Of a DNA stretch of 37,158 nt, positions 1-37,158 are shown piece after piece (the stretch's first letter is position 1; the number at the start of each line of letters is the position of its first letter). Below the pieces are notes generated by a model. That model was not told where the DNA came from. It saw only the letters and a program-made list of their open reading frames with translations, and did not search any database. The position numbers were made by a program, and so were the translations under genes. The DNA is from a virus, in the IMG/VR virus record IMGVR_UViG_3300049830_000097, positions 1 through 37,158 of that record. One strand, 5' to 3'.

Positions 1-127
1 TCGACCGCGTCCTCGCGCGTGCGCGCGTTGCGGCCGCGGCATAACCACAAACCGAGAAGGGGATCACACATGGATTTTTCTGATGCACTGAAGGCGATCA
101 AAGCCGGCGCGCGTGTGCAGCGCTCGG
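1..127. repeat. Left copy of 127-bp terminal direct repeat
   Basis: Bases 1-127 are identical to 37032-37158. The repeat contains the last 44 bases of the replication gene that ends at 37075 (its TAA is at 42-44) and the first 58 bases of the Tad2-like gene starting at 70. Splitting genes this way is expected when a circular genome is reported with an overlap. The length of 127 matches a common assembly k-mer, so this is more likely an assembly overlap than a biological terminal repeat. Confidence 0.95.
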
Positions 128-333
128 GCTGGAACGGCAAGGGCATGTTCGTGTTCCTGGTGCCTGGCTCGACCTTCCAGGTCAACCCCCCGCTCCTGGG
201 CATCTACCCGGAAGGCACGACGATCAACTACCACGGGCACGTCGACATGCGGACGGCCGACGGCCAGATCGTGCCGTGGCTGTGTTCGCAGACCGACATG
301 CTCGCCAACGACTGGCAGGAGTTGCAGCCGTGA
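70..333 (+). CDS. tad2: Tad2-like (DUF2829) anti-Thoeris nucleotide sponge
   Basis: 87 residues. The N-terminal pattern FSDALKAIKAGARVQRSGWN with GKGMF after it (W21, N22, G23) and the C-terminal pattern PWLCSQTDMLANDW (W70, S73, D76, D81, W82) are the conserved ends of the DUF2829/Tad2 family. Known family members bind the TIR-made signal gcADPR and stop Thoeris defence; binding by this protein is inferred. The ATG at 70 was chosen over the upstream frame because the family begins at this methionine and GAAGGGGATC sits just before it. Its stop overlaps the GTG of the next gene. It lies between the P-like replication gene and rusA, so it should be expressed early. An intact family fold is likely; the ligand is untested. 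Confidence 0.82.
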   Translation: MDFSDALKAIKAGARVQRSGWNGKGMFVFLVPGSTFQVNPPLLGIYPEGTTINYHGHVDMRTADGQIVPWLCSQTDMLANDWQELQP

Positions 334-875
334 TCAGCATCACACCGCGCCCGTGCAAGATCGGCTCATCGATCAATACGCGAACCGAGAAGCACGGCGA
401 CGAAGACGTGCCCGCCTGCGACGTTCCGGTCGCTGGCATCACGCTCGACAAGGGCGAACTCAATGCGCTGCTCGGTGAGCAGTACGCGCACCAGCTGCTG
501 TTCAGCATCCGCGAAGGCCACACGTCGCCGGTGTTTGGCATGCTCGAACCGTTCCGGCTCAAGGGCAAGATCGAGGACGTGCAGGTGTCGATCAAGTTGG
601 GGCTCCTCGATGGCGCCGACGAGATCGAGCTGACCAGCGCGAAGCTCAAGGGCCTCACGTTGGAACCGCAGGCTGGTGGCCTCACGCTGCTGGGCTGCAA
701 GGTGCAGGTGAGCGGCGACCATGTCCCGTCGATCGCGGGCACGCTGCTCAACTTCCTGAACCGCGTGGTCACGATCGAGCTGCACGGCGGCGATGCGACG
801 ACGTCGAAGGCCGAGAAGCAGCAGGATCTTCCGATCAACACCTTCGGCGACGGCGAGCAGCAGGACGCTGCGTGA
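330..875 (+). CDS. Unknown conserved phage early protein
   Basis: 181 residues starting at a GTG that overlaps the stop of the Tad2-like gene by four bases (GTGA). I do not recognise a catalytic motif. The protein is acidic to neutral with alternating beta-like hydrophobic stretches (VQVSIKLGLL, GLTLLGCKVQVSG) and a polar C-terminal tail ending in EQQDAA. It has no signal peptide or membrane segment. It is translationally coupled at both ends, upstream to the Tad2-like gene and downstream to rusA, so it belongs to the early replication/recombination operon. A single-strand-binding or recombination accessory role would fit the place, but nothing in the sequence proves it. Confidence 0.75.
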   Translation: MISITPRPCKIGSSINTRTEKHGDEDVPACDVPVAGITLDKGELNALLGEQYAHQLLFSIREGHTSPVFGMLEPFRLKGKIEDVQVSIKLGLLDGADEIELTSAKLKGLTLEPQAGGLTLLGCKVQVSGDHVPSIAGTLLNFLNRVVTIELHGGDATTSKAEKQQDLPINTFGDGEQQDAA

Positions 876-1294
876 CCACGCGCGTCACGCTCAAGCTGCC
901 TTGGCCGCCGTCGGTCAACCGCATGTGGCGCACGATCTCGAAGGGGCGCCTCGCAGGTCGCACGCTGCTCTCGCAGCAGGGGCGCGACTACCGCAAGAGC
1001 GTGGCCGACAACGTGCTCACGCAGCATGTTCCCCGTGGAACATTGGGCGGGCGCCTGCAGGTGTGGATCTACTGCCGGCCGCCCGACGAGCGCGCGCGCG
1101 ACCTGGACAACCTGCCCAAGGGCATCCTCGACGGCCTCAAGCACGCGGGCGTGATCCACGACGACAAGTTCATCGACGAGCTGCACATCGTGCGCGAGCG
1201 TGTGCTGCGTCCCTGCGGCGAGGTCGAGGTGATGATTGCGGAGATCCGCGGCGGCGCGCTCGAACAAGTCGAACTGTTGGAGGCACGCGCATGA
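872..1294 (+). CDS. rusA: RusA-type Holliday junction resolvase
   Basis: 140 residues. The start GTG overlaps the previous stop (GTGA). The N-terminal pattern LPWPPSVNRMWR, the central RARDLDNLPKGILDGLKHAG and the following DDKFIDELHI are the signature of RusA endonucleases. The aspartates of the DLDN and DDKF segments are the metal-binding catalytic residues of the family. It cleaves four-way junctions made during phage recombination and replication, clearing concatemers before packaging. Length is normal for RusA (about 120-140). Inside it, at 1027-1042, is a near-match to a parS site, described separately. It pairs functionally with bet and ninB encoded on the other strand. Confidence 0.93.
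   Translation: MTTRVTLKLPWPPSVNRMWRTISKGRLAGRTLLSQQGRDYRKSVADNVLTQHVPRGTLGGRLQVWIYCRPPDERARDLDNLPKGILDGLKHAGVIHDDKFIDELHIVRERVLRPCGEVEVMIAEIRGGALEQVELLEARA
1027..1042. other. Near-match to parS inside rusA
   Basis: TGTTCCCCGTGGAACA differs at one base from TGTTCCACGTGGAACA, a parS variant of the chromosomal ParB family. The outer six-base arms are perfectly inverted, but the CACGTG centre is broken on one side. It is also coding sequence (H-V-P-R-G-T), so chance or codon constraint is possible. A perfect parS elsewhere in this small genome (27167) makes it worth recording. Confidence 0.35.
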
Positions 1295-1485
1295 GCCGCG
1301 CGCCATCACTGACCGACGACGAGGTGCGCGAGCTGCTGCAGGATATCCGTCTGTACGGCCGGCGCTACGGTTTCAACGCCTGGGCAGCGGAGAAGTACGG
1401 CTGCAACCAGCAGGTGATCGCACGGTACAAGGCGCGCAACTTCCCGAAGACTCAGCTGCACCTCGAGGCGCTGGCCGAGTCGTGA
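1291..1485 (+). CDS. Small HTH-like early protein
   Basis: 64 residues beginning with an ATG that overlaps the rusA stop (ATGA). The stretch RRYGFNAWAAEKYGCNQQ followed by VIARYKARNFPKTQL reads like a helix-turn-helix in which the chain recognises a repeating alpha pattern, as in small phage regulators. It is basic and cytoplasmic. The neighbouring gene 1482-1751 also carries an HTH-like segment, so the two may form a small regulatory pair at the end of the early rightward operon, a place where lambdoid phages put late regulators. Function is not established. Confidence 0.7.
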   Translation: MSRAPSLTDDEVRELLQDIRLYGRRYGFNAWAAEKYGCNQQVIARYKARNFPKTQLHLEALAES

Positions 1486-1751
1486 CGTTGGCGCCGACGC
1501 AAAAGCAGGTGGTCGACTGGCAGGCGCTGATCGTCGAGCTGCGCGGCTCGTATCGCATGACTTGGCGCGACATCGGCGAGGCGGTGGACGTCAACCAGCA
1601 CACGGTGCGCTCGTACTCGATGAAGCTCACGACCCCGAAACACCGCGACGGGGAGGCGATCATCCTGCTGTGGATGCGCATCACGGGCAAAAGCCGTGAC
1701 GTGCTTCCGCTGGAAGTTTGCGCCGTGTCGTATCGGCGGCGCCGATTGTGA
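1482..1751 (+). CDS. Small HTH-like protein at end of early operon
   Basis: 89 residues. The GTG start overlaps the preceding stop (GTGA). The segment SYRMTWRDIGEAVDVNQHTV followed by RSYSMKL is a good helix-turn-helix pattern of the Cro/sigma-like type: a first helix around WRDIGEAV, a turn, then a recognition helix NQHTVRSYS. It is the last early gene before the structural block. Its stop codon (1749-1751) lies within the first copy of the 17-bp late element. By position it could act as a late-gene activator, as Q or small activators do in other temperate phages. That role is inference; only the HTH is visible. Confidence 0.7.
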   Translation: MTLAPTQKQVVDWQALIVELRGSYRMTWRDIGEAVDVNQHTVRSYSMKLTTPKHRDGEAIILLWMRITGKSRDVLPLEVCAVSYRRRRL

Positions 1752-1763
1752 GGAACTTGGACA
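1747..1763 (+). promoter_or_regulatory. 17-bp late element, copy 1
   Basis: TGTGAGGAACTTGGACA, identical to copies at 6895 and 23003. It overlaps the stop of the last early gene and lies 57 bases before the first structural gene (1821). The GGAACTT part looks like an ECF-type -35 and TTGGACA resembles a sigma-70 -35, but no common -10 follows in the three copies. It may therefore be an activator site. Confidence 0.6.
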
Positions 1764-1820
1764 CATTCCCGGCGGAACCTACGCGCGCAATTCCACGTAT
1801 GCCACCGCGCGAGGCCTGCC

Positions 1821-2099
1821 ATGGCGAAGACCCTCAACGTCGAAGAGCCGGGCGCTGCGCCGGCTGCCACCGAATCACAGGCTGAGCCGGGCGCTGCGCA
1901 GGTCGATACCGGCCTTGATCCCACACAGGCCCCTGAGCCGCCCCCGGTGGTGCAGGAAGTCCAGCCGCAGATCATCGACAACACCCCGCCGGGCCTGCCG
2001 CATGCGTCGGAGATCGACGCCACGAAGATCCGCGGGAACGTCCTCACGCAGCAGGGCTGGGTGCTTCCCGAGGCCGCGCAGACTCACGCCGCAGGCTGA
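1821..2099 (+). CDS. Pro/Ala-rich small structural-block protein
   Basis: 92 residues. The first two thirds are low-complexity Ala/Glu/Pro/Gln sequence (for example PEPPPVVQEVQPQ) and the end has a more regular part, ATKIRGNVLTQQGWVLPE. I do not recognise the family. It opens the structural block just downstream of late element copy 1, with the ATG preceded by GCGCGAGG. The same eight bases lie before the tailspike ATG and may serve as its Shine-Dalgarno context. A role as a minor virion or head-assembly protein is suggested only by position, next to the portal. Confidence 0.6.
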   Translation: MAKTLNVEEPGAAPAATESQAEPGAAQVDTGLDPTQAPEPPPVVQEVQPQIIDNTPPGLPHASEIDATKIRGNVLTQQGWVLPEAAQTHAAG

Positions 2100-2102
2100 G
2101 TC

Positions 2103-2489
2103 GTGGGGAATCTCATCAAGCAGGCCGCTGCCCACCTGAACCCGCTCAACGCGGCCTTGCAGCGCTCGGCCGGCAGCAACTTCCTGGTCAAGACGTTCGA
2201 CCCTGTCGGCAGCGCCAGTTACCAGGTAGGGCAGGGCGAGGCGCCGCTCCGCTCGGCAGGCGATCCGGTCAACCTGCTGCACCCGACCATCGCGCAGAAG
2301 CAGGCCGCTGCCTTCGCTGCTGCTACGCCTCAGCGCGCCGCTGCTGCTGCCCTCGATGCCTCCAACCAGTCGATCGCTGCCCTGCGTGCTCGTCGCCGTG
2401 CCGGTAGGGCACTGACCGCTGGCGCTCCGACTGGCACGGCGCCGCTCAGCTCGACGCAGGCCTACGGCATCACGACCTTGGGAGGCTGA
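2103..2489 (+). CDS. Unknown protein upstream of portal
   Basis: 128 residues from a GTG three bases after the previous stop. The chain begins GNLIKQAAAHLNPLNAALQ and has a long Ala-rich, Gln/Arg-containing middle (QKQAAAFAAATPQRAAAAAL), then a Gly/Thr-rich tail (TLGG). It looks mostly helical and partly disordered. No catalytic or membrane features are visible. A small protein of this style often precedes the portal in BPP-1-like and T7-like temperate podoviruses. The next gene, the portal, begins two bases after its stop with a GTG served by GGGAGG at its own 3' end. Confidence 0.65.
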   Translation: MGNLIKQAAAHLNPLNAALQRSAGSNFLVKTFDPVGSASYQVGQGEAPLRSAGDPVNLLHPTIAQKQAAAFAAATPQRAAAAALDASNQSIAALRARRRAGRALTAGAPTGTAPLSSTQAYGITTLGG

Positions 2490-2490
2490 G

Positions 2491-4128
2491 GTGGCCGACA
2501 CCGACGGCGCCGCTGAGATTCGCAGGCTCGAGGCGCGCAAGTCGCTCCGGGGCGTGCACGAGCGGGTCTGGCGCGACTGCTTCGACTTCACCTATCCGCT
2601 GCGTGGCTCGGGCTTCAACGGCCAGATCATGTCGGCGCAGGAAGGCCAGAACCGCCAGGCGCAGAACATCGTCGACGTGACCGCGGTCGACTCGGTGCGC
2701 ATCCTGGTCTCGGCCATCATGGGCGGCATGACGCCGGCCAACTCGCTGTGGTTCGGCATGCATGTGCCGGGTGCCGATGACGATGGCGAGGCCTGGCTGA
2801 GCGAGTCGAGTCAAGGCCTGTTCGACAACATCCACGGCAGCAACTTCGACGCCGCGGCCTTCGAGTCGAACCTCGATGGGGTGATCGCTGGCTGGTTCGT
2901 GCTGTACATCGACGAGGACGTGAAGCAGGGCGGCTTCGTGTTCGAGCAGTGGTCGCTCGCCAGCTGCTACGTCACGAGCTCCACGCCGGGCGGGCGCATC
3001 GACACGATCTATCGCGAATACCGCTACACGACCGAGCAGGCCGTGAAGGCCTTCGGCATCGACCAGGTCTCCGAGTCGATCCGCAAGGCCAACGAGGACA
3101 AGCGCTTTGACGATCGCTTCGACTTCGTGCAGGCGATCTATCCGCGCAAGGATGCCAAGGAAGGCTCGACCAAGTCGCGCGAGCTGCCCTTTGCCTCGTG
3201 CCACATCGAGGTGGCCAGCTCGAAAGTGGTGCGCGAATCGGGCTATAACGAGTTCCCCTGCGTCGTGCCGCGCTGGCTGATGATCCCCGACTCGGTGTAC
3301 GCGGTGGGCCCCGTCAACGACGCGCTGCCCGCCATCAAGCGCCTCAACGACCTGGCGCGCATGGAACTGGCCGCTGCCGACCTGTCGATCGCCGGCATGT
3401 GGATCGCCGTCGATGACGGCGTGCTGACTCCCTCGGCCGTGAAGGTTGGCCCGCGCAAGATCATCTCTGCCAACGACGTCGACTCGATGAAGGAACTCAA
3501 GAGCGGCGCCGACTTCAACGTCGCATGGACGATGCAGGAGAAGCTGCAGCAGCAGATCCGCAAGATCCTCATGGCCGACCAGCTGCAGCCGCAGGATGGC
3601 CCGGCGATGACGGCCACCGAGGTGCACGTTCGCGTGAACCTGATCCGCCAGCTTCTGGGCCCGATCTACGCACGCTTGCAGGCCGAGTACCTCGAGCCGC
3701 TGATCGAGCGCACGTTCGGGATTGCCTACCGAGCTTCGCAGCGCATGTGGGCCGCTGGCATTCAGGGCGTGTTCAACCCGCCGCCCGAGTCAGTGGCTGG
3801 CCGCAACTTCACGATCCGCTACGTATCCCCGCTCGCGCGCTCGCAGAAGCTCGAGGAAGTGTCCGCCATGGATCAGCTCGAGGATCGCCTGCTGGCGCGC
3901 GCGGAGATCCAGCCGCAGGAAATGGACGTCTACGACTGGGAACAGGCCGACCGCGAGCGCGGCAAGATGCTCGGCGTCCCTGGCAAGCTGATGCGCAAGC
4001 CTGCCGACATCGATGCCCTGCGTCAGGCGCGCGCCGAGCAGCAGCAACAGCAACAGCAGGCCGCAGCCATGCAGCCCGTCGTCGACGGGGCAGGCAAAGC
4101 CGTCGGCCAACGTCTCGTCAACGCATGA
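2491..4128 (+). CDS. T7-type head-tail connector (portal) protein
   Basis: 545 residues. The N-terminal region (RRLEARKSLRGVHERVWRDC, then DFTYPLRGSGFNG), the QNRQAQNIVDVTAVDSVRIL segment, the SGADFNV-MQEKLQQQIRKIL region and a Gln-rich C-terminus match the bacteriophage head-to-tail connecting protein family of podoviruses (T7 gp8 and relatives). It forms the dodecameric ring at one head vertex through which DNA enters and leaves. Length agrees with the family (about 500-560). The GTG start is preceded by GGGAGG. A CAG run near residues 515-525 encodes seven glutamines in a flexible tail. It sits ahead of scaffold and capsid genes, as expected. Confidence 0.9.
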   Translation: MADTDGAAEIRRLEARKSLRGVHERVWRDCFDFTYPLRGSGFNGQIMSAQEGQNRQAQNIVDVTAVDSVRILVSAIMGGMTPANSLWFGMHVPGADDDGEAWLSESSQGLFDNIHGSNFDAAAFESNLDGVIAGWFVLYIDEDVKQGGFVFEQWSLASCYVTSSTPGGRIDTIYREYRYTTEQAVKAFGIDQVSESIRKANEDKRFDDRFDFVQAIYPRKDAKEGSTKSRELPFASCHIEVASSKVVRESGYNEFPCVVPRWLMIPDSVYAVGPVNDALPAIKRLNDLARMELAAADLSIAGMWIAVDDGVLTPSAVKVGPRKIISANDVDSMKELKSGADFNVAWTMQEKLQQQIRKILMADQLQPQDGPAMTATEVHVRVNLIRQLLGPIYARLQAEYLEPLIERTFGIAYRASQRMWAAGIQGVFNPPPESVAGRNFTIRYVSPLARSQKLEEVSAMDQLEDRLLARAEIQPQEMDVYDWEQADRERGKMLGVPGKLMRKPADIDALRQARAEQQQQQQQAAAMQPVVDGAGKAVGQRLVNA

Positions 4129-4138
4129 GGATTCGACC

Positions 4139-4447
4139 ATGAGCCAGAAAATTGCAGGCACATTCGCCAGCGCCACGGGCGTACTGCTCGGCCTCACCTC
4201 CGCGCAGCTCGTCATCCCGAGCACGCCACCGCAGGCCAAGCTCAACACCACCGGCCTCGATGCGTCGAACACGATCAAGACGCAGAAGAGCACCGACAAC
4301 GGCGCGAGCTGGGTGGATCAGGTCACGTACAACAGTGACCAGGTCAATACGCTGATCACTGTCGCGCACGGCGAGCAGTGGCGCGTGTTCCTGCTCGCGC
4401 AGCAGGCCGGCAAGCAGATCCAGTATTCGCTGGGCGTGGAGAGCTGA
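4139..4447 (+). CDS. Small beta-rich structural-block protein
   Basis: 102 residues. The ATG was chosen because it follows TGAGG eight bases earlier and begins MSQKIAGTFASATGVLLGL. The chain has Thr/Ser/Gln-rich beta-like strands (QLVIPSTPPQAKLNTTGLD, QWRVFLLAQQAGKQIQYSLG) and resembles small phage capsid-decoration or fibre-associated domains in composition. I cannot name the family. It lies between the portal and the SGNH hydrolase-like gene, whose GTG begins one base after its stop, so the two proteins may work as a pair on the virion surface. Confidence 0.65.
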   Translation: MSQKIAGTFASATGVLLGLTSAQLVIPSTPPQAKLNTTGLDASNTIKTQKSTDNGASWVDQVTYNSDQVNTLITVAHGEQWRVFLLAQQAGKQIQYSLGVES

Positions 4448-4448
4448 G

Positions 4449-5690
4449 GTGACTGACGCCAACTCGGTCTCGCCGTCACTCGCCACCTTGGGCACAAGCG
4501 GCTGGCAAATGGCCTCATCCGCCAGCGCGCAGGCGCAGCAGCTGCTCAACACACGCGCCGGCATCGCCAAGGTGCTCAACAACCAGACCGGTGCGGCGTC
4601 GAACACCAACGGCGTGAACAACTTCAAGGTGGCATGGATCGGCAACTCGATTGCGCTCGGCGGTCTCGCCGCTCCTGGCCCCACGACCAACGGCGCGAAG
4701 GTGCTCGCGCCTGCGTTCCGCATGGCGCAGATGCTCAGCTCCGTGGGCATCCCTGCGAATGCCGAGAACTTCACGGGCAGCCAGTTCACCGAGCCGCTCG
4801 CGACCTACACGCTCTACGACCCGAAACTGGTCTCGAGCGCCAACTGGGCCGTGTCGACGACCGTCATGGGGTTCGGCGACAACAACCATTCGCTCAACAA
4901 CTCATCGACCACGGGCACGCTGACGTTCACGCCGGGCAAGTCCTGCGACACCTACGACGTCTATTTCTTCAACTCAGGCAACGCCAATGCAACGGCGCAG
5001 GTGGCAGGTGGCTCAGCCGTCAACATGACGGTCGGCAACTTCTCAAAGATCACTGCCACCGGCACGCTGGGCCAACCGCTGGTGATCACGCCGCAGGGCA
5101 CCGCTGGCGGCAACCTGTTCGTGTGCGGAATCGTTGGCTACCGTTCCGACATTCCCGAGGTGTCAGTCTATAACCTGGGGATCAGCGGCGCGGTCGCGAG
5201 CGGGTTCAACTCGATCCTTACACTCGGCTACTCGGCCGCGATGAACATCTGGGGTGTGGCGGGCACGTTTGCTGCTTCGCTGCAGCCGAAGCTTACGATC
5301 ATCGAATTTGGAATGAACGACTGGCTTACGGCCGTCACGCCCGCTGCATTCTCCACGGCGCTGCAGAACATCATCAACTTTTGCCGCGACACGACGACAG
5401 TGCCTAACGGCAGCGACATCATCCTCGTGTCCGATCCGCCAGCCGCGTACTCGGGTGGCCCGGCCATTCCGCTCGGCACGCAGCAGGCTTACGTTGCGAC
5501 GATGCAGAACCTTGCCTTGCGGAACAACATCCCATTCGTGGACGTCTGGACGCGCTGGCAGAGTTGGGAGAACGCCAACCTCGTCGGCTTCGAGAACTCG
5601 CTGGCCGATGGCAAACATCCGACAGCGCTCGGCTATCGGGACATCGCAACCGCAGTCACGCAGATCCTCGTCAACAACGCCGGGCCGTGA
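4449..5690 (+). CDS. SGNH/GDSL-type hydrolase, candidate virion esterase
   Basis: 413 residues from a GTG. Three SGNH blocks are visible. Block I is WIGNS with the nucleophile Ser67, GNS replacing GDS. Block III is EFGMND with Gly288, Asn290 and Asp291. Block V is DGKHP with Asp387 and His390. Ser67, Asp387 and His390 would form the catalytic triad. Between blocks I and III lies an inserted Thr/Gly/Asn-rich beta-domain (about 130-245), possibly carbohydrate-binding. SGNH enzymes deacylate sugars and lipids. In a phage this would most likely be O-deacetylation of capsule or LPS at the host surface. There is no signal peptide. Its place between the portal and head genes suggests a virion component. 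Substrate unknown. Confidence 0.82.
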   Translation: MTDANSVSPSLATLGTSGWQMASSASAQAQQLLNTRAGIAKVLNNQTGAASNTNGVNNFKVAWIGNSIALGGLAAPGPTTNGAKVLAPAFRMAQMLSSVGIPANAENFTGSQFTEPLATYTLYDPKLVSSANWAVSTTVMGFGDNNHSLNNSSTTGTLTFTPGKSCDTYDVYFFNSGNANATAQVAGGSAVNMTVGNFSKITATGTLGQPLVITPQGTAGGNLFVCGIVGYRSDIPEVSVYNLGISGAVASGFNSILTLGYSAAMNIWGVAGTFAASLQPKLTIIEFGMNDWLTAVTPAAFSTALQNIINFCRDTTTVPNGSDIILVSDPPAAYSGGPAIPLGTQQAYVATMQNLALRNNIPFVDVWTRWQSWENANLVGFENSLADGKHPTALGYRDIATAVTQILVNNAGP

Positions 5691-5932
5691 CGAATCAAGG
5701 CAAGGTCGACCCCGGGATGTATGCCCGCGTGTTCGAGGATCATCACGAGGGCCGCGTGATCTTCGAGGACTTGGTGAGGCGCTACGCGGGCGCCCTGTAC
5801 GTGAAGGGCGGCAGGGCAGGCGAGCGGCAGACGCTGGTCAACCTGGGCGCGCGCCGCGTGATCGATCACATCGTGGCTCAAATCAACAGAAGCAAAGGAG
5901 TACCCGACAATGTGGAAGATGATCAGTCGTAG
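5687..5932 (+). CDS. Bbp19-like phage protein
   Basis: 81 residues. The GTG overlaps the stop of the SGNH gene (GTGA). The core GRVIFEDLVRRYAGALYV followed by a GARRVIDHIVAQI helix resembles the small Bbp19 family first named in Bordetella phage BPP-1, which lies near head-assembly genes. The exact role of that family is not well defined; a head-completion or assembly-chaperone role is possible. Its last 23 bases overlap the start of the scaffold-like gene, whose Shine-Dalgarno lies inside this gene, so expression of the two is linked. Confidence 0.72.
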   Translation: MTNQGKVDPGMYARVFEDHHEGRVIFEDLVRRYAGALYVKGGRAGERQTLVNLGARRVIDHIVAQINRSKGVPDNVEDDQS

Positions 5933-6839
5933 ACTCATGGAGGCCGCGCTCGCCGACGGTGCTGCCGGTGGTGGCGCTGCCGCTCCTGCCGCGCCTGCAA
6001 CGCCTGCCGCCGCTGCGCCGGCCGCACCCGCATCGCCCGTCGCGGTGCCGGGTGTCGGTGCAGATCCGGGCTCTGCCCTTGGCGCGATCCCTGCCGCTGG
6101 TGCACCTGCCGCTCCTGGCCCGCTGGACTTCCTACAGGAGAAGTTCCACGTCAAGACGGCCGACGGCAAGCTCGACGAGGCAGCCAGCTTCCGCAAGCAG
6201 GCCGAGGCCTATGCGCCGCTGGTCAAGCGCTTGGGCACCGACGAACTGCCGCCTGCGCTCCCCACCGAGTACAAGATCACGCCGCCCGAAGGCACGCCGG
6301 CCGAGGCCTTCAACGAATGGCTGGCCGATCCCGAGACGGTCAAGGACATCGGCGAGATCCACAAGCTGGGCCTCACCAACAGCCAGACGCAGGGCGTCAT
6401 CGCCATGCACATCCGCGCCATGCAGCAGGTGGGAATTGGCGCAAAGGCGCTGACGGTGCAGGAAGTCGACGCGCAGCTCGGCAAGGTGTGGACGACACCG
6501 GCGGAACTGGCAGCGAACAAGACGGCAGCCATGCGCGGCGTCACCGACATGGCCGTGCGCCTGGGCGTGCCGGTGGCTGAGCTGCAGGCATCTGGCCTGC
6601 TGGTGAATCCGTACTTCATCCGCGAGATGGCCAAGCGCGCAAGTGAACTCGGCGAGGATCAGTCGCCAGCAGGCGCAGGATTGCCGACTGCCGACCTTGA
6701 CTCGCTGTTGAAGTCCGAGGCCTACATGAATCCGAACCATCCGCAGCACCTGGCCACGAAGCAGAAGGTGCAAGAGCACTACAACGCGCAGCCAGGTGCT
6801 ACCGGCAAGGCGCGCGGCCCGGTGCGCATCAGCCTCTAG
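5910..6839 (+). CDS. Scaffolding-like head assembly protein
   Basis: 309 residues with a strong AAAGGAG ribosome site nine bases before the ATG. Residues about 12-70 are an Ala/Pro/Gly-rich disordered arm. The rest is charged and helical (LDFLQEKFHVKTADGKLDEA; LGKVWTTPAELAANKTAAM), the usual make-up of podovirus scaffolds and capsid-assembly proteins. It sits directly before the major capsid gene, the expected place. Scaffold guides capsid protein to form the procapsid and then leaves. A transcription terminator follows its stop, so capsid expression is separated and restarted from late element copy 2. Confidence 0.75.
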   Translation: MWKMISRRLMEAALADGAAGGGAAAPAAPATPAAAAPAAPASPVAVPGVGADPGSALGAIPAAGAPAAPGPLDFLQEKFHVKTADGKLDEAASFRKQAEAYAPLVKRLGTDELPPALPTEYKITPPEGTPAEAFNEWLADPETVKDIGEIHKLGLTNSQTQGVIAMHIRAMQQVGIGAKALTVQEVDAQLGKVWTTPAELAANKTAAMRGVTDMAVRLGVPVAELQASGLLVNPYFIREMAKRASELGEDQSPAGAGLPTADLDSLLKSEAYMNPNHPQHLATKQKVQEHYNAQPGATGKARGPVRISL

Positions 6840-6865
6840 ACCTACGTCACAAGTCAGTCCACGAA

Positions 6866-6891
6866 AAGCCCGGCCCTCGCCGGGCTTCTTC
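6866..6891 (+). terminator. Rho-independent-like terminator after scaffold gene
   Basis: A nine-base-pair stem, AAGCCCGGC / GCCGGGCTT, with the four-base loop CCTC, followed by a short CTTCTTCGT tract. The U-tract is weak, so termination may be partial. It ends only four bases before late element copy 2, the arrangement expected when one transcription unit ends and another begins. Confidence 0.75.
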
Positions 6892-6894
6892 GTC

Positions 6895-6911
6895 TGTGAG
6901 GAACTTGGACA
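6895..6911 (+). promoter_or_regulatory. 17-bp late element, copy 2
   Basis: TGTGAGGAACTTGGACA, identical to copies 1 and 3; TC before it is also shared with copy 3. It lies in non-coding DNA between the scaffold terminator and the major capsid gene. About 185 bases of untranslated leader separate it from the capsid ATG. No coding gene is seen in this leader. Confidence 0.65.
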
Positions 6912-7096
6912 TTCCACTGCGCAAACATCGCTGCCCATCGGTTTCACCGATTCGGCCCGCAGCGGCGTGCGGATACCCGATGAGCCCGCCGAGTGCTCAG
7001 CGCCTTAGCCAGCGTTGAGCGGGCGACAACCAGGCCCAGCGACGCGCTGGACACCCTGAAAGGCGACCGACCACAACCTTTCAGGAGATCCTCACA

Positions 7097-7993
7097 ATGA
7101 GCTTCCAGATCACCGAAGCAATGGTGCAGCAGTACGGCGCCAACTTCCGCGTGCTGTACCAGCAGAAACTCGCCCGCTTCCAGCCGTGGTGCCAGATCGA
7201 GGCGAACATCGTCGGCCAGTCCAAGAGCGTCGAACGCGCGGGCAAGGCCGAGGCCTACGACATCACCAGTCGCCACGCCGACACCAAGTACGTCGAGACG
7301 CCGCACTCGCGCCGCTGGCTCGACCTGGTCGACAAGGGCTGGGCCGACCTCGTCGATGAACTCGACAAGATCCGCCTGCTCGCCGACCCGACCAGCGTCT
7401 ACCCGAAGCTGGCCGTCGCTGCCCTGAATCGCCAGAAGGATGACGTCATCCTCGCGGCCGCTCGCGGCAATGCGCGCACCAACACCGGCCTCGTCCCGCT
7501 CCCCACCACGCAGAAGATCGCGGTCGGTGGCACGTCGCTGACGCTGGCCAAGCTGCTCGCCGCCAAGGAAATCCTCGATTCCAACGAGGTCGATGATGAC
7601 GCGAGCATGGCGTTGGACGGCCAGTCGCTCGGCGAGCAGACGGCGCGCGTGTTCGCGGTCAACGCGAAGATGCTCACCAGCCTGTACGGCACGACCGAAA
7701 TCAAGTCGGTCGACTACAACAGCGTGAAGGCACTGGCCGCGGGCCAGATCGACACGTTCCTGGGCTTCAAGTTCGTCCGCACCGAGCGCCTGTTCCGCGA
7801 CGCCACGGTCAGCACGCGCTTCGGCCTGTGCTGGTCGCGCAGCTGCATCGGCTTCGGCATCGGCAAGGACATCATGACGTCCATCGATCCGCTGCCGGGC
7901 AAGAACTACTCGGTTCAGGTGTACGCGCGCGAGTCGATCGCCGCGACGCGCCTCGAGGACGAGGGCGTGGTCGAAGTGGCCTGCTTCGAATAA
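7097..7993 (+). CDS. Major capsid protein
   Basis: 298 residues, ATG preceded by AGGAGA at good spacing. The sequence has the style of podovirus capsid proteins of the epsilon15/BPP-1 type: an N-terminal arm MSFQITEAMVQQYGANFRVL, a helix-rich spine with LDLVDKGWADLVDELDKIRL, an invariant-looking P-domain segment NRQKDDVILAAARGNA, and a C-terminal beta part ending VVEVACFE. It would form the HK97-fold lattice of the head. The assignment rests on these traits plus its place directly after the scaffold gene and its own strong leader and ribosome site. It is not the T7 gp10 family. Members seen in other temperate phages have similar length. Confidence 0.83.
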   Translation: MSFQITEAMVQQYGANFRVLYQQKLARFQPWCQIEANIVGQSKSVERAGKAEAYDITSRHADTKYVETPHSRRWLDLVDKGWADLVDELDKIRLLADPTSVYPKLAVAALNRQKDDVILAAARGNARTNTGLVPLPTTQKIAVGGTSLTLAKLLAAKEILDSNEVDDDASMALDGQSLGEQTARVFAVNAKMLTSLYGTTEIKSVDYNSVKALAAGQIDTFLGFKFVRTERLFRDATVSTRFGLCWSRSCIGFGIGKDIMTSIDPLPGKNYSVQVYARESIAATRLEDEGVVEVACFE

Positions 7994-8026
7994 GCCACTC
8001 CACCACCACCAAACGGAGAAACAGAC

Positions 8027-8731
8027 ATGGCAAATTTCAAGGGTACTGTTGCGACGCTGGTGGCTGCGGCCGCTTCCGGCCAGCCGCTCGTCAACCGCGC
8101 GAAGACGAACCTGCTCAACGGTCGTCTGCGCATCTTCGAGTCGATGTTCGTCGCGCCTGCCTCGGGCACCGCGCCGGCCATCGCCGACAAGATCATCTGG
8201 GGCAAGCTGCCGCTCAAGGCGCGACTGATCGGGCACCTCACGAAGCTGTACTGGAACACCGGTACGGCCGCGTGCACGATCAACCTCGGCGACTCGCTGC
8301 TCGCGACCCGGCACGTTGCGGCCACCGCGATCAACGCCACCGGCTCGGTCATCTGTGACAACGCGGCACTGATCGGCACGGCGATCGGCGATGTCACGAT
8401 CAACTCGGCGGTGATCCAGAACGTGAAGGCCATCGGCGCGTTCATCATCGGCGGCATCGTGACCGGCACGGGCATCCCGGCGGGCACGACCGTGACCGGC
8501 ATCGACTACATCAGCAAGACGGTGACGCTCTCGGCCGTGGCAACAGCCACGAACGCGACGGTCACGCTGACGGCCAACGGCGGCGACTTCGAGGTCAACG
8601 ACGACTCGAACAACGAGGCCAACAGCTACGGCAGCACCACGGACGATGCCACGCTCATCTCGGTCGTCGCTGGCGCGCAGATCGCCAACAACCAGGTGAT
8701 CACGCTCAAGGCGGTGTACGTGCAGGACTAA
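8027..8731 (+). CDS. Candidate capsid decoration/cement protein
   Basis: 234 residues, ATG preceded by CGGAG. It starts MANFKGTVATLVAAAASGQP and is rich in Thr, Ala, Val and Gly with little charge, as are virion beta proteins. Residues about 140-190 read as a repeated beta-hairpin unit (GIVTGTGIPAGTTVTGIDYI, then TVTLSAVATATNATVTLT) of a kind common in phage surface proteins. It may be an inserted domain between two parts of the core fold. The gene follows the capsid gene by 33 bases and is closed by a strong terminator, so the two genes make a high-expression pair. The decoration role is inferred from place and composition. Confidence 0.65.
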   Translation: MANFKGTVATLVAAAASGQPLVNRAKTNLLNGRLRIFESMFVAPASGTAPAIADKIIWGKLPLKARLIGHLTKLYWNTGTAACTINLGDSLLATRHVAATAINATGSVICDNAALIGTAIGDVTINSAVIQNVKAIGAFIIGGIVTGTGIPAGTTVTGIDYISKTVTLSAVATATNATVTLTANGGDFEVNDDSNNEANSYGSTTDDATLISVVAGAQIANNQVITLKAVYVQD

Positions 8732-8765
8732 TCGAGCATGCGCCCCCCCGCATGAGTTGATCACT

Positions 8766-8795
8766 GACCGGGGCTTTAGGCCCCGGTCTTTTTTT
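8766..8795 (+). terminator. Strong rho-independent terminator after capsid genes
   Basis: A perfect nine-base-pair stem, GACCGGGGC / GCCCCGGTC, with loop TTTAG and a run of seven T residues. It would end most transcription after the capsid pair and lower expression of the tail genes. The next gene's AAGGAG ribosome site starts one base after the T-run, so downstream genes depend on read-through or antitermination. Confidence 0.93.
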
Positions 8796-8809
8796 AAGGA
8801 GCGCGCATC

Positions 8810-9391
8810 TTGGCCACCGACGTCAGCATCTGTTCGAACGCGCTCCTCATGCTCGGCGACAAGGCCATCAGCAGCCTGAACCCGCCGGACAACACCGATG
8901 CCGCTGGCATGGTGGCCAACATCTACCCGCAGATTCGCGACAAGGTGCTACGCGCGCATCCATGGAATTGCGCCGTCAAGCGCGTGATCCTGGCGCCAGA
9001 CGCCACGGCTCCGGCCTTCGACTATGACTACCAGTTCCAACTCCCGAGCGACTGGCTGCGCACCCTGCAGGTCGGCCAGCGCGATGACACGGTCGACTAC
9101 CGGATGGAAGGCCGCAAGATCCTCTGCAACGAGTCGGTGTTCTATCTCAAGTACGTGTTCCAGAACACGGTCGAGTCGACCTATGACTCGATGCTCGTTC
9201 ACATCATGACCCTCGCGGTGCGTGCGGCCATTGCCTACGGCATCACGAAGTCCTCTGCGATGGCGACGCTGTGCCTGCAGGAGTACGCGGCCGAACTCAA
9301 GATCGCCAAGTCGGTCGATGGTGTCGAGGAGCCGCCCGAGCAGCTGGGCGATGAGCGACTGTTCGCCGCGGGCTTCATGTCGAGCGACTGA
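8810..9391 (+). CDS. Tail tubular protein A-like / head-tail adaptor
   Basis: 193 residues from a TTG, chosen because AAGGAG precedes it at nine bases and the chain then starts MATDVSICSNALLMLGDKAI, the usual beginning of this family. SSLNPPDN-TDAAGMVANIYPQIRDKVLRAHPWNCA is the conserved helical part of podovirus gp11-like adaptors (T7 tail tubular protein A, P22 gp4-like position). It would join the portal ring to the tail tube. It ends in ERLFAAGFMSSD. The next gene starts at the last base of its stop (TGATG). Confidence 0.82.
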   Translation: MATDVSICSNALLMLGDKAISSLNPPDNTDAAGMVANIYPQIRDKVLRAHPWNCAVKRVILAPDATAPAFDYDYQFQLPSDWLRTLQVGQRDDTVDYRMEGRKILCNESVFYLKYVFQNTVESTYDSMLVHIMTLAVRAAIAYGITKSSAMATLCLQEYAAELKIAKSVDGVEEPPEQLGDERLFAAGFMSSD

Positions 9392-11565
9392 TGCCTCGCG
9401 TCACAACAATCCAAACGAACTTCACGGGCGGCGAATTCAGCCCGCGCGTGATGGGCCGCGTCGACATCGATCGGTATCCCAATGGCTGCCAGACCATCGA
9501 GAACGCGCTGCCGCTGATCCACGGCGGTGTCACGAATCGCTACGGCTCGACCTTCGTCGTGCCGGCCAAGTTCGCCGCGAAGAAGTCGCGCCTGATCCCG
9601 TTCATCAGCAGTTCGTCACTCGCCTACGTGCTTGAGTTCGGCGACCTGTATATGCGCGTGTTCACCAATAGCGCGCAGGTGCTGAGCGCGCCGCTGACGC
9701 CTTACGAGGTGGCCACGCCGTACCTCGAGGCAAACCTGCCGGATCTCGATTACTGCCAAGTCGCCGACACGATGTTCCTGTTCCACCCCACCAATGCGAT
9801 CTATCGCAACCGGCGGTTCTCTGACGCAGGCTGGGACTTGTCGGCCGCGCCCTTCTCGGTGATGCCGGTCGATGAGATTGGCGATTTCCCGGCCGCCACG
9901 GTCACGCTGTCGCTGGCGACCGTGGGTGCTGCCCGCGTGGCGACCGCGAGCGTTGCCACATTCCTCGCCTCCGACGTGGGCCGCACGATCGCCTACAACG
10001 GCGGCACGTTCACGATTACGGTCTTTACCGATACGCAGCATGTCACGGGTGACATTTCGACGCCGTTCGTGTCGGTCAACCTACCCGCGAGCGGGTGGAA
10101 CCTCACCGGCTCACCTGCGACCAGCGTCACCCCGGGCGCGTCCACCCCGGTCGGCACGTCGACCACGCTCACGGCGGCAGTCAATGCCTGGCGCACGACC
10201 GACGTGGGCAAGTTCGTTGAGATCAACGGCGGGCGCCTGCTGATCGCGGGCTTTACCAGCGCGCTGATCGTGCAGGCCACCATCAAGCAGGAACTCACGG
10301 GCGTCGTGGCAGCGCCCACCGGCTCGTGGAGCCTGCTCAATGGCGTGTGGTCGGCCGCCAATGGCTACCCGCGCACGGGCACGATCCACCAGCAGCGACT
10401 GTGGGCGGCAGGGTCGCCGGGCTTCCCGCAGACCTTCTGGGGTTCGAGCATCGGCCTGTACCTCGACTACACGCTGACCACGCTCGACGACGACGCCATC
10501 GCGTACACCATTGGCTCGGACGCTGCCAACCCGATCCGCCACCTCGCATCGGCGAAGGTGCTCACGGCGCTGGCCTACTCGGGCGAGTTCACGATCAAGG
10601 GCGGCATCGAGAAGGCCATCACGCCGACCAACATCCAGGTGGATGACCAGACCAATTACGGCAGCGGGCCGATTCGCCCGATCCGCATCGGCAATACGCT
10701 GGTGTTCAGCCAGCGCAACGTCAAGAAGCTGCGGCAGATGAAGTATGCCGCGGTGTACGACTCCTATGACTCGGCCGAGATCACTGCGGTGTCCGAGCAC
10801 ATCACGGGCCCGGGCGTGGCCGACATGTGCTACGCGGCCGAGCCCGACCCGATTCTGTGGTGCGTGCGGAGCGACGGCGTCATTGCCACGCTCACGATCA
10901 GCGAAGAGCAGAACGTCAAGGCCTGGGCGCGACAGACGACTGCCGGGCTGTACGAGTCGGTAGCGACGATCCCGACGGCATCGGGTGATCAGACATGGGC
11001 CGTCGTCAATCGCACCGTAGGCGGCGCGACGGTACGTTACATCGAAATATTCGATAGTTCCGTGCTGCTCGACTGTGCCATCAAGGGAACCAGCGGGCCC
11101 GGCGCTGCCGTGTGGACGGGCCTGTCGCACCTCGAAGGCAAGACGGTCGCCTGCGTGGCCGACGGCTCCGACATGGGCAATTTCACCGTTACGGGCGGCC
11201 AGATCACGCTGCCGCGCAACGCCTTCGCCGTGACCATCGGGCTGTCGTTCACCAGCACGGTCAAGCCGCTGACGCCCGAGCTGCAGGGCTCCGATGGCAC
11301 GGCTCAGGGTCAGGCGATGAGCACCTCGCAGGTCGTCGTGCGCGTTCTCAACACCGAGGGCATCACGATCAACGGCAAGCCCGTGTCGTTCCGCAAGTTC
11401 GGCAGCGGCCTGCTTGATCAGCCGCCCCCGACCTTCACGGGCATCAAGAGCCAGGCGCAGCTCGGCTGGGCGAAGGGCAGTTCCGACATGACATTCACGC
11501 AGGATCGGCCGGCGCCGTTCCATCTGCTCGACATCGTGCGCACCTTCACGGTCAATGCCGGGTGA
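9391..11565 (+). CDS. Tail tube/nozzle-like structural protein
   Basis: 724 residues. The N-terminus (TTIQTNFTGGEFSPRVMGRV, then DIDRYPNGCQTIENALPLIHGG) is the well-known start of a large podovirus tail family that fills the role of T7 gp12 (tail tubular protein B). Two Thr/Val-rich beta-domains, about residues 165-225 and 240-300, look like a duplicated insert because each contains a VG-(R/K)-containing unit such as DVGRTIAYNGGTFTI and DVGKFVEINGGRLLI. The C-terminal half resembles the usual beta-propeller-like core. It should form the distal tail nozzle. Its stop overlaps the start of the acetyltransferase gene. Confidence 0.85.
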   Translation: MPRVTTIQTNFTGGEFSPRVMGRVDIDRYPNGCQTIENALPLIHGGVTNRYGSTFVVPAKFAAKKSRLIPFISSSSLAYVLEFGDLYMRVFTNSAQVLSAPLTPYEVATPYLEANLPDLDYCQVADTMFLFHPTNAIYRNRRFSDAGWDLSAAPFSVMPVDEIGDFPAATVTLSLATVGAARVATASVATFLASDVGRTIAYNGGTFTITVFTDTQHVTGDISTPFVSVNLPASGWNLTGSPATSVTPGASTPVGTSTTLTAAVNAWRTTDVGKFVEINGGRLLIAGFTSALIVQATIKQELTGVVAAPTGSWSLLNGVWSAANGYPRTGTIHQQRLWAAGSPGFPQTFWGSSIGLYLDYTLTTLDDDAIAYTIGSDAANPIRHLASAKVLTALAYSGEFTIKGGIEKAITPTNIQVDDQTNYGSGPIRPIRIGNTLVFSQRNVKKLRQMKYAAVYDSYDSAEITAVSEHITGPGVADMCYAAEPDPILWCVRSDGVIATLTISEEQNVKAWARQTTAGLYESVATIPTASGDQTWAVVNRTVGGATVRYIEIFDSSVLLDCAIKGTSGPGAAVWTGLSHLEGKTVACVADGSDMGNFTVTGGQITLPRNAFAVTIGLSFTSTVKPLTPELQGSDGTAQGQAMSTSQVVVRVLNTEGITINGKPVSFRKFGSGLLDQPPPTFTGIKSQAQLGWAKGSSDMTFTQDRPAPFHLLDIVRTFTVNAG

Positions 11566-12017
11566 ACATCCGCGCCGCCACGCTCGAGGACTTGCCGACG
11601 CTCGTCGCTATGGGCGAAGCCATGCATGCCGAAAGCCCGCGGTACTCCCGGCTGCAGTTCAGTAGCGACAAGGTCGAAAAGGCGCTGGCCGCAATGATCA
11701 AGAGCCCGATGGCGCTGGTACTGGTGGCCGTCGATGGCGACGACGTGGTGGGCGTGATTCTCGGTTTCATCAGCGCCGAATGGTTCAGCGAGGAACTGGT
11801 CGCGCAGGAAATGGCCATCTACGTGGTGCCTGAGTACCGCGGAGGACTGGCCGGTGCGCGCCTGATCATGGGCCTCGATGCCTGGGCAGAGGCGATGCGA
11901 TCGCGCTACCTGCAGGGCGGGGCGACGACCGGGCTGGACGCTGAGCGCACGGTCGGCCTGTACGAAAGGCTTGGGTTCCAGCGCGTGGCCATTGGCTTCG
12001 AGCGCGCATACAACTGA
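11562..12017 (+). CDS. GNAT-family N-acetyltransferase
   Basis: 151 residues, GTG start overlapping the tail gene stop (GTGA). The N-terminus MNIRAATLEDLPTLVAMGEA, the strand ALVLVAVDGDDVVGVILGF, the acetyl-CoA loop VPEYRGGLAGARL and the end GLYERLGFQRV are the four GNAT motifs in order. It would transfer an acetyl group to an amine; the target is unknown. Its place inside the tail/internal-protein operon is unusual for a metabolic enzyme but is seen in related temperate podoviruses. It may modify a virion protein, or be made late to act on a host protein. No part of the fold seems missing. Confidence 0.87.
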   Translation: MNIRAATLEDLPTLVAMGEAMHAESPRYSRLQFSSDKVEKALAAMIKSPMALVLVAVDGDDVVGVILGFISAEWFSEELVAQEMAIYVVPEYRGGLAGARLIMGLDAWAEAMRSRYLQGGATTGLDAERTVGLYERLGFQRVAIGFERAYN

Positions 12018-12025
12018 GGTGACTC

Positions 12026-12490
12026 ATGGGCTGGCTGCAACTGGTGGGAATGGGTATCTCAGCGATCGCCGAGCACCAGGCGGGACAGGAGGCGCAGGCG
12101 GCCGCGAACACTGAGGCCGACGGCCTGCTGCAGGATGCAGCACTCAAGGCCGCCAATGTGCGCAGGCTGGGCGTCCAGACGCAGAGCCAGGCGCGTGCCG
12201 CGATGGCCGCCTCTGGCGTCGATGTGAACAGCACGAGCGGGCGCGTGATCGACGAGAACATCGCCACGAACTCCGAGCGTGACGTGTCGAGCGCACTGGT
12301 CACGGGCGAGCGCAATGCACTCACGGTGCGCATGGGCGGCGCAGCGGCTGCGCGTGGGGCCGACATCAACGCGCTGGGCACGGTCGTCGGCGGGCTAGGA
12401 AGCCCCTACGGCCAGAGCGCGCTCGGGAAACTGGGCGGCATGTTCTCCGGCTGGAAGACTTCTGGCAGCGGCGTGGGGACGCAGGGATGA
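12026..12490 (+). CDS. Internal virion protein (gp14-like position)
   Basis: 154 residues; GAGGTG precedes the ATG. It begins with a short hydrophobic helix (GWLQLVGMGISAIA) followed by an Ala/Gln-rich coiled region (AGQEAQAAANTEADGLLQDA) and a conserved-looking SGVDVNSTSGRVIDENIA segment. A Gly-rich tail ends the chain. Size, Ala-rich helices and order ahead of two much larger proteins match the smallest of the three ejected core proteins (T7 gp14 position), which help build a channel through the host envelope. Sequence identity to T7 itself is not evident. Confidence 0.72.
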   Translation: MGWLQLVGMGISAIAEHQAGQEAQAAANTEADGLLQDAALKAANVRRLGVQTQSQARAAMAASGVDVNSTSGRVIDENIATNSERDVSSALVTGERNALTVRMGGAAAARGADINALGTVVGGLGSPYGQSALGKLGGMFSGWKTSGSGVGTQG

Positions 12491-14559
12491 AGATCCCAGA
12501 TGGTAGCAACATGGGGTTCTCGACGCCCGACGTGCAGCGGGCGCCCGACCTCTCGCCCATCACGAACGCCACCGATCGCCTTGGGCGCATCGTCCAGCAG
12601 ATCGGCGTCCAGGAAGACGACAAGCAGCAGGAGCTCGCGCGTGCCAAGGACAACGGTGCGTATCAGGATCACCAGCTGGCCGTCGACCAACTCAAGACGC
12701 AGTACACGCAGAAGATCGCTTCTGGCGAGATCCCCTACGATCAGGCGCAGAAGTCCTTTGCGGAGGATGCTGCGAAGATCCCGGTGCCGAAGCCCCAAGC
12801 ACGCGGGCAGGTGGCGGCCGAAGGCCTAAAGCAGGGCGTCAACATGACGATCGCCAAGGCCAACGAGCACATTGGCCTGATCGTCGACGCGGCGCGCGAC
12901 AAGGACTTGCAGTCGCAGGGCGCGCTGCAGCTCGACACACTGGGCAAGCGGGCAGGTCTCCCGGGCGCAGACATCGACTCGATCAACAGCCAAGCGGACG
13001 CGCTGGCGCCGCTCCTGCGCAGCAGCGGCCTCAATGAGGCACAGGTCGCGCGCACGCTGCAGGACTTCAAAGATCACAACTGGTTCAACCAGGCTACGCA
13101 GACGGCCATGCAGTCGCGCACCAGCCTGCCAGCACTCAAGGCAATGGAGCACGACCTTACGGCGGCCGACGGCTTCTACGCCGGCAAGATGGACACCGAC
13201 AAGCGCAACGCCGTACTCGGGCAGGTGATCACGCACAGGATCCAGCTCGAAAACCGGTTGCAATCTCAGTCGGATCACCGCGAAGCGCTTGCCGAGCGCG
13301 GCATGAATCAAATGGAGGCGCAGATCAGCCGTGGCATCCCTGCGACGCCGGACATGTGGGCGAACCTCGAGGAAACGGTGCGCGGCACCTCGTTCGAGCC
13401 AGACTTCAAGAGCATGGTCGGCCAAGAGCAGGAGGTGCAGCAGGTTCTGCGCCTGCCCGTGGCCGATCAAATCAAGTACGTGCAGGACAAGCAGGCGGCT
13501 ATCGATCATGGCGGCACGATGCGCGACGCGGCCAATGTGGCGCGTCTCAGCGAGGCGGTAAAGAACAACGTAGCGCTCATGCAAAACGCGCCGCTGGTTT
13601 TTCAGGCCAACCGCACGAACCAGCAAGTCAGCCCGATCGACGTCACGCAGTTGCTGCAGCCCGGGGCCGCCGAGTCGCTGGTGCCGCAGTTCCAGAGCCG
13701 CGCCGCCAGCATCCAGGGAATGCAGAAGCAATACGGCTCGCAGATCCCAATGCGACCGCTCCTGCCCGAGGAAGTGGGCACGCTCACCTCCGTGCTCAAT
13801 CAGACGACGCCCCAGCAGGCCGCGCAGGTGTTTGGCACATTGCGCCAGGCCGCGGGGAGCGACGACGTTTACAAGGGCATGATGGCGCAGATCGCGCCCG
13901 ACTCACCGGTGCGATCGCTCGCTGGCCTGCTCGCTTCTCGTCAAGCGAAGATCACACTGCAAAACAACTGGTTCGGTGCGGACGTCACTGCTCCGTCGGT
14001 CGACGTTGCCGGCACCTTGATCGCCGGCGAGCAGCTGCTTGATCCGACCAAGGCGGCCAAGGCGCAGGACGGGAAACCGCGCCAGCAGCTTTACTTGCCG
14101 AACTCTGACCAGCTACAGACCGAGTTCAAGAACGCCGTCGGCACCGCATTCGCCAACCGCTCGGGCGGCGCGCAGAACGCCTTCCAAGCCGTGCAGGCCT
14201 ACTACGTGGGTCGTGCTGCGCAGCTCGGGCGGTTGGCGTCCGACAAGCAGGACATCGACCCGGACATCTTGCGGGAGTCGATCAAGGCGACGCTCGGTGA
14301 GGTGGTCGATTACAACGGCAACGGACAGGTGATCACCCCTTGGGGCTGGGATCGTTCGAAGTTTCAGAATGGTATCCAGTCGGCCTTCAACCAGGCGGTC
14401 AAGGATCGGCGTGTCGACCCTGTCTACAACGGCCAGTTCGGCAACCTCGCTCTGCGCAATGCTGGGGATTCGACGTATTACGTCACCGACGGGCGAAAGT
14501 TCGTCTATGGCACCGACAAGCGGCCATTGATCCTCGACCTGAACCCTCAGAAGCAATGA
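12487..14559 (+). CDS. Internal virion protein (gp15-like position)
   Basis: 690 residues, ATG overlapping the previous stop (ATGA). It is almost wholly helical and charged, with Gln-rich coiled segments (RLGRIVQQIGVQEDDKQQEL; QALAPLLRSS-like stretches) and a C-terminal beta part ending LILDLNPQKQ. No enzymatic motif is visible. Position, size and composition match the second ejected core protein of podoviruses (T7 gp15 position), which enters the cell with the DNA and builds the periplasmic conduit. Its stop overlaps the start of the polyvalent protein gene, so the ejected proteins are made as one coupled set. Confidence 0.75.
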   Translation: MKIPDGSNMGFSTPDVQRAPDLSPITNATDRLGRIVQQIGVQEDDKQQELARAKDNGAYQDHQLAVDQLKTQYTQKIASGEIPYDQAQKSFAEDAAKIPVPKPQARGQVAAEGLKQGVNMTIAKANEHIGLIVDAARDKDLQSQGALQLDTLGKRAGLPGADIDSINSQADALAPLLRSSGLNEAQVARTLQDFKDHNWFNQATQTAMQSRTSLPALKAMEHDLTAADGFYAGKMDTDKRNAVLGQVITHRIQLENRLQSQSDHREALAERGMNQMEAQISRGIPATPDMWANLEETVRGTSFEPDFKSMVGQEQEVQQVLRLPVADQIKYVQDKQAAIDHGGTMRDAANVARLSEAVKNNVALMQNAPLVFQANRTNQQVSPIDVTQLLQPGAAESLVPQFQSRAASIQGMQKQYGSQIPMRPLLPEEVGTLTSVLNQTTPQQAAQVFGTLRQAAGSDDVYKGMMAQIAPDSPVRSLAGLLASRQAKITLQNNWFGADVTAPSVDVAGTLIAGEQLLDPTKAAKAQDGKPRQQLYLPNSDQLQTEFKNAVGTAFANRSGGAQNAFQAVQAYYVGRAAQLGRLASDKQDIDPDILRESIKATLGEVVDYNGNGQVITPWGWDRSKFQNGIQSAFNQAVKDRRVDPVYNGQFGNLALRNAGDSTYYVTDGRKFVYGTDKRPLILDLNPQKQ

Positions 14560-17500
14560 GCGACCTGTTCGCACTTGACGATGAAGGCAACCGCGCAGTC
14601 GCTCAGGAAGCCGCGGCGAACCCGCTCGACCCGCACGACTACCGCAAGGGTCTGTTCACCGGCACGGTCAGCGCCGTCGGGCAGGGCCTGCTGCGCGGTG
14701 GTGTGGCCGTGGGTCGATCGCTCGAGCTGGCCGGCAGCGTTCCCATCGCCTTCGCCGAACCGCTGCTGGGCAAGCGCGAAGGCGACCTCACCGACGCCTA
14801 CTTCGGCGCCATCGACCCGCACCTGCGGGATGCGACCGACTACTGGACGCCGAACGCAGAAGAGAACGGGGCGGCCGCCAACGTGCTCGGAGGCTTCGCG
14901 GAGGCCGGGATCCCGCTCGCCTTGGGCGGCGGCAACCCTGTCCCTCTGATCGCCACAGCGGGCCTCTCCGGGGCTATGCGCGCATCCGATGAGGGCGTGG
15001 GGCCGAACACCGCGGCAGCCGTGGGCACGATCGAGGCGGCCGCCAATGCCGTCGGCTTCAAGGTGCCATTCTTAGGCAACTCGCTGTTGACCCGCGTCGC
15101 CAGCGGTGCGGCCGGCAACATGGCAGTCGGCGCCGGTTCGACTGAGGCCAGTCGACTGCTGCTACAGGCCACCGGCAACAACGAGCTGGCCGACCAGTAC
15201 AACCCGCTCGACCTCAAGGCGCGCGCCGTCGACACGCTCATGGGTGTCGCCTTCGGAACGCTTGCACATTTCGCCGATGGGCACGTCACGCCGACCGAGC
15301 GCGACGCGGCGCTTAGCACCCTCAATGCGAAACATGCGGCTGAGGACACGGCTCCGGGCACGCCTGCCGACCTTGGGGCCGCTCAGGCCCACCAGGCAGC
15401 CATTGACCAAGCCGTGAACTCGATCCTCCGTGGCGAGCCCGTAGTGGCTCCCCCGGCCGTTACCGAGGCGAACTTCAAACCCCGAGACTTCGGCCCGGCG
15501 CCCGAGGTGCCCGCGGAGCTCAAGGCGCTCGACGCAGAACTTACCGGCCCAACGCTGAATATCGAGCCTGGCCGCGATCTAACGCCAGACCAGCGCGCCA
15601 TCGAGGAGCGATTCAGGCAGCAAATCGGGAGCGACCCGGAGGCGGCCGTTGAGGCCTATTCGAAACTCCCAGACTCGGCCGGCGGAAAGATCATCAACAC
15701 CGACACGGCGCGCGAGCTCTCGCCAGACTACCTAGCCGACCGCACGCAGTCGGCCGCCGTCCACGAGCCGGCTTCTGCGCTGATGAAATATCTGTTCGCC
15801 AAGAAGCTGGCCGAGGAACCTGGTCCTGGCGAGCGCCCGGTAGTGCTGTTCTCGGCGGGCGGCACGGGCGCCGGAAAGACCACGGCGCTCGAAAAACTGA
15901 TTCCCGCGCGCGTGGCTGAGGCGCAGGTCGTCTATGACACGAACCTCAACACGTTCGACAGTGGCGTCAAGAAGATCGACCAGGCCCTTGCGGCGCGCAA
16001 AGAGGTAACGATCGCCTACGTCTACCGGCACCCGATTGAGGCGCTCGTAAAGGGCGCGCTGACCCGTGCCATGCGTCAAGAAAAGGAGTTCGGATCGGGC
16101 CGCACCGTGCCGGTGCCGGATCACATCGACACGCACACCGGTTCCCGCGACGTGATTGAGCAACTCATGGCGCACTACGCCAATGACAAGCGCGTCCAGT
16201 TCCAGGTTATTGACAACTCGCACGGCCCGAACGGCGCGCGCGAGGCCAACATCGCAGACATTCCAAAAGTCGCGCCAGAAGCGCACAATGCACTGCGTGA
16301 GCAAGCATACAAAAGCCTCACCGAGGAACTCCAAGCCGGTCGCATCAGCGAGTCCGTCTACCGAGGTTTCTCCGCCGGCCGCGAACCCCCAGCCAATGAC
16401 ACACGAGGAATGGTCGAAGGCAGTGGGCAAGCAGATGGTGGAATCCCTCAACAAGCAGACGGCCAAGCTCAAGTAGCCGACGGCTGGGCCTCCACACCAG
16501 GAGATAATCCTGGCGTCACTCACTTTGCACTCGAAGGCACCGGCGCAACGGTCGATGCCCTGCCAATCGGCCGCAACGGCCAAGTGCTCTACTTCGCGAA
16601 AGTCAACGGACACGACATCGGCGGCAGCGAGTTCTATTCGCTGCAGGATGCGAAGGCCGCTGCGCTCGAAGCTGCAAGCCGCACGATCGACCTCACGCCA
16701 GCCGATCGCAAATGGTTCGGTGACTCGCAGGCACTGGACGCCAACGATCAGCCGCTTATGCTGTTCCGCGGTAGCCCGAAGCCTGGCGGCACGACGCTTT
16801 CAGGCGACGGGCATGGGCTGATCTATCTCACTGAAGACCGCAACTATGCTGCGCAGTACGCCGGGCAGGGCGCCGACGCGCGCGTGCATCAGTTCATTCT
16901 CAAGACCGAGAAGCCGCTGCAGATTTCGAACGTCAACGATTACCCGCGCTATTGGGGCATGGATCTTGAGAGCCGCGGCGTCAAGGACGCCAGCAAACTG
17001 ATTGCAGCCGATGAGGGATTGAAGGACACGCAGCAGCATCGTGTCGACTTCGATGCAATCATTCAGGGAAATAAGCCACTTCTCGAAGCCATCAAGGCAG
17101 CCGGCTATGATTCAGTTCGTTACCGCGAACGCATGCTCGAGGATTCAAATCCGCACTGGTCATGGGTGGCATGGGACAAGACGAGGCTGCGCGCCGCTGA
17201 ACCACCCCCGACACAGAAGGTGTTCACGGCCACAGGTCGGCAGATCGATGTGCGCCCGAAGGTGGTCGAGGCTTCCAAGCTGCTGACGTCGGATCATCCG
17301 AAGTATCCGCAGGAACTGCAGCCGCGCCAGCGCGGTGCCCGCGCAGCAAGTTCCGCGCAGGTGAGCGAGATAGCGCAGAACCTGCGACCCGAACTGCTTG
17401 GCCAGTCAGCGACCGCCGACACGGGTGCGCCGATCGTTGGCGCTGACAATGCGGTCGAATCTGGCAACGGGCGAGTGATGGCGCTGCGGCGCGTCTATGC

Positions 17501-18581
17501 CGAAGGCGGCCAGTCGGCGCAGGCTTACCGTGACTTTCTGACCAGCCAGGGCCACGACATCACCGGCATGAACGAGCCCGTGCTGGTGCGCGAGCGCGCG
17601 ACGAAACTTACCGACGAGGAGCGCAAGGCATTTACGGTCGAAGCCAATAAGCCGGCCATCATGGCCATGAGCGCAGTCGAGCGCGCACAAGCAGACGCGC
17701 AGCAACTCAACGATGCGGCCCTCTCGCAGTTGCACCCGGGCGAACTAACCAGCCCGGCCAATGCAGGGTTTGCGCGCGCATTCTTGTCCTCAATGGCGCC
17801 CGGAGAGCGCAATGCGCTGCTCGATGCTTCTGGCAACCTCAGCCAGGAGGGCGTGCGACGCATGCAGGCGGCCATCCTCGCCCGCGCCTACGGGCGATCC
17901 CCGGAGTCGCTCAGTGTTCTCAGCCGCATGCTTGAGTCGACGGATGCAGAATCTCGCTCTGTGCTGGGCGCACTGACAGATGCCGCGCCGGCATTCGCCA
18001 AACTGCGCGAGGCAGTCGATCAGGGCCAAGTCGACCCGGCCTTCGACTTGTCTGGCAAGGTCGCCAAGGCGGTCGAGGAACTCGCAGCGGTGCGCGCCAA
18101 GGGCCAGTCAGTGGGCGAGGCGCTCAAGCAGACCGATATGCTCAACCCGCGCGACCCGCAGGTCGATGCCGTGCTCAAGTCGTTCTACAACGACAAAGGT
18201 ACGCGCCTGGCTCCGCGAGATCGCATCGCCGGCACGCTGGCCAAGTACGCAGATGATGCCGCTGCGGTTTCTCGCAATCAGGGCGACATGTTTGGGAGCT
18301 CAGAGCGCACGCCCGACGCGCTGCTTGAGCAGGCGCGCGAGGCAAACCCGGAACCGAAGGCCGCGAAGCAGGAAGACCTTTTCGCGGTCAACGCTGCGCG
18401 CCAAGCTGTCGACTCGCTCGATATTCGGGTGCCCACCGGTACATTCGACGAGAGCGGTGCGCCCGTGACCATGTCTGCCAGGGAACTGCTGGCGCAATCC
18501 GACGCAGAAATTCAGGCGGCGCAAAATGACGCCAAGGCTTACGAAGCCGCTGCCGACTGTTACTTGAGCACCGGAGTCTAA
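14556..18581 (+). CDS. Giant polyvalent ejected protein: zeta-like kinase, ART-like and ddrB-ParB-like domains
   Basis: 1341 residues. The ATG at 14556 overlaps the prior stop and starts MSDLFALDDEGNRAVAQ; an upstream in-frame extension to 14340 only shadows the previous gene. Residues about 30-270 are Gly/Ala-rich and may be membrane-active. About 427-570 is a zeta-toxin-like P-loop kinase with Walker A GGTGAGKT (435-442). About 733-890 resembles the ART-PolyVal ADP-ribosyltransferase fold, with LFRGSP (R738), a GLIYLTEDRNYAAQYA strand-helix (755-769) and a late YDSVRYRERM strand. About 895-1060 matches the ddrB-like ParB-superfamily domain (VRPKVVEASKLL; PQELQPRQRGARAAS; NAVESGNGRVMALRR). 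Such chains of effector domains are called polyvalent proteins and are injected with phage DNA to act against host defences. Activity is inferred. Confidence 0.85.
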   Translation: MSDLFALDDEGNRAVAQEAAANPLDPHDYRKGLFTGTVSAVGQGLLRGGVAVGRSLELAGSVPIAFAEPLLGKREGDLTDAYFGAIDPHLRDATDYWTPNAEENGAAANVLGGFAEAGIPLALGGGNPVPLIATAGLSGAMRASDEGVGPNTAAAVGTIEAAANAVGFKVPFLGNSLLTRVASGAAGNMAVGAGSTEASRLLLQATGNNELADQYNPLDLKARAVDTLMGVAFGTLAHFADGHVTPTERDAALSTLNAKHAAEDTAPGTPADLGAAQAHQAAIDQAVNSILRGEPVVAPPAVTEANFKPRDFGPAPEVPAELKALDAELTGPTLNIEPGRDLTPDQRAIEERFRQQIGSDPEAAVEAYSKLPDSAGGKIINTDTARELSPDYLADRTQSAAVHEPASALMKYLFAKKLAEEPGPGERPVVLFSAGGTGAGKTTALEKLIPARVAEAQVVYDTNLNTFDSGVKKIDQALAARKEVTIAYVYRHPIEALVKGALTRAMRQEKEFGSGRTVPVPDHIDTHTGSRDVIEQLMAHYANDKRVQFQVIDNSHGPNGAREANIADIPKVAPEAHNALREQAYKSLTEELQAGRISESVYRGFSAGREPPANDTRGMVEGSGQADGGIPQQADGQAQVADGWASTPGDNPGVTHFALEGTGATVDALPIGRNGQVLYFAKVNGHDIGGSEFYSLQDAKAAALEAASRTIDLTPADRKWFGDSQALDANDQPLMLFRGSPKPGGTTLSGDGHGLIYLTEDRNYAAQYAGQGADARVHQFILKTEKPLQISNVNDYPRYWGMDLESRGVKDASKLIAADEGLKDTQQHRVDFDAIIQGNKPLLEAIKAAGYDSVRYRERMLEDSNPHWSWVAWDKTRLRAAEPPPTQKVFTATGRQIDVRPKVVEASKLLTSDHPKYPQELQPRQRGARAASSAQVSEIAQNLRPELLGQSATADTGAPIVGADNAVESGNGRVMALRRVYAEGGQSAQAYRDFLTSQGHDITGMNEPVLVRERATKLTDEERKAFTVEANKPAIMAMSAVERAQADAQQLNDAALSQLHPGELTSPANAGFARAFLSSMAPGERNALLDASGNLSQEGVRRMQAAILARAYGRSPESLSVLSRMLESTDAESRSVLGALTDAAPAFAKLREAVDQGQVDPAFDLSGKVAKAVEELAAVRAKGQSVGEALKQTDMLNPRDPQVDAVLKSFYNDKGTRLAPRDRIAGTLAKYADDAAAVSRNQGDMFGSSERTPDALLEQAREANPEPKAAKQEDLFAVNAARQAVDSLDIRVPTGTFDESGAPVTMSARELLAQSDAEIQAAQNDAKAYEAAADCYLSTGV

Positions 18582-18583
18582 CC

Positions 18584-21052
18584 ATGCGTGCCGCATGCAT
18601 TCACGCCGCATCCGCTGCCATCGGCCGCCAACTCACTGAGGCCGAGGCCAACAAGATCGAGGAGCGCCTTGGTGCCAGCATGCGCAAGCTCGCGCGCGAC
18701 GACCCGCAGGGCTGGCAGGCCAAGCCAACCGCTGAGCGTGTACGTGAAGCTGCCAGCGATGCGGCTATCGGTCTGGTCGCAGAGAAACAGCTCGCGCAGC
18801 AGCGCCAGGCGCTTACCATTCTGGCCACCGGCAGAATCCTGCAGCACATTCGTGAATCGAAGGCCCGCGGTATGACGGGATTCGATGCGCTCGACCGACT
18901 CATCGCCTTCAAGGCTGATCGCAAGGCGAATGTACTCTCGATGGAAAGCCAGGCGCGGGCGATCGAGCGGGATGCTGAGCGCCAGATGATCGGCACGCTT
19001 GAGGCCTCCAATCCGAAGTTTTTCGGGCTGATCGCCAACAAGGAAGGCGAGCAGGCGATCGTGCGCGAACTGTTCGGGGAAAGCACCGGAATCCCTGAAG
19101 CGCGTAAGGGTGCCGAGGAGTTCCACAAGGTCACAAGCGCGCTGCGCGAGCGTTTCAACCGGGCGGGCGGTGACGTCGGCCAGCTCGAGGACTGGGGCCT
19201 GCCGCACCACCATTCGCAGATGAAGGTCGCCAAGGCCGGCCGAGAGGCATGGATTGCCGACGTGTTGCCAATCCTCAAGCGCGAGGCCTACGTCAACGAG
19301 GACGGTTCGCGCATGAGCGAGCCACAGCTAGATTCATTTCTCTCCCATGCATGGGAGACGATTGCCACCAACGGGGCGAACAAGGTCGATCCCGGCCAGT
19401 TCAAGGGCGGCGGCGCGCGTGCCAATAGAGGCAATGCCAGCAGGCAGATTCACTTTAAGGATGCGCAGAGCTATATCGACTATCAGGCGAAGTACGCCGA
19501 GCGGTCTCTGTATGAGGTGATGGTTGGCCACGTTGCCGGTGTATCCAAAGACATCGCAATGGTCGAGACGATGGGCCCGAACCCTGACCACATGTTCCGC
19601 TACGTGCGCGACGCACTGGTGATCGATGCAAAACATGCCGACCAGACCAAACTCGGAAAGATCGAAGCAGAAGCCCGGCGCGTAGAATCTCTGTACAACG
19701 TCGTGTCTGGGAAAACTCAGCCCGTAGCGAGTGAGCACCTGGCGCGCACGTTCGACACGTTGCGCAACTGGATGGGCGCCAGCCGTCTAGGATCTTCGTT
19801 CATCACCAGTTTCAGCGACGATGCGACGATGCACCTGACCGCGCACGTCAACAACCTGCCCGAAATGCGACTTATCGCCAACGAACTGGCAGCCCTAAAT
19901 CCTGCGAACAAGATGGAAGAGCGCATGGCGCTGCGCGCGGGCCTCTCCATGAACACGATGCTCAGCTATCTCAACCGGTTCGGACAGGATGGCCTCGGCT
20001 CAAGTTTCAGTTCTAAACTCCTCAACACGACGCTGCGCGTCAGTGGCCTAAATGCCATCACCGAGGCGCGTCGCCGGGCCTTCGGTGTCACCTACATGCA
20101 TGCGCTTGGTGCGATCGTTCGAGACCATGCTGATCTTGCAGCTATCGACAAGGATGACCATGCCATCCTGCTATCCAAGGGCATCACTCCGACCGACTTC
20201 GCAGTGTGGAAGAAGGCCGAGCTCGAGGACTGGGGAAGTGGCAACAATACGATGCTGACGCCCGAAGCCATATACCGGATCCCAGACGCCAGCCTTCAGG
20301 AACTCGGTGACCCGAAGGTGCTCAAGGAGCAGGCCGCAACTCGGCTGCTGGGCGCGACGCTGGAAGAGACCGACGTCGCGGTGATCGAGCCAGGCGCGCG
20401 GGAGCGTGCGCAGGTGGGCGAGGGCGTACAGCGCGGGACGATCAAGGGCGAGCTGTTGCGGAGTTTCTACCAGTTCAAGAGTTTTCCGCTGGCCATGATC
20501 GAGAAGCACTGGCAGCGCGGCATGAGTTACCCGAACAAGGGCGGCCGGGCTGCCTACCTAGCGACCCTCTTGGCGGCTACCACCATCCTCGGCATGGTGT
20601 CCCTGCAGGTCGACCAGGTGCTGCAGGGCAAGGATCCGCGTAACCTCAACCCAGCCAAGAAGGGCGGCGTGCGCAACTGGATTGCGGCGATGCTCAAGGG
20701 TGGATCGCTGGGCATCTACGGCGACTTTCTCTTCAGCGACTCGACATCAGGCGGCAACAGCCCGCTCGCTAGCCTGGCGGGGCCGGTGGCCGGCATGGCC
20801 GAAGACTTCTTCAAACTCACGCAAGGCAGCATCATGAAGGCCTCGCAGGGAAAACGGACGAACTTCGGCGCCGAGCTGGTGCGGTTCATCCGCGGCAATA
20901 CGCCCGGCGCTTCCATCTGGTATGCAAAAGGCGCACTGGATCACTTGATCTTTCACCGCCTGCAGGAATACTTCAGCCCCGGCTACTTGGGAACGCTTCG
21001 CAACAGGGCCGAGAGGGAGTTCGGACAACGGTATTGGTGGGAACCTGGGTAG
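18584..21052 (+). CDS. Large internal virion protein (gp16-like position)
   Basis: 822 residues. GGAG stands before the ATG, three bases after the previous stop. It is mainly helical: a charged N-terminal half (EAEANKIEERLGASMRKLAR) and a conserved-looking segment VGQLEDWGLPHHHSQMKV that recurs in large podovirus and mobile-element structural proteins. A hydrophobic segment near residues 650-675 (AAYLATLLAATTILGMVSLQ) is followed by QGKDPRNLNP, a pattern also found in other ejected phage proteins. It ends FGQRYWWEPG. It is probably the third ejected core protein. I see no lytic transglycosylase motif. It closes the internal-protein operon. Confidence 0.75.
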   Translation: MRAACIHAASAAIGRQLTEAEANKIEERLGASMRKLARDDPQGWQAKPTAERVREAASDAAIGLVAEKQLAQQRQALTILATGRILQHIRESKARGMTGFDALDRLIAFKADRKANVLSMESQARAIERDAERQMIGTLEASNPKFFGLIANKEGEQAIVRELFGESTGIPEARKGAEEFHKVTSALRERFNRAGGDVGQLEDWGLPHHHSQMKVAKAGREAWIADVLPILKREAYVNEDGSRMSEPQLDSFLSHAWETIATNGANKVDPGQFKGGGARANRGNASRQIHFKDAQSYIDYQAKYAERSLYEVMVGHVAGVSKDIAMVETMGPNPDHMFRYVRDALVIDAKHADQTKLGKIEAEARRVESLYNVVSGKTQPVASEHLARTFDTLRNWMGASRLGSSFITSFSDDATMHLTAHVNNLPEMRLIANELAALNPANKMEERMALRAGLSMNTMLSYLNRFGQDGLGSSFSSKLLNTTLRVSGLNAITEARRRAFGVTYMHALGAIVRDHADLAAIDKDDHAILLSKGITPTDFAVWKKAELEDWGSGNNTMLTPEAIYRIPDASLQELGDPKVLKEQAATRLLGATLEETDVAVIEPGARERAQVGEGVQRGTIKGELLRSFYQFKSFPLAMIEKHWQRGMSYPNKGGRAAYLATLLAATTILGMVSLQVDQVLQGKDPRNLNPAKKGGVRNWIAAMLKGGSLGIYGDFLFSDSTSGGNSPLASLAGPVAGMAEDFFKLTQGSIMKASQGKRTNFGAELVRFIRGNTPGASIWYAKGALDHLIFHRLQEYFSPGYLGTLRNRAEREFGQRYWWEPG

Positions 21053-21103
21053 TCTCAGCCGCAGCGGGCTCCCGATCCGGCCGCAGTCGTGGGACAATGA
21101 GCC

Positions 21104-21460
21104 ATGCGTGATGATCAGTACGTCAAGTTCAAGCACCTGGCCGATCGACTCGTCGACGTGGTAGTCGACGAACTGAACCCGGACGGTTGGAGCGGGGCGG
21201 GCATGACGCTGTCCGAGATGGACAAGGACACGCGCGGCGACCGGTATTGGTCGAAGAAGAACGCCAGCCAGACGCTATCCATCCTGATGAAGATGCACTC
21301 GCTCACGCGGATGGTCGAACAGATGCACATGCCGGCCAACGAGGGCGGCGCTATTGAAGACACCGACGCGCAGCTCGATAAGCAGATTCGCTCGGCTGAG
21401 AAGCAGGCCGAAGAAATCATGAGGCGCGTGCAGGCGCGCGCGAATGAGCAGCCCCGCTAG
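21104..21460 (+). CDS. Candidate terminase small subunit / packaging accessory
   Basis: 118 residues beginning MRDDQYVKFKHLADRLVDVV. The second half is a long charged helix (AQLDKQIRSAEKQAEEIMRR) suited to coiled-coil oligomers. It overlaps the large terminase gene by 17 bases and is of the right size for a small terminase subunit, which would bind the packaging site and recruit the motor. There is no clear helix-turn-helix, so this name rests mostly on position. No strong ribosome site is seen before the ATG; only GGGACAATGAG lies just upstream. Confidence 0.6.
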   Translation: MRDDQYVKFKHLADRLVDVVVDELNPDGWSGAGMTLSEMDKDTRGDRYWSKKNASQTLSILMKMHSLTRMVEQMHMPANEGGAIEDTDAQLDKQIRSAEKQAEEIMRRVQARANEQPR

Positions 21461-23081
21461 ACCGAAAGTTTCGTTCACCGTCTTCTTCGTCATGTGGGCC
21501 CAGCTGCAGCGCTGGGAAGTCCCCGAGCTGCACATCCGCATTTGCCATTGGCTCGAGCACTGCCGCGCTCCCGTGCGCGAGTTGCTGGTGTTCCGAGGTG
21601 CGGCCAAGTCCACGATCTACGCGGTGTACAAGGCCTGGCGCCTGTACTGCAACCCGACCCGTCGCTCGCTCATTTGGGCGGCCGATGACAAGCTGGCCAC
21701 GAAGCTGACCCGCGACACCATCAACGTGCTGCGCCGTCACCCGCTGTGCGGCGGGATGTTGCCCACAAAGCCCGGCGCGCAATCCTTCTGGGTAACGGGT
21801 GCGACGGACATGCGCAACCCCTCTATGGAAGCGGTGGGCGTGAGCAGCAACGCTACCGGGTCGCGCGCGGATGACGTCGACTTCGACGACATCGAAGTGC
21901 CCAAGAACATCAAGACCGCCGAGGCGCGCGCCAATCTGCGCAACAAGATCGAGGATGCCACGCACATCGCGGTGCCAGGTAGCCAGGCGACTTACATCGG
22001 CACGCCGCACACGCACGACTCGATTTACGTTGAGCAGCAGCAGGCTGGTGCAGAAGTGCTGAAAATACCCCTGTTCGCGCATATTAGGCGATACCAGCCC
22101 GGCGGCTCGACGCGCTTCCCGTTCGACTTCAAGCCGGGCCCCGACGGTCTCTACGTGCTGGTGGGCATCGGCAAGTTCTCGCAGCTGCTACGCGAGGGGC
22201 CCGACTACCAGGTGCGCAATGGGGCGGTGGAATTCGCCACCAGCCCGCAGGCCGTGGTCGACATCTGCGCCGGCTGCGCGTGGCCTGAGCGGTTCACCCG
22301 GGCGGATATCCTGCAGCGCAGGCGCGGCACCAGAACGCTCAATGCCTGGGATTCGCAGTACCACCTCGAGGCGAAGCCCATCGAGCAGACGCGCCTTGAT
22401 CCCAGCAAGCTGCGGATCTACGAGCGGGAGCCGACCATTCGCGACGCCAATGGAGAACTGGCCATGTTCCTGGGGCAGGTTCGCATCGCGGGCGCCGTCG
22501 GCTACTGGGACTGCTCTCTGGGCAAGCTCAAGTCCGACGCCTCGGCCTTCACCCTGCTGCTCACAGATCACGCCGGGCAGCTGTACTGGCACCGCGCCGT
22601 GGGCCTCACGGGCGAGCTCGCGGACTTCGCGGACAATGGCGAATTGCGCCCGAGCCAGTGCCTGCAGATTCGAAAGCTCGTGACCGATTTCCAGATTCCC
22701 ATGATCTACGTCGAGACCAACGGGCCCGGCGGATTCGTGCCGCCGATCCTACGCCGTGCACTCAGGGGAACGGGGTGTGCGGTAACGGACGTGTGGTCGA
22801 CGGTCAACAAAAACAAGCGAATCCTCGACGCGCTCGAGCCCCCCATGAGCACGCGCTTCCTATGGGCGCACACCTCTGTGGCCAATGGCCCGGTGTGGGA
22901 TCAGATGAAGGATTTCAGCCCCGAGTCAAAGAACCAGCCCGACGATTACCTCGACTCCGTGGCTGGCGCGATAACGCAAACCCCTGTGCGGATTGGGAAG
23001 TCTGTGAGGAACTTGGACACCCCCGCGCGCAAGGATTGGCGCCGAGAAACGGGCACCCATGAGGTGACGTTCGAGAGGTAG
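21444..23081 (+). CDS. terL: Terminase large subunit
   Basis: 545 residues. The ATPase part has the Walker A FRGAAKST (50-57), in the modified form used by T7 gp19-like terminases, and the Walker B region DDVDFDDIEV (143-152). The coupling motif follows near IGTPHTHDS. The RNase H-like nuclease begins at YWDCSLGKLKSD (Asp356 the likely first metal ligand) and ends with NQPDDYLDS (Asp500, Asp501, Asp504). This motor pumps DNA into the head and cuts the concatemer. It lies after the ejected proteins rather than first in the structural block. Near its 3' end the DNA carries late element copy 3, which here encodes SVRNLD. Confidence 0.93.
   Translation: MSSPARPKVSFTVFFVMWAQLQRWEVPELHIRICHWLEHCRAPVRELLVFRGAAKSTIYAVYKAWRLYCNPTRRSLIWAADDKLATKLTRDTINVLRRHPLCGGMLPTKPGAQSFWVTGATDMRNPSMEAVGVSSNATGSRADDVDFDDIEVPKNIKTAEARANLRNKIEDATHIAVPGSQATYIGTPHTHDSIYVEQQQAGAEVLKIPLFAHIRRYQPGGSTRFPFDFKPGPDGLYVLVGIGKFSQLLREGPDYQVRNGAVEFATSPQAVVDICAGCAWPERFTRADILQRRRGTRTLNAWDSQYHLEAKPIEQTRLDPSKLRIYEREPTIRDANGELAMFLGQVRIAGAVGYWDCSLGKLKSDASAFTLLLTDHAGQLYWHRAVGLTGELADFADNGELRPSQCLQIRKLVTDFQIPMIYVETNGPGGFVPPILRRALRGTGCAVTDVWSTVNKNKRILDALEPPMSTRFLWAHTSVANGPVWDQMKDFSPESKNQPDDYLDSVAGAITQTPVRIGKSVRNLDTPARKDWRRETGTHEVTFER
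23003..23019 (+). promoter_or_regulatory. 17-bp late element, copy 3 (inside terL)
   Basis: TGTGAGGAACTTGGACA within the last 80 bases of terL and 104 bases before the tailspike ATG. It is read here in a different frame from copy 1, and copy 2 is non-coding, so the identity is a DNA-level signal rather than a shared peptide. Confidence 0.6.
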
Positions 23082-23086
23082 CGCGA

Positions 23087-23121
23087 GGCGACCCGACCCG
23101 CGCATAACGCGCGAGGTCGCC
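23087..23121 (+). promoter_or_regulatory. Hairpin over the tailspike ribosome site
   Basis: GGCGACC (23087-23093) pairs with GGTCGCC (23115-23121), with an inner stem CGCGC / GCGCG around the loop ATAAC. The likely ribosome site GAGG (23113-23116) lies in the right arm, immediately before the tailspike ATG at 23123. Folding would hide the ribosome site and could limit tailspike translation. Inference from sequence only. Confidence 0.45.
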
Positions 23122-23122
23122 C

Positions 23123-25267
23123 ATGACAGTTGCCGCCCAGACCCCCTATTCCGCGCAGACAGGTAACGGGGTCGCAACCGTCTACCCGTTCGGGTTCAAA
23201 TTGCTCCTGGCCACCGATCTGCAGGTGTACGTCGACGGCGCGTTGAAGACCAACATCACCGACTACACGGTGACGGGCCTCGGCGTCGATGCCGGCGGAT
23301 CAGTCACCTTCGTGGCGGCCCCCGCCAATGGCTCAGCTGTGCGGCTCGTGCGCGCCATGTCGCAGACCCGCAGCACCGATTACCAGCAGCTCGGCGACTT
23401 CCTCACCCCCGTCGTCAATCCTGACTTCGACCGCTCCATCCTACTCGACCAGGATCAGCAACTCGCGCTGAGCCGATCGATACACGCCCCCGCCTACGAG
23501 CCCGACGCGAACATGCAGCTGCCTGCGAAAGCGTCGCGCGCCGGCCTCGTGATCATGCTGGACTCGAATGGCGACGTCACCGTGGGGTCTCCGTCCGCCA
23601 CTGTCTACAGCGCCGACTCGATCGGTTTGCTGTTCTACGATCGCACGGCCCAGGAGATCTCCGCCGGCGTCACGCCGACGAAGTACCGATATCCGCCTCT
23701 CGACGTGCGGCGCTATGGCGCGGTGGGAGACTGGAACGGTTCTACGGGCACAGACAACCTTGCCGCGTTCAACAACGCATTCCTGGTCGCCAATGTAAGC
23801 GGTGGGACCGTCAACGTGCCGGCCGGAAATTTCCGAGTCTCCGCGCCGATCAAGATGTTCCACAACACGGCGTTCATCGGTGCGGGTGTGGGCGCGACCA
23901 CGATCACCAAGAACACCAATGCGACTATCCTCACCAACCTGACTTCTGTCCTGGTGTGCCTGACCCTCACCCGCCCTGGAGACGTCTCGGGCAACGTGAA
24001 CTGCATCCTTTACGTGCATGATGCGATCCGCGCGCTGAACGTTGAGATCGCGCACATGACGCTTACCAGTGGCGGGACGAACCCGAACACTTCCGTCGTG
24101 GATCACGCCATCGTGACCAGCGGCATGTCCAGTTGCCACATTCACGACCTGTACATCAGCTACGTGAAGATCGCGAGCTACGTCTCCCCGGTGACGTTCT
24201 TCGGCGCGCTCGAGGGGATCGAGTCCTACCACTGCGGTCAGGGGCCCTCCATCGAGGCGGGAACGTCTCTGACCATCCAGAACAACTACTCGAGCGGCTG
24301 CCGGAATTACGGCTACTACCTGCGCTCGGTGAAATACTCGACGTTCTGCAACAACGCCTGCGATTCGACCAACCAGCTCTCGGTCGAGCCGGCCTATACC
24401 GATCGCAGCGTCTACTCAGTGAGCTATGAGTTCAACGCCTGCTATGCGATGGACTGCGCCAACAATGGTGCCGAGCAGTGCTTCGGCACCCAGGTGAAAA
24501 TCGACAGCTGCATCAACTTCAAGTGGAACAACAACGTTATCCTCGGGCCGCAGTCTGACTACACCGGCGCGAACCAGATCGCCATCTTCGACATTGAGGC
24601 CGCCGCTCAGAATGTCGAGGTCCAGGACAACCTGATCAGCCGCGGCGGTGTGACGGCGCTCCAGGGCGCGGCCAGCGCGGCCGCCCACCACGACCTGTAC
24701 GTCAACTGCGCGGGCGGCAACAAGGGCTTCCGGTTCGTCAACAACTGGACCTGCAACAACCTGTTCGACAACCCCTCGACCGTCTACGGCAACAACGTCC
24801 CGACGTATAGCTCGACGCTCTTTCAGGGCGCACAGCTCCATGGCGAGTTCACCCCGAGCGCCAGTCTCCTCAACGCCACGGGCGTGGCGCTGACCTACGG
24901 CGCCTCGAACAAGGGCCGCTACTCGATCGTCAACGGCTGGATGTACATCGACTACTACCTGCACCTGGCCACGGTCGCCTACACCCCCACGGGCGCCGTC
25001 TTCGTGAGCATCGAGGGCCTGCCCCTGGCCAACCAGTCGGCCAGCCAGGGGATGATGCTGTGCGACTTCTCGAGCAACGTGACCTGGCCCACCACGGAAT
25101 CGTTCTGGGCCGCGATCGATACGACCCTGAAAACTGGTCTGATCAGGAACAGGACACAATCGAGCACGCTCCGAGCGGACGCTGCGGCATTTGCCTCCGG
25201 AAGCGTCGACGTGAAGTTTCACTTTACCGGCCAGATTTACATCGGCGACGTGGTGAACGTGATCTGA
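23123..25267 (+). CDS. Tailspike with pectate-lyase-like beta-helix
   Basis: 714 residues. Residues about 1-120 are a virion-anchoring domain like the T7 gp17 N-terminus (TPYSAQTGNGVATVYPFGF; STDYQQLGDFLTPVVNPD). From about 190 the pattern PPLDVRRYGAVGDWNGSTGT with DNLAAFNNAF and GGTVNVPAGNFRVSAPI after it is the start of a right-handed beta-helix of the pectate-lyase/GH28 type. Asn/Cys-rich turns follow (NNYSSGCRNYGYYLRS; NNACDSTNQL). The last 130 residues form a compact beta tip. The protein should bind and probably cut a host polysaccharide, setting host range. Catalytic residues cannot be assigned by eye. It follows late element copy 3 and a hairpin at its ribosome site. Confidence 0.88.
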   Translation: MTVAAQTPYSAQTGNGVATVYPFGFKLLLATDLQVYVDGALKTNITDYTVTGLGVDAGGSVTFVAAPANGSAVRLVRAMSQTRSTDYQQLGDFLTPVVNPDFDRSILLDQDQQLALSRSIHAPAYEPDANMQLPAKASRAGLVIMLDSNGDVTVGSPSATVYSADSIGLLFYDRTAQEISAGVTPTKYRYPPLDVRRYGAVGDWNGSTGTDNLAAFNNAFLVANVSGGTVNVPAGNFRVSAPIKMFHNTAFIGAGVGATTITKNTNATILTNLTSVLVCLTLTRPGDVSGNVNCILYVHDAIRALNVEIAHMTLTSGGTNPNTSVVDHAIVTSGMSSCHIHDLYISYVKIASYVSPVTFFGALEGIESYHCGQGPSIEAGTSLTIQNNYSSGCRNYGYYLRSVKYSTFCNNACDSTNQLSVEPAYTDRSVYSVSYEFNACYAMDCANNGAEQCFGTQVKIDSCINFKWNNNVILGPQSDYTGANQIAIFDIEAAAQNVEVQDNLISRGGVTALQGAASAAAHHDLYVNCAGGNKGFRFVNNWTCNNLFDNPSTVYGNNVPTYSSTLFQGAQLHGEFTPSASLLNATGVALTYGASNKGRYSIVNGWMYIDYYLHLATVAYTPTGAVFVSIEGLPLANQSASQGMMLCDFSSNVTWPTTESFWAAIDTTLKTGLIRNRTQSSTLRADAAAFASGSVDVKFHFTGQIYIGDVVNVI

Positions 25268-25270
25268 GCC

Positions 25271-25717
25271 ATGCAACTCTCCGAACACTTCACCCTCGAG
25301 GAGCTGACCTACTCGGCGATCGCCATGCGCCACGGCCTCGACAACACGCCGAACGCGGTGCAGATCGCGAACCTCGAGCGGCTGTGCGTGACGCTGCTCG
25401 AGCCGGCGCGCCTGATCCTGGGCGTGCCGATGCACATCAACAGCGGATTCCGCGCTGAGATGGTCAACATTCTGGTCGGCAGCACAGCCAAGCACTCGGC
25501 GCACCTCGACGGCAGGGCGGTCGACATCGTGCCGATCGGCGCCGCCCTGCGCAACTGCTTCGACTCGCTGCGCACGAATCTCAAGGGATACGACCAGCTG
25601 ATCATCGAGTGCAATGCGTGGATCCACCTGTCGATCCCAGACGCGCTCGAGCAGCCCCGCGGCGAGGCACTCATCGCCTGGGGCGCACCCGGTAACTGGA
25701 AGTACGCAGCAGCGTAG
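25271..25717 (+). CDS. M15-family peptidase endolysin
   Basis: 148 residues. The zinc-peptidase motif SAHLDGRAVD (Ser76, His78, Asp85) and the later NAWIHLS (His119) are the ligands and signature of M15A D-Ala-type peptidases. The N-terminal half with SEHFTLEELTYSAIAMRHGL and the INSGFRAEMVN strand are also typical. It would cut the peptide stems of peptidoglycan at lysis. There is no signal peptide or membrane anchor, so export needs a holin from the following genes. It starts four bases after the tailspike gene. Length is normal for the single-domain form. Confidence 0.92.
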   Translation: MQLSEHFTLEELTYSAIAMRHGLDNTPNAVQIANLERLCVTLLEPARLILGVPMHINSGFRAEMVNILVGSTAKHSAHLDGRAVDIVPIGAALRNCFDSLRTNLKGYDQLIIECNAWIHLSIPDALEQPRGEALIAWGAPGNWKYAAA

Positions 25718-25726
25718 GAGACCGAC

Positions 25727-25867
25727 ATGCATCTCGCATTTCACACGAAGCTCATCATCCTCGCGGTCTGGACGCTGGCCGTGTTCGGCGCCGGCATCCT
25801 GTTCGCCATGCACAACCCGCGCATTGCTGCTGCCATCGCTGCACGCGTGGCGGGGCTGCGCAAGTGA
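25727..25867 (+). CDS. 46-residue membrane peptide, candidate holin
   Basis: 46 residues with a good TAGGAG site eight bases before the ATG. It has one membrane segment (KLIILAVWTLAVFGAGILFA, residues 8-27) and a short basic tail (RIAAAIAARVAGLRK). It lies between the endolysin and another membrane protein, and its stop overlaps the next start (GTGA). Size and shape allow a minimal holin or antiholin. The sequence alone cannot tell these apart. Confidence 0.6.
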   Translation: MHLAFHTKLIILAVWTLAVFGAGILFAMHNPRIAAAIAARVAGLRK

Positions 25868-26094
25868 AGGCGTTCATCGAGCTACTTCGGGCCTTCGAGC
25901 CGCTGATCATCACGCTGATGCCGGTCATCACGATGTTTGCCGCTTGGTGGATCAAGAACCATTCCGACCGAACGGCCGACAAGCAGACGCAGGAGCTTAA
26001 GGCGCACAGCGACGAGAATCGCGTGCTCACCATGAAGCAGCTGCCAGACAAGATTGCAGAGGCCACCGGCACGCACCGGCAGCTGGAAGGCTGA
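25864..26094 (+). CDS. Candidate holin with one membrane segment
   Basis: 76 residues, GTG start overlapping the previous stop. The N-terminal part holds a hydrophobic helix (FEPLIITLMPVITMFAAWWI, about residues 11-30) with two tryptophans at its edge, followed by a charged cytoplasmic-type tail (KNHSDRTADKQTQELKAHSD). This N-in or N-out single-span plan with a charged C-terminus resembles class III holins. It is coupled to both neighbours in the lysis cassette. Together with the 46-residue peptide and the 122-residue protein downstream it offers three membrane proteins for one lysis system. Which is the holin is unproven. Confidence 0.65.
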   Translation: MKAFIELLRAFEPLIITLMPVITMFAAWWIKNHSDRTADKQTQELKAHSDENRVLTMKQLPDKIAEATGTHRQLEG

Positions 26095-26095
26095 T

Positions 26096-26464
26096 GTGCA
26101 GTTGCTGGGCGGATATAGGCCCCGCCCGTCGGCCACGCGGCGCGGGCAGATGGTCGACGACCCGCCCCTCGAGGCCAGCGACACGGGCCGCATGCGCGCG
26201 CTCCTCGTCCGCGAAACGCAGGACGACTGGCACGACCAGTTCGAGTTCAACAAGGAAGTCGAAGGCAAGCTGCGCACCCTGTTCGATTGGCGCCGGAACA
26301 TCACCGAGCGCGAGAAGGGCTACGCCGCGAAGTCCAGCATCACGCTGCTGCTCTGGATGGTCGGCGCCCTCACAACCGCGTCGTCCGTCGTTGCTGCCGT
26401 TCTCTACCACTCCATCGAGAAGCAGCAGGACATGATCATCCAGCTACTGCAGGCGCAGCGATGA
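26096..26464 (+). CDS. Membrane protein of lysis cassette
   Basis: 122 residues from a GTG one base after the previous stop. The N-terminal two thirds are soluble and charged (VRETQDDWHDQFEFNKEVEG; LFDWRRNITEREKGYAAK). A membrane helix follows near residues 82-104 (SSITLLLWMVGALTTASSVV), then IEKQQDMIIQLLQAQR, a short coiled tail. The plan resembles phage lysis-cassette proteins with a C-terminal anchor. The overlapping frame that begins ATG at 26094 is Arg/Ser-rich shadow sequence and was not used. Function could be an accessory holin or antiholin. Confidence 0.62.
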   Translation: MQLLGGYRPRPSATRRGQMVDDPPLEASDTGRMRALLVRETQDDWHDQFEFNKEVEGKLRTLFDWRRNITEREKGYAAKSSITLLLWMVGALTTASSVVAAVLYHSIEKQQDMIIQLLQAQR

Positions 26465-26676
26465 AGGCCGATCCCGTACCGCCCGACCAGTTCGCCCGCT
26501 GCAAGGAGGAGCTCGCCAAGCTCACCCGCCTGGTCGAGGAGGTCGATCGCGCGCTCGACACGGCCGAGGGCATTCCCAAGTTCGAGGCGCAGCGGGCGCT
26601 CGCCCTGTGCCGCAACGAAATCGAGACCGCCGCCATGTGGCTCGCCAAGGCGATCCGCGAGGTGCAGGCCAAGTGA
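26461..26676 (+). CDS. Small helical protein in lysis cassette
   Basis: 71 residues, ATG overlapping the previous stop (ATGA). It is soluble and helical: FARCKEELAKLTRLVEEVDR, then EAQRALALCRNEIETAAMWL and AKAIREVQAK. The second helix has a weak echo of the Acb2/Tad1 hairpin end (ALAL-x3-E-x2-A-x-MW-x3-AI), which is also found in the early gene at 30313. The likeness is short and the first helix does not match well, so I keep this as unknown. It is coupled to the Rz gene by a GTGA overlap. Confidence 0.6.
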   Translation: MKADPVPPDQFARCKEELAKLTRLVEEVDRALDTAEGIPKFEAQRALALCRNEIETAAMWLAKAIREVQAK

Positions 26677-27104
26677 ACCCGCTCACGACAATCCGCCTGG
26701 CTGCAGAAGGCATCGCCCTGGTGGCCATCGCCTTCCTGTGGGCCGAGTGGCGCACCACCGCGGCCGAGCTCGCCAGCCTCAAGGCCTCTGAGACCGCCTA
26801 CGCCGCCGCCCACAAGATCCAGTTGGAGACCGCCAGCCATGCCCACGACCAGGAACTGGCGCAGCTGCGTGCTGCTGCCGTTGAGCCTCTGCCTGTTGTC
26901 CGCCTGTGCCGCCAGGCAATGCACCCCGGGCCCGCGGCCCCAGCAGCTGCCAGCGCCGCCGCCCCTGGCGTTCAGCCAGTGCCTGCGGGCGATCCTCGAC
27001 CAGGGCCCGACACAGGCGAGGACTACGCCCCCGTGCTCCGCGATCTTTCAGTGGCTGCCGACGCAGTCAGCGGAGCATTGAGGGAGCAGCAGGGTGTCCA
27101 CTGA
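26673..27104 (+). CDS. Rz: Rz-like inner-membrane spanin subunit
   Basis: 143 residues from a GTG overlapping the previous stop. An N-terminal signal-anchor (RLAAEGIALVAIAFLWAEW, about residues 8-26) is followed by a periplasmic Ala/Glu/Gln helical stretch (TTAAELASLKASETAYAAAH), as in i-spanins. The C-terminal half is Pro/Ala-rich because it shares DNA with the nested Rz1 frame. It ends LREQQGVH. With Rz1 it would bridge the inner and outer membranes and fuse them at the last step of lysis, implying a Gram-negative host. It is the last gene of the rightward late block. Confidence 0.8.
   Translation: MNPLTTIRLAAEGIALVAIAFLWAEWRTTAAELASLKASETAYAAAHKIQLETASHAHDQELAQLRAAAVEPLPVVRLCRQAMHPGPAAPAAASAAAPGVQPVPAGDPRPGPDTGEDYAPVLRDLSVAADAVSGALREQQGVH
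26839..27081 (+). CDS. Rz1: Rz1-like outer-membrane spanin lipoprotein, nested in Rz
   Basis: 80 residues, wholly inside the Rz gene in another frame. It has a signal peptide (RSCVLLPLSLCLLSA) with lipobox LSAC, so lipidation would fall on the cysteine after LLSA. The mature part is short and rich in proline (GPRPQQLPAPPPLAFSQ), as o-spanins are. A nested lipoprotein of this shape inside a signal-anchored gene is strong evidence for a true Rz/Rz1 pair. The C-terminal end after about residue 55 may be less constrained. Confidence 0.82.
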   Translation: MPTTRNWRSCVLLPLSLCLLSACAARQCTPGPRPQQLPAPPPLAFSQCLRAILDQGPTQARTTPPCSAIFQWLPTQSAEH

Positions 27105-27166
27105 GACCGCGTCCCCGGCCCATAGATAGCGTAGCCGGGCAGGGGGTGTGAGACACTCGCGAAAAA

Positions 27167-27182
27167 TGTTCCACGTGAAACA
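27167..27182. other. Perfect chromosomal-type parS site beside attP
   Basis: TGTTCCACGTGAAACA is identical to the classical 16-bp parS bound by chromosomal ParB/Spo0J, with the CACGTG centre. It lies in non-coding DNA between the Rz gene and the tRNA-Lys attachment core, 20 bases from the latter. No parA or parB is encoded in the genome, so a host ParB would be needed. The rest of 27105-27202 holds a short GC hairpin (CCCGGC...GCCGGG) and no gene. Confidence 0.8.
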
Positions 27183-27202
27183 GGGACTTGCGAGCACGGC
27201 GC

Positions 27203-27252
27203 GGGGACTCTTAATCTCTTGGTCGTAGGTTCGATCCCTACACGGCCCACCA
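27203..27252 (+). other. attP core: 3' half of tRNA-Lys(CTT)
   Basis: The DNA reads as the 3' half of a tRNA: anticodon loop CTCTTAA (27208-27214, anticodon CTT at 27210-27212), a variable loop, a T-arm with GGTTCGATCCC, the acceptor strand GGCCC, discriminator A and CCA (27250-27252). The 5' half is absent, so it is not a functional tRNA gene. Next to an integrase gene this is the usual attP, which rebuilds the host tRNA-Lys after insertion. Confidence 0.9.
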
Positions 27253-27282
27253 ATTCAAGGACTTAGACGCGGGATGCTCGAA

Positions 27283-27318
27283 AGGTGTCCCCATGTCTCA
27301 CCCCCTCGAGAGACACCT
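27283..27318 (-). terminator. Hairpin at the end of the integrase gene
   Basis: AGGTGTC (27283-27289) and GACACCT (27312-27318) form a seven-base-pair outer stem, with an inner GTCTC/GAGA match. On the minus strand it follows the integrase stop and is trailed by TTTCG. The T-run is short, so it could be a weak terminator. It could also be part of the integrase arm-site region, because GTCTCACCCCCT here is an inverted match of AGGGGGTGTGAGAC at 27141. Confidence 0.45.
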
Positions 27319-28214
27319 CACTTCACCGGCCGCACGGTGAGCCGGCGCGTGTAGCGGCGGGCCATCTGCCCGGCGTGGCCGAGCGTGCCCGGGGCGTCGG
27401 TCTCCGCCTTCGGCCGCAGGTCGCGGAACCGGAACCCCGCGCCAAACCGCCGGAGAGCGCTTTGCAGCCCCCAGGTCGTCCAGGGTAGGCCACGGGCCGA
27501 CGTGAACACGAACTCCCCAGGGCTGCGAGCCAGCGCCGCGTCGACCACCTTGCGGAGCGTAGGCGTCCAGGCGATCAGCCGCAGCTTGCCGGTCTTGCTC
27601 TCGGTGTACTCGATGCCCGCCGCGACCACGTTCGCCCGCTGCCAGGCCATCAGGTCGGTCTGCCGGGCGCCGGTCAGGTAGGCCGTGGCGAGGATCTGGT
27701 AGAGCTGGGGGGGCGCGCGGTCGAGCGCCGGCACCAGCTCGGCGTGCTCGACATACCGGACGGCCGGCTTCTCCCGGTTCCGGCGCACGCCGTAGCAGGG
27801 ATTGCTCTGCAGCCAGCCGCGGCGCATACCGAAGTTGCAGGCCGAGGAGAGCACCGCCCGCTCCCGGTTGCCGGCCGTGCCCGCGCCGGCGCGCCGCCGC
27901 TCCTCGAGGTATTGGGCGACGTGGGTCGGCTTTAGGGCGTCGAGCGGCATGTGGCCGCAGAAGGGGATCAGCCTGGTCACCACCGCCTGGCGGTACTTCG
28001 CGCGCGTGACGGCGCGGATCTCTTCGGTGCCCTCGGCCAGGTAGGCCAGCAGAACACCCGCCATCGTTCGCGGGTTGTCGGCCGTCAGCCGGTAGAAGGC
28101 CTCGAGGAGAGGGATCTCGCCCTCGGAGACTCGGGTGAGCGGGAGCCACTTCCCGCGCCGGACGAGGTAGAAGCGGCCGTGCTTTTCCCGGACGCCCGGC
28201 GGTCGGTATGGCAT
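27318..28214 (-). CDS. int: Tyrosine-family integrase
   Basis: 298 residues, starting MPYRPPGVREKHGRFYLVRR, the usual N-terminus of this phage integrase group. An SAM-like core-binding part (RAVTRAKYRQAVVTRLIPFC) precedes the catalytic domain. That domain has the first arginine in TAYLTGARQTDLMAW, a lysine in ESKTGKLRL, the second arginine box RFRDLR (R264-D-L-R267), His280 in LGHAG and the nucleophile Tyr288 in RRYTRR. The histidine normally at the head of the HxxR box is Arg264, a known tolerated change. It ends 66 bases from the tRNA-Lys attP core. It is the last gene of the leftward operon, and its start lies inside the preceding gene. Confidence 0.93.
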   Translation of the reverse strand: MPYRPPGVREKHGRFYLVRRGKWLPLTRVSEGEIPLLEAFYRLTADNPRTMAGVLLAYLAEGTEEIRAVTRAKYRQAVVTRLIPFCGHMPLDALKPTHVAQYLEERRRAGAGTAGNRERAVLSSACNFGMRRGWLQSNPCYGVRRNREKPAVRYVEHAELVPALDRAPPQLYQILATAYLTGARQTDLMAWQRANVVAAGIEYTESKTGKLRLIAWTPTLRKVVDAALARSPGEFVFTSARGLPWTTWGLQSALRRFGAGFRFRDLRPKAETDAPGTLGHAGQMARRYTRRLTVRPVK

Positions 28215-28399
28215 GCGGAGAAGTCCGGCTCGAGGGTGGAGGACGGCAAGATAGCCCGGTTGAGAGCCTCGAGGGTAGTCCAGGGAGCGCCGTCGGAGCC
28301 GACCCCGAACATGATCCCCTGGGCCTTGAGCCAGCGCCGCACGGCCGCCTTCGACTTGAGGCGCGCGATACCGGCCAGCGTCTGGAAGTCGGCGATCAC
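28085..28399 (-). CDS. DUF4224-like small protein overlapping int
   Basis: 104 residues by the open frame, GTG start overlapping the HNH gene stop (GTGA). The first 50 residues (FQTLAGIARLKSKAAVRRWL, then KAQGIMFGVGSDGAPWTT) resemble DUF4224, a short helix-turn-helix-like domain found directly upstream of phage integrases and possibly an excisionase or integrase partner. The remaining half is Ser/Arg-rich and overlaps the integrase N-terminus for 130 bases in another frame, so that tail may be under little selection. The overlap ties its translation to that of int. Confidence 0.7.
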   Translation of the reverse strand: MIADFQTLAGIARLKSKAAVRRWLKAQGIMFGVGSDGAPWTTLEALNRAILPSSTLEPDFSACHTDRRASGKSTAASTSSGAGSGSRSPESPRARSLSSRPSTG

Positions 28400-28869
28400 G
28401 GATCCCACCGGTTGCCCTTCCGTCGGTTGGTGTCCATGTCGACGATGCGCAGGTTGCAGGCGACGTGCAGCCCGCTGACATTGCGGCCGAGTAGCGGGAC
28501 GATATGGTCGACCTCGTGGCGCCTGCCGGTCGCCAGCGTGAGTCGGCGCGCTTCCGCGTACACCTGGGCGATCGCATCGACGGATGCCCACGACGGCAAA
28601 CGGCGAAGCTTGCGCGCCCGGTGGCGGGTTACGTACTCAAGATTGCGCGCCGCGTAGGTAGGATCCAGCCTCCGCAATTGCTGGCGCCGCGCGTTCGTCA
28701 TGTAATTGCGGGGCGCCTTTAAATAGTCGGCGAACACCTCGGCGGTGCAAATCCATCGCCGCCCGACCTTCGTGCCAGGCGCCTCCCGCGACTTCATCAT
28801 GCGGCGCATGGTGTCGGGATGGCAACCGGCGAGGGCGGCGGCCTCGATCAAGGTGAGCGTCGGCGTCAC
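28396..28869 (-). CDS. HTH-HNH endonuclease-like protein
   Basis: 157 residues, GTG start overlapping the prior stop. Residues about 3-50 form an excisionase/MerR-type winged helix (LIEAAALAGCHPDTMRRMMK; GTKVGRRWICTAEVFADYL). Residues about 115-155 are an HNH nuclease motif: RHEVDHIVPLLGRNVSGLHV with CNLRIVDMDTNRRKGN after it, holding the His of DHI and the Asn residues of CNL and TNRRK. The fusion joins DNA recognition to cutting. It could be an excisionase-linked nuclease, a homing-like nuclease, or an anti-competitor factor. Place next to int suggests involvement in integration or excision control. Catalytic activity is inferred. Confidence 0.8.
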   Translation of the reverse strand: MTPTLTLIEAAALAGCHPDTMRRMMKSREAPGTKVGRRWICTAEVFADYLKAPRNYMTNARRQQLRRLDPTYAARNLEYVTRHRARKLRRLPSWASVDAIAQVYAEARRLTLATGRRHEVDHIVPLLGRNVSGLHVACNLRIVDMDTNRRKGNRWDP

Positions 28870-29180
28870 ACCTTCTCCCCGCCCACCCGCTTGAGGGCGT
28901 CCATGGCCGTTTTGGCAACGCCCTCTGCCATATCCATGGCACCCTTACGCCATTCAGACTGATTGATGTATTCCTCTGGCCGTGGCTGCAACTCGGTAAA
29001 CCCCTTCAACGCCTCCACCGCCACCTGTAGCTTTTGCTCTGCCTGTAGGCGCAAGGTGCGTTCGGCGTCGATCTTGTTCAGCAATCCCAACGTAACGTCG
29101 TACGCCATTGTCGGGACGGGTATCCATTTGCCCCGGAAATACGCGGCTAGGGTGCCTTCAGTCGGTTGTGGCTCACTCAT
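28866..29180 (-). CDS. Unknown early-operon protein
   Basis: 104 residues, starting MSEPQPTEGTLAAYFRGKWI. A central heptad-like helix (LLNKIDAERTLRLQAEQKLQ) suggests a coiled coil, and the C-terminus is charged (DALKRVGGEKV). No metal-binding or membrane features are seen. It overlaps the preceding gene by eight bases and the HNH gene by four, so it is a true member of the coupled leftward operon. Function unknown. Confidence 0.72.
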   Translation of the reverse strand: MSEPQPTEGTLAAYFRGKWIPVPTMAYDVTLGLLNKIDAERTLRLQAEQKLQVAVEALKGFTELQPRPEEYINQSEWRKGAMDMAEGVAKTAMDALKRVGGEKV

Positions 29181-29490
29181 TGCTGCTGCCTCCCGGTGCG
29201 AGGGCTGCGCCTTGATCGCAGCCGCAGTTGCCGCAATTCACACAGTCAGCCGTGGTGGTGTAACCGTACCCGTCCGTGGCGGGCTGTATTGGACGCGGGC
29301 AAGGTGCAGTCCCCAGTGCCTCGCGCAGGCGGTCGCGTTCGGTTCGCAATACGCCAATGCTCAATAGCGCAGCCCGGATAACGAGTGATGCCTGTCGCTC
29401 TGACGCGATATTCTTCCGATCGCTCAAGCGGGATGCGCGCCTATCGTGGTCGTCTGCTATCTCAAGCAAGCGATCCTCTAAAGGTGTCAT
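29173..29490 (-). CDS. Unknown protein with C-terminal cysteine cluster
   Basis: 105 residues. The ATG overlaps the prior stop (ATGA). The N-terminal two thirds form a charged helix (LEDRLLEIADDHDRRASRLS; SIGVLRTERDRLREALG). The tail ends with a cysteine cluster ADCVNCGNCGCDQG, a likely small metal-binding knuckle. It is one of several proteins in this operon that combine a coiled helix with a tiny zinc-type motif. Function unknown. Confidence 0.72.
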   Translation of the reverse strand: MTPLEDRLLEIADDHDRRASRLSDRKNIASERQASLVIRAALLSIGVLRTERDRLREALGTAPCPRPIQPATDGYGYTTTADCVNCGNCGCDQGAALAPGGSSNE

Positions 29491-29765
29491 GTGCCCTCCA
29501 CTGGCTTGCCACACGAACTGCATCTGTTGAAACCTATTTCGTTGTCGTCATGCTCGATGGGGCAGGTGCAATAAGGTTCGTCGTCCTCATCCCGCTCTCG
29601 CAGCTCCTGTTCCAGCCGCTCGATGGTGGCGCGGTGCTGGGCTTCCTGAGCCGCGATGGACTCAAGGGCGGCTTTAAGCGCCAGCACGGAGTTAACGTGT
29701 TCGCTCCAGTCACCCACTGACAACGTTGTTGCGGTATTGGCGAGAAGATGAAGGGACGATTCCAC
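29487..29765 (-). CDS. Coiled-coil/zinc protein, start possibly lost to a frameshift
   Basis: 92 residues if begun at the GTG at 29765. It has a long helix (LKAALESIAAQEAQHRATIE, then RLEQELRERDEDDEP) and a four-cysteine module CTCPIEH with RCSSCGKPV after it. The usual coupled start of this operon would be the ATG at 29805, overlapping the previous stop. That frame begins MTNITPEEVAGCAR but leaves this frame at a GAGAGAG tract (29765-29771). Removing one GA unit would fuse the two. So the gene is either shifted by a two-base expansion or starts at the GTG. A GAGGAGG site lies 18 bases before that GTG, too far for a good ribosome site. Confidence 0.6.
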   Translation of the reverse strand: MESSLHLLANTATTLSVGDWSEHVNSVLALKAALESIAAQEAQHRATIERLEQELRERDEDDEPYCTCPIEHDDNEIGFNRCSSCGKPVEGT

Positions 29766-29801
29766 TCTCTCGCACAGCCCGCCACCTCCTCGGGCGTAAT
29801 G

Positions 29802-30128
29802 TTAGTCATCGGAAGGCTCTCCCAGTTTCTGTTCGAGGTATCTGACCATTCTTCGCAATCGTTCGAGTTCAGCCTCCCCATGCGCGTGGGGAGTTTCACG
29901 CAGGCAGATAGGGCATTTACTGCTCGGCCATAGAGATTCGACTTCTTCACGCGGAGCCCGTTGGATGCCTGAGATCCCGCCCGTATATCGGTCGCGCTCT
30001 TGCGGGAACGAAACGACTCGAATCTTCAGTGGGCGACGAGCCAAGTACCACACGCAGCGGTCGCCAGATTCAAACCAGCCATCCTCACTCCGGTACTCAT
30101 GCACCTCCTCGGGCGTAGGCGCGGTCAT
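29802..30128 (-). CDS. Unknown early-operon protein with CPIC motif
   Basis: 108 residues, ATG overlapping the prior stop (ATGA). It starts MTAPTPEEVHEYRSEDGWFE. The middle has a beta-like region (DRCVWYLARRPLKIRVVSFP). A CPICLRETPH cysteine pair follows, then a helix RLRRMVRYLEQKLGEPSDD. The N-terminal TPEEV string is shared with the disrupted gene just downstream, which hints at a duplicated leader or family kinship. Cytoplasmic, function unknown. Confidence 0.72.
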   Translation of the reverse strand: MTAPTPEEVHEYRSEDGWFESGDRCVWYLARRPLKIRVVSFPQERDRYTGGISGIQRAPREEVESLWPSSKCPICLRETPHAHGEAELERLRRMVRYLEQKLGEPSDD

Positions 30129-30340
30129 GGCCCGTACCTCATGCTGTGACTGAACGAACTGATCCCGCAGCGGGTGCAGACCGTGGTTTGCAGGCACCCA
30201 CCTTCCGGGTACTCAATCGTCTCCCAGCCTTGGAAGTCATGCGAGCGTGGATCTTCGAAAGGCTCGCAGGTTTTACCCTGCTGAGCCTCCCGTACTCCAC
30301 ACGCGATAGCAGTTATGCCGTCAGGTGCTTGATCGCCCAC
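30125..30340 (-). CDS. Small CxxC protein
   Basis: 71 residues if started at the GTG at 30340, inside the end of the Acb2-like gene; no better start is seen in frame. The core SHDFQGWETIEYPEGGCLQT leads to VCTRCGISS, a single CxxC pair of the zinc-ribbon style, and a short tail SFSHSMRYGP. A similar H-x-W...CxxCG layout occurs at the end of the 30563-30979 protein, so the two may share a small domain. The start is uncertain and the function unknown. Confidence 0.55.
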   Translation of the reverse strand: MGDQAPDGITAIACGVREAQQGKTCEPFEDPRSHDFQGWETIEYPEGGCLQTTVCTRCGISSFSHSMRYGP

Positions 30341-30540
30341 ATCACGGCCTCCTCTGTCTTGGTGCCAGCAAGCGACAGTTCCCGGCTCTTGCCGAGGCTG
30401 TTGATCAGTTCGTGGAGTTCAAGGCCCTTGTCCTTAATCGCCTGCATTTGCAGCTTTTCCGCGTCGCTGAGCACGCGATACTGGTGCCGCATCGTGTTGT
30501 TCACAGTGCGGGCATCGCTCGTCGAATCTACGTGGGTCAT
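30313..30540 (-). CDS. acb2: Acb2/Tad1-hairpin protein, candidate anti-CBASS sponge
   Basis: 75 residues from the ATG at 30540, chosen because AAGGAG lies six bases before it; ATGs at 30543 and 30570 are in the same frame. Residues 19-49 (HQYRVLSDAEKLQMQAIKDK, then GLELHELINSL) and 52-70 (SRELSLAGTKTEEAVMWAI) form the two-helix hairpin typical of the Acb2/Tad1 domain, including the MW near the end. Known Acb2 proteins assemble as hexamers that bind cyclic di- and trinucleotides and silence CBASS; Tad1 relatives bind gcADPR. Sponge activity here is inferred. It is expressed early from pL. With the Tad2-like gene it gives the phage two separate signal-sequestering candidates. Confidence 0.78.
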   Translation of the reverse strand: MTHVDSTSDARTVNNTMRHQYRVLSDAEKLQMQAIKDKGLELHELINSLGKSRELSLAGTKTEEAVMWAIKHLTA

Positions 30541-30562
30541 CATCGTCTCCTTGGTTGGTGGA

Positions 30563-30979
30563 TCACTCATCAGAATCCTCCCCGCGCACGGCGGCAGATT
30601 GGGTGGCACCACAGCGCCCACACTGACCGTGCGTCCAGTCATGGTCGCCGGGCGGAAGATCGTACGGCTTGCACTCCCCCTCCTTGGTTGATTCAGCGGC
30701 GCGGGCGGAGTCGATGGCGGCGTCAGTGGCGGCGTCAGCGTGTTCAGAATTCCACGCACTGAAAGACCCGTTGAATATCGCAATGAACGGCTTACCGTCA
30801 TGCGGGTCAACATGGTCCCGCAGCCACCTATACCTCGCTGCATCCGCCACCAGCGCGGCCACCAGTTGATCGACGCGGGCGCGGGACTCGTGAACAAGCC
30901 TCGCACCACCGTCAGCGTTCTGTTCCACATCGTCTATCAGCGCATCCACAGCGGAGGCGAGTTCGGAGAGGGTGTTCAT
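30563..30979 (-). CDS. Helical early protein with C-terminal zinc-ribbon-like end
   Basis: 138 residues, ATG overlapping the previous stop (ATGA). It has a charged N-terminal helix (LSELASAVDALIDDVEQNAD) and an RARVDQLVAALVADAARYRW-LRDH segment, a pattern common in phage early proteins. A short beta strand KPFIAIFNGSFSAW follows. The C-terminus holds GDHDWTHGQCGRCGATQS, a His/Cys metal-binding knuckle. It lies between small membrane peptides and the Acb2-like gene. Function not known. Confidence 0.75.
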   Translation of the reverse strand: MNTLSELASAVDALIDDVEQNADGGARLVHESRARVDQLVAALVADAARYRWLRDHVDPHDGKPFIAIFNGSFSAWNSEHADAATDAAIDSARAAESTKEGECKPYDLPPGDHDWTHGQCGRCGATQSAAVRGEDSDE

Positions 30980-31131
30980 GGCGCAGTTACCCGCATGAAC
31001 AGAAACGATGCGGCAGTACCCATCACTGGTGCTATCCATATGTTTGGCGAGTTAGCGGCTTTCAGGGAAAGAAACACAATCACCCCGATAGCCCAGCCAA
31101 TGCACAAAGCAAACACTATTCTGGTAGTCAC
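30976..31131 (-). CDS. 51-residue membrane protein with two segments
   Basis: 51 residues, GTG start overlapping the preceding stop (GTGA), and its own stop overlaps the next ATG. Two hydrophobic segments are visible: IVFALCIGWAIGVIVFLSL (about residues 5-23) and IWIAPVMGTAASFLFM (about 30-45), with Lys/Asn/Ser between them. This is a small inner-membrane hairpin protein made early. Such proteins often serve exclusion or envelope-protection roles, but nothing specific can be read here. Confidence 0.62.
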   Translation of the reverse strand: MTTRIVFALCIGWAIGVIVFLSLKAANSPNIWIAPVMGTAASFLFMRVTAP

Positions 31132-31277
31132 AATCCCTCATCCTTCCCGGCATACACCGCGTACAGCAGTGCAGCCAGAGCTGTTAAACACACGATTGAA
31201 AACATATGGCGCGGATACTTCATGCACAGGCACATCCCAGTGATGGCGATCAGTGCGCCTTTGTCGCCTACTCGCAT
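31128..31277 (-). CDS. 49-residue membrane peptide
   Basis: 49 residues from an ATG at 31277, overlapping the end of the zinc-ribbon gene by ten bases; internal ATGs are possible. It reads MRVGDKGALIAITGMCLCMK followed by a membrane-type stretch FSIVCLTALAALLYAVYAG. The ribosome site is weak (GAGTC). Its stop overlaps the next gene's GTG, which supports real translation. Role unknown; likely an inner-membrane peptide. Confidence 0.45.
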   Translation of the reverse strand: MRVGDKGALIAITGMCLCMKYPRHMFSIVCLTALAALLYAVYAGKDEGL

Positions 31278-31453
31278 GACTCACACACAGGACGGCGTAT
31301 CCACTGCAAGAACTCCGGCGGCGCCTCGTACTCGTAGCCCAGAGCGCGCGAGGCCTCGGCCTCGTTGAGGCGAACGCACGCAGGGCAATACTCCGGTGGG
31401 CGACCGATGGTCGACGTCCGCTCAAAGTCGCAGCTGCAGCGGGCGCAGGTCAC
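31268..31453 (-). CDS. Small zinc-ribbon protein after ninB
   Basis: 61 residues, GTG start overlapping the ninB stop (GTGA). It carries three cysteine pairs: TCARCSC at the N-terminus, EYCPACVR in the middle and CESCE at the end, with a short helix (RLNEAEASRALGYEYEA) between. This resembles small nin-region zinc proteins of lambdoid phages, some of which bind DNA or RNA. The coupling to ninB suggests a recombination or replication accessory. Exact function unknown. Confidence 0.72.
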   Translation of the reverse strand: MTCARCSCDFERTSTIGRPPEYCPACVRLNEAEASRALGYEYEAPPEFLQWIRRPVCESCE

Positions 31454-31866
31454 CAGTCCGTCTCCTCTTCGGGCATGTCTAGCACGACGCCGCGCTCGGC
31501 CATGAAGCGCACGATTGCCTCGATGTGATCCGTCATCTCCTGCTTGCTGAGCGACGAGCTGCGGCGCGCTGGCGTGTGACGCTTCTTGCCGAACACGTCG
31601 CGCACATCGCTCCCGAAGCTGCGAATCAGGAAATACTCGTGCAGGTCGTCGCGCTCCCAGCCGGCCATCGCTTCGCCGCCCTTGTCGATGATCTGCTGGT
31701 AGAGCGACCACAGGAGCCTGTTCTGCGCATCGCTGCGCCGCGGCTTGTGCTGCACAATTTCCACCCGCCACGCGCTATCCAATGGCAACGCCGCCAGGTT
31801 GCGCGTGATCTTCGCGAGCAGCTGGTCGCGCGGCATCGCCTTGGGCAGGACGTACTCCTGCGTCAT
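31450..31866 (-). CDS. ninB: NinB-like recombination protein
   Basis: 138 residues, ATG overlapping the bet stop. The strand WRVEIVQHKPRRSDAQNRLL-WSLYQQI with its S-D-x-Q-N-R-x-x-W signature is the hallmark of the NinB family (Orf of lambda), which binds single-stranded DNA and helps load recombinases, standing in for RecFOR. A helix-rich C-terminus contains KQEMTDHIEAIVRFMAERGV, as expected. Length is close to lambda NinB (about 146). Next to bet it should help strand annealing. Confidence 0.87.
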   Translation of the reverse strand: MTQEYVLPKAMPRDQLLAKITRNLAALPLDSAWRVEIVQHKPRRSDAQNRLLWSLYQQIIDKGGEAMAGWERDDLHEYFLIRSFGSDVRDVFGKKRHTPARRSSSLSKQEMTDHIEAIVRFMAERGVVLDMPEEETDW

Positions 31867-32702
31867 TCCTGGCCCTCTGGCCGGAAGTGATTCAGCGTCT
31901 CGCGAAACTTCGCCTTCGAAATGATCTTGTCGGCAGCCAGCTTGTCGAGCACGGCGGTGTAGACCTCGGGGAACTTGTTGAGCTCGTCGGCGATCGCGCG
32001 GATGCCGTCGGCGATCTCGTACTCGTCCTTGTCCTGGTTCATGGTGTCGACCACCTGGCCGACCCACTTACCGATGACGTCGTTCGGCACCTGGCTGGTA
32101 TCTGGGCGCCCTGAGCGATCACCTTGCGGCGTAGTGGCCTCCACGATGCGGCCGGCCTCGTCCTCGTCGAAGATCCCGACGAACCCGAAGGCGAGGCGCG
32201 CGCACTGGATCATGGCCTTGTGGCGAAGCATGCGGCGCGGGTGCGACTTCCAAGGGCCGACGCCGGGACGCGCGACCTCCGCGAAGTATTCGCGCACCTT
32301 GATCGGGTGGCTGCGATCTTTGCGGTACATCACGCACTCGATCCACTCAGGGAGCCCGGAGCCATCGAGCGGCCCGTCGACGAACTCCATACCGTCGAAG
32401 TTCTGGTCGCTGTTGATGATGCGCGACCAGCCGTCGACGCCGACCACCGGCACAATGCCGTTGCGCGTGTCTGGAAAAGCGTAAATCTCTTTCGTGAAGG
32501 GGTTGAGCTGGTACTGGTCGGCCACGACCAGGAGCGCGACCATCTGCTCGTCGGTGACGTTGCCCTTGAAGGCCGTCGCCTTGAGCGTGTCGAGCATCTT
32601 CGCGGGGTCGACGTTGTAGCGGGCGGCGATCTTCTGCAGGATCGACACGCGGCGCGGCGCCTGCATGGGGGCAGGGGCCGCAGTGGCAAGGCTGTTGTTC
32701 AT
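31863..32702 (-). CDS. bet: Bet-like single-strand annealing recombinase
   Basis: 279 residues, ATG overlapping the previous stop. The central block is very close to lambda Bet: QYQLNPFTKEIYAFPDTRNG, IVPVVGVDGWSRIINSDQNF and PRRMLRHKAMIQCARLAFGF. Bet coats single strands and anneals them to a complementary strand, allowing exchange without RecA. The C-terminal region (PEVYTAVLDKLAADKII) is more variable, as in the family, where it contacts host SSB. Length is near lambda Bet (261). The exonuclease partner (lambda Exo or YqaJ type) is not visible anywhere in the genome. Confidence 0.95.
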   Translation of the reverse strand: MNNSLATAAPAPMQAPRRVSILQKIAARYNVDPAKMLDTLKATAFKGNVTDEQMVALLVVADQYQLNPFTKEIYAFPDTRNGIVPVVGVDGWSRIINSDQNFDGMEFVDGPLDGSGLPEWIECVMYRKDRSHPIKVREYFAEVARPGVGPWKSHPRRMLRHKAMIQCARLAFGFVGIFDEDEAGRIVEATTPQGDRSGRPDTSQVPNDVIGKWVGQVVDTMNQDKDEYEIADGIRAIADELNKFPEVYTAVLDKLAADKIISKAKFRETLNHFRPEGQE

Positions 32703-32887
32703 CTCAGGAACCTCTCGGAGTAGGGGTCGCGGTTGCAACGGGATGACGGCGGCGGGAGCGTGCCCGCGCGTCGCTTGTTCTTTCGGTAGGTGTCGGTCAG
32801 TTTGCGCACCACAGCCACCAGCAGCAGGAAGCCGAGCAGCGACACGCAGCCGATCAGGCCAATGCGGTCGAGGTCGTCGGGCTTCAT
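32699..32887 (-). CDS. 62-residue single-span membrane protein upstream of bet
   Basis: 62 residues, ATG overlapping the previous stop (ATGA) and stop overlapping the bet start. The N-terminal half is a membrane helix (IGLIGCVSLLGFLLLVAVV, about residues 9-27), then a basic cytoplasmic-type tail (RKLTDTYRKNKRRAG). The place where lambda encodes Gam holds this protein instead, but it has no likeness to Gam. It is likely an inner-membrane protein with its basic end in the cytoplasm. Function unknown. Confidence 0.65.
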   Translation of the reverse strand: MKPDDLDRIGLIGCVSLLGFLLLVAVVRKLTDTYRKNKRRAGTLPPPSSRCNRDPYSERFLR

Positions 32888-33078
32888 GCGCTCACCTGCT
32901 GCTGAGCGTCGAGGGACTTGAGGAATTCGTTGGCCGCTACCCAGCGCTTTCGTGCGCGCTCGGCCATCTCTTTCGTGAGTTTCAGGTGGTCTTCGAGCGC
33001 CAACATCTGGCCGAAGGCAACGGACGCCTCGGTGCTCGCTTCGATGATGTGGCGCACCTTTTCCTCGGGAATGCTCAT
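32884..33078 (-). CDS. Small helical early protein
   Basis: 64 residues, starting MSIPEEKVRHIIEASTEASV and continuing as one or two long helices (LEDHLKLTKEMAERARKRWV). It is soluble, charged and probably forms a hairpin or dimer. Both ends overlap neighbouring genes by four bases. There is no recognised family. Early expression between pL and bet would allow a host-takeover or regulatory role, with no direct evidence. Confidence 0.7.
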   Translation of the reverse strand: MSIPEEKVRHIIEASTEASVAFGQMLALEDHLKLTKEMAERARKRWVAANEFLKSLDAQQQVSA

Positions 33079-33251
33079 GCGGCCCCCTGCAGTTCACGCA
33101 ACACGTCCCGCCGTGCACGCAGCTCAGTGAGAGCGAGCAGCAGGTCGAGCATCTGCTCGTTCGGTATGAACAGCGGCTGCTCGTACAGGTGGGCGATCTT
33201 CACCTTGTCACGCAGGTTGGTGAAGCTCTCGTCAGTAATGGGGCCGTTCAT
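33075..33251 (-). CDS. 58-residue early protein
   Basis: 58 residues read from the ATG at 33251, which shares its first base with the previous TAA, to a stop at 33075 overlapping the next ATG. The chain runs MNGPITDESFTNLRDKVKIA with HLYEQPLFIPNEQMLDLLLA after it and ends LRELQGAA. It is soluble and helical, with a leucine-rich C-terminal half suited to a dimer. The perfect overlaps on both sides are the main evidence that it is a gene. Function unknown. Confidence 0.68.
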   Translation of the reverse strand: MNGPITDESFTNLRDKVKIAHLYEQPLFIPNEQMLDLLLALTELRARRDVLRELQGAA

Positions 33252-33544
33252 TAGCGGTCACTCTCGTGGTCTTCGATCGCGAGCGTGATCTGCAGCCGCT
33301 CATCCCAGGCCTGCGCGTGGCAGCCGAAGATCTCGGTGTCGCCGATCTTCACGCTGCGCAGCTCGACCGTGGCGTACTCGGCCGGATCGCTTTCGGTCTG
33401 CGCCATGAACTTGCCGTCCATGTCGTAGGTCGCGGAGATCTCGATCCCGTCGACCTCCATGTCGAACAGGTGGGCGCCGCGCCGCGGCTGCTTCGCAGGC
33501 TTCGCGGCAATGGCGTCGAGGAGGCCGAAGGTGGCGGCGCTCAT
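33251..33544 (-). CDS. Unknown early protein
   Basis: 97 residues, ATG overlapping the prior stop. The protein starts MSAATFGLLDAIAAKPAKQP and then has a beta-rich part (LFDMEVDGIEISATYDMDGK; VELRSVKIGDTEIFGCHAQA) typical of small globular early phage proteins. It ends acidic (IEDHESDR). No catalytic motif is seen. Function unknown. Confidence 0.72.
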   Translation of the reverse strand: MSAATFGLLDAIAAKPAKQPRRGAHLFDMEVDGIEISATYDMDGKFMAQTESDPAEYATVELRSVKIGDTEIFGCHAQAWDERLQITLAIEDHESDR

Positions 33545-33705
33545 GCCGCCACCTTCGGCGCCCGGCTGGTCAGGCCGAACTCGCCCTTGCGGTGGCCGTC
33601 CAGGAACTCGAAGCGGTAGAAGGTGCCGCCGTAGAGCTGCACGACTTCGCCGGTGAAGCGGATCTTGGAGCCGTTCCAGTAGCTGATCGCTGAGTCGCTG
33701 TTCAT
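33541..33705 (-). CDS. 54-residue beta-rich early protein
   Basis: 54 residues from the ATG at 33705, supported by AGGAGG seven bases upstream and an ATGA overlap with the prior stop. It reads MNSDSAISYWNGSKIRFTGE, then VVQLYGGTFYRFEFLDGHRK, then a short basic end. Alternating aromatic and polar residues suggest a small SH3-like or OB-like barrel. Function unknown. Confidence 0.7.
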   Translation of the reverse strand: MNSDSAISYWNGSKIRFTGEVVQLYGGTFYRFEFLDGHRKGEFGLTSRAPKVAA

Positions 33706-33914
33706 GCTGCCTCCTGCGTGAGAGCGAAGGGCGCGCGGGTCTTGGTGAATCCGACCGTCGCGCGCAGCTCCTGCATCGCGACCGCGAGCACTTCTTCGGT
33801 GAGGGTCTTGGTGCCGGCGATCTTCGCCAGGGCGCGGGCCGCGTCGTTCGCGGGGTACCACTTCACGACGCCGTACACTTCCCGCCTAGTCAGTTCGAGG
33901 TGGAGGCCGCTCAC
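33702..33914 (-). CDS. Unknown early protein
   Basis: 70 residues from a GTG overlapping the prior stop (GTGA). The chain includes LHLELTRREVYGVVKWYPAN and DAARALAKIAGTKTLTEEVL, a helix-rich basic protein that could bind nucleic acid. It ends APFALTQEAA. Without a known family the role stays open. It is the second gene of the leftward operon. Confidence 0.68.
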   Translation of the reverse strand: MSGLHLELTRREVYGVVKWYPANDAARALAKIAGTKTLTEEVLAVAMQELRATVGFTKTRAPFALTQEAA

Positions 33915-34189
33915 GCTGAGAGCCTCTCGTAGGTGGCCCAGCACTCGTACCGAACGATGCCCGGGCCGCCGTAGCAGGGCCCGGCGAATCCCTCGACGAT
34001 CGGCTGCCCGGCGATCTCTTCGCGGAACTGGATGCCGTTGGCGCTCTGCGCCTTCTGCAGCTTTCCGTCCCACTTCCCGCCGCGAACCTCTAGGGCCGCG
34101 AGCAGGTTCTCGATGTTGCCCTCGGTGGCCAGCATCCCGCCGGGTACGCCCTCCACGCTCTGGACGATTACGAACTTGGTGGCTTGCAT
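33911..34189 (-). CDS. First gene of the leftward operon, unknown
   Basis: 92 residues with an excellent AAAGGAG ribosome site before the ATG, the first gene after pL. It starts MQATKFVIVQSVEGVPGGML and is a compact alpha/beta protein (IENLLAALEVRGGKWDGKLQ; GIVRYECWATYERLSA). In lambdoid phages the first pL gene is the antiterminator N, a short Arg-rich protein; this one is not Arg-rich and is not N-like. Strong early expression is predicted. Function unknown. Confidence 0.75.
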   Translation of the reverse strand: MQATKFVIVQSVEGVPGGMLATEGNIENLLAALEVRGGKWDGKLQKAQSANGIQFREEIAGQPIVEGFAGPCYGGPGIVRYECWATYERLSA

Positions 34190-34216
34190 CTCTGTATCTC
34201 CTTTCGCTTCGGAGAC

Positions 34217-34245
34217 AGATTAACCCCAGTTACGGTGCGTGTCAA
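34217..34245 (-). promoter_or_regulatory. Leftward early promoter (pL)
   Basis: On the minus strand TTGACA (34245-34240) and TAATCT (34222-34217) are separated by 17 bases, a strong sigma-70 promoter. Transcription would start near 34210, about 20 bases before the first leftward ATG at 34189. Repressor-like GTTAA sites overlap both boxes, so it should be silenced in the lysogen. Confidence 0.8.
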
Positions 34246-34259
34246 CTGTGGTTAAGCAC
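34218..34259. promoter_or_regulatory. Candidate left operators
   Basis: Two GGTTAA-type sites lie here, GATTAACC (34218-34225) and GGTTAAG (34250-34256). The latter is inside the imperfect dyad GTGTCAAC-TGTG-GTTAAGCAC (34239-34259), which covers the pL -35. The same GTTAA core recurs at pR (34916-34922 and 34965-34970). The repressor or the Cro-like protein is the likely binder. Confidence 0.55.
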
Positions 34260-34274
34260 GAGGCAAAAGGCTAG

Positions 34275-34293
34275 CCCGCAGCAACAACGCGGG
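34275..34293. terminator. Hairpin between immunity operon and pL
   Basis: CCCGC (34275-34279) and GCGGG (34289-34293) form a five-base-pair stem with a nine-base loop and ATTTTT on the plus-strand side. It sits just past the stop of the membrane protein gene (34299). The T-run favours plus-strand termination, and a weaker CCTTTT follows on the minus strand, so the direction is uncertain. Confidence 0.4.
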
Positions 34294-34298
34294 ATTTT

Positions 34299-34481
34299 TC
34301 AGGGCATCAAGTAGGCGACGTACACGGCTGCCAGTACGAACACTGACACGGCTGCGGTGGGCCACCAGTAGGAGCGCGTCCAGCCGGCGCGCTCGCCGAT
34401 CCACTGGGCGCCTAGGGCGAAGAGGGCGAAGGCCACCGCTAGGCTCACGGGCACGGCCAGGATGAGCAGTAACGTCTTCAC
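34299..34481 (-). CDS. 60-residue two-span membrane protein coupled to repressor
   Basis: 60 residues from a GTG that overlaps the repressor stop (GTGA). Two membrane segments are clear: TLLLILAVPVSLAVAFALFA (about residues 3-22) and WPTAAVSVFVLAAVYVAYLM (about 40-59), joined by a Trp/Arg-rich loop (QWIGERAGWTRSYW). It can only be transcribed with the repressor, so it would be made in the lysogen. Small membrane proteins expressed from prophages often block DNA entry of related phages; that role is inferred here. Confidence 0.68.
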   Translation of the reverse strand: MKTLLLILAVPVSLAVAFALFALGAQWIGERAGWTRSYWWPTAAVSVFVLAAVYVAYLMP

Positions 34482-34906
34482 GTCTCGTCCTGCTCCGCGT
34501 GCGCGGCGTCGCGCTTCTTCGCGCGTACAGCCTCTTCCGAGCTCCATTTCGCGTACCGGTCGCTCGAGGCAGCGGCGAGGGTGGAGATCAGCCCCCGGAT
34601 CTGGAACTGGATGTCCTTGGGAAGGCGCCCGTACTGGCGCAGGAGGTCAAGCCGGGCCTCGCTGATGCCGGCGAGCTCGTCGGTGATCTTCGGCTGCGCA
34701 TGCCCGTGGCCGGTGGCCAGCCATTTCGGGTCAACCCGGCACAGTTCGGCCAGCCTGAATACGTTTTCAGCCTTCATGTTCGCCGAGTCTCCCGACAGCA
34801 GCTTGGAGACCGCCGCGGGGGAGATGTGCAACTCCTTGGCGGCCCGTGCCTGAGAGACCTTGGCGCGCTCCAAGGATTGGCGAATGCGTTCCGAGAGCGT
34901 GCTCAT
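34478..34906 (-). CDS. Short CI-like repressor, no peptidase domain
   Basis: 142 residues from the ATG at 34906, where the chain starts MSTLSERIRQSLERAKVSQA. Residues about 5-65 are a Cro/C1 helix-turn-helix (AAKELHISPAAVSKLLSGDS; VFRLAELCRVDPKWLATGHG). The remaining 75 residues are helical and charged (ISEARLDLLRQYGRLPKDIQ) with no Ser-Lys peptidase signature. LexA/CI-type repressors with self-cleavage usually exceed 200 residues, so RecA-driven cleavage is unlikely for this one. It faces the Cro-like gene across a 75-base region with operator-like repeats. Its own promoter boxes are not clear. Confidence 0.87.
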   Translation of the reverse strand: MSTLSERIRQSLERAKVSQARAAKELHISPAAVSKLLSGDSANMKAENVFRLAELCRVDPKWLATGHGHAQPKITDELAGISEARLDLLRQYGRLPKDIQFQIRGLISTLAAASSDRYAKWSSEEAVRAKKRDAAHAEQDET

Positions 34907-34915
34907 GTGGAGCGA

Positions 34916-34974
34916 GGTTAACTCCCGCATGCGTGAGCACACTTGCATTTGCCCGTTGAGTGCAGTTAATCTCA
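34916..34974 (+). promoter_or_regulatory. Rightward early promoter (pR) and right operators
   Basis: TTGCAT (34943-34948) and TAATCT (34967-34972) are spaced by 18 bases; the same TAATCT serves pL. GGTTAAC (34916-34922) and AGTTAAT (34964-34970) repeat the operator core, and the second is inside the dyad TGAG-N10-CTCA (34957-34974). The start point would fall near 34979, only a few bases before the ATG at 34982. Confidence 0.6.
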
Positions 34975-34981
34975 GCGACAT

Positions 34982-35206
34982 ATGCTGACCAAAGACGCAA
35001 TCGCGCACTTCGACGGCGCTGCCAATGTCGCTCGAGCACTCGACGTTTCCCCGGCCGCAATCTCGAAGTGGGGCTCGATAGTCCCGCTCGAATCGGCCCT
35101 CGCGATCGAGATCATCACGCACCGCAAGCTCCTGGTGGATCGCTCGAAGTATCCACGAATCGCGCACGCGCTCAACGTCGCGGAGTCTTCGCGGGGCGCT
35201 GCATGA
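34982..35206 (+). CDS. cro: Cro-like regulator
   Basis: 74 residues starting MLTKDAIAHFDGAANVARAL. The helix-turn-helix is AANVARALDVSPAAISKWGS with IVPLESALAIEIITHRKLLV after it, the pattern of the small Cro-type regulators that face a CI repressor gene. It should bind the shared operators and push the phage toward lytic growth. No Shine-Dalgarno precedes the ATG, and the pR -10 ends ten bases upstream, so the mRNA would be nearly leaderless. Its stop overlaps the next ATG. Confidence 0.87.
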   Translation: MLTKDAIAHFDGAANVARALDVSPAAISKWGSIVPLESALAIEIITHRKLLVDRSKYPRIAHALNVAESSRGAA

Positions 35207-35421
35207 GCCTTGAGCTGATCGACTTCCGCGGGAAGATCACACCCGAAACGAATGCCTGGCTCGAGGCTGAGTCGCGCACGACAGGCCGCGTGAAGCAGGA
35301 AATCTTGCGCGATGCGGTTCATGTGATTGCGCTGGCAAAGATCCATGCTGCCAAGGTACTCACAGCCCTTGCCCCGGTGGAGGGATTCAGCGGGGCAGGC
35401 CGGGGCAGGTTGTCAAAATGA
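35203..35421 (+). CDS. Small early rightward protein
   Basis: 72 residues, ATG overlapping the Cro-like gene stop (ATGA). Residues LIDFRGKITPETNAWLEAES, then RTTGRVKQEILRDAVHVIAL, resemble the helical half of ribbon-helix-helix-like small regulators, and the end is Gly/Arg-rich (GAGRGRLSK). The place is that of CII in lambdoid phages, but there is no likeness to CII. Function unknown. Confidence 0.65.
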   Translation: MSLELIDFRGKITPETNAWLEAESRTTGRVKQEILRDAVHVIALAKIHAAKVLTALAPVEGFSGAGRGRLSK

Positions 35422-35588
35422 CCCCTGCCGACCTCGCCCGCGCCCCTGTGGCCGAGCCACAGCCCACCAGAACCGAGCAGCAGTTGCGGGCCGACGATGC
35501 CTGGCACCGCGCCGCATTCGCCCCCAGTCCCGAGCTGCAGGCCCTGTGGATGGGGCGCCTGAACGAATTGAAGGGGGCTTCGGCGTGA
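35418..35588 (+). CDS. 56-residue early protein
   Basis: 56 residues, ATG overlapping the prior stop (ATGA), not listed by length-based gene callers with a 60-residue limit. It reads MTPADLARAPVAEPQPTRTE, then QQLRADDAWHRAAFAPSPEL, and ends LNELKGASA. The WMGRLNEL helix and acidic-basic mixture suggest a small soluble partner protein. Its stop overlaps the next GTG. Function unknown. Confidence 0.55.
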   Translation: MTPADLARAPVAEPQPTRTEQQLRADDAWHRAAFAPSPELQALWMGRLNELKGASA

Positions 35589-35680
35589 GAACTCTTCGCC
35601 TGCAGTCCCCCGATCAACAGCACAACACGATCGCACCCGTCTGCTTGGTGCGGAATCGAACACGGGGAGGGGTGGCCTGA
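35585..35680 (+). CDS. 31-residue possible peptide before replication gene
   Basis: A 31-residue frame with GTG overlapping the previous stop and its own last base shared with the replication gene ATG (TGATG). The chain is TLRLQSPDQQHNTIAPVCLV followed by RNRTRGGVA. The tight overlaps are in keeping with a leader peptide that couples translation of the replication gene. It could also be an untranslated spacer. Confidence 0.35.
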   Translation: MRTLRLQSPDQQHNTIAPVCLVRNRTRGGVA

Positions 35681-36528
35681 TGCGCGCCCGCAGTCTCAAG
35701 CCTGGCCTGTTCAAGAACGAACTGCTCGGCACATCCGACCCGATCAACACGGTGATCTTCGAGGGCCTCTGGTGCATGGCTGACCGGGCTGGCCGCATCG
35801 AGGACAGGCCTCTGCGGATCCATGCAGAGGTCAACCCGTACCGGCCTAGTGCTAGCACCGTGCAAGCACTGTGCTGGTTAGTGCAGGCCGGATTCGTCAT
35901 CCGCTACGAGGTCGACGGCGTCCAACTGTTGCAGATTTGCAACTTCCTCAAGCACCAGCAGCCGCACATCCGAGAGCCCGCTTCGAAGTTCCCGGGCCCA
36001 CCAGATCAACAAGTTGTAGAAGCACAGGGCAAGGCCAGTGCTGCACACCTACCTAGCACCAACCTAGCCGCTCTGACTCCTGACTCCCCTTTCCCCTTTC
36101 CTGACTGCCTAGCGGGAGAGAGGCGGCTAGCGCCGCCCACCCACGCACCTGGGCCAGAAGGCGACCGGGACACCGGGGCTGCCGCTCCGCTCGAGCTCGT
36201 CAGCCAGCAGCCAGCGAAGCCGAAGACCACCACCCGCGGCACACGCATCCCGCCCGACTTCGCCCTCACGCCCGAACGCCGTGAATTCGCCAGCAGCCTG
36301 AGCCTGCACCCGCTCGAGACCTTCGCGAAGTTCGTGGACTTCTGGCGAGCGAAGGCCGGCGCCGATGCGGTCAAGGTCGACTGGGAGGCCACCTGGCGCA
36401 ACTGGTGCCGCAACGAGACCGCACGTCCGGCGAGGTTCAACGGCGCTCGCCCGCCCGGCGCACCAGCGCGCCGCCTTCGCACTGCCGACGAAATCGAAGC
36501 CGAGGAGCGTGCCCGTGCACTCCAGTGA
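35680..36528 (+). CDS. Lambda O-like replication initiator
   Basis: 282 residues. Residues about 1-95 are a winged-helix part (LKPGLFKNELLGTSDPINTV; QALCWLVQAGFVIRYEVDGV) of the replisome-organiser kind. A Pro/Ser-rich linker (about 105-165) follows, and then a C-terminal helix block (RIPPDFALTPERREFASSLS; FVDFWRAKAGADAVKVDWEA) common to phage replication proteins and known for binding the helicase loader or helicase. The order matches lambda O, with the replication origin expected inside the linker-coding DNA. The ATG at 35680 overlaps the previous stop. The next gene overlaps its last 14 bases. Confidence 0.8.
   Translation: MRARSLKPGLFKNELLGTSDPINTVIFEGLWCMADRAGRIEDRPLRIHAEVNPYRPSASTVQALCWLVQAGFVIRYEVDGVQLLQICNFLKHQQPHIREPASKFPGPPDQQVVEAQGKASAAHLPSTNLAALTPDSPFPFPDCLAGERRLAPPTHAPGPEGDRDTGAAAPLELVSQQPAKPKTTTRGTRIPPDFALTPERREFASSLSLHPLETFAKFVDFWRAKAGADAVKVDWEATWRNWCRNETARPARFNGARPPGAPARRLRTADEIEAEERARALQ
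36053..36130. other. Candidate replication origin: CTAG-rich cluster
   Basis: Four CTAG tetramers, each in a CTAGC context, lie at 36053, 36064, 36109 and 36127, with two more at 35846 and 35852. CTAG is rare in this GC-rich genome. Between the second and third lies a pyrimidine tract (CTCCTGACTCCCCTTTCCCC). The cluster is within the linker-coding part of the O-like gene, where lambda-type phages keep origin iterons. Confidence 0.4.
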
Positions 36529-37075
36529 CCGCGAAGAGTTCGACCAGCACCTGAGCGTGCTGTGCGCAGGGTTCAACGTGCCGATCGGCGATCGCTCGGC
36601 CGCCTACTGGGCAGGTCTGTCGAAGATGGAACTCGCCACCTTCGCGCGCGTCGTCGAGCACGCTCTGGGCGAGGACGGGCCCGACAAGATCCCGACCACG
36701 AAACAGTGCTGGGGGATCGCGAAGTCGTTCCGCAATCGCTTCACGCCCTCAGCCGAGCCCGAGCGCCCCGCGTGGAGCGGCGATCGCTGGGACGTGCAGG
36801 CGAACCTCAAGATGCTCGACCACATCCGCAAGCGGCCCCGCAGGTACGCGCCAGACAGCGGCTACGACGCGAACACGCGCCAAGTGACAGCGGGCCCTAT
36901 CTCGCACGAGATCGCCGCCCTGATCGTGTCGTTCAAGCGCTCGTTCTGCGAGGACATGCGCCAGGACAACGCAGGCAACGCCCAAGCACGACTCGCGTGG
37001 ACGGATTGCCTGGCGAGGATGGAGACCGAAATCGACCGCGTCCTCGCGCGTGCGCGCGTTGCGGCCGCGGCATAA
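36515..37075 (+). CDS. Replication P-like / helicase-loader candidate
   Basis: 186 residues from a GTG, with GAGGAGC eight bases upstream inside the O-like gene. The chain begins VHSSDREEFDQHLSVLCAGF and holds YWAGLSKMELATFARVVEHA and IPTTKQCWGIAKSFR, a pattern common to phage proteins placed directly after the initiator gene. There is no Walker A site, so it is not DnaC-like; a lambda P-type adaptor is more likely. The last 44 bases recur at 1-44, because the gene crosses into the overlap of the circular genome. The Tad2-like gene follows after 25 bases. Confidence 0.68.
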   Translation: MHSSDREEFDQHLSVLCAGFNVPIGDRSAAYWAGLSKMELATFARVVEHALGEDGPDKIPTTKQCWGIAKSFRNRFTPSAEPERPAWSGDRWDVQANLKMLDHIRKRPRRYAPDSGYDANTRQVTAGPISHEIAALIVSFKRSFCEDMRQDNAGNAQARLAWTDCLARMETEIDRVLARARVAAAA

Positions 37076-37158
37076 CCACAAACCGAGAAGGGGATCACAC
37101 ATGGATTTTTCTGATGCACTGAAGGCGATCAAAGCCGGCGCGCGTGTGCAGCGCTCGG
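37032..37158. repeat. Right copy of 127-bp terminal direct repeat
   Basis: Identical to 1-127. It joins the end of the replication gene to the beginning of the Tad2-like gene and shows that the two ends of the window are adjacent in a circle of 37,031 bp. Confidence 0.95.
37101..37158 (+). CDS. Partial second copy of Tad2-like gene start
   Basis: The first 58 bases of the gene at 70-333, cut by the end of the window. It is a product of the circular overlap and not a second gene. Confidence 0.9.
   Translation, partial: MDFSDALKAIKAGARVQRS

Follow-up and report, generated by a model that had tools for sequence, protein, structure and literature searches.

What is a perfect copy of the chromosomal parS site doing at the attachment site of a temperate phage? 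The question is raised by an IMG/VR virus record of 37,158 bases (the window, that is, the whole stretch of DNA analysed), which has a 127-bp direct terminal repeat and therefore represents a circularly complete phage assembly. The phage is temperate. It encodes a tyrosine integrase (27318-28214, minus strand; PHROG integrase match of 6e-34 and alignment with related integrases), the start of which is likely to be MPYRPPGV..., judging by the starts in relatives. The other genes include a CI-like repressor (34478-35167, minus strand), a small Cro-like regulator (34982-35206, plus strand), a lambda O-like replication initiator (35680-36528, plus strand), a Bet-like annealing protein (31863-32738, minus strand), a terminase, an endolysin and a head-tail adaptor that is ~56% identical to that of Yersinia phage YeP4. 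An ORF at 28396-28869 (minus strand) matches both excisionase and endonuclease VII PHROGs, and is possibly a fused or overlapping xis/HNH gene. A near-DNA search of the window against 50,697 phage records gave no match.

Layout of the attachment site

The attP of the phage lies within 27105-27317, between the end of the last rightward ORF (27104) and the integrase stop (27318). Its core (27208-27252, plus strand) is the 3' part of tRNA-Lys(CTT), beginning with the anticodon loop CTCTTAA (27208-27214) and ending with the CCA at 27252, and its T-stem pairs at 5/5 positions. An integrase gene thus adjoins a core identical to the 3' part of a tRNA, which is the arrangement of a lambda-type tyrosine-recombinase attP. 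In one relative, L003, the corresponding place is occupied by a full tRNA-Lys(CTT), and for this reason L003 is taken to represent the integrated state. The crossover probably takes place at or near the loop. Two 12-nt sequences, GGGTGTGAGACA in the left arm (27144-27155, plus strand) and TGTCTCACCCCC in the right arm (27294-27305, plus strand), form an inverted repeat that is 92% complementary and may be a pair of arm-type integrase sites. Relatives have CTTAGAC/GTCTAAG-type repeats at the same place.

The parS sequence, TGTTCCACGTGAAACA (27167-27182, plus strand), is located between the putative left arm-type site and the core. It shows no mismatch to the chromosomal parS TGTTNCACGTGNAACA, the site of Spo0J/ParB, and is a near-palindrome that reads TGTTTCACGTGGAACA on the opposite strand. 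A sequence-only reading of this DNA had noted the classical 16-mer and placed it in non-coding DNA 20 bases from the tRNA-Lys core. The identity, the intergenic position and the closeness to the core all hold, but the distance to the loop as measured is 25 bp (linker 27183-27207). It had also held that the phage lacks parB, in agreement with a search of the window for the ParB_N domain (PF02195), which found none encoded. The 16-mer is very probably a genuine ParB-type site, as predicted from its sequence.

A chance match had been called very unlikely, and this is borne out: under Markov models of order 0-3, the four classical parS words are expected to match the window exactly 1-4e-5 times, and the site is conserved in relatives. 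That the palindrome is either such a coincidence or an intrinsic terminator of the integrase gene, with a minus-strand hairpin leading into T5, is hardly credible. The minus strand does read TTTTT (27166-27162) after the palindrome, but a terminator would not conserve the CACGTG in the loop. The terminator was rejected after a scan gave no match and the palindrome hairpin was not the structure of lowest energy predicted for the minus strand (z -0.98); the G+C-rich stem expected before the T run is absent at the palindrome.

A second near-site, TGTTCCCCGTGGAACA at 1027-1042, is one mismatch away from the perfect palindromic parS, and two relatives (G473 and G003) have a similar sequence. It lies inside a RusA-like gene and was rejected as a second parS, the simplest explanation being that it encodes the residues VPRGT.

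parS in the attachment sites of related phages

A search of bacterial genomes with the single integrase protein found nothing. When 369 gammaproteobacterial genomes were searched with an integrase profile, 10 integrases turned up, all of them distant. In viral contigs, a profile of ten related integrases identified 73 relatives. In all, 23 left arms could be scored, from unintegrated relatives with a tRNA-type core beside int and from the window and L006.

A parS within three mismatches is present in 9/23 left arms. Four are perfect (the window, L209, L211 and L212), two have one mismatch (L232 and L006), two have two (L222 and L223) and one has three (L233); the remaining 14 arms are 5 to 8 mismatches away from parS. 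Dinucleotide-preserving shuffles of the same arms come within three mismatches in 0.1% of cases, so that only about 0.02 arms would be expected among 23. None of the 17 right arms is below six mismatches, and the difference between the two sides is significant (9/23 versus 0/17, Fisher p=0.005). In the whole records of the parS-bearing relatives, the attP site is mostly the only one within two mismatches, and parS is therefore a single-copy feature of attP.

The conservation is confined to the site itself. The 25-bp linker of the window is matched in length, and not in sequence, in L040/L212, L024/L211 and L006, and among the four arms with this equal spacing parS is 93% identical compared with 37% for the linker and 39% for the 60 bp upstream. 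The spacing between parS and the loop is 25 bp in four cases and 35-38 bp in four others, with outliers at 8 and 18 bp, and the two main spacings differ by about one helical turn. In L213, the core (a tRNA-Asn-like 3' part) is opposite in orientation to int, and a two-mismatch parS lies 8 bp from the loop. This parS is on the crossover side although int is beyond the core, so that its position tracks the crossover and not the integrase gene.

The deviant sites of the family have either a CATGTG centre (L006) or altered outer bases (L222, L223 and L233). The base changes are partly symmetrical (TGCTCC...GGAGCA; CGTTCC...GGAACG), as is expected for the site of a dimeric protein.

The sequences also indicate a patchy distribution, in which close relatives can be without parS. 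When mapped on the integrase tree, the parS label requires six gains or losses, of which well-supported branches force at least five, and it differs between sister rows (L233 against L226; L223 against L231 and L234). It follows from this patchiness that the intasome can do without parS. The search of related attachment sites proposed in the sequence-only reading thus has a largely positive outcome, with parS present in nine arms, that of the window included, and 14 without it; relatives lacking the site, which that reading would have counted against itself, make up a part of the family. The repeated gain and loss suggests that parS would modulate rather than enable recombination.

parS near the attachment cores of unrelated elements

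An exact parS located 20-50 bp 5' of a tRNA T-arm was found in 17 viral contigs, compared with none for a palindrome of equal composition but scrambled sequence. This geometry leaves hardly any room for a complete tRNA, and the real matches are therefore truncated tRNAs, that is, att cores. Their T-stems pair at 5/5 positions in 12 contigs and at 4/5 in the rest. A tyrosine integrase is found 2-670 bp from parS in 12/17. Some of the contigs are near-copies of one element, which leaves about a dozen independent cases.

The integrase families beyond that of the window are represented by L026/L028/L031, L029/L038, L030, L033, L034 and L039, and there are about seven with L049, which came from the scan in the opposite order and has parS 3 bp from int. 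No cross-matches between these families were detected at E 1e-4. The recurrence of parS beside unrelated integrases indicates that its placement near the point of strand exchange arose repeatedly. Taken together with the relatives, the sequences support a real parS-class site at attP, in an arrangement common to related and unrelated phages.

The same recurrence bears on the possibility that the palindrome is only coincidentally similar to parS and is in fact the target of some other protein, whether a phage excisionase or repressor or a different host factor. The site does occupy the place of accessory-protein sites in lambda-type attP, and some family members retain the palindrome with its outer bases altered. 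The exact 16-mer, however, recurs at the att cores of unrelated integrases and is the recognition sequence of one widely conserved host protein, whereas a phage-specific factor would not be shared in this way. A coincidental likeness of this kind is distinctly improbable.

The matches L026, L028 and L031 are 15-kb satellite-like elements in which parS lies between the int stop and the tRNA-type core. At the DNA level they match Lactobacillaceae plasmids best, in prim-pol regions. Among 33 integrase ORFs of this family at 30 loci in Bacilli (33-45% identity), no tRNA-type core or parS was found downstream, so that the arrangement is not generally conserved among distant relatives of the L026 integrase. 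In L039 (4776-4793) and L049 (6185-6203), parS is 2-3 bp from the end of the integrase ORF, and the int stop, parS and the att core are nearly contiguous.

Exact parS sequences beside T-arms in sequenced bacterial genomes (30 matches) were dropped as support, the T-stem pairing being chance-like (2/5 in nine, 3/5 in 12, 4/5 in five and 5/5 in four). The opposite order, with the T-arm preceding parS, occurs in 20 contigs. It makes a poor side control, since more than half of these are complete phage tRNA genes and not att sites. A complete tRNA-Gly(TCC) gene is followed at ~15-20 bp by an exact parS in nine records (L042-L045, L047, L048, L054, L055 and L058), and L046 has the same arrangement with a tRNA-Gln gene; an integrase was looked for in the records L042-L048, L054, L055 and L058, and none was found. 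In L189 and L204, which are gammaproteobacterial MAGs, closely spaced parS-like copies flank a GGGGTTCAATCCCC hairpin that mimics a T-arm.

A proposed role of host ParB at the attachment site

A parS so near the crossover suggests that the phage makes use of host ParB when its DNA is integrated, excised or positioned. Once loaded at parS, ParB-CTP slides and accumulates, and it interacts with ParA and SMC. The arms of lambda-type attP contain host-protein sites between the arm-type and core sites, and IHF is the DNA-organising accessory protein in the P arm of lambda. From the site itself, its conservation against unrelated flanks, its near-crossover position, its independent recurrence and the lack of a phage ParB, we infer ParB binding and an effect on recombination, which might proceed as follows. 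The 16-mer would be a candidate site for the host chromosomal ParB (Spo0J), selected for in the left arm of attP between the putative arm-type integrase site and the crossover. After infection or excision, host ParB-CTP clamps would load on the circular phage DNA and become concentrated at attP, sparing the phage the need to encode a factor of its own. Linked to the nucleoid by way of ParA and SMC, or acting as a DNA-organising accessory protein, as IHF does in lambda, ParB could then help attP to meet attB or tilt the balance in favour of integration over excision. The segregation machinery of the host would in this manner deliver attP to the nucleoid or gate integration and excision.

It is quite possible, though short of probable, that host ParB loads at attP through such putative binding and has a role coupled to recombination, either in recombination itself or in the delivery of attP to the nucleoid. 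We also propose, more tentatively, that chromosomal ParB serves phages as an accessory factor, supplied by the host, in their site-specific recombination, and that several unrelated temperate phages and a satellite-like element have for this purpose placed parS independently, only a few helical turns from the point of strand exchange.

The arrangement can be compared with several known systems. The site resembles the chromosomal parS of ParABS in its identical 16-bp sequence and intergenic position, but it is carried by a mobile element at a recombination site rather than in the origin region, and its binding by ParB is a prediction. Like the IHF and Fis sites of lambda-type attP, it would be a host-protein site in the left arm, between a putative arm-type site and the core; unlike them, it is dispensable on the evolutionary scale. 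To our knowledge, ParB is not known as an accessory protein of any intasome. Phage P1 and the extrachromosomal mycobacteriophages also have parS on their genomes, but these phages live as plasmids and supply ParA/ParB themselves, whereas in the window an integrase and attP are present and no ParB is encoded. SGI1, the parS mimics of which are bound by the ParB of the IncC plasmid (PMC10954446), comes closest as a precedent. SGI1 is likewise an integrative element with parS-like sites and without parAB, relying on a partition system encoded elsewhere, and the window, by the PF02195 search, has its parS-like site without a parB of its own. The differences are that SGI1 mimics the parS of a helper plasmid in two copies, while the window has the parS of the chromosome in one copy at attP, and that SGI1 is an integrative mobilizable island stabilising its replicating excised form, while the window is a phage. 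No report of a chromosomal parS at a phage attP was found in open-licence PMC full text (preprints excluded), which is weak evidence of absence.

The repeated occurrence of a host centromere sequence at attP makes two questions directly testable: by what means the attP of an incoming temperate phage reaches attB in the crowded nucleoid, and how phage genomes persist once excised. If the proposed role is true, chromosome segregation (ParB-CTP clamps, SMC) would be linked to lysogeny, and integrative phages would be able to parasitise the chromosome's own centromere system.

Another reading assigns the function to the lysogen, where ParB that spreads or SMC that is loaded from attR would silence or insulate the end of the prophage, or alter chromosome segregation. 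The geometry agrees with this in placing parS just inside attR, at the opposite end from the intact tRNA gene, which is in line with the earlier expectation that the site would lie at one prophage end. ParB spreads from single parS sites. In P. aeruginosa, displaced parS sites change segregation, and there is a 650-kb competence zone (PMC5098823). However, int and parS share one side of the core in some families, and in others int is on the far side; parS is beside int in unrelated families but, once integrated, at the far end in the family of the window, and the gene exposed to ParB spreading is not constant. An ectopic centromere would also be costly outside the origin zone. A role in the lysogen is therefore improbable.

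Finally, the host ParABS could partition or position the free phage genome, either infecting or as the excised circle, with the proximity to attP being secondary; the spot would then be merely a free intergenic one, or one safe from packaging and transcription. SGI1 offers a precedent: its parS mimics are bound by a ParB that it does not itself encode, and its excised form is stabilised by them (PMC10954446). A survey of viral contigs, many of the records being fragments, found parS words in at least 120 contigs as compared with 26 for the scrambled palindrome, and host DNA inside some viral contigs may be the source of part of this background. An integrase is present in 1/50 parS-bearing phage contigs, and ParB_N in 3/49 records of a mixed set (two over the cut-off). 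As parS occurs mostly without integrase or ParB, the attP-linked class is a subset of a wider carriage of host-type parS, and the many phage contigs with parS and no integrase suggest a use of host ParB unrelated to recombination, which counts against the recombination role. On the other hand, partition has no need for a one-sided, single-copy site 8-38 bp from the crossover, and the phage integrates. An episomal lysogen, as implied by the earlier suggestion of an episomal genome, finds no support: the phage encodes an integrase as well as an excisionase-like ORF, its replication initiator is lambda O-like, and none of its recognised genes is of plasmid type. The earlier ideas that the site might steer the phage to the origin region or disturb the spreading of host ParB are likewise conjectural. 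Partitioning of free phage DNA is thus a real possibility, though a somewhat unlikely one. A single-copy parS on the crossover side of the core, with two main spacings that differ by about one helical turn, suggests that closeness to strand exchange matters, and a role of ParB in recombination or nucleoid delivery is for this reason favoured over partition.

Some viral contigs carry parS in arrays of two to five exact copies, mostly within short or no ORFs. A ParB_N search of the array records L072, L088 and L089 found none. These are possibly centromere-like arrays using host ParB; they are located at L089:2657-3444, L141:10535-11462, L154:240-961, L072:5525-5566 and L088:6863-6894.
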